From Burkholderiales bacterium (GTDB lineage: Bacteria; Pseudomonadota; Gammaproteobacteria; Burkholderiales; Burkholderiaceae_C): a DNA stretch of 45,207 nucleotides. Positions 1 to 45,207 of the stretch are shown here, piece after piece (within the stretch, counting starts at the first letter, position 1; each line of letters opens with the position of its first letter). The stretch lies in contig CANFXR010000013.1 of assembly GCA_947451035.1 (NCBI GenBank), positions 1-45,207 of the forward strand. The letters are read 5' to 3'. Made by a program: the position numbers and the translations under genes. The notes beneath the pieces are model-generated. The model was not told where the DNA came from. It saw only the letters and a list, made by a program, of their open reading frames with translations, and did not search any database.

Positions 1-1
1 A

Positions 2-31
2 ACGGTTTTCGAAGGCGAGATCGACCTGTGA
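2..31 (+). CDS. dapF: Diaminopimelate epimerase, C-terminal tail (partial)
   Basis: Only the last nine codons and a TGA are inside the window, reading TVFEGEIDL. This resembles the end of DapF, which interconverts LL- and meso-diaminopimelate for lysine and peptidoglycan synthesis in the cytoplasm. The stronger support is context: the next two genes are a DUF484 gene and xerC, and dapF-DUF484-xerC is a conserved proteobacterial order. The fragment is too short to be certain on its own. Confidence 0.55.
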   Translation, partial: TVFEGEIDL

Positions 32-83
32 GCTGCGGCCCTTGCGCCGCGCATCTTCATCAACGAACCATGAGCACCACACC

Positions 84-773
84 GTGAGCAACGCCACCGG
101 AGTCCAGGGCATCACCGAAACCGACATCGCCAACTACCTGGCGAACACGCCGGGGTTTTTCGAGCGGCACGCCGAGCTGCTCAGCTCGATCCAGCTGACC
201 AGCCCGCACGGCCCGCGCGCGGTGTCGCTGCAGGAGCGGCAGATGGATCTGCTGCGCGATCGGCTCAAGGGCTTCGAGCACAAGATCATGGAAATGATCC
301 GCCACGGCCAGGAAAACGCCGCCATCGCCGACCGGCTGCACCGCTACACGCGCTCGCTGCTGATCACCACCGATGCCACCGCGCTGCCCGACGTGCTGGT
401 GCGCGAGCTGATGCACCAGTTCCTGATTCCGCAAGCGGGCATCCGTGTGTGGGGTGCGGCGGCCGAGCACGCGGCGCTGCCGTTTGCCCGCGAAGTCAGC
501 GCCGACGCGCGCAGCTTCGCGTCGAGCCTGTCGCTGCCGTACTGCGGCGCCAACGCCGGCTTCGAGGCCGCGACCTGGCTGGAAGACCCGTCGACCATCG
601 CCTCGCTGGCGCTGATTCCGCTGCGTCACGGCAGCAGCACCGACGCCTTCGGCCTGCTGGTGCTGGGCTCACCCGATCCGACGCGCTTTGCCGCCGACAT
701 GGGCACCGATTTCCTGATGCGCATCGGCGAGATCTCCAGCGCCGGCCTGTCGCGGCTGATCCGCTCGGCTTGA
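84..773 (+). CDS. DUF484 family protein
   Basis: A cytoplasmic protein of about 229 residues of the DUF484 family, which has a GAF-like fold and no firmly assigned function. The start of the protein, with TPGFFERHAELL followed by a helical stretch rich in Arg and Glu (SLQERQMDLLRDRL), is the family's typical N-terminus; the second half looks like a GAF domain. I prefer the GTG at 84. The frame stays open upstream to a TTG at 42, but that would nearly abut the dapF stop and adds an unfamiliar leader. It lies between dapF and xerC, 19 bases before xerC, so it is probably co-transcribed with both. Confidence 0.85.
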   Translation: MSNATGVQGITETDIANYLANTPGFFERHAELLSSIQLTSPHGPRAVSLQERQMDLLRDRLKGFEHKIMEMIRHGQENAAIADRLHRYTRSLLITTDATALPDVLVRELMHQFLIPQAGIRVWGAAAEHAALPFAREVSADARSFASSLSLPYCGANAGFEAATWLEDPSTIASLALIPLRHGSSTDAFGLLVLGSPDPTRFAADMGTDFLMRIGEISSAGLSRLIRSA

Positions 774-792
774 CCCCGGGCGGCGTGCGCGC

Positions 793-1776
793 GTGAACGA
801 TTCATCCGCCGCCAGCACCGCCGAGTCCCCGGTCCCGGGGTTACACGACGACCTCGTGCGTCACCTGCAGCACCTGCAAGTCGAGCGGCGGCTGGCCGCG
901 CGCACGCTGACGATGTACACGCAGGCCTTTCACCGGCTGCAGCACTTTGCCGGCGTGGCGGCTGTGGCGCTGCGCGAGGTGCAGCCGCACCACGTGCGCC
1001 GCTGGGCCGGCCAGCTGCACGCGCAGGGGCTGGCGCCGGGCAGCATCGCCATCGAGTTGTCGGCGTGGCGCGGCTTTTACCGCTGGCTGGGGCGCGACGG
1101 CTTCGTGCTGCAAAACCCGGTGGCCGGCGTGCGCGCGCCCAAGGCGGCCAAGCCGCTGCCCAAGGCGTTGTCGGTTGATCAGGCGGTGGCGCTGGCGGCT
1201 TTCGAGGCGCCGCCCCCCGCGCGAGCCCACGGTGCGGCCATCGCCGCGCGCGACCAGTGCCTCACCGAGCTGCTCTACGGCTGCGGCTTGCGGGTGGCCG
1301 AGCTGGTGTCGCTCGATGCGCAACCCGGAGCGCATGCCGTGGGCTGGGTCGACATCGCCGACGCCACCGCGCATGTGCTGGGCAAGGGCCGCAAGCGGCG
1401 CAGCGTGCCGGTGGGCGCGGCCGCGCTGCAAGCGCTGCAGGCGTGGCTGGCGCTGCGCGACCAACTGGCTGCGGCCGACGAGCCGGCATTGCTGGTCGGC
1501 CAGCGCGGCGCGCGATTGACCACCAATCAGGCGCGCCTGAGCCTCAAGCAGCGCGCGCAGCAAGCCGGCCTGCCCACCCACGTGCACCCGCACATGCTGC
1601 GCCACTCGTTTGCCACCCACTTGCTGCAGTCCAGCGGCGACTTGCGCGCCGTGCAGGAGCTGCTCGGCCACGCCAACATCAGCGCCACGCAGGTCTACAC
1701 CAAGCTCGACTTCGGCCACCTCAGCAAGGTGTACGACGCCGCACATCCCCGAGCCAAGAAGCAGGGCCCGGCTTAG
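793..1776 (+). CDS. xerC: Tyrosine recombinase XerC
   Basis: A 327-residue tyrosine recombinase which, with XerD, resolves chromosome dimers at dif. The N-terminal SAM-like core-binding domain (about residues 20-115) is followed by the catalytic domain. Visible catalytic residues are Arg167 in GCGLRVAEL, Lys198 in GKGRKRR, His267 and Arg270 in HMLRHSFATH, His293 in LLGHANIS and the nucleophile Tyr302 in QVYTKLDF. The start is a GTG. Length and its place after dapF-DUF484 favour the chromosomal XerC over a mobile-element integrase. There is no attachment-site duplication or other phage gene nearby. Confidence 0.93.
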   Translation: MNDSSAASTAESPVPGLHDDLVRHLQHLQVERRLAARTLTMYTQAFHRLQHFAGVAAVALREVQPHHVRRWAGQLHAQGLAPGSIAIELSAWRGFYRWLGRDGFVLQNPVAGVRAPKAAKPLPKALSVDQAVALAAFEAPPPARAHGAAIAARDQCLTELLYGCGLRVAELVSLDAQPGAHAVGWVDIADATAHVLGKGRKRRSVPVGAAALQALQAWLALRDQLAAADEPALLVGQRGARLTTNQARLSLKQRAQQAGLPTHVHPHMLRHSFATHLLQSSGDLRAVQELLGHANISATQVYTKLDFGHLSKVYDAAHPRAKKQGPA

Positions 1777-1789
1777 CCCGGGCAACACC

Positions 1790-2986
1790 ATGAAAACCAT
1801 CCGACTGCGTGACGGCAAGGAACGCTCGCTCTACAAGCGCCACCCGTGGGTGTTCGAGGGCAGCATCGCCAGCGGCCGCGCCGATCCGGGCGAGACGGTG
1901 CGCGTCGAATCGGCCGCCGGCGAATTTCTCGCCTGGGGCGCGTACAGCCCGACGTCGTCGATCCGCGTGCGCGCCTGGAGCTTCGACGCCACCGAGCGCA
2001 TCGACGCCGCGTTCTTCGAGCGGCGCATCGCGCGGGCCGTGGCGGTGCGTGCGCGCTTGCCCATCGACAGCGATGCCATGCGCCTGGTCCACGGCGAGGC
2101 CGACGGCCTGCCCGGGCTGGTGGTCGACCGCTACGGCGACACCCTCAGCGCGCAATTCACGGCCACCGGCGTCGAGCGCTGGAAGCCGGTGATCGCCGAC
2201 GCGCTGCTCAAGGTCACCGGCTTGCAGCGCCTGTACGAGCGCAGCGACGCCAGCGTGCGTGAATTCGAGGGCCTGGCTCCCCTGACCGGCTGGCTGCGGC
2301 TGCCCACCGGCGCTCCCGAGCACACCGAAGTCACCATCCACGAGCACGGCTGGAAGCTCACGGTGGACGTGGCGCGCGGCCACAAGACCGGCTACTACCT
2401 CGACCAGCGCGACAGCCGGCGGCTGTTTGCCGACAGCGTGCGGCACTTCGGCGCGCAGCGCGTGCTCAACTGCTACAGCTACACCGGCGGCTTCAGCGTG
2501 GCCGCGCTGGCCGGCGGCGCGGCCGAGGTGACCAGTGTCGATTCGTCGGGCCCGGCGCTCGAGCGCGCGCTCGCCCACGTCGCGCTCAACGGCTTCGACG
2601 CGCAGCGCCACAGCGTGATCGATGCCGACGTGAACGCCACGCTGCGCGGCTTTGTCGAGCAGGGCCGGCGCTTCGACGCCATCGTGCTCGACCCGCCCAA
2701 GTTCGCCTCGACCGCCGCGCAGGCCGAGCGCGCCGCGCGTGCCTACAAGGACATCAACCGGCTCGCCTTCATGCTGCTCGAGCCGGGCGGCCTGCTGTTC
2801 ACGTTTTCGTGCTCGGGCGGCGTGAGCGCCGATCTGTTCCACAAGATCGTCGCCGGCGCCGGGCTCGATGCCGGCATCGACGGCCAGATCCATGCGCGCA
2901 CCGGCGCCGCGCCCGACCACCCGATGACCATCACCTTCCCCGAGGGCGAGTACCTCAAGGGCCTGGTGATCGTGAAGCAGCGCTGA
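1790..2986 (+). CDS. rlmI: 23S rRNA (cytosine-1962-C5)-methyltransferase, RlmI family
   Basis: A SAM-dependent methyltransferase of 398 residues, close to the 396 of E. coli RlmI, which makes m5C1962 in 23S rRNA. The N-terminus (MKTIRLRDGKERSL, then HPWVFEGSI) is the PUA domain. The middle carries the RlmI-type fold (DQRDSRRL), a SAM-binding stretch (VLNCYSYTGGFSVAAL), the DPPKFA motif and a Cys in FSCSGGV. I chose the ATG at 1790, just after the xerC stop, because the open frame upstream of it is only the xerC shadow. The 13-base gap to xerC suggests a shared transcript. Confidence 0.9.
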   Translation: MKTIRLRDGKERSLYKRHPWVFEGSIASGRADPGETVRVESAAGEFLAWGAYSPTSSIRVRAWSFDATERIDAAFFERRIARAVAVRARLPIDSDAMRLVHGEADGLPGLVVDRYGDTLSAQFTATGVERWKPVIADALLKVTGLQRLYERSDASVREFEGLAPLTGWLRLPTGAPEHTEVTIHEHGWKLTVDVARGHKTGYYLDQRDSRRLFADSVRHFGAQRVLNCYSYTGGFSVAALAGGAAEVTSVDSSGPALERALAHVALNGFDAQRHSVIDADVNATLRGFVEQGRRFDAIVLDPPKFASTAAQAERAARAYKDINRLAFMLLEPGGLLFTFSCSGGVSADLFHKIVAGAGLDAGIDGQIHARTGAAPDHPMTITFPEGEYLKGLVIVKQR

Positions 2987-3073
2987 TTCAGCGCCCGGCC
3001 TTGACGAGCGTCGCCCTGCGCGCCCGGGGGCCTGCGTAACATCGCCTCGAATTGATTTCCTCAGGAGACTTCC

Positions 3074-4912
3074 ATGTGCGGCATCGTCGGCGCTGTCAGC
3101 CAGCGCAACATCGTTCCGGTGCTCATCGAAGGCTTGAAGCGGCTCGAGTACCGCGGCTATGACTCGTGCGGCGTGGCCGTGCACCAGCAAGGCGGCTTGC
3201 TGCGTGCGCGCAGCACCGAGCGCGTGGCCGAACTCGAGCGCAACGTGGCCACCGACGGCATCGCCAGCGGCACCGGCATCGCCCACACCCGCTGGGCCAC
3301 GCACGGCGTGCCGGCGGTGCACAACGCGCATCCGCACTTCTCGGGCGACCGCGTGGCGCTGGTGCACAACGGCATCATCGAAAACCACGACGAGCTGCGC
3401 GCCGAACTGCAATCCCAGGGCTATGTGTTCGCCAGCCAGACCGACACCGAGGTCATCGCCCACCTGATCGACCGCCTGTACGAGGGCGACCTGCTCGCCG
3501 CCGTGCAGCGTGCGCTGCCGCGATTGCGCGGCGCTTATGCGATCGCGGTGTTTTGCCGTGACGAGCCGCACCGCGTGATCGGTGCGCGCGAGGGCTCGCC
3601 ACTGATCCTGGGCATCGGCACCGGCGAGCGCGCCGGCGACCACTACCTGGCCAGCGATGCGATGGCGCTGGCCGGCGTGACCGACCAGATCGTCTACCTC
3701 GAAGAAGGCGACGTGGTCGACCTGCAGCTCACCGGCATGCGCATCAGCGCGCGCCGTGGCGAGGGCTTTGAGCCGGTGGCGCGCGAGGTGCGCACCGTGC
3801 ACGCGCACACCGGCGCGGCCGAGTTGGGGCCGTACCGCCACCACATGCAAAAAGAGATCTTCGAGCAGCCCCGAGCCATCGCCGACACGCTCGATGCGGT
3901 CGACGCCATCTCGCCCGCGCTGTTCGGCGCAGCGGCCGCCGACGTCTTCAAGCAGGTCGACTCGGTGCTGATCCTGGCTTGCGGCACCAGCTACTACGCG
4001 GGCTCGGTGGCCAAGTACTGGCTCGAGAGCATCGCCAAGATCCCGACCGCCGTCGAAGTGGCCAGCGAATACCGCTACCGCGACAGCGTGCCCCACGCAC
4101 GCACGCTGGTCGTCACCATCACCCAAAGCGGCGAAACCGCCGACACGCTGGCCGCGCTCAAGCACGCACGCGGCTTAGGCATGGCGCACACGCTCACCGT
4201 GTGCAACGTGGCCACCAGCGCGATGGTGCGCGAGTGCGCGCTGGCGTTCATCACGCGCGCCGGCGTCGAGATCGGCGTGGCCTCGACCAAGGCGTTCAGC
4301 ACCCAGCTGGTGGGTTTGTTCCTGCTGACGCTGGCGCTGGCCAAATCACGCGGTCAGCTCAATGCCGACGCCGAGGCGCAGCACCTGCACGCGCTGCGGC
4401 ACCTGCCGGTGGCGGTACAAGGCGTGCTGGCACTCGAGCCGCAGGTCATCGCCTGGGCCGAGGTGTTCGCGCGCAAGGAAAACGCGCTCTTCCTGGGCCG
4501 TGGCGCGCACTACCCGATCGCCCTCGAAGGCGCGCTCAAGCTCAAGGAAATCAGCTACATCCACGCCGAGGCCTACCCGGCCGGCGAGCTCAAGCACGGC
4601 CCGCTGGCGCTGGTCACCGCCGAGATGCCGGTGGTCACCGTGGCGCCCAACGACGCGCTGCTCGAAAAGCTCAAGAGCAACCTGCAAGAGGTGCGCGCCC
4701 GCGGCGGCGAGCTGTTCGTGTTTGCCGACGCCGACACCCGCATCGAATCGGGCGAGGGCCTGCACGTGATCCGCATGCCCGAGAACTACGGCGCGCTGTC
4801 ACCCATCTTGCACGTGGTGCCGCTGCAGCTGCTGGCGTACCACACCGCCTGCGCGCGCGGCACCGATGTCGACAAGCCGCGCAATCTGGCGAAGTCGGTG
4901 ACGGTGGAATAG
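3074..4912 (+). CDS. glmS: Glutamine-fructose-6-phosphate aminotransferase (isomerizing)
   Basis: A 612-residue GlmS, making glucosamine-6-phosphate from fructose-6-phosphate and glutamine for cell-wall precursors. Mature Cys1 follows the initiator Met (MCGIVGAV) and is the glutaminase nucleophile. The N-terminal domain keeps HTRWATHG and HNGIIEN. Two SIS domains follow (for example [10 protein letters not shown] and [10 protein letters not shown]), and the C-terminus ends [13 protein letters not shown] as in the family. A good ribosome-binding site (AGGAG at 3063-3067) precedes the ATG. The 87-base gap from rlmI holds no sign of the Gram-positive glmS ribozyme. Confidence 0.97.
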
Positions 4913-4936
4913 TGGCGCCGGCGCCTGGCTGTCTGG

Positions 4937-4942
4937 CAGACT
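4937..4942 (+). promoter_or_regulatory. Possible -10 element (CAGACT) before the CIA30 gene
   Basis: The hexamer CAGACT lies 48 bases before the ATG in the short glmS-CIA30 gap. Variants of the same hexamer (TAGACT, TAGGCT, TAGAGT) precede several other genes here. No convincing -35 is seen, so this is weak. Confidence 0.22.
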
Positions 4943-4990
4943 CCGCGTGCCGCAACCGGCATCCCCGCCCCACCACACCGCCAACCCACC

Positions 4991-5494
4991 ATGACCCAAG
5001 TCCTGATCAACTTTGAACTGCCCGCCTCGCTGAGCGCATGGACGACCGTCGATGACGTCGTGATGGGCGGTGTCTCGAACAGTCGCGTCGAGCATGACCC
5101 CGAAGGCTTCGCTGTTTTCGCGGGCACGCTCTCGCTCGAGAACAACGGCGGCTTTTGCTCGCTACGCTCCGGCGCATTGACCGAGCGCCCGCTGGGCGCC
5201 GACTGCTTCGTCTTGCATGTGCGCGGCGACGGCAAACGCTACAAGCTCAGTGTGCACGCCGAGGGCGGGAGCGTCGATGGGCTGACTTACCAGGCGAGCT
5301 TCGCTGCGCCGGCCGGTGAGTGGACGCACGTGCGCCTGCCGGTGTCTGACTTGATGCCCACCTTCCGGGGCCGGGAAGTGCTCGGGATGGATGGGCTCGA
5401 TGCCTTCCGCACGACCCATGTGAGCGTGATCATTGCCGACCGGCAGGAAGGCGCGTTCAGCCTGGCGCTGCGTGCGCTGTCGTGCGAAAGCTGA
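4991..5494 (+). CDS. CIA30 family protein
   Basis: A 167-residue single-domain protein with the beta-sandwich signature of the CIA30 family (named after the mitochondrial complex I assembly factor). The start INFELP, then WTTVDDVVMGGVSNS and NNGGFCSLRS, is typical. No signal peptide is seen, so it is probably cytoplasmic. Bacterial members have no settled role; a carbohydrate-binding-like fold is known for the family, and a link to complex I should not be assumed. It is monocistronic by context and ends in a perfect hairpin shared with the convergent gene at 5516. Confidence 0.82.
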   Translation: MTQVLINFELPASLSAWTTVDDVVMGGVSNSRVEHDPEGFAVFAGTLSLENNGGFCSLRSGALTERPLGADCFVLHVRGDGKRYKLSVHAEGGSVDGLTYQASFAAPAGEWTHVRLPVSDLMPTFRGREVLGMDGLDAFRTTHVSVIIADRQEGAFSLALRALSCES

Positions 5495-5511
5495 CGGGCC
5501 CCTGGCCCGTC
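5493..5511. terminator. Hairpin between convergent genes
   Basis: A perfect 8-bp stem (GACGGGCC and GGCCCGTC) with a 3-base loop overlaps the stop codon of the CIA30 gene and lies just before the stop of the opposing gene. There is no T-tract on either strand, so it is a hairpin that may act with Rho or as a bidirectional end, not a classical intrinsic terminator. Confidence 0.5.
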
Positions 5512-5515
5512 GTGC

Positions 5516-5950
5516 TCAGCGCCTGGCGGTCGGTGCCGGCAGGTCGGTGGGGCAGCCCGCCGACTTGATGCGGTGGTAGGTCAGGTTGTCCTCGGCCGAG
5601 CGCAACACCACTTTCTTGCCTTGCATGCTGATGATCTGGTCCTTCAGCCTGTTGCCTTCAGGGAAGTCGGTGAACAGCGCACCCTCCGAGACGTACCAGC
5701 GCGAGGCGGTGGAACTGACCAGCTTCTGGCAGGCCTTGTCTTCGTACTCGTAGTACAGGTAGGTGCCGTCGGCGTAATAGATTTCCCGGCTCGGCACGCC
5801 CTCGTAGTCGGCGCTGTCGGGCGGGTTGATCCAGGTGCCCACCATCTTGGCGGCGAGGGCCGCGTCGGCCGACTGGGTCGGCGGCTTGGCGTGGGCGGTG
5901 ACGGCGAGTGCGCACGCGACGGCCATGGCCGTCATCCATTTTGCTGACAC
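5516..5950 (-). CDS. Small exported protein, lipocalin-like
   Basis: A protein of 144 residues with a Sec signal peptide (MTAMAVACALAVTAHA) and a mature domain starting near KPPTQ. The mature part has the pattern of a small lipocalin-like beta barrel: KMVGTWINP, then YYADGTYLYYEYEDK, and ends with a Cys. I chose the GTG at 5950 because AGGAGG lies six bases upstream; the open frame continues 46 codons further but that part looks non-coding. It probably works in the periplasm. No precise family or function is recognised. It diverges from the TerB-like gene across a 282-base gap. Confidence 0.7.
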   Translation of the reverse strand: MSAKWMTAMAVACALAVTAHAKPPTQSADAALAAKMVGTWINPPDSADYEGVPSREIYYADGTYLYYEYEDKACQKLVSSTASRWYVSEGALFTDFPEGNRLKDQIISMQGKKVVLRSAEDNLTYHRIKSAGCPTDLPAPTARR

Positions 5951-6232
5951 GGGAATCCTCCTGAGGCGGGACGATGGGTCGGGTGTGCCGATTGCCGCAG
6001 CCGCGCTCGTGGGAGGTGGTTGTGCCAGCAAGAGGTTGGACATCACCTTACCCCGAATGACAGATTTTCGGCATCCGTCTTTTCCCAATCCAACCCGAGT
6101 TGAGGGGCCTTGTCGTCGAACGGGCGTCAGCGCGCGTTATGCACAAGCAGCCCGCGCCGAACACCCCGTGGTGTGCGGTCTGGCCGTGACCCTTCCCGAA
6201 TCCGTGTCCCACCCACAGCGATACCGAAACCG

Positions 6233-6700
6233 ATGCTGCAAACCCTCAAAGACCTGTTCGACAGCGTGTTCGCCCCGGCCGCCGGCGGCCCCGGCCACGC
6301 CGAGGAGCACACGCTGCAGCTGGCCACCGCCGTGCTGCTCGTTGAAGTGATGCGTGCCGATGTCGAGATCGACCCGGCCGAGCGCGCCGAGGTGCTGTCG
6401 GCGCTGCGCGACAAGTTCAAGCTGTCCGACGACGAGGCCGCGCGGCTGGTCGAACTGGCCCACCAGACGTCGCTGGCGTCGAGCGACTTCTTCCAGTTCA
6501 CCTCCAAGATCAACGAGGCGTTCGACATGGAAGACAAGATCCGCATGGTCGAGCACCTGTGGCGCGTGGCCTATGCCGACGGCGTGCTCACCGCGCACGA
6601 GAACCACCTCATGCGCCGCGTCAGCGACCTGCTCCACGTGCCCCATGGCGCCTACATCAGCGCCAAGATGCGCGCCAAGCAGGCGCTGCGCGCCGAGTGA
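6233..6700 (+). CDS. TerB family protein
   Basis: A 155-residue acidic helical protein of the TerB/COG4103 type. The domain covers nearly all of it: AVLLVEVMRADVEIDPAE and VAYADGVLTAHENHLMRRV are the two repeated helical segments with the conserved acidic residues seen in TerB proteins. Members are linked to tellurite resistance by name, but the stand-alone forms are of unknown function. I place the start at the ATG at 6233; the frame is open back to 6110 but the extra residues are Arg/Pro/Ser-rich and unlike the family. No ter operon is nearby. Confidence 0.8.
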   Translation: MLQTLKDLFDSVFAPAAGGPGHAEEHTLQLATAVLLVEVMRADVEIDPAERAEVLSALRDKFKLSDDEAARLVELAHQTSLASSDFFQFTSKINEAFDMEDKIRMVEHLWRVAYADGVLTAHENHLMRRVSDLLHVPHGAYISAKMRAKQALRAE

Positions 6701-6732
6701 CGCGGCGCGAGGAGGCCCCCCTGCCGCCTGAC

Positions 6733-6746
6733 TTGATCGGCATCAA
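6733..6746 (+). promoter_or_regulatory. FNR/Anr box upstream of the desaturase gene
   Basis: A perfect copy of the FNR/Anr consensus, TTGAT-CGGC-ATCAA. Its centre (6739.5) lies 41.5 bases before position 6781, the transcription start expected from the TAGGCT hexamer at 6769-6774. That is the geometry of a class II FNR-activated promoter. The match and spacing are seen in the sequence; activation at low oxygen is inferred. Confidence 0.72.
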
Positions 6747-6768
6747 CACGTGGGGGCGGCTAGGGCTC

Positions 6769-6774
6769 TAGGCT
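6769..6774 (+). promoter_or_regulatory. Likely -10 element (TAGGCT) of the desaturase promoter
   Basis: TAGGCT lies 23 bases before the ATG at 6798 and stands in the right place relative to the FNR box to be the -10 of an activated promoter lacking a good -35. Confidence 0.5.
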
Positions 6775-6797
6775 GTCCGATTTCGGTCAACGCATCC

Positions 6798-7901
6798 ATG
6801 ATGACGCTTACTTCCCCGGGCATCGGGCTGGCCGCCGCGCCAGCCGCCGCCGCCCCGACGTTTCCCCACCGCAAGTTGATCCGCGCCTGGCTGGTGCCCA
6901 TCGCCACGCGCAACACGCCGTATGCGCTGTGGCTCACGGCGATCGACCTCGCGTTGTACGCGCTGACCATGGCCACCGCGATCCTGGCCAGCCACCCGCT
7001 GGTGCAGGTGCTCGCCGCCATGGCCTGCGGCTTTGTCATCGGTCGCCTGTTCGTGCTGGGCCACGACGCGTGCCACCAGAGCTTCACGCCGCACCGCCGC
7101 CTGAACCGCTGGCTGGGCCGGCTGGTCTTCCTGCCGTCGCTCACGCCTTACAGCCTATGGGAGATCGGGCACAACGTGGTCCACCACGGCTACACCAACC
7201 TCAAGGGCTTCGACTTCGTCTGGGAGCCGCTGTCGCTGGAGGAATACCAGGCGCTGCCCGCCGGGCGCCAACTGCTCGAGCGCATCTACCGCAGCGGCTG
7301 GGCGCCGTGGCTGTATTACCTGGTCGAGGTCTGGTGGACGCGCATGTTCTTTCCGAATCGGCGCGCCATGCCCACGCGGCGTGCGGTGTTCCTGTGGGAC
7401 TGCGCGCTGGTGAGTGTGGCTGCCGTCGTGTGGATCGGCGGGTTGATCGCGGCGGCCGCGGCCACCGGTCAGTCGGTGTGGTGGCTGCTGACGGTGGGCT
7501 TCGTGGTGCCGTTCGTGTTCTGGAACGGCATGATCGGCTTCGTCGTCTACGCGCACCACACGCACACCGACATCGCCTGGTACGACGACAAGTCCGACTG
7601 GTCGGCCGCGCATCCCTTCGTGTCGACCACGGTGCACCTGACCTTCCGTTCGTTCATGGGCGCGGCCTTGCACCACATCATGGTTCACACCGCCCACCAC
7701 GTCGACATGAGCGTGCCTCTGTACCGGCTCAAGGCCGCGCAGGCGCTGCTCGAAGAACGCCTGCCCGGCAGCATCGTCGTGCAGCCGTTTTCCTGGGCCT
7801 GGTACGTCGACACCGCCCGGCGCTGCAAGCTCTACGACTTCAAGCTGCGCCGCTGGACCGACTTCGCGGGGCACCCGACCAGCGAGCCGCGCACGGTCTG
7901 A
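6798..7901 (+). CDS. Membrane fatty acid desaturase
   Basis: A 367-residue integral membrane di-iron desaturase that should introduce a double bond in acyl chains of membrane lipids using O2 and reduced carriers. All three histidine boxes are present: HDACHQ, HNVVHHG and HTAHH (with HHIMVH just before). Hydrophobic segments flank them (for example near ALYALTMATAILAS and LLTVGFVVPFVFWNGMIGF). It belongs to the broad omega-6/delta-12-like group (COG3239); regioselectivity cannot be read from the sequence. The start is one of two adjacent ATGs, 6798 or 6801. It follows a perfect FNR box, so expression is probably linked to oxygen supply. Confidence 0.88.
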   Translation: MMTLTSPGIGLAAAPAAAAPTFPHRKLIRAWLVPIATRNTPYALWLTAIDLALYALTMATAILASHPLVQVLAAMACGFVIGRLFVLGHDACHQSFTPHRRLNRWLGRLVFLPSLTPYSLWEIGHNVVHHGYTNLKGFDFVWEPLSLEEYQALPAGRQLLERIYRSGWAPWLYYLVEVWWTRMFFPNRRAMPTRRAVFLWDCALVSVAAVVWIGGLIAAAAATGQSVWWLLTVGFVVPFVFWNGMIGFVVYAHHTHTDIAWYDDKSDWSAAHPFVSTTVHLTFRSFMGAALHHIMVHTAHHVDMSVPLYRLKAAQALLEERLPGSIVVQPFSWAWYVDTARRCKLYDFKLRRWTDFAGHPTSEPRTV

Positions 7902-7968
7902 GCGCGTCCACGGCCAGGCGCGCGCCGCACGGGGCGGGTTTGCCCTGTGTGGTGCACGGGCGCGCGGT

Positions 7969-7974
7969 TAGAGT
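7969..7974 (+). promoter_or_regulatory. Possible -10 element (TAGAGT) before the helicase gene
   Basis: TAGAGT stands 26 bases before the ATG at 8001. The best -35-like word, TTGCCC at 7940, is too far away. It is one of several similar start-proximal hexamers in this window. Confidence 0.25.
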
Positions 7975-8000
7975 CGGTTTCCCTTTGCCGACCCGCCTCG

Positions 8001-10277
<2,277 letters not shown>

Positions 10278-10347
10278 CGGGGTCGCGGCTTCGGCGCGCA
10301 GGGGTGTTGGTACGCTGCTGGCTCATCACGCGGTAACCGAGCGCAGT

Positions 10348-10412
10348 GGCACGACAGGCCGGCGCCCTCATGCTGCCAAATGCGCAGAAATCGGGCGCCA
10401 GCCTGTCGCGCC
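10348..10412. repeat. Long imperfect inverted repeat (hairpin)
   Basis: The arms at 10352-10367 and 10393-10408 are 16 bases each and pair with a single mismatch. After another mismatch, three more pairs (GGC with GCC) extend the stem to 10348 and 10412. The loop is 25 bases. It lies between two convergent genes, and may end transcription from either side or be a REP-like element. There is no T-tract. Confidence 0.6.
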
Positions 10413-10470
10413 CCTGTGCCGATGTCGGCGGTGCTCGCCCATCTTGCGGGGCCGTCGTCGGCGCCCGCGG

Positions 10471-10899
10471 CTACTCGACGTTGATGATCTGGTTGAGCAC
10501 CGCGCAAGCCTGCGCAAAGGCGGCATCGGCCAGCCTGCCTTGGGGATGCGGCTTGGCACCGCGTGCTTGCCAGTCGAAGGACTTGGGCTGATGGCACAGC
10601 ACGTAGCTGGTCTTGGCGGCTTTGCGCCCATCCGCCGGCCCGACGGCCAAAGCGAAGGGGTTGCTGGCGTTGTAGGCGGCGGTGGTCATGGGCAAGCCGA
10701 TGACCAGGCCGGTGCGGGCATTGAACGCGGCGGGCGACAGCACCAGCATCGGGTGCAGGTCGCGCATCTCGCCGCCTGCCTGTGGATTGCAATCGATCCA
10801 GATCACATCCTGCCGTTCGGGCACCCAGGACTTGGGCGCTGATCGTCGGGGTGCGGCTGGCTTGGCGCTCGCACGCCGGGCGGGCGCGCCGCTCACCAT
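10471..10899 (-). CDS. MazF/PemK-family endoribonuclease toxin
   Basis: A 142-residue protein of the MazF/PemK toxin family, which cleaves mRNA. The fold signature starts at VPERQDVIWIDCNPQAGGEM, followed by HPMLVLSP and GLVIGLPMTT, and ends in a helix (LNQIINVE). It has an N-terminal extension of about 28 basic residues compared with usual MazF proteins of about 110. Its ATG overlaps the antitoxin stop by seven bases (ATGGTGA), so the two are translationally coupled, antitoxin first. Substrate specificity is not predictable. Confidence 0.85.
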   Translation of the reverse strand: MVSGAPARRASAKPAAPRRSAPKSWVPERQDVIWIDCNPQAGGEMRDLHPMLVLSPAAFNARTGLVIGLPMTTAAYNASNPFALAVGPADGRKAAKTSYVLCHQPKSFDWQARGAKPHPQGRLADAAFAQACAVLNQIINVE

Positions 10900-11144
10900 G
10901 CTTCACGTCCCAGCGGTGCCACCGCCATTGCTTCGCCGCCGTGCACGGCCGGATCAAACAAGGCCAGCCGGTCGGCCAGCGAGGGTGGCTTGTCGCCCTG
11001 CGGCGTGATGATGACGCGGCCTTCTTCCACCGTGATGCGCACCGTCTGGTCGACCGTCAGGTGAGCCGCACGTGCCACCGACGCCGGCAAACGAACGCCC
11101 AGGCTGTTGCCCCAGAGCTTGATGTCGAGCGTGGCTTCAGTCAT
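10893..11144 (-). CDS. MazE-like antitoxin (SpoVT/AbrB domain)
   Basis: An 83-residue antitoxin. Residues 5-50 form a swapped-hairpin AbrB/MazE domain that should bind DNA: LDIKLWGNSLGVRLP, then TVDQTVRITVEEGRVIITP. The C-terminal part (ADRLALFDPAVHGGEA) should wrap the toxin. A strong ribosome-binding site (GGAGGA, the complement of 11151-11156) precedes the ATG. A near-perfect 22-bp palindrome lies just beyond it, the likely operator for autoregulation by MazE and MazEF. Confidence 0.87.
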   Translation of the reverse strand: MTEATLDIKLWGNSLGVRLPASVARAAHLTVDQTVRITVEEGRVIITPQGDKPPSLADRLALFDPAVHGGEAMAVAPLGREAW

Positions 11145-11157
11145 GGCGGTTCCTCCA

Positions 11158-11179
11158 ATGTATAGACGCGTTTATACAT
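11158..11179. promoter_or_regulatory. Palindromic operator of the toxin-antitoxin operon
   Basis: The outer arms ATGTATA and TATACAT are perfect, and the inner ACGCGT is also a palindrome about the same centre (11168.5); only one base pair breaks the symmetry. The TATAAA/TATACA words on the minus strand could be the -10 of the mazEF promoter, so the operator and promoter would overlap. It is a short AT-rich island in GC-rich surroundings. Confidence 0.7.
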
Positions 11180-11345
11180 GCCCGGGCAGCTGGCTGCCAG
11201 CCGTGCCCCCAGAAGAAGTCACCGAACCTCACAGAAGGCGCTACGACGGCATCGAGCGCAAACACCCCGCAAACACCCGCGCCAGCCCCACCCCCGCAGC
11301 CACACCCTGCAAGCACCGAACGACTGGTCACAAGCCCGTCATTTG

Positions 11346-11363
11346 TTTCCATGAAAATGGAAA
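11346..11363. promoter_or_regulatory. Probable ArsR operator
   Basis: Perfect 7-bp inverted repeat TTTCCAT-GAAA-ATGGAAA ending one base before the arsR ATG at 11365. ArsR-family repressors bind such palindromes and autoregulate. Its contact with the start codon leaves little room for a ribosome-binding site and suggests a very short or absent leader. Confidence 0.6.
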
Positions 11364-11364
11364 G

Positions 11365-11661
11365 ATGGAAGAAAAAACCGCCGTCACCGCGCTGACCGCA
11401 TTGGCCCAGCCCATGCGGCTGCGGGTGTTTCGTGCCCTGGTGGGCGCCGCGCCGCTGGGGCTGACGCCCGGGGCCTTGTCGGCCACGCTGGGCGTGCCGG
11501 CGTCGACGCTGTCGTTCCACCTCAAGGAGCTGATGCACGCCGAGCTGGTGTCGCACCAGCGCAGCGGGCGCAGCCTGATCTACCGCCCGCAGCTCGATCA
11601 CATGACCGCGCTGCTCGGATACCTCACGGCGCATTGCTGCCAGGGTGAGCCTTGCCCATGA
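11365..11661 (+). CDS. arsR: ArsR-family arsenite-responsive repressor
   Basis: A 98-residue winged-helix regulator (helix-turn-helix near TPGALSATLGVPASTLSFHL). It lacks the classical ELCVC-type metal site in the recognition helix. Instead it ends HCCQGEPCP, with Cys91, Cys92 and Cys97. That resembles the C-terminal arsenite site of the Acidithiobacillus ferrooxidans ArsR type (two adjacent Cys and a third further on). It should repress its own operon until As(III) binds. The start ATG at 11365 directly follows a palindromic operator. Its TGA overlaps the arsC ATG (ATGA), so the two are coupled. Confidence 0.88.
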   Translation: MEEKTAVTALTALAQPMRLRVFRALVGAAPLGLTPGALSATLGVPASTLSFHLKELMHAELVSHQRSGRSLIYRPQLDHMTALLGYLTAHCCQGEPCP

Positions 11662-12197
11662 AACACAACCCCATCCACGTGCTCATCTTGTGCACCCACA
11701 ACTCGGCGCGCAGCGTGCTGGCCGAAGGCATGCTCAACCACTGGGCCGAGCGGCTGGGCCGGCCGGTGCGCGCGTACAGCGCGGGCAGTGCGCCGGGCGG
11801 GCGCATCAACCCGTTCGCGCTCGAGGCGCTGGGTGGTGCGGGCATGGCCACGGCCGGCTTTCGCAGCAAGAGCTGGGATGAATTCACCCACGCCGATGCG
11901 CCGCCGCTGTCGGTGGTGATCACCGTGTGCGACAGCGCTGCAGCCGAGGCCTGCCCGGTGTTTTTCGGCGGTGCTGCGCAGCCGATCAAGACCCACTGGG
12001 GCTACCCCGATCCGTCGAATGCCGAGGGCGGCGACGATGGCAAGCGGCGCGCCTTCGAGCTGACCCGCCAGGCCATCGGCTACCGCATGCTGCAGCTGCT
12101 CGAGTTGCTCAACACGCCGGGTTGTGTGGCGAACCTCGCCGACCCCACCGCACGCGCCGCGCTGCAGCGCTCGCTCGACGCCATCGCTCACCGCTGA
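11658..12197 (+). CDS. arsC: Arsenate reductase, low-molecular-weight phosphatase type
   Basis: A 179-residue arsenate reductase of the LMW protein tyrosine phosphatase fold. The P-loop is Cys12-THNSA-Arg18. Two further cysteines, Cys91 and Cys99 in VCDSAAAEACP, correspond to the Cys82/Cys89 pair of the thioredoxin-coupled plasmid pI258 enzyme (spacing one residue longer). The acid Asp lies in YPDPS. It should reduce As(V) to As(III). I chose the ATG at 11658, four bases into the arsR stop. No arsenite pump (ArsB or Acr3) follows, which is odd since the product needs export. Confidence 0.9.
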   Translation: MKHNPIHVLILCTHNSARSVLAEGMLNHWAERLGRPVRAYSAGSAPGGRINPFALEALGGAGMATAGFRSKSWDEFTHADAPPLSVVITVCDSAAAEACPVFFGGAAQPIKTHWGYPDPSNAEGGDDGKRRAFELTRQAIGYRMLQLLELLNTPGCVANLADPTARAALQRSLDAIAHR

Positions 12198-12266
12198 GCG
12201 GCGGGCGCGCCGCGGCGCGTCAGGCGCCGATCCGGCGGCGGCGAAAGAGGTGTTTCTCCGCCCGAA

Positions 12267-14390
12267 ATGCGTCGTCGCTCGGTGCGCTGCGTGTTGATAA
12301 TGCTTCGCATGCAGAAGTTGGAGCCGGTCATCGCCGCGGGCGTTTTTTCTCGGGAAGCCCGCGGTGCGGGCGCCGCGCCGGACGCTCGCGGCCCGGCTCG
12401 CCACACGCCCTCGCGCGGGCGCACCGCATGGTGGCTGGCGATGGCGCTGGTGTTGGTGTTGTGGCTGGCCAGTGCGGGCGCGGCGCGCGCTGCCGAGGTC
12501 GGCGCCGACCTCACCACCCTGAGCCTCGAGCAACTGCTCGAGATCCCCATCGTCGGCGCGTCCAAATACGAGCAAAAGCCCGCCGACGTGGCCTCGGCCG
12601 TGCGGGTGATCTCGCGCCAGGACATCCAGACCTTCGGCTGGCGCACGCTGGGCGACGCGCTGGCCAGCCTGCCCGGCGTGCACACCACCTTCGACCGCCA
12701 GTACCAGTACCTGGGCACGCGCGGCTTCGGGCTGCCGGGCGACCTGACGGCGCGGGTGCTGGTCATGGTCAACGGCAACCGCATCAACGACCCGGTGTAC
12801 GACGGTGCGCCGGTCGGCCACGACTTCCCGCTCGACCTCGATCTGATCGAGCGCATCGAATTCATCCCCGGCCCGGGCGGCGCGGTGTACGGCCAGAACG
12901 CGATGTTCGGCGTGGTCAACGTGATCACGCGCACCGGTGCCAGCCTCAATGGCGCCGAGGTGGCGGTGAGCTACCAGCACCCCAACACCTCGCGCAGCGG
13001 GCGGGCCAGTTTTGGCAAGCTGCTCGACAACGGCGTCGATGTGCTGGTGTCGGTCTCGGGCCTGAGCGCCAACGGCAAGAACCGCTACTACGACTACGGC
13101 ACGAGCGGCATCTCCGGCGTGGCCGCTGGGCTGGACACCGAGCGCGATCAGGAGTTCTTCGCCCGCGTGTCGCGCGGCGCCTGGTCGGCCGAGATCGTGC
13201 AGGGCGACCGCGCCAAGCGCGACGCCACCGCCGCCTTCTTCAGCGACCCGCTGGTGCGCACCCGGCCCGCCACCGACCGCTATGAGACCGGTCAGTTGCA
13301 GTACCAGGACCGCTACGCCGACGGCACGCTGCAGGTGTCGGGGCGTTTGTTCGCGGGCCGCTACCGGTTTGGCGCCACCTACAGCTACGGCACCATTTTT
13401 TCGCAACCGGCCCGGGCCGACTGGTACGGCACCGAGTGGCATGTGGTGTCCACGGCGGTGGCCGGTCACACGCTGATGGCGGGCCTGGAGGCGCAGGACA
13501 ACGCCACGGTGCGCCAGGCCTCGCTCGACTTCGCCCAGCCGGCCAACGACCTGCGCATCGACAGCTCGGGCCACCGCATCGGGGTGTTTGCCCAGGATGA
13601 GTGGCGCTTGATCGACACGCTGAGCGCCACGCTGGGGCTGCGCGTCGATCACAACAATGACACCGGCACGCGGTTCAGCCCGCGCACCGGGCTGATCTGG
13701 CAGGCCACGCCGGCCACCACGATGAAGCTGCTGTACGGACAGGCGCACCGCGCGCCCAACGCCTACGAGCGCGACTACGGTGATGGCAAGGCGCAGGTCG
13801 CCAACCGGTCGCTGCAAGGCGAAACCGTCGAGGCGTGGGAGGCGGTGCTCGACCACCGCTTCGCTCCCGAGCTGGCCGTGCGCGCCTCGCTGTACCGCTG
13901 GACCACGCAAGACCTCATCACGCTGGGCACCGAGCCCGTCAGCGGGCTGGCGCAGTACCAGTCCGGAGGCTCCGTCCGCACGCAGGGACTGGAGCTGTCG
14001 GCCGACAAGGTGTGGGCGTCGGGCGCCCGGCTGCGTGGCAGCGTGTCGCTGCAGGAGGCGGACCCACCGCATGGCGGGCGGCTGCCCAATTCGCCGGATG
14101 TGCTGGGCAAGCTGAACCTGTCGGCGCCCCTGGCCCGGGGCTGGCAGGCGGGCTACGAACTGCAGGCCGACAGCAAGCGCAGGAGCCTGGCCGGCAGCGA
14201 CCTCGGCGGCTATGCGGTGTCCAACCTGACGCTGGGCACCGCCCGGCTGGCCCGTGGGGTGGAGCTGTGGCTGAGCGTCTACAACCTGTTCGACCGGCGT
14301 TTTGCCCAACCCGGCTCCGAGATCAACTGGCAAAACGCGCTCGAGCAGGACGGGCGCAGCGCCAGCGTCAAGCTCGTGGTGAGGTTTTGA
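12267..14390 (+). CDS. TonB-dependent outer-membrane receptor
   Basis: Up to 707 residues. A hydrophobic segment (WLAMALVLVLWLASAGAARA) serves as signal peptide after a long Arg-rich leader; in-frame ATGs at 12300 and 12309 are plausible shorter starts. The plug domain follows (VISRQDIQTFGWRTLGDALASLPGV, then RGFGLPGDL and VNGNRINDPVYDG), with the usual FIPGPGGAVYGQNAMFGVVNVITR-like plug end, then a 22-strand barrel ending in Phe. The substrate is not evident and no siderophore or cobalamin genes are near. Five bases separate its stop from the YfiR-like gene, so it appears to be the first gene of a sensory operon. Confidence 0.88.
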   Translation: MRRRSVRCVLIMLRMQKLEPVIAAGVFSREARGAGAAPDARGPARHTPSRGRTAWWLAMALVLVLWLASAGAARAAEVGADLTTLSLEQLLEIPIVGASKYEQKPADVASAVRVISRQDIQTFGWRTLGDALASLPGVHTTFDRQYQYLGTRGFGLPGDLTARVLVMVNGNRINDPVYDGAPVGHDFPLDLDLIERIEFIPGPGGAVYGQNAMFGVVNVITRTGASLNGAEVAVSYQHPNTSRSGRASFGKLLDNGVDVLVSVSGLSANGKNRYYDYGTSGISGVAAGLDTERDQEFFARVSRGAWSAEIVQGDRAKRDATAAFFSDPLVRTRPATDRYETGQLQYQDRYADGTLQVSGRLFAGRYRFGATYSYGTIFSQPARADWYGTEWHVVSTAVAGHTLMAGLEAQDNATVRQASLDFAQPANDLRIDSSGHRIGVFAQDEWRLIDTLSATLGLRVDHNNDTGTRFSPRTGLIWQATPATTMKLLYGQAHRAPNAYERDYGDGKAQVANRSLQGETVEAWEAVLDHRFAPELAVRASLYRWTTQDLITLGTEPVSGLAQYQSGGSVRTQGLELSADKVWASGARLRGSVSLQEADPPHGGRLPNSPDVLGKLNLSAPLARGWQAGYELQADSKRRSLAGSDLGGYAVSNLTLGTARLARGVELWLSVYNLFDRRFAQPGSEINWQNALEQDGRSASVKLVVRF

Positions 14391-14395
14391 GCCGC

Positions 14396-14965
14396 ATGGG
14401 CCAGCGTTTGCTTGCGGGAATGCATCTCGAGGCCGTCAGCGCGCCGCGCGGGCGACCGTTGGCCTGGGTGGCGCTGCTGGCCTTGCTGTGGTGCGCAGCC
14501 AGTGCGCGCGCTCAAGAGTTCCCCGAATACCGGATCAAGGCGGCGTTCCTGTTCAACTTCATGGCGTACACCGAATGGCCCGCCGAGGTGGGCAGCACGC
14601 TCAACCTGTGTGTCTACGGCGCCGACCCCTTCGGCCACGACATCGACGAGCTGCAAGGCAAGGCAGTGGGCAGCCGCGCCGTGGCGGTGCAGCGCCGTGC
14701 GGAGGGGGAGTCGACTGATACTTGCCAGATCGTGTTCATTTCGTCAGCCGCCATCGACTCGTTGCCGCGCGTGCTCGCCAGCGTGCGCGACCGAGCCGTG
14801 CTGACCGTGGCCGACAGCGCCGGCGCTGCGCGCCGCGGTGTGGCGATCAACATGACCGTCCAGCAAGGCCGCGTGAGCTTTGAAGCCAACCTGCCGGCCG
14901 CGCGCAGCGGGCGGCTCCAACTCAGCTCCAAGCTGCTGCGGCTGGCCACCGAGGTGATCCAGTGA
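14396..14965 (+). CDS. YfiR family (DUF4154) periplasmic protein
   Basis: A 189-residue exported protein. After a signal peptide ([19 protein letters not shown]) the mature domain begins [19 protein letters not shown], the hallmark of YfiR/DUF4154. In Pseudomonas, YfiR is a periplasmic repressor of the diguanylate cyclase YfiN. Here the downstream partner is a histidine kinase, so by analogy it may bind the kinase's periplasmic domain. The start could also be the ATG at 14420. Its TGA overlaps the kinase GTG (GTGA), a tight coupling. Confidence 0.83.
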
Positions 14966-17304
14966 CGAACCCCAGCACGCTGGCCGCGCGGCTGCGCCGC
15001 CTCAACGGCATCGCGCTGGCCACGGCGGTGGGCATCGTGGCGCTGTTCGTGGTGGTGAGCAGCTTCACGATGGATCTGTACCAGCTGATCGACACCCAAC
15101 GCTTGCAAGCCCGGGTGCTGGCCGACAACGCAGCCGCTGCGCTGCTGTTCGACGACGCCAAGGCCGCTGACGAACTGCTGCGCTCGCTGCGCCACTCGAG
15201 CGACGTCGAGTCCGCCGTGCTGTATGGCCGGGGCGGCCAGCGCGTCAGTGCCTACCAGCGCGAGGACGAAGCGGCGGCGCCACCACCCACGGCCAGCGGC
15301 GAGGCCCTGAGCCTCGGTGTGGCCGATTTCATCCTGCGCGAGCCGGTGATCGGCGCACAAGGCGAGGCCGGGCATCTGGTGGTCGAGGTGAGCATGGACA
15401 GCCTGTACGAGCAGACCGTGCTGCAGCTCGTGGTGACCGCCCTGGCATCACTGCTGGCCGTGGCCGCCAGCCGGCGGTTGCTGCGCCGGCTCGATGACCT
15501 GGTGCTGCAACCGCTGGCCGATCTGAACCTGCTGATGGACCGCGTGTCGACCTCGGCCGACTACCACGTGCGCGCCGACGCCAGCAACGTGATCGAACTC
15601 GACCAGCTCGGCCGCGGCTTCAACCACATGCTCGGGCAGATCGCTCAGCGCGACGAGTGGCTGCATCAGGCCAAGCTCGCTGCCGAGGCCGCCAACCGCG
15701 CCAAGGGTGAATTCCTGGCCACCATGAGCCACGAGATCCGCACCCCGATGAACGGCGTGCTGGGCATGAACGAGTTGTTGATCGGCAGCGATCTGCGCCC
15801 GCAGCAGCGCGTGTGGGCCGAGACTGTGCAGTCGTCGGGCCGTCACCTGCTCAGCGTCATCAACGACATCCTCGAGTTCTCGCGCATCGAATCCGGCCAG
15901 CTCGAGCTCGAGGCGGTCGACTTCAGCCTCGCCGAGGTGGTCGACGACGCGGTGCTCATGTTCGCGCAGCCGGCGGCCGACAAGGGGCTCGAACTCGTCG
16001 CGCGGTACACGCCGCCCGACCTCGACGTGGCTTGCTGCGGCGATCCGTTCCGGCTGCGTCAGGTCCTCGCCAACCTGATCGGCAACGCGGTCAAGTTCAC
16101 CGCCCACGGCGAGGTGGTGGTCAGCCTGACGCTGCTTGAACACACCGATGTCGGCGCCCAGGTGTGCATGACCGTGCGCGACACCGGCCCGGGCATCGCG
16201 GCGCATTCGCAGGCCAAGATCTTCGAGCACTTCTCGCAGGCCGATGGCAGCACCACACGGCAGTTCGGTGGCACCGGCCTCGGGCTGGCGATCTCCAGGC
16301 GGCTGCTCGCGCTCATGGGCGGCGCCATCAGCATGGACAGCGCGCCGGGGCACGGCTCGACCTTCACCATCAACGTGTGTCTGCCGCCCGCCCGCAGTGC
16401 CTCTGTCGAACAGTTGTCCAGCACGGCGCTGCGCGGCCGGCGCGTGCTGGTGGTCGACGACAACCGCACCACCCGCGACATCCTTGCGCTGCAGTTGCAA
16501 GGCTGGTTCATGCGGGTCACCTGCGCCGAGTCCGCCAACCAGGCCCTGCAGCGTGTGGCCGAGGCCGTGCAGGGCGGCGCTGCGTTTGATCTGGCGGTGA
16601 TCGACATGCATCTGGATGGCATGGGCGGGCAGCCGCTGGCGCGCGCGATCCGCGCCGATCCGGGTGCGGCGGCCACGCAGTTGCTGCTGCTGAGTTCGGC
16701 CTACGCCAACGCCGACGAGCTCAGCCGGCAGGACGCCGGCGTGCTGCGCTACCTGAACAAGCCGGTGCGCCGTGCCGATCTGCTGCGCGCCCTGATCCAC
16801 ATGCTGGCGCGCCTGGCGCCGGAGCACGCCGCCACGGTGCCGAGCGCAGCCCCCGCCGAGACCCGCCTGCGCGGCCATGTGCTGGTGGTCGAGGACAACG
16901 AGGTCAACCAGCTCGTGGCGTGCCAGATGCTCGAAACACTGGGCCTGACCGCCGAGGTGGCGGCCAGCGGCGAGCAGGCGATCAGCCGGGTGCAAGCCGG
17001 TGAGTTCGATCTGGTGCTGATGGATTGCCAGATGCACGGCATGGACGGCTTCGAGGCCACACGCCGCATTCGCGACTGGGAGCGCTCCGGTGCGCAGCGC
17101 TCCCGGCTGCCCATCGTGGCCCTCACGGCCAACGTGATGCCCGGCGACCGCGAGGCGTGCCGGGCCGCGGGCATGGACGACTACCTGGCCAAGCCCATCG
17201 CGATGGCGCGGCTGGCCGAAATGCTGATGCGCCATCTGCCGGGCGGCGAGCGCGCAAAATCCCCCGATGAAAGCACCCCCGAGACTGCAGACCCTGATCG
17301 ATGA
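14962..17304 (+). CDS. Hybrid sensor histidine kinase with two receiver domains
   Basis: A 780-residue inner-membrane kinase. TM1 is about residues 15-37 and TM2 about 153-172, with a periplasmic loop of about 115 residues between, of the CHASE8-like size seen next to YfiR proteins. A HAMP domain follows, then HisKA with His257 in [12 protein letters not shown], an ATPase domain (N box [15 protein letters not shown]1 DTGPGI, G2 [10 protein letters not shown]), REC1 (VVDDNRT, Asp548 in [11 protein letters not shown], Lys in NKPV) and REC2 (VVEDNEVN, Asp688 in [13 protein letters not shown], Lys in AKPI). No HPt domain is present, so an outside phosphotransfer protein is needed if it feeds a relay. 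GTG start overlapping the YfiR-like gene. Confidence 0.92.
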
Positions 17305-18115
17305 AGGGCTGATCGACACCGTCGTTCGCCAGCTCATGAGCGGCAAGGAAGCCATGGTGTTCGTGGTGCGCTGCGGCGACGAAACCCGCTGCGCCAAGGT
17401 CTACAAGGAAGCCACCCACCGCAGCTTCCGCCAAGCGGTGGACTACACCGAGAACCGCAAGGTCAAGAACACCCGTCAGGCACGCGCCATGGCCAAGGGC
17501 TCGCGCTACGGGCGCGAATCGCAGGAAGCCGCCTGGCAAAGCGCCGAGGTCGACGCGCTGTACCGGCTGGCCGCCGCCGGCGTGCGCGTGCCCAAGCCGC
17601 ACAACTTCCACGAAGGCGTGCTGCTCATGGAGCTGGTGACCGACGAGCACGGCGACGCCGCACCGCGCCTCAACGACGTGGCCTTCACGCCCGAGCAGGC
17701 GCTCGCTCACCACGCGAGCTTGCTCGGCGAGGTGGTGCGCATGCTGTGCGCCGGCGTCGTGCACGGCGACTTGTCGGAATTCAACATCCTGCTGGCCGCC
17801 GACGGGCCGGTCATCATCGATTTGCCGCAGGCCGTGGACGCGGCCGGCAACAACCACGCCAAGCGCATGCTGCTGCGCGACGTCGAGAACCTGCGCGACT
17901 TCTTCGGCCGCTTCGCGCCCGAACTGCTGGCCACCGACCACGGCGACGAGATCTGGGCGCTCTACGAACGCGGCGTGCTCACGCCAGAGTCGCCGCTGAC
18001 CGGGGTGTTCGTGCAGCCCACCGGCGCGGTCGATGTGGGCGGCGTGATGCGCGAGATCGACGACGCGCGCGCCGAGGAGTCCGCGCGCCGGCTGCGCATG
18101 GCCACGCCGTCCTGA
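17267..18115 (+). CDS. RIO-family serine protein kinase
   Basis: A 282-residue RIO1-like kinase. The glycine-rich loop is [10 protein letters not shown], the ATP-binding Lys is in [13 protein letters not shown], the catalytic loop is [12 protein letters not shown] and the metal-binding Asp is in [12 protein letters not shown] kinases act on ribosome assembly in archaea and eukaryotes; bacterial members are less well understood. The gene overlaps the end of the hybrid kinase gene by 38 bases in another frame. It is therefore likely co-transcribed, though the start could be later. The C-terminal 60 residues after the kinase core are not recognised. Confidence 0.88.
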
Positions 18116-18134
18116 CACGCCGGCCGCGCGCCGC

Positions 18135-19676
18135 TCAGTCGCCGCTGGCGGATGCCAGCACCCGCGCGAACGCGCGCGCCAAGTCATCGCGCGTGTAGGG
18201 CTTGAGCACGAAGGGCGTGCGGCTGTCGGCGCTGAGGTGCTCGGGCAGGTCGGAGTCGGCCCAGCCCGAGGTCATGATGACGTGCATCGCCGGCCAGCGG
18301 GTTTTCGCGAGGGCGGCCAGCGCGTGGCCGCCCAGGCTGCCGGGCATGAGCAAGTCGGTGAACAGCACATCGAAGGTGTCTGCGCCTTCCAGCACCGCCA
18401 GCGCGTCATCGGCGTTCTCGCACTCGTGCACCTCGTGGCCCAGCGACTCGAGCATGGCCGCCGTGGTCATGCGCACCACCTCGTCGTCTTCAACCAGCAG
18501 CACGCGGCAGGCCCGCCCGGGTGCGCTGGTGCCGGGCGCAGCCGCGCTCGCCACCGCGGGCAGCGCCGCGGGCAGCGTCAAGGTGAAGGTCGTGCCCTGC
18601 CCGAGCTGGCTGCGCACCTCGACCTCGCCGCCGAGCTGGGTGATGAACGACTTGACCATCGCCAGGCCGAGGCCCGAGCCACGCCCGGCGTCCTTGGTGG
18701 TGAAGAAGGGTTCGAAGATGTGCGCCAGCGTGACCGCGTCCATGCCGCTGCCGCTGTCGCTCACTTCCACGCACACCCAGTCCCGGCCGTCGCGCACCAG
18801 CGGCCGGTGGTCGATGGCAATGCGTCCGGACTGCGCGATCGCATCTTGCGCGTTGAGCACCAGATTGAGCAGCGAGGCCTCGAGCTGCACCGCTTCGGCA
18901 TCGACCCAGCGCGCTTGCGGGTGGTGGCGGATCTCGAGCGTCACGTTGTCGCGCAGCGAACGGCGCAGCAGCAGTTCGAGTTGCCACAGCACCGCGTGCA
19001 GATCCACCGGTCCGCGTGCCAGCAGCGGGGTGCGCGAAAACGCCATCAGCCGGCGGACCTGGCTGGCACCGCCGTGGGCGGCAGCGCGGATCGCATCGAC
19101 CAGCCGGGCCGATTCGGCATCCTGGCCGACCTTGGCGGCCAGCAGCTCGGCCGCCCCGCTGATGGCCGTGAGCAGGTTGTTGAAGTCGTGCGCGATGCCG
19201 CCGGTCATCTCGCCCACCGCCTTGAGCCGCTGCGCGGCAACCATGTCGTGCTCGCGCCGCTTGGCCGCGGTGGTTTCGCGCTGCACCGCCACCCAGTAGC
19301 GGAAACAGCCCTGGTCGTCGGCCACCGGGGTGATGCTCAAGTCGACCCAGAACTCGCTGCCGTCCTTGCGGTAGTTGAGCAGTTCGATGCGGATGGGCTG
19401 CCACTGCTGCAGCGCTTCGCGCATCCGCGTGCGCGCCCTGGGGCAGGTGTTCGGCCCCTGGAGCACGCGCGGCGTGTGCCCGAGCACGTCATCCGAGGTG
19501 TAGCCGGTCATGCGCGTGAACGCCGGGTTGACGTAGACGATGCGCGGGCCCGGCTCGTCTTGCGGCTCGGCCTCGGTGATGACGATGACGTCTTCGGTGA
19601 ACTCGCCGATCTGGCCGAGCAGGTTGGCCAGCGTCAGGGTCGAAGGCGCAGGTGAGTTTGGGGCGTCTGAGGTCAA
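18135..19676 (-). CDS. Hybrid histidine kinase with a cysteine-less LOV-like PAS domain
   Basis: About 513 residues and soluble. A PAS domain (about 18-135) closely resembles LOV: NPAFTRMTGYTSDDVLG, then LLNYRKDGSEFW. But the photoactive motif G-x-N-C-R-F-L-Q reads GHTPRVLQ (66-73), so the adduct Cys is Pro69. HisKA follows with His163 in GGIAHDFNN, then an ATPase domain and a C-terminal receiver (VEDDEV, FTDLLMPG, KPYT). PAS-kinase-receiver is the usual LOV histidine kinase layout. I place the start at a TTG 16 bases after the DCC-Coq7 stop; the frame is open to 19784 but overlaps that gene. It is the third gene of a minus-strand unit. Confidence 0.85.
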   Translation of the reverse strand: MTSDAPNSPAPSTLTLANLLGQIGEFTEDVIVITEAEPQDEPGPRIVYVNPAFTRMTGYTSDDVLGHTPRVLQGPNTCPRARTRMREALQQWQPIRIELLNYRKDGSEFWVDLSITPVADDQGCFRYWVAVQRETTAAKRREHDMVAAQRLKAVGEMTGGIAHDFNNLLTAISGAAELLAAKVGQDAESARLVDAIRAAAHGGASQVRRLMAFSRTPLLARGPVDLHAVLWQLELLLRRSLRDNVTLEIRHHPQARWVDAEAVQLEASLLNLVLNAQDAIAQSGRIAIDHRPLVRDGRDWVCVEVSDSGSGMDAVTLAHIFEPFFTTKDAGRGSGLGLAMVKSFITQLGGEVEVRSQLGQGTTFTLTLPAALPAVASAAAPGTSAPGRACRVLLVEDDEVVRMTTAAMLESLGHEVHECENADDALAVLEGADTFDVLFTDLLMPGSLGGHALAALAKTRWPAMHVIMTSGWADSDLPEHLSADSRTPFVLKPYTRDDLARAFARVLASASGD

Positions 19677-19692
19677 GGTCTTGCTCGGTGAA

Positions 19693-20625
19693 TCACAACC
19701 GCCGCGCCACGTGCACGGCCGCAGCCGAACCGCTGCCGACCAAGTTGCACCATAGCGCAAGCAGCCGGCCCGGCGGCGTGGCACGCCGGGCGAGCGACTC
19801 GTCGCGGTGCTCGCATTCGTCGGCCTGGCACTCGATGAGCATGTCGCGCAGCGCAGCGTGCTCGGGCCGCCCCGCGAGCCGGTCGATTTGCTGCTGATAG
19901 TGGTGGTTGACGAAGGTCTCGACCGACGCGATGGTGGCGTAGACGGCGCGCGGACCGCACAGCGCGGGCAGCGCGCCGGTCAGAAAGCCGGCCGCGCGCC
20001 ACGGCACCAGCAGCCGGCTGCGGCGCGGCCACGGCAGCACCTCGGCGATGCGCTCGAGGTGGCGGCGTTCGGTGTCGCGGTGGCGGAGGGCAAATTCGCG
20101 CACGCCGGCATCGCGCGAGAACGCGAGCACGCCGTGATAGATCCACACGGCGCCGGTTTCGCCGGCGTGGTCGGAGCGCATCTCGGCGATCAGGTCGGCC
20201 GGCACCGCCGCCGACGGCTCGAAAGCGTGCGCCAGCCTTTGCAGCGCCGGACGCAAGCGCAAAAAGCCGCGGTAGGCCAGCTCGAGCCCCGACGTCGCCC
20301 CGGGCAGCGCCGCCGCGCGAGCGAGCCAGCGCCAGCCGGGCAGCGCCGACCACAGCGCCACGAACGCGCGTGCGCCGCTGAGCACCTCGGTGCCGCCGCG
20401 CAGCACATGAAAGCGCGCCAGGTACGCGTCGCGTGTCGCCCCTGCGGGCAGCGCTGTCGCCGGGTCGCTCACGTCGCACCAGGCGAGCGGCTGGCGTGGC
20501 GTGAGCCCCTGGTAGACACCGACTTCGCGGCGACACAGCGGGCACGCGCCGTCGTACAGCACGGTGAGTGCGGCGGGGTTGGCGCACTCGGCAGGGTGGG
20601 CGGGGCGGATTTCGGGCGACGTCAT
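19693..20625 (-). CDS. DCC (DUF393) domain fused to Coq7-type di-iron hydroxylase
   Basis: 310 residues. Residues 20-130 form a DCC/DUF393 thiol-oxidoreductase-like domain with VLYDGACPLCRREV (Cys28 and Cys31) and the family's later helix (FLRLRPALQRL). Residues 145-310 form a Coq7 domain: Glu155 in HAGETGA, Glu186 and His189 in ERRH, Glu236 in VETFVNHHY, and Glu270 with His273 in ECEH. Those are the six usual di-iron ligands. Coq7 hydroxylates demethoxyubiquinol in ubiquinone synthesis. The ATG at 20625 starts the DCC domain in one open frame, so the fusion is not from a frameshift visible here. Stand-alone Coq7 is about 210 residues. Confidence 0.83.
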   Translation of the reverse strand: MTSPEIRPAHPAECANPAALTVLYDGACPLCRREVGVYQGLTPRQPLAWCDVSDPATALPAGATRDAYLARFHVLRGGTEVLSGARAFVALWSALPGWRWLARAAALPGATSGLELAYRGFLRLRPALQRLAHAFEPSAAVPADLIAEMRSDHAGETGAVWIYHGVLAFSRDAGVREFALRHRDTERRHLERIAEVLPWPRRSRLLVPWRAAGFLTGALPALCGPRAVYATIASVETFVNHHYQQQIDRLAGRPEHAALRDMLIECQADECEHRDESLARRATPPGRLLALWCNLVGSGSAAAVHVARRL

Positions 20626-20698
20626 GGCACCGATGCTGCCAGCAGTGCGGCGTGCGGATCCGTTGAAAGGGGATGACCTTGGATGGGGCAGGGCTGCT

Positions 20699-21625
20699 TC
20701 AGCGCGCCGGGCGATCGAGAAAATCGAGCAGCGGCACCAGCGAGCGAGCGGGCGCTTCTTCGTGCGGCAGGTGGCCCACGCCGGTGAAGGGCACCAGCCG
20801 CGCATGCGGCAGGCTCAGCAGGTAGTCGGCCGAGTTGGCAAACGGGATCATCACGTCTTGCTCGCCCCACAGCAGCAGCGTGCTCGCCTGGATGCTGCGC
20901 AGCAGCGGCCGCGGGTCGACCAGCCGGGTCTGCTGCAGCCGGGCGAGCAGCGCATCGCGGCTGCCAGGTGCCAGCATCAGCTCGTGGTAACGCGTGGTCA
21001 GCGCGTCGGTCAGCACCGCCGGGTCGGCGTAGGCGGGCTCCAGGCTCATGCGCAGCAGCGGCCGCGGCAGCACATGGCGCATCAGCTGCATCGACACCGG
21101 CACTTCGGCGGGCACGCCGTATTCGAAGCCGGGGCTGGCAAAGCCGTCGGGGGCGATGAGCACCAGCTTGTCGATGCGCTCGGGGTGCTGCGCCGCGAAC
21201 GTCCAGGCGATGCGCCCGCCGATCGAGTGGCCGACCAGCGTGGCGCGCTCGATGCCGCGCTGATCGAGCAGCGCCAGCAGCAGCCGCACGCTGCGCGCAT
21301 CGGTGTAGTCGCCCGTGGGGTCGGGCTCGCTCAGGCCGCAACCGGGCAGGTCGAGGCGGATCACCCGGTGATGCAGCGCGAGTTCGCGCGCCCACGGCTC
21401 CCAGGTGTGCAAGCTCGCGCCAAAGCCGTGGATCAGCACCACGGCGCTCGCGTCCTTCGGGCCGCTGTCGCGCACGTGCAGCCGCTCGCCGGCCACTTCG
21501 GTGAGGTCGCCGGGCGCATCGAGGTAGCGCGCTTGCAGGGTGGGGCGCCCGATGTCGGGGGTCCACAGACCATACGCGAGCAAGGTGAGCAACACGGCGC
21601 AAACAGCGATCAAGGTGGTTTTCAA
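20699..21625 (-). CDS. Alpha/beta hydrolase, membrane-anchored or exported
   Basis: 308 residues, TTG start with AAAGG upstream. An N-terminal hydrophobic segment (LIAVCAVLLTLLAYGLW) is followed by an alpha/beta hydrolase domain. The oxyanion region is LIHGFGASLHTW, the nucleophile Ser is in GHSIGG, the acid is probably Asp in WGEQDVMIP and the His is in GVGHLPHEE. The substrate is unknown; small-molecule esterase or dehalogenase-like folds are possible. It is the first gene of the minus-strand group, 73 bases before the DCC-Coq7 gene. Confidence 0.83.
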   Translation of the reverse strand: MKTTLIAVCAVLLTLLAYGLWTPDIGRPTLQARYLDAPGDLTEVAGERLHVRDSGPKDASAVVLIHGFGASLHTWEPWARELALHHRVIRLDLPGCGLSEPDPTGDYTDARSVRLLLALLDQRGIERATLVGHSIGGRIAWTFAAQHPERIDKLVLIAPDGFASPGFEYGVPAEVPVSMQLMRHVLPRPLLRMSLEPAYADPAVLTDALTTRYHELMLAPGSRDALLARLQQTRLVDPRPLLRSIQASTLLLWGEQDVMIPFANSADYLLSLPHARLVPFTGVGHLPHEEAPARSLVPLLDFLDRPAR

Positions 21626-21798
21626 GTGTCGACCTTTGACAATTCACGGCGGGGTGCGGCAGTGCCACAGCGTAGCCGACGGGTCACGCCATCCATGCAA
21701 CAGCCGGCTGAAAACCTCACAAATGGACACACCGAAGCGCGCCATCCCCGCTACGCTCGTGCGACCCGCTTGGCGGGTGTGAGGGGTGGCGGTTGACG

Positions 21799-22749
21799 AT
21801 GGACGAATACCTGCTGGGTGGAGCGCTGCTGGCATTGCTGGCGCTGCTGTGGTTCGTGCGCGGCCGGCAGCGCCGGCTGGCGCAACGCGATCAGCCGGCC
21901 GAGTCGACCGTGATAGCGCCGAGCCGGTTCAGATCCTGGCGCGCCTTGTCGCGCCAGGACAGCATGCAAGCTCCCGGGCTGCCGCTGGACGAAGATGAAA
22001 TCGCACAGCAAGCCGAGCGCGCGGCCGCGCAAGAGGCCGCGCGCATCGAAGGCGACCGCGAGGCCGCCGAGTGGGAGGCGCGTCTGGTCGCCGAGCAACT
22101 GGCCCACCGGGCTGAAGAACAGGCGCGGCTGGTGGCCGACAGCGAGTTCGACACGCTCTCGCCCTTGCAGCACGCGGCCAACGCGCAAGCCGCCGCCGAG
22201 CGCAGCGAGCGCGAGGCCCTCGATTCGCTGCAGCGGGCCTATGCCGATGCCGAGGCCGAACGCCGCACGGCAGACCGCCGCACCACCGATCGGCGTGCGG
22301 ACACGAGGGACTCCGTCGTCCCCCTGCCCACGCCCGAGCCGACTGCGCCGACCGCGCCGTCCCCGTCCCCGTCCGCCGGTGTCGTGTGGATTGCCGACGC
22401 CTCGAAGGTGGTGCGCGTCAAGACGAGCCGCCTGCTCGAGCAGCATGGCTGGCAGACCGCGCTGGCCACCGACGGGCTGGAGGTCCTCGAACAGATCTTG
22501 CGGGCCGCGCCGCACGCGCTGATCACCGGTGCCGAGCTGTCCGGGCTCGACGGCCTGGCGCTGACGCGTGAACTGCGCGCCGATCCGCGCACGGCGCAGC
22601 TGCCCATCGTGATGATCTCGGGCGATGACGTCTCGCTGCGCGAGGCGGCGCGCGATGCGGGCGTCAGCTTGCTGCTGGGCAAGCCCTACCCGGAAGACGA
22701 ACTGATCGACTATCTGGCGTCGACCCGCGAGACCGCCGCCGAGGCTTGA
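21799..22749 (+). CDS. Membrane-anchored pseudo-receiver protein
   Basis: 316 residues. An N-terminal membrane helix (LLGGALLALLALLWFV, about 5-20) leads to a long Glu/Ala/Arg-rich helical linker (about 65-160, probable coiled coil), a Pro/Thr/Ser-rich spacer and a C-terminal receiver fold (about 195-312). The receiver is degenerate: the phosphoacceptor Asp position is Gly in LITGAELSGLDG, and the acidic pair reads IADASK with only one Asp. The Lys in LLGKPY is kept. It is therefore probably a phosphorylation-independent interaction domain. It lies 72 bases before the caspase-like peptidase gene in the same direction. I prefer the ATG at 21799 over the TTG at 21793. Confidence 0.8.
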   Translation: MDEYLLGGALLALLALLWFVRGRQRRLAQRDQPAESTVIAPSRFRSWRALSRQDSMQAPGLPLDEDEIAQQAERAAAQEAARIEGDREAAEWEARLVAEQLAHRAEEQARLVADSEFDTLSPLQHAANAQAAAERSEREALDSLQRAYADAEAERRTADRRTTDRRADTRDSVVPLPTPEPTAPTAPSPSPSAGVVWIADASKVVRVKTSRLLEQHGWQTALATDGLEVLEQILRAAPHALITGAELSGLDGLALTRELRADPRTAQLPIVMISGDDVSLREAARDAGVSLLLGKPYPEDELIDYLASTRETAAEA

Positions 22750-22821
22750 ACGCGGCCGGCCGCGCCGCCAGAATCGATGCGCTCGCGGCGCCGCTCGCCG
22801 CTCCCACCGCAGGAGATTCCC

Positions 22822-24372
22822 GTGGACGACAAGCTCATCGTCAGCCACCGCGCCGCGCTCAAGGCCAAGTACGGCGCGGTCGGCCTCGCGCAGATTCAAA
22901 AGGCCGTGCGCGCCCTGATCGCCGCCGACCGGCAGCGCGGCCTGCGCAGCCGGCTGGTGTTTCTCGACGACGCGCGTGCGATGAAGCAACTCGGCGGCGC
23001 GCCGGCCACGCTGGCCACCAGCCCGGCGCAGGCCAAGGCGGCCATCGACGCGGTGTTTCGCGCCGTCGACCCGGCGTATCTGATGATCCTGGGCGCGCCC
23101 GACGTGGTGCCGCATCAGGATGTCGCCAACCCGATGCACGCGCCACCGGCCGACCCCGACCCCATCGCCTGGGGCGATCTGCCCTATGCCTGCGAGGCCG
23201 CCTATGGCCGCGAGGCGAGTGCGTTCAAGGGCCCCACGCGGGTGGTCGCTCGGCTGCCCGATCTGACCGGCGCGACCGAGCCGTCGCACCTGATCGGCCT
23301 GCTCGAAGCCGCCGCGGCGCACGTCACGCGCGACGTGGCCGAGTTCGGCGATTACTTCGGCTTGTCGACCGCCACCTGGCGCGCGTCGACGGCGCTGAGC
23401 TTGTTCAACGTGTTCGGCCAGTCCAGGGCGATGAGCGTGTCGCCGCCGGCGCGCGAGGCCATTGCCGCCGCACGGCTGGCGCCGCTGATGCACTTCATCA
23501 ACTGCCACGGCGGGCTGGCCGATCCGCGCTTTTATGGCGAGGACGCCGCCGGGCACCAGCCGGTGTCGATGTCGAGCCCCGGCATTGCCGGGCGCATCCG
23601 CGCTGGCACGGTGGCTGCTGCCGAATGCTGCTACGGCGGCGAGCTGTACGACTCGGTCACGCTGGGCTTGCCGCTGCCCATCGGTCAGCACTACCTGGCG
23701 CAAGGCGCGTGCGGTTTCTTTGGCAGCTCGACGATCGCCTACGGGCCGCTCGAGGGCAACGGTTCGGCCGATCTGCTGACGCAGTACTTCTTGCTGGCGG
23801 TGCTCGAAGGCGCGTCGATCGGGCGCGCCACGCTGATGGCGCGCCAGCGCTTCGTGCAGCAAACCAGCGAGCTCGATCCGACCGACCTGAAGACCCTGGC
23901 GCAGTTCAGCCTGCTCGGTGACCCGTCGCTGCACCCGGCGCGCGTGCCCGGCGCCACCGGCGTGCCCCAGGGTCTGGCGCCGCTCGACGCGCAGCGCTTG
24001 CAACGGCGCGAGCGGCGTGTCGCGCTGCGCTCGGCGGGCGAGTTTCTGGATGCGACCAAGCCGGCCACTGCGCGCCCGCAACCCGCGGCGAAGGCCTCGG
24101 CGGCGGTGCGCCGCGCGCTGGCCCACATCGCCGAGCGCGCCGGGTTGGCGGCCGATCAGGTGTTCGTGGCGTACGCGGTCGAGTCGCCTGCCGGGGCGGC
24201 CGTTCCAGCCGCGCGCGGCAAGGCGACGCCGGCGCCCACGCGCTATCACCTGGCCGTCGCGACACCGCCTGCCGCCACGCGGCCTTCGGGCGCCGCGCCC
24301 TCGGCGGTGGCGGCGCTGGCGCGCGAGGTCGATGGCCGCATCGTCGGCTACCGGGTCTATGTGCAGCGCTGA
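22822..24372 (+). CDS. Caspase-like cysteine peptidase, C25/gingipain type
   Basis: 516 residues with a clan CD (caspase/gingipain) fold. The likely catalytic dyad is His229 in INCHGG and Cys270 (or 269) in AAECCYGG. The stretch AYLMILGAPDVVPHQD, then LPYACE and ARLPDLTG, matches the first sheet of C25-type domains. GACGFFGSSTIAYGP and FSLLGDPSLHP complete the domain. There is no signal peptide, so unlike gingipains it is probably cytoplasmic. The last 130 residues are an Ala/Pro-rich linker and a small unrecognised domain. GTG start with AGGAG six bases upstream. The next gene starts directly after its stop. Confidence 0.75.
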   Translation: MDDKLIVSHRAALKAKYGAVGLAQIQKAVRALIAADRQRGLRSRLVFLDDARAMKQLGGAPATLATSPAQAKAAIDAVFRAVDPAYLMILGAPDVVPHQDVANPMHAPPADPDPIAWGDLPYACEAAYGREASAFKGPTRVVARLPDLTGATEPSHLIGLLEAAAAHVTRDVAEFGDYFGLSTATWRASTALSLFNVFGQSRAMSVSPPAREAIAAARLAPLMHFINCHGGLADPRFYGEDAAGHQPVSMSSPGIAGRIRAGTVAAAECCYGGELYDSVTLGLPLPIGQHYLAQGACGFFGSSTIAYGPLEGNGSADLLTQYFLLAVLEGASIGRATLMARQRFVQQTSELDPTDLKTLAQFSLLGDPSLHPARVPGATGVPQGLAPLDAQRLQRRERRVALRSAGEFLDATKPATARPQPAAKASAAVRRALAHIAERAGLAADQVFVAYAVESPAGAAVPAARGKATPAPTRYHLAVATPPAATRPSGAAPSAVAALAREVDGRIVGYRVYVQR

Positions 24373-24633
24373 ATGACGATCGCGCCGCAGCGTGTCGAGA
24401 GGCTGCGCGGCAGGGTGCGGCGCGGGCCGCTGGGTGCGGGGAGCAAGAGCGAGCGCGAGGCGGTCTGGCTCGACACCGCGCAGGGCCGCTACGTGCTGCG
24501 CCGCCAGGACGGCCCGACCTTCGGCGACAGCGCGCTCGAGGCGTGGGTGGGTCGCGAGGTGGCGTGCAGCGGCTTCATCGCCGACTACGTGCTGCTGGCC
24601 GAGCGCATCGAGGCGATCGACGGCGCGATCTGA
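24373..24633 (+). CDS. Small protein of unknown function, partner of the caspase-like peptidase
   Basis: 86 residues, basic in its first quarter (RVERLRGRVRRGPLG) and then apparently all-beta (EREAVWLDTAQGRYVLRRQ, with VACSGFIADYVLLAERIE at the end). The pattern suggests a small OB-fold or SH3-like barrel, but this is inference from residue pattern only. It starts on the base after the peptidase stop (TGA-ATG), so it is almost surely translated from the same message. It could be a substrate, inhibitor or nucleic-acid-binding adaptor of the peptidase. I do not recognise a named family. Confidence 0.65.
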   Translation: MTIAPQRVERLRGRVRRGPLGAGSKSEREAVWLDTAQGRYVLRRQDGPTFGDSALEAWVGREVACSGFIADYVLLAERIEAIDGAI

Positions 24634-24666
24634 GTCTGGCTGTGGTGGTGCGTCAGCCGCCCGGGT

Positions 24667-24683
24667 GGCTCACCGGTTGAGCC
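24667..24683. terminator. Small hairpin at the end of convergent operons
   Basis: GGCTCA and TGAGCC pair with a 5-base loop at the phnE2 stop codon, opposite the end of the 86-aa gene. Stem of only 6 bp and no T-tract, so weak. Confidence 0.28.
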
Positions 24684-25503
24684 AGCGCCGCGTGGCGAAC
24701 GACAGCGCATCGACCAGCGCCACCAGCGCCATCATGGCGCCCAGCACGGTGCAGCTCTCGTGCATCTGGAACAAGCCCAGGTGGTAGTACAGCATCTGCC
24801 CCAGCCCGCCGGCACCCACCACGCCCAGCACGGCGGCCGCGCGGATGTTGTTCTCCCAGCGGTACAGCGTGTAGGCGATGACCTGCGGCCAGATCTGCGG
24901 CAGCGTGGCAAACAGGAACACGCGCAGCGCGCCCACACCGCGCACGCGCAGCGCGAAGGCGGGCTCGGGCGCGGCGTTCTCGAGGCTCTCGGCGAACAGC
25001 CGCCCGAGCACGCCGGTGGTGTGCAGCGCCAGCGCCAGCGTGCCGGCAAACGGCCCCAGCCCGGCGGCGATCAGCAGCAGCGCGGCCCACACCAGCTCGG
25101 GCACCGAGCGCAGCCCATTGAGCACGCCGCGCGTGGCCGCGCGCAGCACCCCGGTGGCCAGCGCGGAGCCGGCGCCCTCATGGCGGCGCGCGCTCGCCGG
25201 CAGCGCCAGCGCCAGGCCGCCCACGGCCGCGAGCAAGGTGCCCAGCAGCGACATGGCCAGCGTTTCCAGCGTGCCGTCGAGCGTGCGCTGCAGGAACGCG
25301 GCCGAGGTCTCGGGTGGAAAGAAGCCGGCCGCGAACTTTCCCATCTTGCCCAGCGCATCGGGCGACAGGAAATCGCCCCAGCGCAGCTCCAGCGTGGCAA
25401 AGCTCAGCACCACCAGCGTGGCGATGACCAGGCCGACCCAGCGCGCGGCGTGGCGCGCCGGCGGCTGCCTCAGGTGCGGCGCGAGTGGCACGGGCGCGCT
25501 CAT
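24670..25503 (-). CDS. phnE: ABC transporter permease, PhnE family (second)
   Basis: 277 residues with a TM segment near the N-terminus (VGLVIATLVVLSFATLEL) and a binding-protein-dependent permease domain carrying five more. The coupling loop reads LRVRGVGALRVFLFATLPQ, and VVGAGGLGQML is the family's C-terminal signature. It is the last of four genes of a phosphonate-type importer and should pair with the first PhnE to make a heterodimeric channel. Its ATG overlaps the first permease's stop (ATGA). The proximity of the conserved RWENNIRAAAV stretch to the RWECAIRASVV of its partner shows they are paralogues. Confidence 0.87.
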   Translation of the reverse strand: MSAPVPLAPHLRQPPARHAARWVGLVIATLVVLSFATLELRWGDFLSPDALGKMGKFAAGFFPPETSAAFLQRTLDGTLETLAMSLLGTLLAAVGGLALALPASARRHEGAGSALATGVLRAATRGVLNGLRSVPELVWAALLLIAAGLGPFAGTLALALHTTGVLGRLFAESLENAAPEPAFALRVRGVGALRVFLFATLPQIWPQVIAYTLYRWENNIRAAAVLGVVGAGGLGQMLYYHLGLFQMHESCTVLGAMMALVALVDALSFATRRWLNR

Positions 25504-26330
25504 GCCATGGCCCGGCGCAGCACCGCGCTGATGCGGTCGGATGCGGCCACCAGCGCGATGAACACCAGCAAGATGGTGCAGACCTCGCCACCCGAGAACA
25601 TCTTGGCCGCGCTGTCGAGCAACTGCCCGAGCCCGCCGGCACCCACGAAGCCCAGCACCACCGACGCGCGGATCGCGCATTCCCAGCGGTACACGGTGTA
25701 GCTCACCAACTCGGCGGCGCACTGCGGCAGCGCGCCGAACAGCAGCGCTTGCAGCCGGCCCGCGCCATTGCGCAGCAGCGCTTGCGTGGGCGCGGGGTCG
25801 CTGGCCTCGAGGATTTCGGCGTAGACCTTGCCCAGCATGCCGCCGTAGGCGATGCCGATGGCCAGCACGCCGGCGGTCGGCCCCAGGCCCACCACGCGCA
25901 CGAACAGCAGCGCCCACACCAGCTCGGGCACCGAGCGCAGCACCACCATCGTGGCGCGCAGCACGCTGCGCAGCGCGAACGGCGCGGCGGCCATGGGCTG
26001 CGCCAGCGCGCTGATCGACAGCCGCGCGCTCGCGCCCAGCGCCAGCGGCACCGCGATCAGGCCGGCCAGCGTGAGCCCGGCGGTGGCAATGGCCACGGTG
26101 CGCCAGGTTTCGTGCAGCAGCAGCCCGAGGAATTCGGCGTCGCTGCGCGGCGGCAGGAAGCTCGCCATGAAGCGCAGCGTCGAGCGCACGCTGCGCGCGT
26201 CGAACAGCACCGCCGGGTTGAATTCGGTGAGCACGACCAGCGGCCACAGCAGCACCGCGATCAGCAGCACGGTGGCCCAGCGCGAATGCAGCGCCGGGTC
26301 GCGCGGCGGTGTGGTGGACAGCGGGGTCAC
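25500..26330 (-). CDS. phnE: ABC transporter permease, PhnE family (first)
   Basis: 276 residues, GTG start four bases after the phnC stop. It has an N-terminal TM segment (WATVLLIAVLLWPLVVL) and the permease domain with coupling loop LLRNGAGRLQALLFGALPQ and VGFVGAGGLGQLL. It should form the inner-membrane channel with the second PhnE. Both permeases are similar in length to E. coli PhnE (about 260-275). The order is phnD-phnC-phnE-phnE, all with 4-base overlaps or gaps. Confidence 0.87.
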   Translation of the reverse strand: MTPLSTTPPRDPALHSRWATVLLIAVLLWPLVVLTEFNPAVLFDARSVRSTLRFMASFLPPRSDAEFLGLLLHETWRTVAIATAGLTLAGLIAVPLALGASARLSISALAQPMAAAPFALRSVLRATMVVLRSVPELVWALLFVRVVGLGPTAGVLAIGIAYGGMLGKVYAEILEASDPAPTQALLRNGAGRLQALLFGALPQCAAELVSYTVYRWECAIRASVVLGFVGAGGLGQLLDSAAKMFSGGEVCTILLVFIALVAASDRISAVLRRAMA

Positions 26331-26334
26331 GCGA

Positions 26335-27201
26335 TCAGCGGCAAATCAGCGGCGCGGCCGCGCGCTCGCCGGGCACGCCAACCGGCACAGCGGGTTCAAG
26401 CGCGACATCTTCAAGCGCCGCGCGCGATCCGTAGAGCGCGGCGACTTGCGCATCGGTGAAGTCGGCGGCCGGCCCGTCGTAGACGATGTGTCCGGCGCGC
26501 AGCGCGACGATGCGCGCAAAGCAGCGCCGTGCCACTTCGACCTGGTGCAGCGTGCACACCAGCGTGCGGTGGGCGCTGCGCGCGGCGGCGCTCAACTGCT
26601 CGATGACCTGCTCGGCGCGCGCCGGGTCGAGCGCCGACAGCGGCTCGTCGATCAGCCACAGCTCGGCATCGGCCACCAGCGCGCGCGCCAGACCGACGCG
26701 CTGACGCTCGCCGCCCGACAGCCGGTCGACGCGCTCCCACAGCTTGTCGCCCAGATCGAGTGCGGCCAGTGCCGCATGCGCCACGCCGGCTTCGCGCGGG
26801 TGCCACAGCGCACGCACGCTGGCGGCCAGCGATAGTCGTGGCAGCCGCCCGGCGAGCACCGCGCTCACCACGCGCTGACGCGGCGGCAGCGGCGGCACCT
26901 GAGGCGCCAGAAACAGCCGGCCACGCAGGTGTTGGCGATCGCGTGACGACAGCGCCCACGGCGCTTGCCCGAACAGCTCGAGCGAACCCGACTGCGGCGG
27001 CACCGCGCACGCCAGCGCGAGCAGCAAGCTGGTCTTGCCCGCGCCCGACGAGCCGATCAGCGCGACCTGCTCGCCCTGATGCACCTCGAGCGACAGCCCG
27101 TGCAACACCGGCACGCTGGCCAGCGGCGCGGCCGCCGCGTGCACACCGCGCAGCGCGACGACGAGCGGGCCGCGCGATCCCGCCGACGCGCCTGAGGTCA
27201 C
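26335..27201 (-). CDS. phnC: ABC transporter ATP-binding protein, PhnC family
   Basis: 288 residues. Walker A is IGSSGAGKTSLL, the signature is LSGGERQRVGLARAL, Walker B is LWLIDEPLSALDP and the switch His is in CTLHQVEVA. It energises uptake through the two PhnE permeases. Its GTG at 27201 overlaps the phnD stop (GTGA). A C-terminal tail of about 35 residues past the usual PhnC end (after YGSRAALEDV) is Pro/Ala-rich and unremarkable. No C-P lyase genes are in the window. Confidence 0.86.
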   Translation of the reverse strand: MTSGASAGSRGPLVVALRGVHAAAAPLASVPVLHGLSLEVHQGEQVALIGSSGAGKTSLLLALACAVPPQSGSLELFGQAPWALSSRDRQHLRGRLFLAPQVPPLPPRQRVVSAVLAGRLPRLSLAASVRALWHPREAGVAHAALAALDLGDKLWERVDRLSGGERQRVGLARALVADAELWLIDEPLSALDPARAEQVIEQLSAAARSAHRTLVCTLHQVEVARRCFARIVALRAGHIVYDGPAADFTDAQVAALYGSRAALEDVALEPAVPVGVPGERAAAPLICR

Positions 27202-28067
27202 TTCAGCAGTCCGGCGTGCTCGGCGGAGGCGCGGATGGTGTTGTAGTTCTCGGCCTTGGTCGGGATGAAGCGCGTGGCGCGCTGCAGGCCGAGGATTTCC
27301 TTGCCCTGCGGCGTGCTGGCGTCGAGTGACAGGAAGGCCTGGGTGATCTTGTTGCGCAGGTCGGCGGGCATGTCGGCGTGCACCGACCAGTTGTAGTCGT
27401 AGAAGCCCGGCGTCGTGTAGAAGACCTTGACCACGGAGGTGTCGACCTTCTTCTCGGCCACCAGACGGTCCCACACCGAGATGTTCAGCGCGCCGGCATC
27501 GACCTTGCCGCTGGCCACGGCGGCCACGGTGGCGTCGTGCGCACCCGAAAAGCTCACGCGCTTCAAGTCCGAGTCGGGGTTGATCTTGGCGGCCAGCAGG
27601 AAGCTGCGTGGCATCAGGTGGCCCGAGGTGCTCGACGGCGAGCCGAAGCTCAGCGTCTTGCCCTTGAGGTCTTCGAGCTTGGTGATGCCGCTGCTGGCGT
27701 CGGTGATGAACACCGAGCGGAATTTTTCGTCTTCTTCACGCTGCACCAGCGGGATCACGCGGCCTTCGGAGCGCACGCTGGCCTGCACGAAGGTGAAGCC
27801 GCCGAACCATGCGAGGTCGACCTTCTTGTTGACCAGCGCCTCGACGGCGGCGGCGTAGTCGGTGACCGGCGTCCACTCGACCTTCACGCCCAGCTTGGCT
27901 TCGAGGTACTGGCCCAGCGGCGCGAACTTGCGCGCGAGTTCGGTCGGCGACTCGTCGGGAATGGCGGTCACGCGCAGCACGGTTTGCGCCTGGGCAGCGA
28001 ACGCCAGCGTGGCGGTGGCGGCGATCAAGCCGAGCGAGCGGGCCCAGCGGGCGAGGGTGCAATTCAT
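27198..28067 (-). CDS. phnD: Periplasmic binding protein, PhnD family (phosphonate or possibly selenate)
   Basis: 289 residues with a signal peptide (LGLIAATATLAFAAQAQ). The mature start RVTAIPDESPTELARKFAPL, then VTDYAAAVEALVNKKVDLAW and LVQREEDEKFRSVF, is the PhnD fold. The IPDESPTEL wording is also what I associate with the PhnD-like subgroup named putative selenate binding proteins; no selD or sulfurtransferase gene is here to back that. The ATG has AGGA nine bases upstream. It leads the importer operon, and its promoter would lie in 28070-28150, divergent from the DUF2946 gene. Confidence 0.83.
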   Translation of the reverse strand: MNCTLARWARSLGLIAATATLAFAAQAQTVLRVTAIPDESPTELARKFAPLGQYLEAKLGVKVEWTPVTDYAAAVEALVNKKVDLAWFGGFTFVQASVRSEGRVIPLVQREEDEKFRSVFITDASSGITKLEDLKGKTLSFGSPSSTSGHLMPRSFLLAAKINPDSDLKRVSFSGAHDATVAAVASGKVDAGALNISVWDRLVAEKKVDTSVVKVFYTTPGFYDYNWSVHADMPADLRNKITQAFLSLDASTPQGKEILGLQRATRFIPTKAENYNTIRASAEHAGLLK

Positions 28068-28154
28068 GGGGAATCCTGAAACGAGGGCGGCAGCGTGCCG
28101 CGGGCAAACCCGAAGCGTAAAGGGCAAATCGACCTTCACGGCGGGGCAGGTCGC

Positions 28155-28160
28155 TAGACT
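28155..28160 (+). promoter_or_regulatory. Possible -10 element (TAGACT) before the DUF2946 gene
   Basis: TAGACT stands nine bases before the ATG at 28170, with GACCTT 18 bases upstream as a poor -35. The closeness to the ATG suggests a nearly leaderless message if used. Confidence 0.3.
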
Positions 28161-28169
28161 GCGGCCTGT

Positions 28170-28562
28170 ATGCCATTTTCCCTCATCCATCTGCGGCGTT
28201 CCTGCTGGCTGGCGCTCGTCGCCGCGCTGGCGCTGGCGCTGCTGCCCAGCGTGTCGCACGCGCTGGTCGCCTCGCGCGGGCACGGTGCTCTGGTGGAGGT
28301 GTGCACGACCCAGAGCGAGCGCGTGGTGGCGCTGGGCGAGGCGGCTGACGACCACGGTGTGCCGGTCTCGGCGGGGCTGCATCTCGAGCATTGCCCCTTG
28401 TGTGCGGCGTCGGCCACGGCGCTGGGGCTGCCACCGTCCGCGCTCACGCTGCACCGGGTGACGGTGTGCGTGGCCGCTCAGCCCGAGCGCTTTCTGCACG
28501 CGCCCGAAACGCCTTTTGCGTGGCGCAGCGCGCAGCCCCGGGCGCCGCCGGTTTTCTCCTGA
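28170..28562 (+). CDS. DUF2946 family protein
   Basis: 130 residues. An N-terminal hydrophobic segment (CWLALVAALALALLPSVSHAL) is a signal peptide or anchor. The conserved EHCPLC motif of DUF2946 follows in a His/Cys-containing region, then an Arg/Pro-rich tail. Members are small exported proteins often found beside copper and TonB receptor genes, so a metal-related role is likely but unproven. It lies 96 bases before an outer-membrane barrel gene in the same direction. Confidence 0.7.
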   Translation: MPFSLIHLRRSCWLALVAALALALLPSVSHALVASRGHGALVEVCTTQSERVVALGEAADDHGVPVSAGLHLEHCPLCAASATALGLPPSALTLHRVTVCVAAQPERFLHAPETPFAWRSAQPRAPPVFS

Positions 28563-28658
28563 TGTCCTGAAGCCAGCCCGGTGGGCGCGGTCTTGAGCCG
28601 TGCGTCCGGGCCATCAACGCATCTGCCGGGCCACGCGCCCGGCCATCGGGAGCTTTTC

Positions 28659-29642
28659 GTGAAAACCATCCAACATCACCTGCACACCGCAGGATGGGCC
28701 GCGCTCGTTGTCGGCCTGAGTGCCGCCACCGTGCCGGCTCACGCGTCTTGCGGCTCGTCGTCGTGCACGCTCATGACCGACCGCTACGCACAGGGCCAGG
28801 CCGAGGCTTACACGGGCTGGAGCGGCGACGTGCGGCTCGAGCTCATCGACCAGAAACAGTTGCGCAGCGGCACGTCGAACCTCAAGGCCAGCGAGGTCAC
28901 CAACGAAGACGCCATCGAGCGTCACACCAACAACGCCAACCTGGTCACCACGCTGGGCTACGGGTTCGACGGCGACTGGTCGGTTTCGCTGCGCGTGCCG
29001 CTGGTGCACCGCGACCACCGCCACAACCTCCTCGACGAGGCGACCGGTCTGCCCGGCGAGGCCGAGCAGTGGCGCTTCACCAGGCTGGGCGACGTGCAGC
29101 TGATCGGGCGCCGGCAGTTCGCGGCAGCGACCGGCGCCGATTCGTACGCACTGTTCGGCGGCTTCAAGCTGCCCACGGGGTCGACGCACATCACCAACGG
29201 CAGCGGCAGCCGCGCCGAGCGCGCCTTGCAGCCGGGCAGTGGCACCACCGATGCGGTGATCGGCGTGGCGGGCCGGCACGTGTTCGGCGCGACCGACGCG
29301 GCGATCGGCCAGCTCAGCGCCACGCAGGCGCTGGATTGCGACGAGGGCTTCAAGCCCGGGCGCCGGCTGGAGCTGTCGCTGGGCTGGTCACACGCGTGGT
29401 CGCACAGTCTGGGTACGGTCGTGCAGCTCAACGTGCGCCGGCGCGAGCGCGATGCGGGGGTGCAGGCCGAGCCGAACAACTCGGGATCGACGTCGGTCGA
29501 CCTGAGCCCCGGCGTGACCTTCGGGCTGGGCCATGCGTCGACGCTGTACGCGTACGTGCAGTTGCCGGTCTACCAGAAGGTCAACGGCATCCAGCTGGTG
29601 CCAAGGGCGTCATTCGTGATCGGCATGACGTCGGATTTCTGA
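28659..29642 (+). CDS. Outer-membrane beta-barrel protein of unknown substrate
   Basis: 327 residues from a GTG with GGGAG six bases upstream. It has a signal peptide (WAALVVGLSAATVPAHA). The mature start holds Cys-rich SCGSSSCTLMTDRY, followed by alternating amphipathic strands (for example ANLVTTLGYGFDGDWSVSLR) and a terminal Phe, the barrel-assembly signal. It resembles the transporter-like barrels grouped with the MetA phenol-degradation proteins. The pairing with DUF2946 hints at metal or small-molecule handling in the envelope. The frame is open upstream to 28581 but that part does not look coding. Confidence 0.68.
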   Translation: MKTIQHHLHTAGWAALVVGLSAATVPAHASCGSSSCTLMTDRYAQGQAEAYTGWSGDVRLELIDQKQLRSGTSNLKASEVTNEDAIERHTNNANLVTTLGYGFDGDWSVSLRVPLVHRDHRHNLLDEATGLPGEAEQWRFTRLGDVQLIGRRQFAAATGADSYALFGGFKLPTGSTHITNGSGSRAERALQPGSGTTDAVIGVAGRHVFGATDAAIGQLSATQALDCDEGFKPGRRLELSLGWSHAWSHSLGTVVQLNVRRRERDAGVQAEPNNSGSTSVDLSPGVTFGLGHASTLYAYVQLPVYQKVNGIQLVPRASFVIGMTSDF

Positions 29643-29673
29643 GCGCTGCCGACCGGGCCGCGGTCCGTGTCGA

Positions 29674-29699
29674 ACGAACGGGGGCACGCGCCCGTTCGT
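29674..29699. terminator. Strong hairpin between convergent genes
   Basis: Perfect 9-bp stem (ACGAACGGG and CCCGTTCGT) with an 8-base loop, midway between the barrel gene and the opposing small secreted protein gene. A likely shared end of transcription. No T-tract follows. Confidence 0.6.
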
Positions 29700-29712
29700 G
29701 ACACGCCGTGGC

Positions 29713-30186
29713 TCAGCCGCCTCGGCCGCGTTCGTGGTCGCGGTCTCGGTCGTGCTCTCTGCCTTCCTTGCGGCCGTGGCCGCGCTCGCGCTCGTCGTCG
29801 CCGCGGTCCGCGCCGCGCCCTTGCTGGCGCCCGCGCTCCCAGCCCGGGTGCGATTGCTCGTAGCGTTCGCGCACCCAGTCGTCGCGAACGAAGTAGACCG
29901 GCTGGCCGCACGCGTTGTAGTGGCTGCAGTAGCGCCGCCAGTCCTGCTGATGCATGGGCGGCACGTACAGGTAGATCGGGCGCCGCTCCATGTAGACGGG
30001 GGGCTGCGCAATGATCATCGGCTGCGCGTAGACGAGCGCCGGCTGCGGCACATCGCCGATGTCGATGCGCCCGTACACGCCGGGCTGGTGGATGCCGATT
30101 GACACGCCCACCGAGGTTTCGGCCAGCGCCGGGCCCACGGCCAGCGCGGCCAGCAGCACGGTCACGAGCTTGCTCATCTTGTTCAT
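29713..30186 (-). CDS. Small exported protein with charged C-terminal tail
   Basis: 157 residues with a signal peptide (LVTVLLAALAVGPALA). The mature part has a Pro/Tyr-rich core (IHQPGVYGRIDIGDVPQPAL, then YLYVPPMHQQDWRRYCSHYN) and two Cys that may pair. The last 45 residues are almost all Arg, Asp, Glu, Gly and His. It is a type of hypothetical protein that I associate with betaproteobacteria. The His/Asp-rich tail might bind metal, but this is inference. The ATG at 30186 is supported by AGGAG eight bases upstream. It diverges from the GDT1-like exporter gene. Confidence 0.72.
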   Translation of the reverse strand: MNKMSKLVTVLLAALAVGPALAETSVGVSIGIHQPGVYGRIDIGDVPQPALVYAQPMIIAQPPVYMERRPIYLYVPPMHQQDWRRYCSHYNACGQPVYFVRDDWVRERYEQSHPGWERGRQQGRGADRGDDERERGHGRKEGREHDRDRDHERGRGG

Positions 30187-30304
30187 GGTGTCTCCTGAAT
30201 TCATGGGGCTGCCCTGCACAACGTCCCCGGGCGCCCGGTGGACGACAGCGAGCGTCGGCCACTTGTTACCGGTTGTGCGGCGGGGCCAGTGTGGAGCCTG
30301 GCGC

Positions 30305-30310
30305 TAGACT
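30305..30310 (+). promoter_or_regulatory. Possible -10 element (TAGACT) for the GDT1-like gene
   Basis: TAGACT within GCGCTAGACTCCGCC, 89 bases before the ATG at 30400. The same core occurs before the DUF2946 gene. No good -35. Confidence 0.28.
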
Positions 30311-30370
30311 CCGCCCGCCTTGCGTCACGGGGGCGTGGGCGGCTTGGCCGCGGCCACGTTCCCGTCCACC

Positions 30371-30389
30371 CCCCCCCTTTGACCCCCCC
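30371..30389. repeat. C-tract motif shared with 33661-33684
   Basis: Seven C, TTTGA, seven C. TTTGACCCCCCC recurs on the opposite strand at 33673-33684. It lies in the leader of the GDT1-like gene. Confidence 0.35.
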
Positions 30390-30399
30390 GGAGCCCCCC

Positions 30400-30969
30400 A
30401 TGGAAGCCTTTCTCGTGTCGACCGGTGTGGTGGCCCTGGGTGAAATGGGCGACAAGACGCAGCTGCTGGCCATGCTGCTGGCGGTCAAGTTCAGGCGTCC
30501 GGTGCCCATCATCCTGGGCATCCTGGTGGCCACGCTGGCCAATCACTCGATGGCCGGTGCGCTGGGCGGTTGGGTGGCACACGCCCTGGGCCCCGACGTG
30601 CTGCGCTGGGTGATCGGCGTGTCGTTCATCGCCATGGCCGGCTGGATGCTGATCCCCGACAAGATCGACGAGAACGAGACGGCCCGCGTGCGCTTCGGCG
30701 TGTTCGGCACCACGGTCATCACGTTCTTTCTGGCCGAGATGGGCGACAAGACGCAAATCGCCACCGTGGCGCTGGCCGCGCGCTACTCCGACCTGCTGTG
30801 GGTGGTGGCAGGCACCACGCTGGGCATGATGATTGCCGACGTGCCGGCGGTGTTCGTGGGCGAAAAGATCGCGCAGAAGGTGTCGATGAAGCTGGTTCAC
30901 GGCATCGCCGCGGCGATCTTTGCGGCGCTGGGCGTGCTCACGCTGCTCGACGTCGGCAAGCTGTTCTGA
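30400..30969 (+). CDS. GDT1/TMEM165 (UPF0016) family cation exporter
   Basis: 189 residues, six predicted membrane helices arranged as two homologous halves. Each half starts with the family signature: EMGDKT at residues 15-20 and EMGDKT at 113-118. Bacterial members such as MneA and MntX-like proteins export Mn2+; others move Ca2+. The middle cytoplasmic loop (IPDKIDENETARVRF) is charged. The ATG at 30400 has CGGAG upstream in a very C-rich leader. I looked for the yybP-ykoY manganese riboswitch in front of it and could not make a convincing one. Confidence 0.9.
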   Translation: MEAFLVSTGVVALGEMGDKTQLLAMLLAVKFRRPVPIILGILVATLANHSMAGALGGWVAHALGPDVLRWVIGVSFIAMAGWMLIPDKIDENETARVRFGVFGTTVITFFLAEMGDKTQIATVALAARYSDLLWVVAGTTLGMMIADVPAVFVGEKIAQKVSMKLVHGIAAAIFAALGVLTLLDVGKLF

Positions 30970-31006
30970 CGCGGGGAGGGCCGAGACCCTCTCTCGTGCA
31001 CGTGGC

Positions 31007-31020
31007 TTGACCTGCATCAG
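31007..31020 (+). promoter_or_regulatory. FNR/Anr-like box upstream of the DksA-like gene
   Basis: TTGAC-CTGC-ATCAG has two mismatches from the FNR consensus. The -41.5 rule would put the start near 31055, just before the preferred ATG at 31068, and no clear -10 is seen, so the site is weaker than that at 6733. Confidence 0.42.
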
Positions 31021-31067
31021 TGTCGCCCCCCGCCCGGGGGACGACCATCCGCATGAAGGAGATGCCC

Positions 31068-31445
31068 ATGTCCATGCCCACCCACCTCACCCCGAGCCAG
31101 CGCTCGGAATTGGCCACGTTGCTGCAGACCCGTGTGCAGGCGATCGAGCGTCAATCGACCGTGCATCAAGACGGGTTGTCGCTCGTCGAGCACGCGCAGC
31201 AGGTGCTGCAGCAAGACGGCGACGACGCGCCGCAGCGCGCCGGCGACCGGGAGCTCGACTTCGCGGTGTCCGAGCGCGACGGCCAGCAGCTCGTCGGCTT
31301 GCGGCGCGCTCAAACCCGATTGAATGACGCTGACTTCGGCCACTGCATCGATTGCGGCGTCCACATCCCGTTCGAACGCCTGCGCATCGAGCCCGATGCC
31401 CTGCGCTGCGTGGCCTGCGAATCGACACACGAAAGGAAACTCTGA
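31068..31445 (+). CDS. DksA/TraR-family zinc-finger protein
   Basis: 125 residues. A helical N-terminal half (LTPSQRSELATLLQTR) is followed by a C-terminal C4 zinc finger: CIDCG, then CVACE 20 residues on. These proteins bind the RNA polymerase secondary channel and adjust initiation, often with ppGpp; short forms such as TraR act alone. I favour the ATG at 31068 because AAGGAG lies at 31056-31061; earlier in-frame starts are GTG 31020 and ATG 31053. It runs into the baeRF-like gene after one base, so the two are one unit. Confidence 0.82.
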   Translation: MSMPTHLTPSQRSELATLLQTRVQAIERQSTVHQDGLSLVEHAQQVLQQDGDDAPQRAGDRELDFAVSERDGQQLVGLRRAQTRLNDADFGHCIDCGVHIPFERLRIEPDALRCVACESTHERKL

Positions 31446-31446
31446 C

Positions 31447-31821
31447 ATGACGCTTGCTCACGCCGTGGTCTGGACCGACCACCAATCCGCGCAGGTGCTG
31501 CAGTTCAACGCCGACACCGTGGTGCCCCGCAAGGTCAAGTCGCACAGCCACCCGACCGGCCAGCACGGCAGCGCCGTGCGCAGCGAGCATGAATTCTTTG
31601 CTGCGGTGTGTGATGCGCTCGAAGGCATCCCCGAGGTGCTGCTGACCGGCTCGCACACCGCGATCGCCGACTTCCGGCACTACGTCGACAAGCACCGCCC
31701 ACAGACCGCGCTGCGCATCGCCGGCTACGAGGTGGTTGATCACCCGAGCGAGAACCAGCTGGTGGCGCTGGGACGCAAGTATTTCGAGCAGCGCGGCTGG
31801 GCGGCCCGAGCGCCTGCCTGA
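31447..31821 (+). CDS. Translational machinery-like protein (baeRF/host-attachment type)
   Basis: 124 residues. The start HAVVWTDHQSAQVLQF, then EVLLTGSHTAIADFRHYVDK and the end VDHPSENQLVALGRKYF, matches a small family annotated as translational machinery protein. It resembles the central domain of eRF1/Pelota found in bacterial eRF1-like proteins. No GGQ motif is present, so it is not a release factor. It may act on stalled ribosomes or in stress, which would suit its coupling to a DksA/TraR protein and a possible FNR site, but this is inference. Confidence 0.68.
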   Translation: MTLAHAVVWTDHQSAQVLQFNADTVVPRKVKSHSHPTGQHGSAVRSEHEFFAAVCDALEGIPEVLLTGSHTAIADFRHYVDKHRPQTALRIAGYEVVDHPSENQLVALGRKYFEQRGWAARAPA

Positions 31822-31875
31822 ACCGCCGCTGCCTGATGCCCACGCGGCCGACGGGCCGCTCACCGGAGAACTGCC

Positions 31876-33060
31876 ATGAGCAAGATCGACGTCGTCATCT
31901 GCCACCCCGTGCGCACGGCCATCGGCACGTACGCGGGAACGCTGAAGGACCTGCCGGCGCCCGCGCTGGGGGCCGCAGCGATCCGCGAGTGCCTCAAGCG
32001 CTCGGGACTGAGCGGCGAGCGGGTGCAGTCGGTGGTGCTGGGCAACGTCATCCAGGCTGGCGTGCGGATGAACTCGTCGCGCCAGGCCGCCATCGCCGGC
32101 GGGTTGCCGGTGGAAGTGCCGGCGATGACGGTCAACCGCGTGTGCGGCTCGGGCGCGCAGGCGATCGCCAGCGCCGCGCTCGAGATCTGGTCGGGTCAGA
32201 TCGATTGCGCGCTGGCCGGCGGCATGGAGAACATGGACCGCGCGCCGTACCTGCTGCCGCAGGGACGCTGGGGCGCGCGCATGGGCGACGTTTCGCTCAT
32301 CGACAGCATGCTGCATGACGGGTTGAACGACGCGTTCAGCGGCAAGCATTCCGGCTGGCACGCCGAGGATCTGGTGATCAGGAACGCCATCTCGCGTGAC
32401 GACCAGGACCGCTGGGCGCTGCGCTCGCAGCAGCGCTTTGCCGCAGCGCAGGCCGCGGGATGGTTCGCCGCGGAGATCGCGCCCGTCGAGGTGCCCGGCC
32501 GCAAGGGCCCCGTGGTCTTCGACAAGGACGAGCACAACCGGCCCGAAACCACCGCCGAGTCGCTGGCCAAGCTGAAACCCGCATTCCGCCCCGAAGGCAC
32601 GATCACCGCCGGCAACTCGCCGGGGCTCAATTCGGGCGCGTCGGTGATGCTGCTGGCCGAACGCGGCTGGGCCGAGAAGAACGCGCTGGTGCCGGTGGCC
32701 CGTCTGGTGGGTTACGGGCTGGCCGCGGTCGAGCCCGACTTCTTCGGTCTGGGCCCGGCACCGGCGGTGCGTCAGGCGATGGCGCGCGCGGGCTGGTCGC
32801 TGGCCGATGTCGACCGCGTCGAGATCAACGAGGCCTTTGCCGCCATCGCGCTGTCGTGCCTGCGCGAAATCGGGCTGGCCGAAGATGTGGTCAACGTCGA
32901 AGGCGGTGCGATCGCGCACGGGCATCCGATCGGCGCGAGCGGCGCGGTGCTCACCACGCGGCTGGTGCATTCGATGCAGCGCTCGGGCTGCCGGCGCGGC
33001 ATCGTGACGCTGTGCATCGGCGGCGGGCAGGGCATCGCGCTGGCGATCGAAATGCTCTGA
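31876..33060 (+). CDS. Acetyl-CoA acetyltransferase (thiolase)
   Basis: 394 residues, the usual length of a biosynthetic or degradative thiolase II. The acyl-accepting Cys is in VNRVCGSGAQA, His in the INEAFAAIAL region and in AHGHPIGASGAV, and the second catalytic Cys in LCIGGGQGIA. It condenses two acetyl-CoA to acetoacetyl-CoA or the reverse. It could serve polyhydroxybutyrate synthesis or fatty-acid or amino-acid breakdown; no phaB or phaC is here. The 54-base gap after the baeRF-like gene and a GGAG before the ATG allow co-transcription. Confidence 0.92.
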   Translation: MSKIDVVICHPVRTAIGTYAGTLKDLPAPALGAAAIRECLKRSGLSGERVQSVVLGNVIQAGVRMNSSRQAAIAGGLPVEVPAMTVNRVCGSGAQAIASAALEIWSGQIDCALAGGMENMDRAPYLLPQGRWGARMGDVSLIDSMLHDGLNDAFSGKHSGWHAEDLVIRNAISRDDQDRWALRSQQRFAAAQAAGWFAAEIAPVEVPGRKGPVVFDKDEHNRPETTAESLAKLKPAFRPEGTITAGNSPGLNSGASVMLLAERGWAEKNALVPVARLVGYGLAAVEPDFFGLGPAPAVRQAMARAGWSLADVDRVEINEAFAAIALSCLREIGLAEDVVNVEGGAIAHGHPIGASGAVLTTRLVHSMQRSGCRRGIVTLCIGGGQGIALAIEML

Positions 33061-33163
33061 CGCCGACCGCGGTCGGTGCCATCGGTTTGCAAGGGCTGCT
33101 GCCTTAACGTGCATCATCCGGGGTGAGTCGCCTCAACGGGCGCACCAACGTCACGGAGTACGC

Positions 33164-33532
33164 ATGAGAAGAATCGCAGCCACCCTGGCCGCCTGCCTGC
33201 TGGTCGGGTGCTCGTCCAATCCGAACATCGGCACGTCAGGCGACGTGGTGCGCGCCAAGCCGCCGGTCAATTACGCGTCGACCATCAACAACTACATCGA
33301 CCTGACGGTCAAGGGCGCGCAGACCAGCCGCGAACTGAACATCGGAGCCCCCGAGCGCGGCTCATGCCCGATGGGTCAGGGTGGCAACAATGGTCACGTG
33401 GGATGGGTGGTGCCGGTGCAGTACAGCGCACTCAACAAGGACGGCTCGACGGTGACGATCACGAAGTACTTCTTCTGGTTTGCCGACGAGCGGCTCAAGG
33501 GCGTCACGCGCCGCATGGAAGTCTGCCCCTGA
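33164..33532 (+). CDS. Small lipoprotein of unknown function
   Basis: 122 residues with a lipoprotein signal peptide ending LLVGCSS (lipid Cys at residue 16). The mature part is about 105 residues with two Cys in the second half (GSCPMGQGG and the C-terminal VCP) that could form a disulfide, and alternating polar/apolar strands (VGWVVPVQYSAL). The sorting residues after Cys (Ser-Ser) favour the outer membrane. No family recognised. It is transcribed alone, 103 bases after the thiolase. Confidence 0.75.
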   Translation: MRRIAATLAACLLVGCSSNPNIGTSGDVVRAKPPVNYASTINNYIDLTVKGAQTSRELNIGAPERGSCPMGQGGNNGHVGWVVPVQYSALNKDGSTVTITKYFFWFADERLKGVTRRMEVCP

Positions 33533-33660
33533 GCGTGGCGGCCTCGGCGACCAGCGGGCCCAAGCGGCGTTCGCGCGGCCGCTGACCTGCGCCGGCGGCA
33601 AGCCGGTCGGGCTAAGGGTGAGCTTCACGGGATGGGAAACACGTCAATTTGCCCGCCGAA

Positions 33661-33684
33661 CCCCCTGAATGAGGGGGGGTCAAA
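33661..33684. repeat. G/C-tract hairpin and repeated motif
   Basis: CCCCCT and AGGGGG form a 6-bp stem with a 5-base loop, followed by GTCAAAA; its complement contains TTTGACCCCCCC as at 30378-30389. It lies between the lipoprotein and the hybrid kinase gene and may end the upstream transcript. Confidence 0.35.
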
Positions 33685-33767
33685 ACGGCGGCGATAGCCC
33701 AAAATCGCTCGATGCGACAGATTCGTCGTCCGATGGCCGTCGAATCGACGCCACAGCCCACCCCCTC

Positions 33768-35825
33768 ATGCCCCCTACGCATCCCCTTCCAGGCAGCAAC
33801 CCGCAGGGATCCGCGGCGTCCGCTCGCCTCGACGGCGCGGCAGCCCGGGGGTTCAGGCGACGCGACGACCGCGGCCCGGCGGCCGACCTGCAGTCGCTGC
33901 TCGACCGGGTGCCCGGCATGGTGGCTCGGGTGCATCGCTCGGTGGACGGCCTTTGGAGCGTGCCCTTCGCGTCCAGCGATTTCGCCCGGCTGTGCGGCAT
34001 CGGCCTGCCGGCCTTGCGCGAAGACGCGCGTTTGCTGTGTGCTCGCATCCACGCCGACGACCTGGCCCGCCTGCGCGCGGCCTGGACGTTGCATGGTGAA
34101 TTGCTGCGCAGCATCAAGGAGCGCATCCGCGTGCGCCAGACCGACGGACAGTGGGCGTTTGTCGATGCCAGCGCCAGCCTCGAGTCGGCACTCGACGGGG
34201 GCCTGCAATGGAACTGCGAGTTCATCGACATCGCCCACGAGGCTGCGCTCGATGACGACGTGCGCCACCGCCTGACCTTGTGGCAGTCGGCCACCGAGGC
34301 GGCCGGCATCGGAGTGGTGGACATCCACCTGGCCAGCGACTCGTTGTTGCTCGATGCGGTGGCCTGTCGTCATCACGGAGTCGATGCGATGGTCTCGCCG
34401 CTGCCGTTCGAGAGCTGGCTGAGCAGCGTGGTGGCATCCGACCGGCCCGCGGCGCGCGCGATGCTCGTGGCGCCCGCCAGACCCAACGAACGTGTGCGTC
34501 AGGTGCTCGGTTTTGCCGCCGCGGGCAGCCTTGGCGTTCGCACGCTGGAGTTCGTCGTGCAGGCCTCGGCCGATGCCCAGCGCCTGATCGGCACCTGCGT
34601 GGAGGTGGCCGACCAACCCGGCGCGGTGCTGCCCAGGCGCGAGGTGAGCGATGCCGACAAGCTCCCGCGCGGCAAGGAGTTCATGTCCAGGGTGAGCCAC
34701 GAACTGCGCACGCCGCTCAACGGCATCCTCGGTTTTGCGCAGCTGATGGCGCTCGATCAGGCCAATCCCCTGCCGCCGGCGCAACTGCAGCGCCTGGAGA
34801 TCTTGCGCCACTCGGGCGCGCGCTTGCTGTCGCTGATCGACCAGTTGCTCGATGTGTCGCGCATCGAGCAGGGGCGCTTGCGATTGCGCAGCCGGCCGAT
34901 CGATCTGCGGCTGCTGGTCGAGCGCTGCGCCGTCGAGATCATGCCGCTCGCGCAGCAACGTGGCATCGAACTGCGCGTGGAGATCGCGCTGTCCGCGCCG
35001 GCCGTCAGCGCCGACCCCGAAGCGCTCGAGCAGGTGGTGACCAGCTTGCTGTCCAACGCGATCAAATACAACCGGCCCGAGGGGCGCGTGCGCATCCGCT
35101 TCGAGGCTGCCGATCACATGGGCGTGCTGATCGTGGACGACACCGGCGTGGGCATGTCCGCCGCTCAGGTGGGAAAACTTTTCGAACCCTTCAACCGGTT
35201 CGGCAGCGACAGCGCCGAGGCCTCGGGCAGCGGCCTGGCGCTGGTCATCGCACGCAAGCTCGTGCGTGCCATGGGCGGTGGGATCGACGCGCTGTCTCAA
35301 GTCGGCCGCGGGTCACGTCTGACGGTGTCGCTGCCGATTGCCAAGTCCGATGTGACCCGGTCTATCGAGCCGCCGGCGGCCCCCGAGATGCCATCGGCCT
35401 GGGATGCCGGCGCCGAGGCGGTGGTGATGTACGTCGAGCACGACGAAGTCAACGCGGCCTTGATGGAGCAAGTCTTCAGCACCCAGCCGAACTGGCGCTT
35501 GCTGGTGGCAACCAACGGCCCCGAAGCGCTCAGGCTGGCACAGCAGCACGACTTGTCGCTGGCGCTGCTCGACTTGAACCTGCCCGGGATGTCGGGGTTC
35601 GAGGTTCGCGAGCGCCTCAAGTCCGATGCGCGTACCCGTGCGTTGCGTTGCATCGCCTTCAGCGCCGACGTTTCGCCGCAGCAAATCGAGCATGCGCTGG
35701 CGCAGGGATTCGACGATTACTGGACCAAGCCGCTGGATGTGGCGGTGCTGGTGGCCAAGCTGAAGTACGAATTTCGGGCGCTGGCTGCGTTTCAGGGCTC
35801 AAATTTCGGCATTTCTTGCCGATGA
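33768..35825 (+). CDS. Hybrid sensor histidine kinase (PAS, soluble)
   Basis: About 685 residues. The N-terminal half has two PAS-like regions (roughly 40-150 and 165-290) without membrane segments. HisKA has His311 in RVSHELRTPLNG, and the ATPase domain keeps the N box (SLLSNAIKYN), G1 (DDTGVGM) and G2 (SGSGLALVIA). The C-terminal receiver has the phosphoacceptor in LLDLNLPGMSGFE and Lys in TKPLD; its acidic pair reads YVEHDEVN, with His where the second acid is usual. The frame is open to an ATG at 33669, but that ATG sits in a hairpin and the extra residues look non-coding. It leads a three-gene c-di-GMP operon. Confidence 0.86.
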   Translation: MPPTHPLPGSNPQGSAASARLDGAAARGFRRRDDRGPAADLQSLLDRVPGMVARVHRSVDGLWSVPFASSDFARLCGIGLPALREDARLLCARIHADDLARLRAAWTLHGELLRSIKERIRVRQTDGQWAFVDASASLESALDGGLQWNCEFIDIAHEAALDDDVRHRLTLWQSATEAAGIGVVDIHLASDSLLLDAVACRHHGVDAMVSPLPFESWLSSVVASDRPAARAMLVAPARPNERVRQVLGFAAAGSLGVRTLEFVVQASADAQRLIGTCVEVADQPGAVLPRREVSDADKLPRGKEFMSRVSHELRTPLNGILGFAQLMALDQANPLPPAQLQRLEILRHSGARLLSLIDQLLDVSRIEQGRLRLRSRPIDLRLLVERCAVEIMPLAQQRGIELRVEIALSAPAVSADPEALEQVVTSLLSNAIKYNRPEGRVRIRFEAADHMGVLIVDDTGVGMSAAQVGKLFEPFNRFGSDSAEASGSGLALVIARKLVRAMGGGIDALSQVGRGSRLTVSLPIAKSDVTRSIEPPAAPEMPSAWDAGAEAVVMYVEHDEVNAALMEQVFSTQPNWRLLVATNGPEALRLAQQHDLSLALLDLNLPGMSGFEVRERLKSDARTRALRCIAFSADVSPQQIEHALAQGFDDYWTKPLDVAVLVAKLKYEFRALAAFQGSNFGISCR

Positions 35826-35867
35826 CCCGAGCAGGCCGGTCTGAATGACAGGCCAACCACCGTCTTC

Positions 35868-37133
35868 ATGAACCCGACACCCCACACAGAACTGATCGAA
35901 GTGTCCGCCCTGCGGCTCGGGATGTTCGTTCATCTCGACGAAGGTTGGATGTCGCATCCGTTCGCGTTTTCAAGCTTCAAGATCACCTCCGAGGAGCAAC
36001 TGGCGACGCTGCGCTCGATCGGTCTGAGTGTGCTGCGCTGGAGCCCCCAGGACAGCGACCCCGAGCCCGCCGCCGTCGAACCCGCGAGTGGTGGCCGCGC
36101 CCTCACCCCCGACAAGCAGGCGCTGGTTGACACGCGGCTTGCCCATCGCGAGGTGCTCGAGTCTCAACGGCGCGCGCTCGCGGTGTGCGAACGGCAGTTT
36201 GGCGAGGCCACCCGTGCGTCGAGTCTGGTCTTCGACAACGTGGCCGCTCAGCCCGCCGATGCCGGGCAGGCCGCTGAAGTTCTGGTTCGCCAACTCGTCG
36301 ACAAGATGGTCGGCGCTGAAGACGTGTGCATCCGTTTGCTCAGCGAAGGCGCTGGCGACAAGGTCAGCGCCCACGCGGTCAGCGTGAGTGTGATTTGCCT
36401 GCTGATGGGGCGCGCGTTCGGGCTGGGCGAGGCCGATATGCTCGACCTCGGCTTGGGGGCCTTGCTCCATGACGTCGGCAAGCTCGACATTCCGTTTCGC
36501 TACCACCACCGCGAAGATCACTTCAACGCGGCCGAGAACAAGTACTACGAGAGCCATGTGGCCACGGGCACCGCTCACGCGCGTCGGCTGGGCTTGAGCG
36601 CCGGCGCCTCGGTGGTCATCGCACAGCACCACGAATGCAGCGACGGCAGCGGCTTTCCGCTGGGCATCAACAGCGACCGCACCACCGTGCCGTCGCGCAT
36701 CGTGGCGCTGGTCAATGCCTACGACAACCTGTGCAATCCGCTCAATCCGGCACGCGCCGTCACCCCGCATGAGGCGGTGGCGCAGTTGTTTGCCCAAGGC
36801 CGCAACCGCTTCGACACGGCCACCCTCGGGGCGTTCATCAAGATGATGGGCGTCTACCCGGCAGGCTCGGTGGTGCAGTTGACGGACGACCGGTTTGCGC
36901 TGGTGGTGGGGGTCAGTTTCTCGCGCGGGTTGCGCCCACGCGTGCTGGTGCACGACCCCAAGGTGCCGCGCGAAGAGGCCGTGATCCTGGACCTGGAGAC
37001 CGTCAGCGGGTTGGGCATCCGGCGCAGCCTCAAGCCCATGTCGCTGCCCGAGGCCGCGCTCGGCTATCTGTCCCCGCGGCCGCGCGTGAACTACTTCTTC
37101 GAGCCGGCACGTGTGCTGGAGCCGCAGTCGTGA
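35868..37133 (+). CDS. HD-GYP domain c-di-GMP phosphodiesterase
   Basis: 421 residues. An N-terminal DUF3391 domain (starting ELIEVSALRLGMFVHLDEGW) leads to an HD-GYP domain. The metal site includes His201-Asp202 in LLHDVGKLDIP and His254-His255 in QHHECSDGSGFP. The signature GYP reads GFP, a conservative variant, so hydrolysis of c-di-GMP to pGpG or GMP is still likely. No receiver is attached, but a hybrid kinase gene lies 42 bases upstream. Its TGA overlaps the next gene's GTG (GTGA), so the two phosphodiesterases are translationally coupled. Confidence 0.9.
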   Translation: MNPTPHTELIEVSALRLGMFVHLDEGWMSHPFAFSSFKITSEEQLATLRSIGLSVLRWSPQDSDPEPAAVEPASGGRALTPDKQALVDTRLAHREVLESQRRALAVCERQFGEATRASSLVFDNVAAQPADAGQAAEVLVRQLVDKMVGAEDVCIRLLSEGAGDKVSAHAVSVSVICLLMGRAFGLGEADMLDLGLGALLHDVGKLDIPFRYHHREDHFNAAENKYYESHVATGTAHARRLGLSAGASVVIAQHHECSDGSGFPLGINSDRTTVPSRIVALVNAYDNLCNPLNPARAVTPHEAVAQLFAQGRNRFDTATLGAFIKMMGVYPAGSVVQLTDDRFALVVGVSFSRGLRPRVLVHDPKVPREEAVILDLETVSGLGIRRSLKPMSLPEAALGYLSPRPRVNYFFEPARVLEPQS

Positions 37134-39328
37134 ACTCGCCTGAAACCCCTGACGTGCCTGGCACGCGCACCTCGCGCAAGTCGCAGCGAGCGGCCGAGTT
37201 GCACGCGCCTGATCCGATGGGCGACGATCCGGTTCAGCAGCTCAGGCCACTCGTTGAAGGCCTGCTCGATGCGGCCTGGCTGGTCGAACCCGGCAGCCTG
37301 CGGTTGCTGGCGGTCAATGCGGCCGCCGAACGCCTGTTCGGCATCTCGACCGAGGCGCTGTGCCAGACCGACGCGCTGGCACTGGCCGCCACCGCTGAAG
37401 ACGTGGCCTTCTGGGAGCAGGCCGCAACGCTGCTCGCCGAGCCCGTCGAAGCCCAGACCCTGATCAGCCGACCCGACGGCCAGTTGGTGCAGGTGCAGCG
37501 GCGGGTCAGCCTGGTGCGGCCGGGTGCGGGAACGCGCCACGGCATCTACCTGGTGATCCTGCGCGATCGCAGCGACGAGTTGCGCACCCAGGCCGAGCTC
37601 GAAGAGCGCATCTCCGAGTTGCGCGCCACGCTCGACTCCACGACCGATGGCATCCTGGTCACTGACCTGGCGGGGCGCATCACCAACTTCAACCAGCAAT
37701 TCGTCAGCCTGTGGGGCGTGCCCGAGCCGCTGATGAAGCAGCGCGACGACGCAGCCGTGTCCGCCTGGATGCTGCGCCGCGTCTCCGACCCCGTGACCTA
37801 CACCCGACGCCTGCAGGCCTTGGGCGAGTCGGCCACGCTCGACGGCTGCGACATGCTCACGCTGCGCTGCGGCAAGGTGGTCGAGCGGCGCACCCGCGCG
37901 CAGTGCAGCCGCGGCCAGCCGATCGGGCGCGTCTACGCGTTTCGCGACGTCAGCGAAAGCGTCGAGGCCGGCCGCCGCATCGATGCGCTGTCGCACACCG
38001 ACACCCTGACCGGGCTGCCCAACCGCCGCATGCTGGTGGACCGGATCGAGTACGCGCTGGCGCTGGCGCAGCGTGACTCCACGCCATTCGCCCTGCTGTA
38101 CCTGAACCTGGACCGCTTCAAGCCGGTCAACGAAATGCTCGGTCCGGCCCAGGGCGACCGGCTTCTGGTCGAAATTGCCGAGCGGCTGACGGCCACCATG
38201 CGCCAGGTGGACACGGTGGCCCGTGTGGGTGCCGATGAATTCGTCATCCTGGCCTATCAAGCCGACCTGCAGCGTGCCGAAGGCGCCGCGTGCCGGGCTC
38301 TCGCAGCCCTGCAGTTGCCATTGCGGGTTGAGGGCATGACCCTGACCATCACGGGCAGCATCGGCATTGCGCTGTATCCCGGAGACGGCAGCACGCCCGA
38401 CGAGTTGCTCAAGGCGGCCGATACCGCCATGAACGACCTCAAGGACAGCGGCGGCGACGGCTATCGCTTCCACCACCTGCGCGCCGGCATGCCGGTGGCT
38501 CAGCCGCGCACACGCATGCAACTCGATCACGCCATGCGTCAGGCGCTCGCAGCGGGGCGTTTCAGGCTGCACTACCAGCCGCAAGTCGACATCGACAGCG
38601 GCGAGATCGTCGGCGTCGAGGCATTGATGCGCTGGCGCGACCCCGAGCTGGGCGATGTGCCGCCGACCGAGTTCATCCCGGTGGCCGAGCGCAGCGGCTT
38701 CATCGTGGCGATGGGCGCCTGGGCGCTGCGTCAGGCGGTGCAGCAAGCCGTGCAATGGCGTGACAAGGGCTACCCGCTGCTGATGTCGGTCAACGTGTCG
38801 GCGCTGCAGTTCCAGAAGCCCGACTTCGTCGACGGCGTGGCACAGACATTGAGCGATGCCGGGCTGGAGCCGCAATGGCTCGAGCTCGAGCTGACCGAAT
38901 CAATCCTGGTCAAGGACGCGAACGAAGCGCTGCAGCGATTGCAGGAACTGGCCCGCCTGGGCGTCAAGCTGGCGATCGATGACTTCGGCACGGGCTACTC
39001 GAGCCTGGCGTACCTCAAGCGTTTCCCGATCGGACGGCTCAAGATCGACCGCAGCTTCATCAAGGGGTTGCCCAAGGACGAGGTCGATGTGGGCATCGTC
39101 AACGCCATCATCAACCTGGGCAAGGCGCTGCATCTCGAGATGGTGGCCGAGGGCGTCGAGACCGAGGCGCAGCGGCTGTTCATGCTCAAGGCCGGCTGCA
39201 CCCAGTACCAGGGTGCGCTGTTCTCGCCGGCCATCGACGCCTTGTCGATGCAGTCGCTGCTCGAGCGCAGCCGCAGCGCCGCGAAGGACATCGCCGAGAT
39301 CAAGGGCTGGATCGAAACCCGCCCCTGA
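37130..39328 (+). CDS. PAS-GGDEF-EAL protein with degenerate GGDEF
   Basis: 732 residues, no membrane segment. Two PAS regions (about 40-150 and 155-285) precede a GGDEF domain (about 290-450) and an EAL domain (about 465-725). The GGDEF domain is probably inactive: the motif reads GADEF (367-371) and the first metal Asp is Asn326 in LNLDRFK. The EAL domain looks intact: E497-A-L, ELTES, IDDFGTGYSSL, KIDRSFIKG and EGVETE. The protein should therefore hydrolyse c-di-GMP, with the GGDEF part perhaps sensing GTP. GTG start overlapping the HD-GYP stop. Confidence 0.9.
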   Translation: MNSPETPDVPGTRTSRKSQRAAELHAPDPMGDDPVQQLRPLVEGLLDAAWLVEPGSLRLLAVNAAAERLFGISTEALCQTDALALAATAEDVAFWEQAATLLAEPVEAQTLISRPDGQLVQVQRRVSLVRPGAGTRHGIYLVILRDRSDELRTQAELEERISELRATLDSTTDGILVTDLAGRITNFNQQFVSLWGVPEPLMKQRDDAAVSAWMLRRVSDPVTYTRRLQALGESATLDGCDMLTLRCGKVVERRTRAQCSRGQPIGRVYAFRDVSESVEAGRRIDALSHTDTLTGLPNRRMLVDRIEYALALAQRDSTPFALLYLNLDRFKPVNEMLGPAQGDRLLVEIAERLTATMRQVDTVARVGADEFVILAYQADLQRAEGAACRALAALQLPLRVEGMTLTITGSIGIALYPGDGSTPDELLKAADTAMNDLKDSGGDGYRFHHLRAGMPVAQPRTRMQLDHAMRQALAAGRFRLHYQPQVDIDSGEIVGVEALMRWRDPELGDVPPTEFIPVAERSGFIVAMGAWALRQAVQQAVQWRDKGYPLLMSVNVSALQFQKPDFVDGVAQTLSDAGLEPQWLELELTESILVKDANEALQRLQELARLGVKLAIDDFGTGYSSLAYLKRFPIGRLKIDRSFIKGLPKDEVDVGIVNAIINLGKALHLEMVAEGVETEAQRLFMLKAGCTQYQGALFSPAIDALSMQSLLERSRSAAKDIAEIKGWIETRP

Positions 39329-39337
39329 GCGGCGCCG

Positions 39338-39832
39338 TCAGAGAAAGCGTTCGAGCACGCGCCGCGAGCGCCGGTCCAGCGCACGCCGGTCGCGAACGAG
39401 AAACGCGATGCCGTGGCTGTCCGAGATCCACAGCGCGCCGTCGGGCAGCCGGCGGATGTCTTCCTCGGCCTTGAGCACGAAACGGGTGGCGCCGCGGTCG
39501 GTTTCGACCTGCCACACGCTGGGCGTCGAGAACGTCGACACCTCGACGATGCGTTCGATCACCGGCGTGAATTCGCGGCTCGCCAGCTCTTGTTCGATCA
39601 ACCCTCGCAAGTCGGCGGGCAATCCACCGAGCGACGGCACCCACACGACCTCGCGGCCGTCGCCATCCACGATCGACAGGCCTTCTTGCGCGGCGGCGAT
39701 CGGGAAGGCGCGCACCGGCACCACGCCTTCGTGGCGGCTGCCGTCGGCGCTGATCAGCACCAGGCGACCGTGCGGCTCGCGTTCCAGCTGAAAGGGTGCG
39801 GCGGTCATGGCGTTGGCGTGGGTGGCTGGCAT
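39338..39832 (-). CDS. DUF1854 protein associated with cyanophycin metabolism
   Basis: 164 residues of the DUF1854 family: FQLEREPHGRLVLISADG, then EGVVPVRAFPI and IWVPSLGGLP-like WVPSLGGLP, and VSTFSTPSVWQVETDRG. This family is consistently coded next to a particular ABC exporter and, in many betaproteobacteria, near cyanophycin synthetase genes. Its biochemical role is unknown. The ATG at 39832 lies four bases after the exporter's stop; a second ATG at 39808 is possible. It ends nine bases before the convergent GGDEF-EAL gene. Confidence 0.82.
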   Translation of the reverse strand: MPATHANAMTAAPFQLEREPHGRLVLISADGSRHEGVVPVRAFPIAAAQEGLSIVDGDGREVVWVPSLGGLPADLRGLIEQELASREFTPVIERIVEVSTFSTPSVWQVETDRGATRFVLKAEEDIRRLPDGALWISDSHGIAFLVRDRRALDRRSRRVLERFL

Positions 39833-39836
39833 GCGA

Positions 39837-42185
39837 TCAGGCCTTGGTTTCAATGTGGGCCTTGAGCTCCGAAGGCACCAGGGCTTTCAGGCCGCCGAGC
39901 TCCAGACCCGACGACTCTTCGGCGTCGGCCTGACGCAGCTGCGCTTCGTACAACCGCCAGTAGGCGCCCTGGCGCGCGATCAGTTCGTCGTGCGGACCGA
40001 CTTCGACCACCCGCCCGCGCTCCATCACGACCAGCCGGTCGGCCTTGCGCAGCGTGGACAGCCGGTGCGCGATGGCGATCGTGGTGCGACCTTGCACGAG
40101 GTTGTCGAGCGCTTTCTGGATTTCCTTTTCGGTCTCGGTGTCGACCGACGAGGTGGCCTCGTCGAGGATCAGGATCTGCGGGTCGATCAGCAAGGCGCGC
40201 GCGATGCTGATGCGCTGGCGCTCGCCGCCCGACAGCCCCTGGCCGCGCTCGCCCACCAGCGAGTCGTAGGCCTGCGGCAATCGCAGGATGAATTCATGCG
40301 CGTGCGCTGCGCGCGCCGCCGCGACGATGTCCTCGCGGCTTGCGTCAGGCCGGCCGTAGGCGATGTTCTCGGCGATCGTGCCGAAAAACAGGAAGGGCTC
40401 TTGCAGCACCAGCCCGATGTGGCGCCGGTAGTCGGCCACCGCGTAGCGGCGGATGTCCACGCCATCGACCTTGATCGCGCCGTCGGTCACGTCGTAGAAG
40501 CGGCAGATCAGGTTGACCAGCGTGCTCTTGCCCGACCCGCTGTGGCCCACCAGGCCGATCATCTCGCCGGGGCGGATGTCGAGGTCGAGCCCGCGGATCA
40601 CCGAGCGGCTGCCGTAGCGAAAGCCGATGCCCTGCAACTCGATGCGGCCTTGCGCGCCCACCAGCGGCTGCGGGTTGAGCGGCTCGGGCACGTTCGATAC
40701 ATGGTCGAGGATGTCGAAGATGCGCTTGGCGCCGGCGGCTGCCTTTTGCGTCACCGACACGATGCGGCTCATCGAATCGAGCCGGCCGTAAAAGCGCCCG
40801 ATGTAGGCGATGAACGCGGTCAGCACGCCCACCGTGATCTGATGCTTGGACACCTGCCACACGCCAAACGCCCACACCACCAGCAGGCCGATCTCGGTGA
40901 GCAGCGACACCGACGGCGTGAACAGCGACCAGGTCTTGTTGAGCCGGTCGTTGACCTGCAGGTTGCTCTGGTTGGCCGCGCGAAAGCGCTGCAACTCGCG
41001 GCCTTCCTGCGCGAACGCCTTCACCACCCGGATGCCGGGAATGGTGTCAGCCAGCACGTTGGTCACTTCCGACCACACGCGGTCGATCTTCTCGAAGCCG
41101 GTGCGCAACCGGTCGCGCACGGTGTGGATCATCCAGCCGATGAACGGCAGCGGCAGCAGCGTGACCACCGCCAGCCACGGGTTGATCGAAAACAGGATCA
41201 CCGCCGTCATCACGATCATCAGCACGTCGGTGGCGAAGTCGAGCGCGTGCAGCGACAGGAACACGCAGATGCGGTCGGTCTCGCTGCCGATGCGCGACAT
41301 CAGGTCGCCGGTGCGCTTGCCGCCGAAGAAGTCGAGCGACAGCTGCAGCAAGTGCTCGAAGGTCGCCGTGCGCAGATCGGCGCCGATGCGCTCGCTCACC
41401 AGCGCCAGCAAGTAGGTGCGCGCCCAGCCCAGTGCCCAGGCCAGCAGCGCGGCCAGCAGCAAGCCACCCAGGTACATGAGCACCAGCTTCGGGTCGATGG
41501 CCTTGCCGTTCTGGAACGGAATCAGGATGTCGTCCATCAGCGGGATCGACAGGTACGGCGCGACCAGCGTGGCGGCCGTCGATGCCAGCGTGAGGGCAAA
41601 ACCCGCGGCCAGCTGCTTTTGATAGGGCCGGGCAAAGCGCCACAGCCGCAGCAGCACCCAGGTCGAGGGCACCTCGTGCGGCTCGCGGCTGCACACGCTG
41701 CATTCGTCGCTGTCGCTGGGCAGCGGTGCCTTGCATGACGGGCACAGCGCCGATTCGTCGACCATCGCATCGAGTGCGGCGGCGCCCGGTCGCCAGGGCC
41801 GGCGCGCCTGCTGCTGCTCGAACAGGCTCAACAGGCGCAGCGCGTGGGCGTCTTGCGCCAGCGTGAAACGCCACACGGCGAGGCGGCGCTGGTCGTCGTG
41901 CAGCTCGAGCGAGCCCACCCCGCCGTGGTCGGTGTGGCGCAGGCTCAGGCGGTCGGCATCGGGCTCGTCGAGCACCCATTCGGCCAGGGGGGGCGAACCG
42001 GCGCCGACACCGCAAGACAGCAGCCGGCGCTCGGTGAGCACGAGCTGGCTGCCGGCAAACGTCAGCCGCTCGCTCAGGTCGACGGCCAGCACGGCCAGCG
42101 CGTTTTCGCCGGGGGGCAGGCCGAGCGTGGAAGCCATGGGTTGCGCCACGGCGTTTTCTTCGGGATCGAGATGAGAATGCTGCAT
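39837..42185 (-). CDS. ABC exporter with N-terminal zinc ribbon, cyanophycin-associated type
   Basis: 782 residues, a half-exporter. Residues 1-145 form an unusual cytoplasmic N-terminal domain, followed by a zinc ribbon (Cys148, Cys151, Cys162, Cys165). The six-helix membrane domain spans about 175-480 (LAAGFALTLASTAATLVAPYL is the first helix) and the ATPase domain has GHSGSGKST, LSGGERQRISIA and ILILDEATSS. It probably works as a homodimer in the inner membrane. Together with DUF1854 it matches the exporter pair linked to cyanophycin metabolism. The substrate is unknown. No cphA is in the window. Confidence 0.87.
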   Translation of the reverse strand: MQHSHLDPEENAVAQPMASTLGLPPGENALAVLAVDLSERLTFAGSQLVLTERRLLSCGVGAGSPPLAEWVLDEPDADRLSLRHTDHGGVGSLELHDDQRRLAVWRFTLAQDAHALRLLSLFEQQQARRPWRPGAAALDAMVDESALCPSCKAPLPSDSDECSVCSREPHEVPSTWVLLRLWRFARPYQKQLAAGFALTLASTAATLVAPYLSIPLMDDILIPFQNGKAIDPKLVLMYLGGLLLAALLAWALGWARTYLLALVSERIGADLRTATFEHLLQLSLDFFGGKRTGDLMSRIGSETDRICVFLSLHALDFATDVLMIVMTAVILFSINPWLAVVTLLPLPFIGWMIHTVRDRLRTGFEKIDRVWSEVTNVLADTIPGIRVVKAFAQEGRELQRFRAANQSNLQVNDRLNKTWSLFTPSVSLLTEIGLLVVWAFGVWQVSKHQITVGVLTAFIAYIGRFYGRLDSMSRIVSVTQKAAAGAKRIFDILDHVSNVPEPLNPQPLVGAQGRIELQGIGFRYGSRSVIRGLDLDIRPGEMIGLVGHSGSGKSTLVNLICRFYDVTDGAIKVDGVDIRRYAVADYRRHIGLVLQEPFLFFGTIAENIAYGRPDASREDIVAAARAAHAHEFILRLPQAYDSLVGERGQGLSGGERQRISIARALLIDPQILILDEATSSVDTETEKEIQKALDNLVQGRTTIAIAHRLSTLRKADRLVVMERGRVVEVGPHDELIARQGAYWRLYEAQLRQADAEESSGLELGGLKALVPSELKAHIETKA

Positions 42186-42258
42186 GGGGTTGGGCTTGAT
42201 TCTCGCCGAGCACTGCCCCTTGTTATCCTGCCGCCGCGCCAACCCTCCCGCTCACGAC

Positions 42259-43122
42259 ATGTACCCATCACGACGTCGCATCACCGCAGCCGGGCTGCTG
42301 GGGCTCTTGGGAACGGCGCCCTTGAGCGCCCGCGCGCAAGGCGAAGCTGATCGGGTCTACCGGTTCTCGCCGGTCAACCAGTACGGCATCGAGCTGACGG
42401 CGCGCTACTGGAATCCGATCATCGACTACGTGTCGTCCAAGAGCGGCGTCAAGATCGAGCTGAAGATCGGCCGCACCTCCGCCGACACCACCGCCTATGT
42501 GCTGGCCAACGAGGTCGAGTTCGTGTTTTCCAACCACCTGTTCAGCCCCGAGCGCGACAAGCTCGGCTGGAAGGTGTTCGGTCGTCGCAACACGCCGCCG
42601 CTGTTCAGCCAGATCGTGGTGCTCGCGGATTCGCCGGTGCGCAAGCTCGAAGACCTGGCCGACCAGCCGGTGGGCTTTCCCGGGCCCGAGGCGCTGCTGG
42701 CCTACAAGTTTCCTTACGCCCAATTGCTGCGCCGGCAGATCGGCGTTCAGGTGGTCTTTGCCGGCAACATGGATGGTGCTTTCGCCCAGTTGCTCAGCGG
42801 GCGCGTCAAGGCCGTGGGCGCCAATTCGCAGTTGACCGACGGCTGGTCGCAGCGCGAGAAACAGGCGGTGCGCGTGCTGTGGCAGTCCGAGCCGCTCAAT
42901 GACCTGGCGCTGCTGGCTGCCAAGACGGTGCGCCCCGCCACGCTCGAGGCGGTCAAGCGGGCCTTCATCGGCATGCGCCAGGACCCGCTGGGCAAGACCG
43001 TGCTGGCCAGCGTCAGCGAACTGATCAAGTTGTCGCCCGATGCGGGGTTCATCGCCGCAGACGGCTCGGAGTACGCCGCCTACCGGCAGTTCTACGCCAC
43101 CGCGCCCGCGGAACTGCGCTGA
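42259..43122 (+). CDS. PhnD-like periplasmic binding protein, probable sensor partner
   Basis: 287 residues. The N-terminus (SRRRITAAGLLGLLG and SARAQ) is an export signal with a Tat-like twin arginine. The mature domain is a PhnD-type binding protein: FSPVNQYGIELTARYWNPI, then VEFVFSNHLFSPERDK and MDGAFAQLLSGRVKAVG. There are no permease or ATPase genes beside it. Instead the hybrid kinase starts three bases after its stop, so it probably feeds ligand information to the kinase. The ligand may be an oxyanion such as phosphate, phosphite or a phosphonate. It is divergent from the ABC exporter, 73 bases away. Confidence 0.8.
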   Translation: MYPSRRRITAAGLLGLLGTAPLSARAQGEADRVYRFSPVNQYGIELTARYWNPIIDYVSSKSGVKIELKIGRTSADTTAYVLANEVEFVFSNHLFSPERDKLGWKVFGRRNTPPLFSQIVVLADSPVRKLEDLADQPVGFPGPEALLAYKFPYAQLLRRQIGVQVVFAGNMDGAFAQLLSGRVKAVGANSQLTDGWSQREKQAVRVLWQSEPLNDLALLAAKTVRPATLEAVKRAFIGMRQDPLGKTVLASVSELIKLSPDAGFIAADGSEYAAYRQFYATAPAELR

Positions 43123-43125
43123 GTC

Positions 43126-45207
43126 ATGCGCACGGCGTTGACGCCCTTGCTGGGCCAGGCCGCGAGCCGGCTGCTTCCCGGCTCGCTCACCAGCCGCGTG
43201 TTTGCGGTCTACGGCATCACGCTGACGCTTTTTTTCAGCGTGGCGCTGGGCCTGTTCTTCGCGCACCAATACCACCAGGAGGTCGACACCACGCTGATGG
43301 ACTCGGTGATGCTGATCGAGGTGGTGAACCAGGCGGTGCAAGACAGCGCGGTCATCGGCGACTACGACAGCGTGCGCAAGACGCTCGACAAATCCGTGCA
43401 GGGCTCCGTGTTTGCAACCGCTTCGTTCATCGACATGCAAGGCGGCAAGATCGTGGTCGACAGCCGCAGCCCCGCGGCGGGTCGCTCACCGGACTGGCTC
43501 CAGCACAAGCTTCGCGAACAGTTGCAAGACGTCAACCGTGTCGTGTCGGTCGGCGGCAAGGACTACGGCGTGGTGCGGCTTCGTTTCGACGTGCCCAAGG
43601 TGGCCGGCGACCTGTGGACGCTCATGACGGTGGCGTCCGGCGTCGCGCTGGTGATGCTGGTGCTCGGGCTGGCCCCCATCCGGTGGCTGCTGCGCCGCTG
43701 GCTGGCCAGCCTGGACCGCCTGCAGGCTTTCGAGGCGGCGATGGCGGCCGGCACCTTCGATGCGGCCCAGTTCACCGACGACCGCGCGCCCGCCGAGATC
43801 GGCCGCCTCGTGGACATGCTGAGCCGCACGGCCGATCTGGTGCGCGAGCGCGAAGCCAGCCGGCGCGCGCTCGACAACCAGAAGTTCGCGCTTGACCAGC
43901 ACGCCATCGTCAGCATCACCGACCTCGACGGCAACATCACCTACGCCAACGACCGTTTCTGCCAGATCACCGGGTACACGCGCGAAGAGTTGCTGGGCCG
44001 CAACCACCGCGTCATCAATTCAAGCCACCAGCCCGCGGAGTTCTTCGACAACCTGTGGACCACGATCAGCAGCGGGCAGGTCTGGCGCGGCGAGATCTGC
44101 AACCGCAAGCGCAACGGCGCGCTGTACTGGGTCAATGCCACCATCCTGGCGCTGCTCGGCGATGACGGCAAACCCGAGCAGTACATCGCGATTCGCACCG
44201 ACATCACCGACCGCAAGGCGGCCGAGTCCTTGCTGCAAGAGGCCAAGGAATCTGCCGAGCAGGCGAACCAGGCGAAGAGCCAGTTTTTGGCCAACATGAG
44301 TCACGAGATTCGCACGCCGCTCAATGCGGTGCTGGGGATGTTGAGGCTGTTGCACGCCACGCCGCTGAGTGCGCGGCAGGTGGATTACGTGGGCAAGAGC
44401 GAAGGCGCGGCGCGTTCGCTGCTGCTGCTGCTCAACGACATTCTGGATTTTTCCAAGGTCGAAGCCGACAAGATGGTGCTCGACGTGAGGGCGTTTCGCG
44501 TTGATCAGCTGCTGCGCGAGTTGTCGGTGATCTTGTCGTCCAATTTGGGCGACAAGGCCGTCGAAGTGCTGTTCGACATCGACCCCGAGGTGCCCGGTTA
44601 TTTGATGGGCGATGACTTGCGGCTGCAGCAAGTGCTGATCAACCTGGGCGGCAACGCGATCAAGTTCACCGAGCAAGGCGAAGTGGTCATTGGGGTGCGC
44701 GTGGGCGAGCGCAGCGCGGAGGCGGTCACGCTGCTGTTTTCGGTGCGCGACACGGGCATTGGCATTGCGCCCGAGCAGAGCGCGCGCATTTTCAGTGGTT
44801 TTTCGCAGGCCGAGGCGTCGACCACGAGGCGCTTTGGCGGCACGGGGCTGGGGCTGGCGATTTGCCAGCGGCTGGTGGCGCTGATGGGCGGGCGCATCGA
44901 AGTCGACAGCGAGGTCGGGCGCGGCAGCGATTTCCGGTTTGGCGTGAAGCTCGCGCTGGCGCGTGGCGAGCCTGAGCTCGAGTCGGCGGCGCTGGTGGCG
45001 GGGATGACGGGGCTGCGCACGCTGGTGGTCGATGACAACGCGACGGCGCGCACGGTGCTGTCGAAGATGGTCATGGCGCAGGGCTGGCAGGCGGATGTGG
45101 CGTGCGATGTGGCGCAGGCCATGGCGATGACGGCCCAGCGCGAGGCGGGCGGCGAGGCCTACGACGTGGTGTTCATCGACGGGCAGTTGCCAGCCATCGA
45201 TGAGTGG
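43126..45207 (+). CDS. Hybrid sensor histidine kinase, 3' end cut by the window
   Basis: 694 codons are visible without a stop. TM1 is about residues 24-48, TM2 about 165-185, with a periplasmic domain of about 115 residues between. A HAMP-like linker, a PAS domain (HAIVSITDLDGNITYAND, NRKRNGALYWVNATI), HisKA with [12 protein letters not shown], an ATPase domain ([27 protein letters not shown]) and a receiver (VVDDNATAR, phosphoacceptor in VFIDGQLPAIDE) follow. More receivers or an HPt may lie beyond the edge. It starts three bases after the PhnD-like gene, which suggests that protein as its periplasmic input. Confidence 0.9.
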   Translation, partial: MRTALTPLLGQAASRLLPGSLTSRVFAVYGITLTLFFSVALGLFFAHQYHQEVDTTLMDSVMLIEVVNQAVQDSAVIGDYDSVRKTLDKSVQGSVFATASFIDMQGGKIVVDSRSPAAGRSPDWLQHKLREQLQDVNRVVSVGGKDYGVVRLRFDVPKVAGDLWTLMTVASGVALVMLVLGLAPIRWLLRRWLASLDRLQAFEAAMAAGTFDAAQFTDDRAPAEIGRLVDMLSRTADLVREREASRRALDNQKFALDQHAIVSITDLDGNITYANDRFCQITGYTREELLGRNHRVINSSHQPAEFFDNLWTTISSGQVWRGEICNRKRNGALYWVNATILALLGDDGKPEQYIAIRTDITDRKAAESLLQEAKESAEQANQAKSQFLANMSHEIRTPLNAVLGMLRLLHATPLSARQVDYVGKSEGAARSLLLLLNDILDFSKVEADKMVLDVRAFRVDQLLRELSVILSSNLGDKAVEVLFDIDPEVPGYLMGDDLRLQQVLINLGGNAIKFTEQGEVVIGVRVGERSAEAVTLLFSVRDTGIGIAPEQSARIFSGFSQAEASTTRRFGGTGLGLAICQRLVALMGGRIEVDSEVGRGSDFRFGVKLALARGEPELESAALVAGMTGLRTLVVDDNATARTVLSKMVMAQGWQADVACDVAQAMAMTAQREAGGEAYDVVFIDGQLPAIDEW

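What the first reader, a model, noticed from the sequence alone, without database searches (positions are those of the whole stretch)
21799..24633. Candidate cassette: membrane pseudo-receiver, caspase-like peptidase, small beta protein
Three genes in one direction combine a membrane-anchored, phosphorylation-dead receiver, a C25/gingipain-like peptidase without signal peptide, and an 86-residue protein starting on the base after the peptidase stop. Bacterial caspase-like peptidases with small partners are frequent in conflict and regulated-proteolysis systems. I do not know this arrangement as a described system.
Basis: partly seen in the sequence, partly recalled or inferred. Interest (0 to 1): 0.62.

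Follow-up and report, generated by a model that had tools for sequence, protein, structure and literature searches.

The report
Caspase-like protease with bundled partner protein
Two neighbouring genes, a protease shaped like the gum-disease enzyme gingipain and a tiny barrel-shaped protein that probably holds it in check, are found together in very different microbes; the third gene in the finding is a bystander.

Summary
The three ORFs are real, but the cassette is two genes. The 516-aa peptidase (PEP, 22822-24372) models with a gingipain fold (Z 30.6 to RgpB); His229 and Cys270 stand in 41 of 41 loci. The 86-aa protein (P86, 24373-24633) follows PEP in those 41 loci: five bacterial phyla, one archaeal contig, and plasmids. 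One divergent relative lacks P86. In 72,556 plasmid records, PEP and P86 queries hit the same 10. The receiver sits beside PEP in only 6 of 25 scanned loci; a same-genus genome keeps it and the flanks but lacks just PEP-P86. Three orthologs keep the phospho-Asp.

P86 models as an OB-like barrel; its top four second-look matches are Tannerella potempins, peptidase inhibitors (Z 6.9-7.4, weak). Its longest conserved run is a G-S-K-S-E-R loop.

Best reading: a patchily distributed protease-inhibitor pair in which P86 restrains a cytoplasmic Arg/Lys-type caspase-fold protease. Pairing is shown and the fold predicted; inhibition, specificity and role are inferred. No Pfam, NCBIfam, PADLOC or PHROGs model credibly covers P86.

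The parts
22822..24372 (+). PEP: C25-like (gingipain-fold) cysteine peptidase, 516 aa, GTG start; catalytic part about residues 1-394 (22822-24003), variable C-terminal part about 395-516
   Evidence: Pfam C25 E 8.4e-5, just under cut-off; model; RgpB Z 30.6, rmsd 3.0, 307 aligned; 41 loci
23506..23508 (+). His229 codon (NCHG motif), presumed catalytic
   Evidence: 41 of 41 loci; role inferred from clan CD layout (recalled)
23623..23631 (+). Glu268-Cys269-Cys270 codons; Cys270 presumed nucleophile, Glu268 candidate S1 acid
   Evidence: E268 40 of 41, C269 and C270 41 of 41; relative L061 has E-A-C by eye, keeping only Cys270
24373..24633 (+). P86: 86-aa OB-like partner, candidate inhibitor, ATG directly after the PEP stop
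   Evidence: 41 of 41 loci; model pLDDT 87.2, b-b-b-a-b-b; potempins rank 1-4, Z 6.9-7.4
24439..24456 (+). codons of the G-S-K-S-E-R loop (P86 residues 23-28), candidate reactive loop between strands 1 and 2
   Evidence: K25 40 of 41, S26 41 of 41; residues 23-25 have pLDDT under 50 in the read-through model
22811..22815 (+). AGGAG ribosome-binding-site-like sequence, 6 bases between it and the PEP GTG
   Evidence: sequence
21799..22749 (+). REC: membrane-anchored degenerate receiver; flanking gene, NOT part of the cassette
   Evidence: homologue present without PEP-P86 in G494

Best explanation
PEP and P86 form a two-gene protease-inhibitor module, tightly adjacent and probably translationally coupled, that is gained or lost as a unit. 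PEP is a presumed cytoplasmic cysteine peptidase with the gingipain double-caspase fold and, by inference, Arg/Lys specificity. P86 is a small OB-like protein made from the same message. Shown: the pairing, adjacency, conserved catalytic residues and loop, and a clean two-gene presence/absence site. Predicted by models: both folds. Inferred: location in the cytoplasm, that P86 binds PEP, that it inhibits it, the cleavage specificity, and the trigger and target in the cell.
For: Pairing: in 41 of 41 loci P86 starts -43 to +84 bases from the end of the PEP stop codon, start codons picked by script. 20 of 20 PEP-positive genomes or plasmids tested carry P86. Two P86 queries hit the same 10 of 72,556 plasmid records as PEP, some of them near-copies of each other. 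A P86-first scan of 200 genomes found the window's own and one other, G899, also beside PEP. Unit: G494 lacks just the PEP-P86 segment. Fold: PEP to RgpB Z 30.6 and Kgp first by Foldseek, E 1.6e-12; P86 OB-like, potempins A and D at ranks 1-4 of the second look. Loop: G-S/T-K-S-E/D/Q-R/H is the longest conserved run of P86; the one locus where Lys25 is lost (L039) is also the only one where Glu268 is lost. P86 distances correlate with the PEP catalytic domain (r 0.64; partial r 0.52, 0 of 2000 permutations) more than with its C-terminal part (r 0.47; partial r -0.18) over 29 pairs. Small inhibitors coded beside bacterial cysteine proteases, thought to guard the cytoplasm, are known (PMC3462683, passages).
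Against: No binding or inhibition has been measured. The potempin match is weak (Z under 8, where the tool warns of mere common arrangement; potempin D is within 1 of the next row) and is not in Foldseek's own top 50, led by TiaS-type OB domains at E 0.065. No potempin was found by sequence profile. The read-through model gave no coordinates or error map, so docking at the active site is untested, and the loop is low-confidence there. The Lys25/Glu268 co-change is one event on a very long branch (L039). The C-terminal part aligns poorly, which could cause the partial-correlation result. One divergent PEP relative, G737, does without P86. A conserved Lys-Ser loop fits a substrate as well as an inhibitor.
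Confidence: 0.5

Rival explanations
1. P86 is the substrate: PEP cuts it at K25-S26 on a signal and the cleaved OB-like protein acts downstream, as in protease-effector pairs.
For: The conserved, low-confidence loop holds Lys-Ser and Arg/His, what an Arg/Lys-specific C25 peptidase would cut; constant pairing.
Against: P86 is one compact domain of about 75 residues; a cut in the first loop gives no obvious free effector. Second-look fold matches favour inhibitors (weak).
Confidence: 0.18
2. P86 is an activating sensor or adaptor: its OB-like barrel binds a nucleic acid or nucleotide and switches PEP on, like SAVED-CHAT or Craspase.
For: OB folds often bind nucleic acids (TiaS, SSB, PriB and RPA are among the matches); CHAT proteases are among the distant structural relatives of PEP; R43 and R44 are well conserved (37 and 38 of 41); a TIR protein lies next to the pair in L012.
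Against: P86 cores are about neutral (net charge -3 to +4, median 0, 41 sequences); no PADLOC match for PEP or P86; a TIR protein was seen in one locus only, though only selected neighbours were scanned.
Confidence: 0.15
3. One reading: receiver, peptidase and 86-aa protein form a three-part signalling and proteolysis cassette.
For: In six close relatives and the window the receiver lies just upstream on the same strand, so the genes may be co-transcribed there.
Against: The receiver was not found in the other 19 of 25 scan loci; a homologue stands without PEP in G494 with the same flanks; the site is degenerate in the window's clade.
Confidence: 0.05
4. P86 is a folding or stability partner, such as a trans-acting propeptide, rather than a regulator.
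For: The best fold match is the RgpB pro-mature complex entry (4ief), gingipains are made with a propeptide (recalled), PEP shows none before its catalytic part, and P86 is coded next to it.
Against: The conservation peak is a flexible loop and not a folding core; nothing here tests it.
Confidence: 0.12

Closest known systems
Gingipains RgpB and Kgp (peptidase family C25, clan CD)
   Same: Same double caspase-like fold over 307-326 aligned residues (Z 27.6-30.6) and a His...Cys pair
   Different: 12-15% identity; no export signal seen (crude hydropathy); the C-terminal part of about 120 residues was not covered by the fold matches; presumed cytoplasmic; paired with P86
Potempins of Tannerella forsythia with KLIKK peptidases
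   Same: Small OB-fold inhibitor coded beside its peptidase; best second-look fold match of P86; pairing described in PMC7296668 (passages, there as data to be published)
   Different: Potempins are lipoproteins whose genes precede the protease gene, against metallo- and serine proteases (recalled); P86 shows no lipoprotein signal, follows the gene, and would face a clan CD cysteine peptidase; no sequence match
Staphopain-staphostatin, SpeB-Spi and Bacteroides C10 pairs
   Same: Cysteine protease with a small inhibitor in a contiguous, co-transcribed gene; staphostatin binds substrate-like through a short segment (PMC3462683, PMC7863939, passages)
   Different: Papain-fold-related secreted proteases; beta-barrel inhibitors of other folds; the PEP pair has an unrelated protease fold and no export signal seen
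Separase-securin and legumain-cystatin
   Same: Clan CD proteases held by a protein partner in substrate-like fashion near S1 (PMC7863939 passages); separase is the next fold match (Z 16.1)
   Different: Eukaryotic; partners are a largely unstructured chain or a cystatin, not a 75-residue OB-like barrel

Membership tests
Peptidase family C25 / clan CD | double caspase-like alpha/beta fold of gingipains | tested here: met
   Model residues 2-393 to RgpB Z 30.6, rmsd 3.0, 307 aligned; next group (separase) Z 16.1
Peptidase family C25 / clan CD | catalytic His and Cys at strand ends (HG ... C) | tested here: met
   H229 and C270 in 41 of 41 loci; residue-level superposition not available
Peptidase family C25 / clan CD | Pfam PF01364 above curated cut-off | tested here: not met
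   22.4 bits against 23 for the window protein, borderline; so filed as C25-like, not as a strict member by this criterion
Peptidase family C25 / clan CD | Arg- or Lys-specific cleavage | not testable with these tools
   needs an enzyme assay; Glu268 two residues before Cys270 is suggestive only
Type IX secretion sortase PorU | NCBIfam PorU2 model above its cut-off | tested here: not met
   NF052324 13 bits against 450; PorU is a distant fold match (6za2, Z 13.7)
Potempin | OB fold | tested here: met
   b-b-b-a-b-b model; potempins A and D lead the 997 chains of the second look, Z 6.9-7.4; weak, see evidence against
Potempin | sequence homology to known potempins | tested here: inconclusive
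   P86 profile lists no potempin chain in the PDB at E up to 5; the 17-21% identity is from structural alignment only
Potempin | lipoprotein signal | tested here: not met
   the window's P86 begins MTIAPQRVERLRG and has its only Cys at residue 65 (translation). So P86 is not filed as a potempin
Potempin | inhibits the neighbouring peptidase | not testable with these tools
   bench assay needed
Type II-like toxin-antitoxin | adjacent small partner, present or absent as a unit, patchy | tested here: met
   present in 6 of 200 family genomes, window's included
Type II-like toxin-antitoxin | peptidase toxic alone, rescued by partner | not testable with these tools
   bench assay needed
   receiver in 6 of 25 loci, and present without PEP in G494
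Known anti-phage defence systems | match to a PADLOC model | tested here: not met
   0 families for PEP and P86 at E up to 1

The most novel reading that the evidence does not exclude
A self-contained, horizontally moving protease toxin-antitoxin or defence module found in bacteria and possibly archaea: a cytoplasmic gingipain-fold protease that kills or arrests the cell once a labile OB-fold inhibitor is removed, for example by phage shut-off. P86 would be the first OB-fold inhibitor of a clan CD (caspase-type) peptidase, acting through a Lys-Ser reactive loop.
Probability: 0.2. Interest if true: 0.8.

Novelty: new variant of a known kind. Interest (0 to 1): 0.56.

Why it matters
Gingipains are studied as secreted virulence proteases (recalled). 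This is a separate, presumed cytoplasmic branch found in several phyla with one constant partner. If P86 inhibits it, it adds an OB-fold inhibitor for the caspase-type clan, a small scaffold with one obvious reactive loop to study, and a compact protease-plus-off-switch that can be tested for cell arrest or phage resistance in a laboratory strain.

Tried and rejected
Three-gene cassette: rejected on receiver distribution and the empty site. C-terminal Arg of PEP as a product-like tail in the active site: dropped, because L036/L037 end in ARGL/ARGG and L039 in HSS. Pfam EspG hit of P86 (E 0.0018, 18.4 bits against a cut-off of 27): judged spurious. Nucleic-acid-binding P86: kept as a rival, no charge support. 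Fixed third partner: the neighbours looked at differ (trypsin-like, SH3, GDSL, amidohydrolase, ATP-grasp, LPMO, PhoX, DsbB, astacin), with GDSL hydrolases recurring in alphaproteobacteria (L009, L092, and fused to a caspase in L032); only 20 chosen neighbour proteins were run against Pfam and 8 against PADLOC, so enrichment of defence genes was not measured. Phage origin: no relatives found for PEP in phages or viral contigs or for P86 in phages; P86 was not scanned in viral contigs (one search failed). Mobile-element ends: no convincing repeats within 22700-24700 and no promoter-like site within 21600-24900. PEP relative without P86: G737/L061 (E 1.1e-69, matches only the catalytic part, PPC-like N-terminus by eye, no P86); it is left out of the '41 of 41' counts, so all peptidase relatives give 41 of 42. 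L012 has a frameshifted PEP and was left out of the PEP alignments and the tree; the P86 of L003 is cut by the contig end; 7 of the 10 plasmid records were fetched. In L027 the script found no start codon upstream of the P86 core; its ATG lies 58 bases past the PEP stop. The correlation test used 29 of the 41 pairs. Papers: I saw nothing on this pair in the listed rows of the searches; 0 papers hold 'C25 family cysteine peptidase'. The terms C25 and gingipain do not occur in three papers checked by term: PMC8195603, PMC7159879, PMC3501461. The main potempin paper is not held, so potempin facts beyond searches are recalled.
Full report
WHAT IS THERE. The window holds three + strand ORFs at the stated place: a receiver (REC, 21799-22749), a peptidase (PEP, GTG 22822 to 24372, with AGGAG six bases before the start) and an 86-aa ORF (P86, 24373-24633). 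Pfam sees Response_reg in REC (2.4e-14), a C25 match just under the curated cut-off in PEP (8.4e-5, 22.4 against 23 bits) and only a sub-threshold, judged spurious, hit in P86. NCBIfam gives nothing near a cut-off for PEP and nothing for P86; PADLOC gives nothing. PHROGs gives nothing for PEP or three P86 sequences.

THE UNIT IS TWO GENES. A scan of one genome per species with PEP gave 25 loci: Burkholderiales, Nitrospira, Cellvibrio, an alphaproteobacterium, a Nitrososphaerales contig, Pyrinomonadaceae, Chlorobiaceae, Kuenenia and many Roseateles/Mitsuaria. Plasmids add 10 records, rhizobia and a Novosphingobium; 7 of these 10 were fetched. Genome searches add eight more loci (L035-L039, L065, L088, L092) and one partial relative. 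In 41 of 41 loci, window included, P86 starts between 43 bases before and 84 bases after the end of the PEP stop codon, starts being picked by script. Where PEP was present, 20 of 20 genomes or plasmids tested had P86, one copy each except a second partial copy on one Bradyrhizobium plasmid. Searching the other way round: a P86 profile over 200 genomes of the order found 2, the window's own and G899, which also has PEP beside it. Two different P86 queries over 72,556 plasmid records found 10 records each, the same 10 as PEP; a few of the 10 are near-copies. One distant relative, G737, lacks P86 and also the PEP C-terminal part.

THE RECEIVER IS A NEIGHBOUR. REC is next to PEP in 6 of the 25 scan loci, all with PEP at least 70% identical. 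A full-length REC homologue (68% identity to that of L006) occurs in G494, a same-genus genome in which no PEP was found. Its flanks are the same: on one side COQ7-like and hydrolase genes, on the other transporter genes that I take for a phosphonate-type set (names by eye; homology). Aligned to L006, G494 matches up to the REC stop and again from nine bases past the P86 stop. So the missing or inserted segment is PEP-P86 and nothing else; which of the two happened is not shown. The 'dead' receiver is probably recent: window and L002-L004 have lost the phospho-Asp, L005, L006 and L011 keep it. Receiver-domain matches at E 1e-25 or better are common (96 of 120 family genomes); most cover only the receiver part.

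DISTRIBUTION. The pair is patchy: PEP in 6 of 200 same-family genomes, 1 of 398 over the phylum with a single-sequence query, the one being the window's genome, and 2 of 149, 1 of 199, 2 of 148, 2 of 289 and 1 of 247 in samples around other carriers, each count including the carrier itself and the 2 of 149 including the P86-less relative. The PEP tree joins Nitrospira, the archaeal contig, Cellvibrio and alphaproteobacteria with the window's clade (100/96), while other members of the window's own family fall in a distant clade. That suggests horizontal transfer; the tool notes that such splits are no proof, and several carriers are metagenome bins, so single odd placements could be binning errors. 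No phage or viral relative was found (PEP; P86: phages only).

STRUCTURE. A read-through chain PEP-Trp-P86 was modelled (pLDDT 89.4, pTM 0.85). Residues 2-393 match RgpB with Z 30.6 (rmsd 3.0, 307 aligned), Kgp 27.9, then separase 16.1. H229, C269 and C270 are present in 41 of 41 loci; the relative L061 has E-A-C there by eye, pointing to Cys270 as the nucleophile. Glu268, two before Cys270, stands where other clan CD enzymes carry S1-pocket residues (recalled), hence the guess of Arg/Lys specificity. P86 alone models as a five-strand OB-like barrel (pLDDT 87.2). In the second look (997 chains), potempin A (three entries, Z 7.1-7.4) and potempin D (6.9) rank first; the next is 6.0, then mostly single-strand and other OB-fold DNA-binding proteins. 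Foldseek itself ranked other OB domains first, best E 0.065, with no potempin in its top 50. The tool warns that Z under 8 can be mere arrangement, so this is a lead.

THE LOOP. The longest conserved run of P86 is residues 23-28: G 40 of 41, S/T 41, K 40, S 41, E/D/Q 41, R/H 41; the L-R-R at 42-44 is nearly as well kept (39, 37, 38). The loop lies between strands 1 and 2, and residues 23-25 fall under pLDDT 50 in the read-through model. A near-invariant, flexible loop with Lys-Ser next to an enzyme presumed to cut after Arg/Lys suggests a reactive loop. The only locus without Lys25, L039, is also the only one without Glu268; this is one event on a long branch. Over 29 pairs, P86 distances correlate with the catalytic domain (r 0.64) and the C-terminal part (r 0.47), each beyond 2000 permutations; the partial correlation is 0.52 for the catalytic domain (0 of 2000) and -0.18 for the C-terminal part. 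The C-terminal part aligns poorly, which may bias this.

MECHANISM. Most likely P86 is a co-made inhibitor that keeps an otherwise harmful cytoplasmic protease silent. Precedents are pairs such as staphopain-staphostatin and Bacteroides C10 proteases with staphostatin-like proteins (PMC3462683, passages) and KLIKK-potempin pairs (PMC7296668, passages). A review of protein inhibitors of cysteine proteases, searched by term only, has no occurrence of 'OB-fold' (PMC7863939). What releases PEP and what it cuts are unknown; the neighbours looked at differ from locus to locus. Two plasmid loci have annotated toxin-antitoxin genes a few genes away (AbiE-type in L029, RES/MbcA-type in L032) and one locus a TIR protein (L012), which fits but does not show a conflict setting. 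Rivals are P86 as substrate, as activator or sensor, or as folding partner.

VERDICT. It is a new variant of a known kind, the bacterial protease with an adjacent small inhibitor, in a protease clan and inhibitor fold that I did not see paired in the searches made here.

Noticed in passing
L029 (NZ_CP088289.1), about 1.26 kb after the PEP stop: A second, partial P86-like ORF (E 2.2e-6) downstream of the first; only one PEP place was found in that plasmid.
   Followed up: partly
L061/L063 (G737), PEP-like ORF 646-2397: A relative of the PEP catalytic part behind a repeated N-terminal part that looks PPC-like by eye, no P86, but followed at once by a different small ORF of about 95 aa, perhaps an unrelated partner in the same place.
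   Followed up: no
L032 2599-4509 and L033 13755-15665: A protein with a GDSL-like part (below Pfam cut-off) and a C14 caspase domain in one chain near the PEP-P86 pair on rhizobial plasmids (Pfam run on L032 only).
   Followed up: no
L012 6974-11265: A Nitrospira locus with a RimK-type ATP-grasp gene before a frameshifted PEP, then P86 and a protein with three TIR stretches.
   Followed up: partly
L027, L028, L029, L031: PEP-P86 lies near a recurring set of ferritin-like, weakly LodA-like, radical SAM and, in part, halogenase-annotated genes (annotation; clusters; Pfam on L028).
   Followed up: no
window 21799-22749 against L005, L006, L011: The receiver lost its phospho-Asp in the window's clade (window, L002-L004) while L005, L006 and L011 keep it, a pseudo-receiver in the making.
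   Followed up: yes
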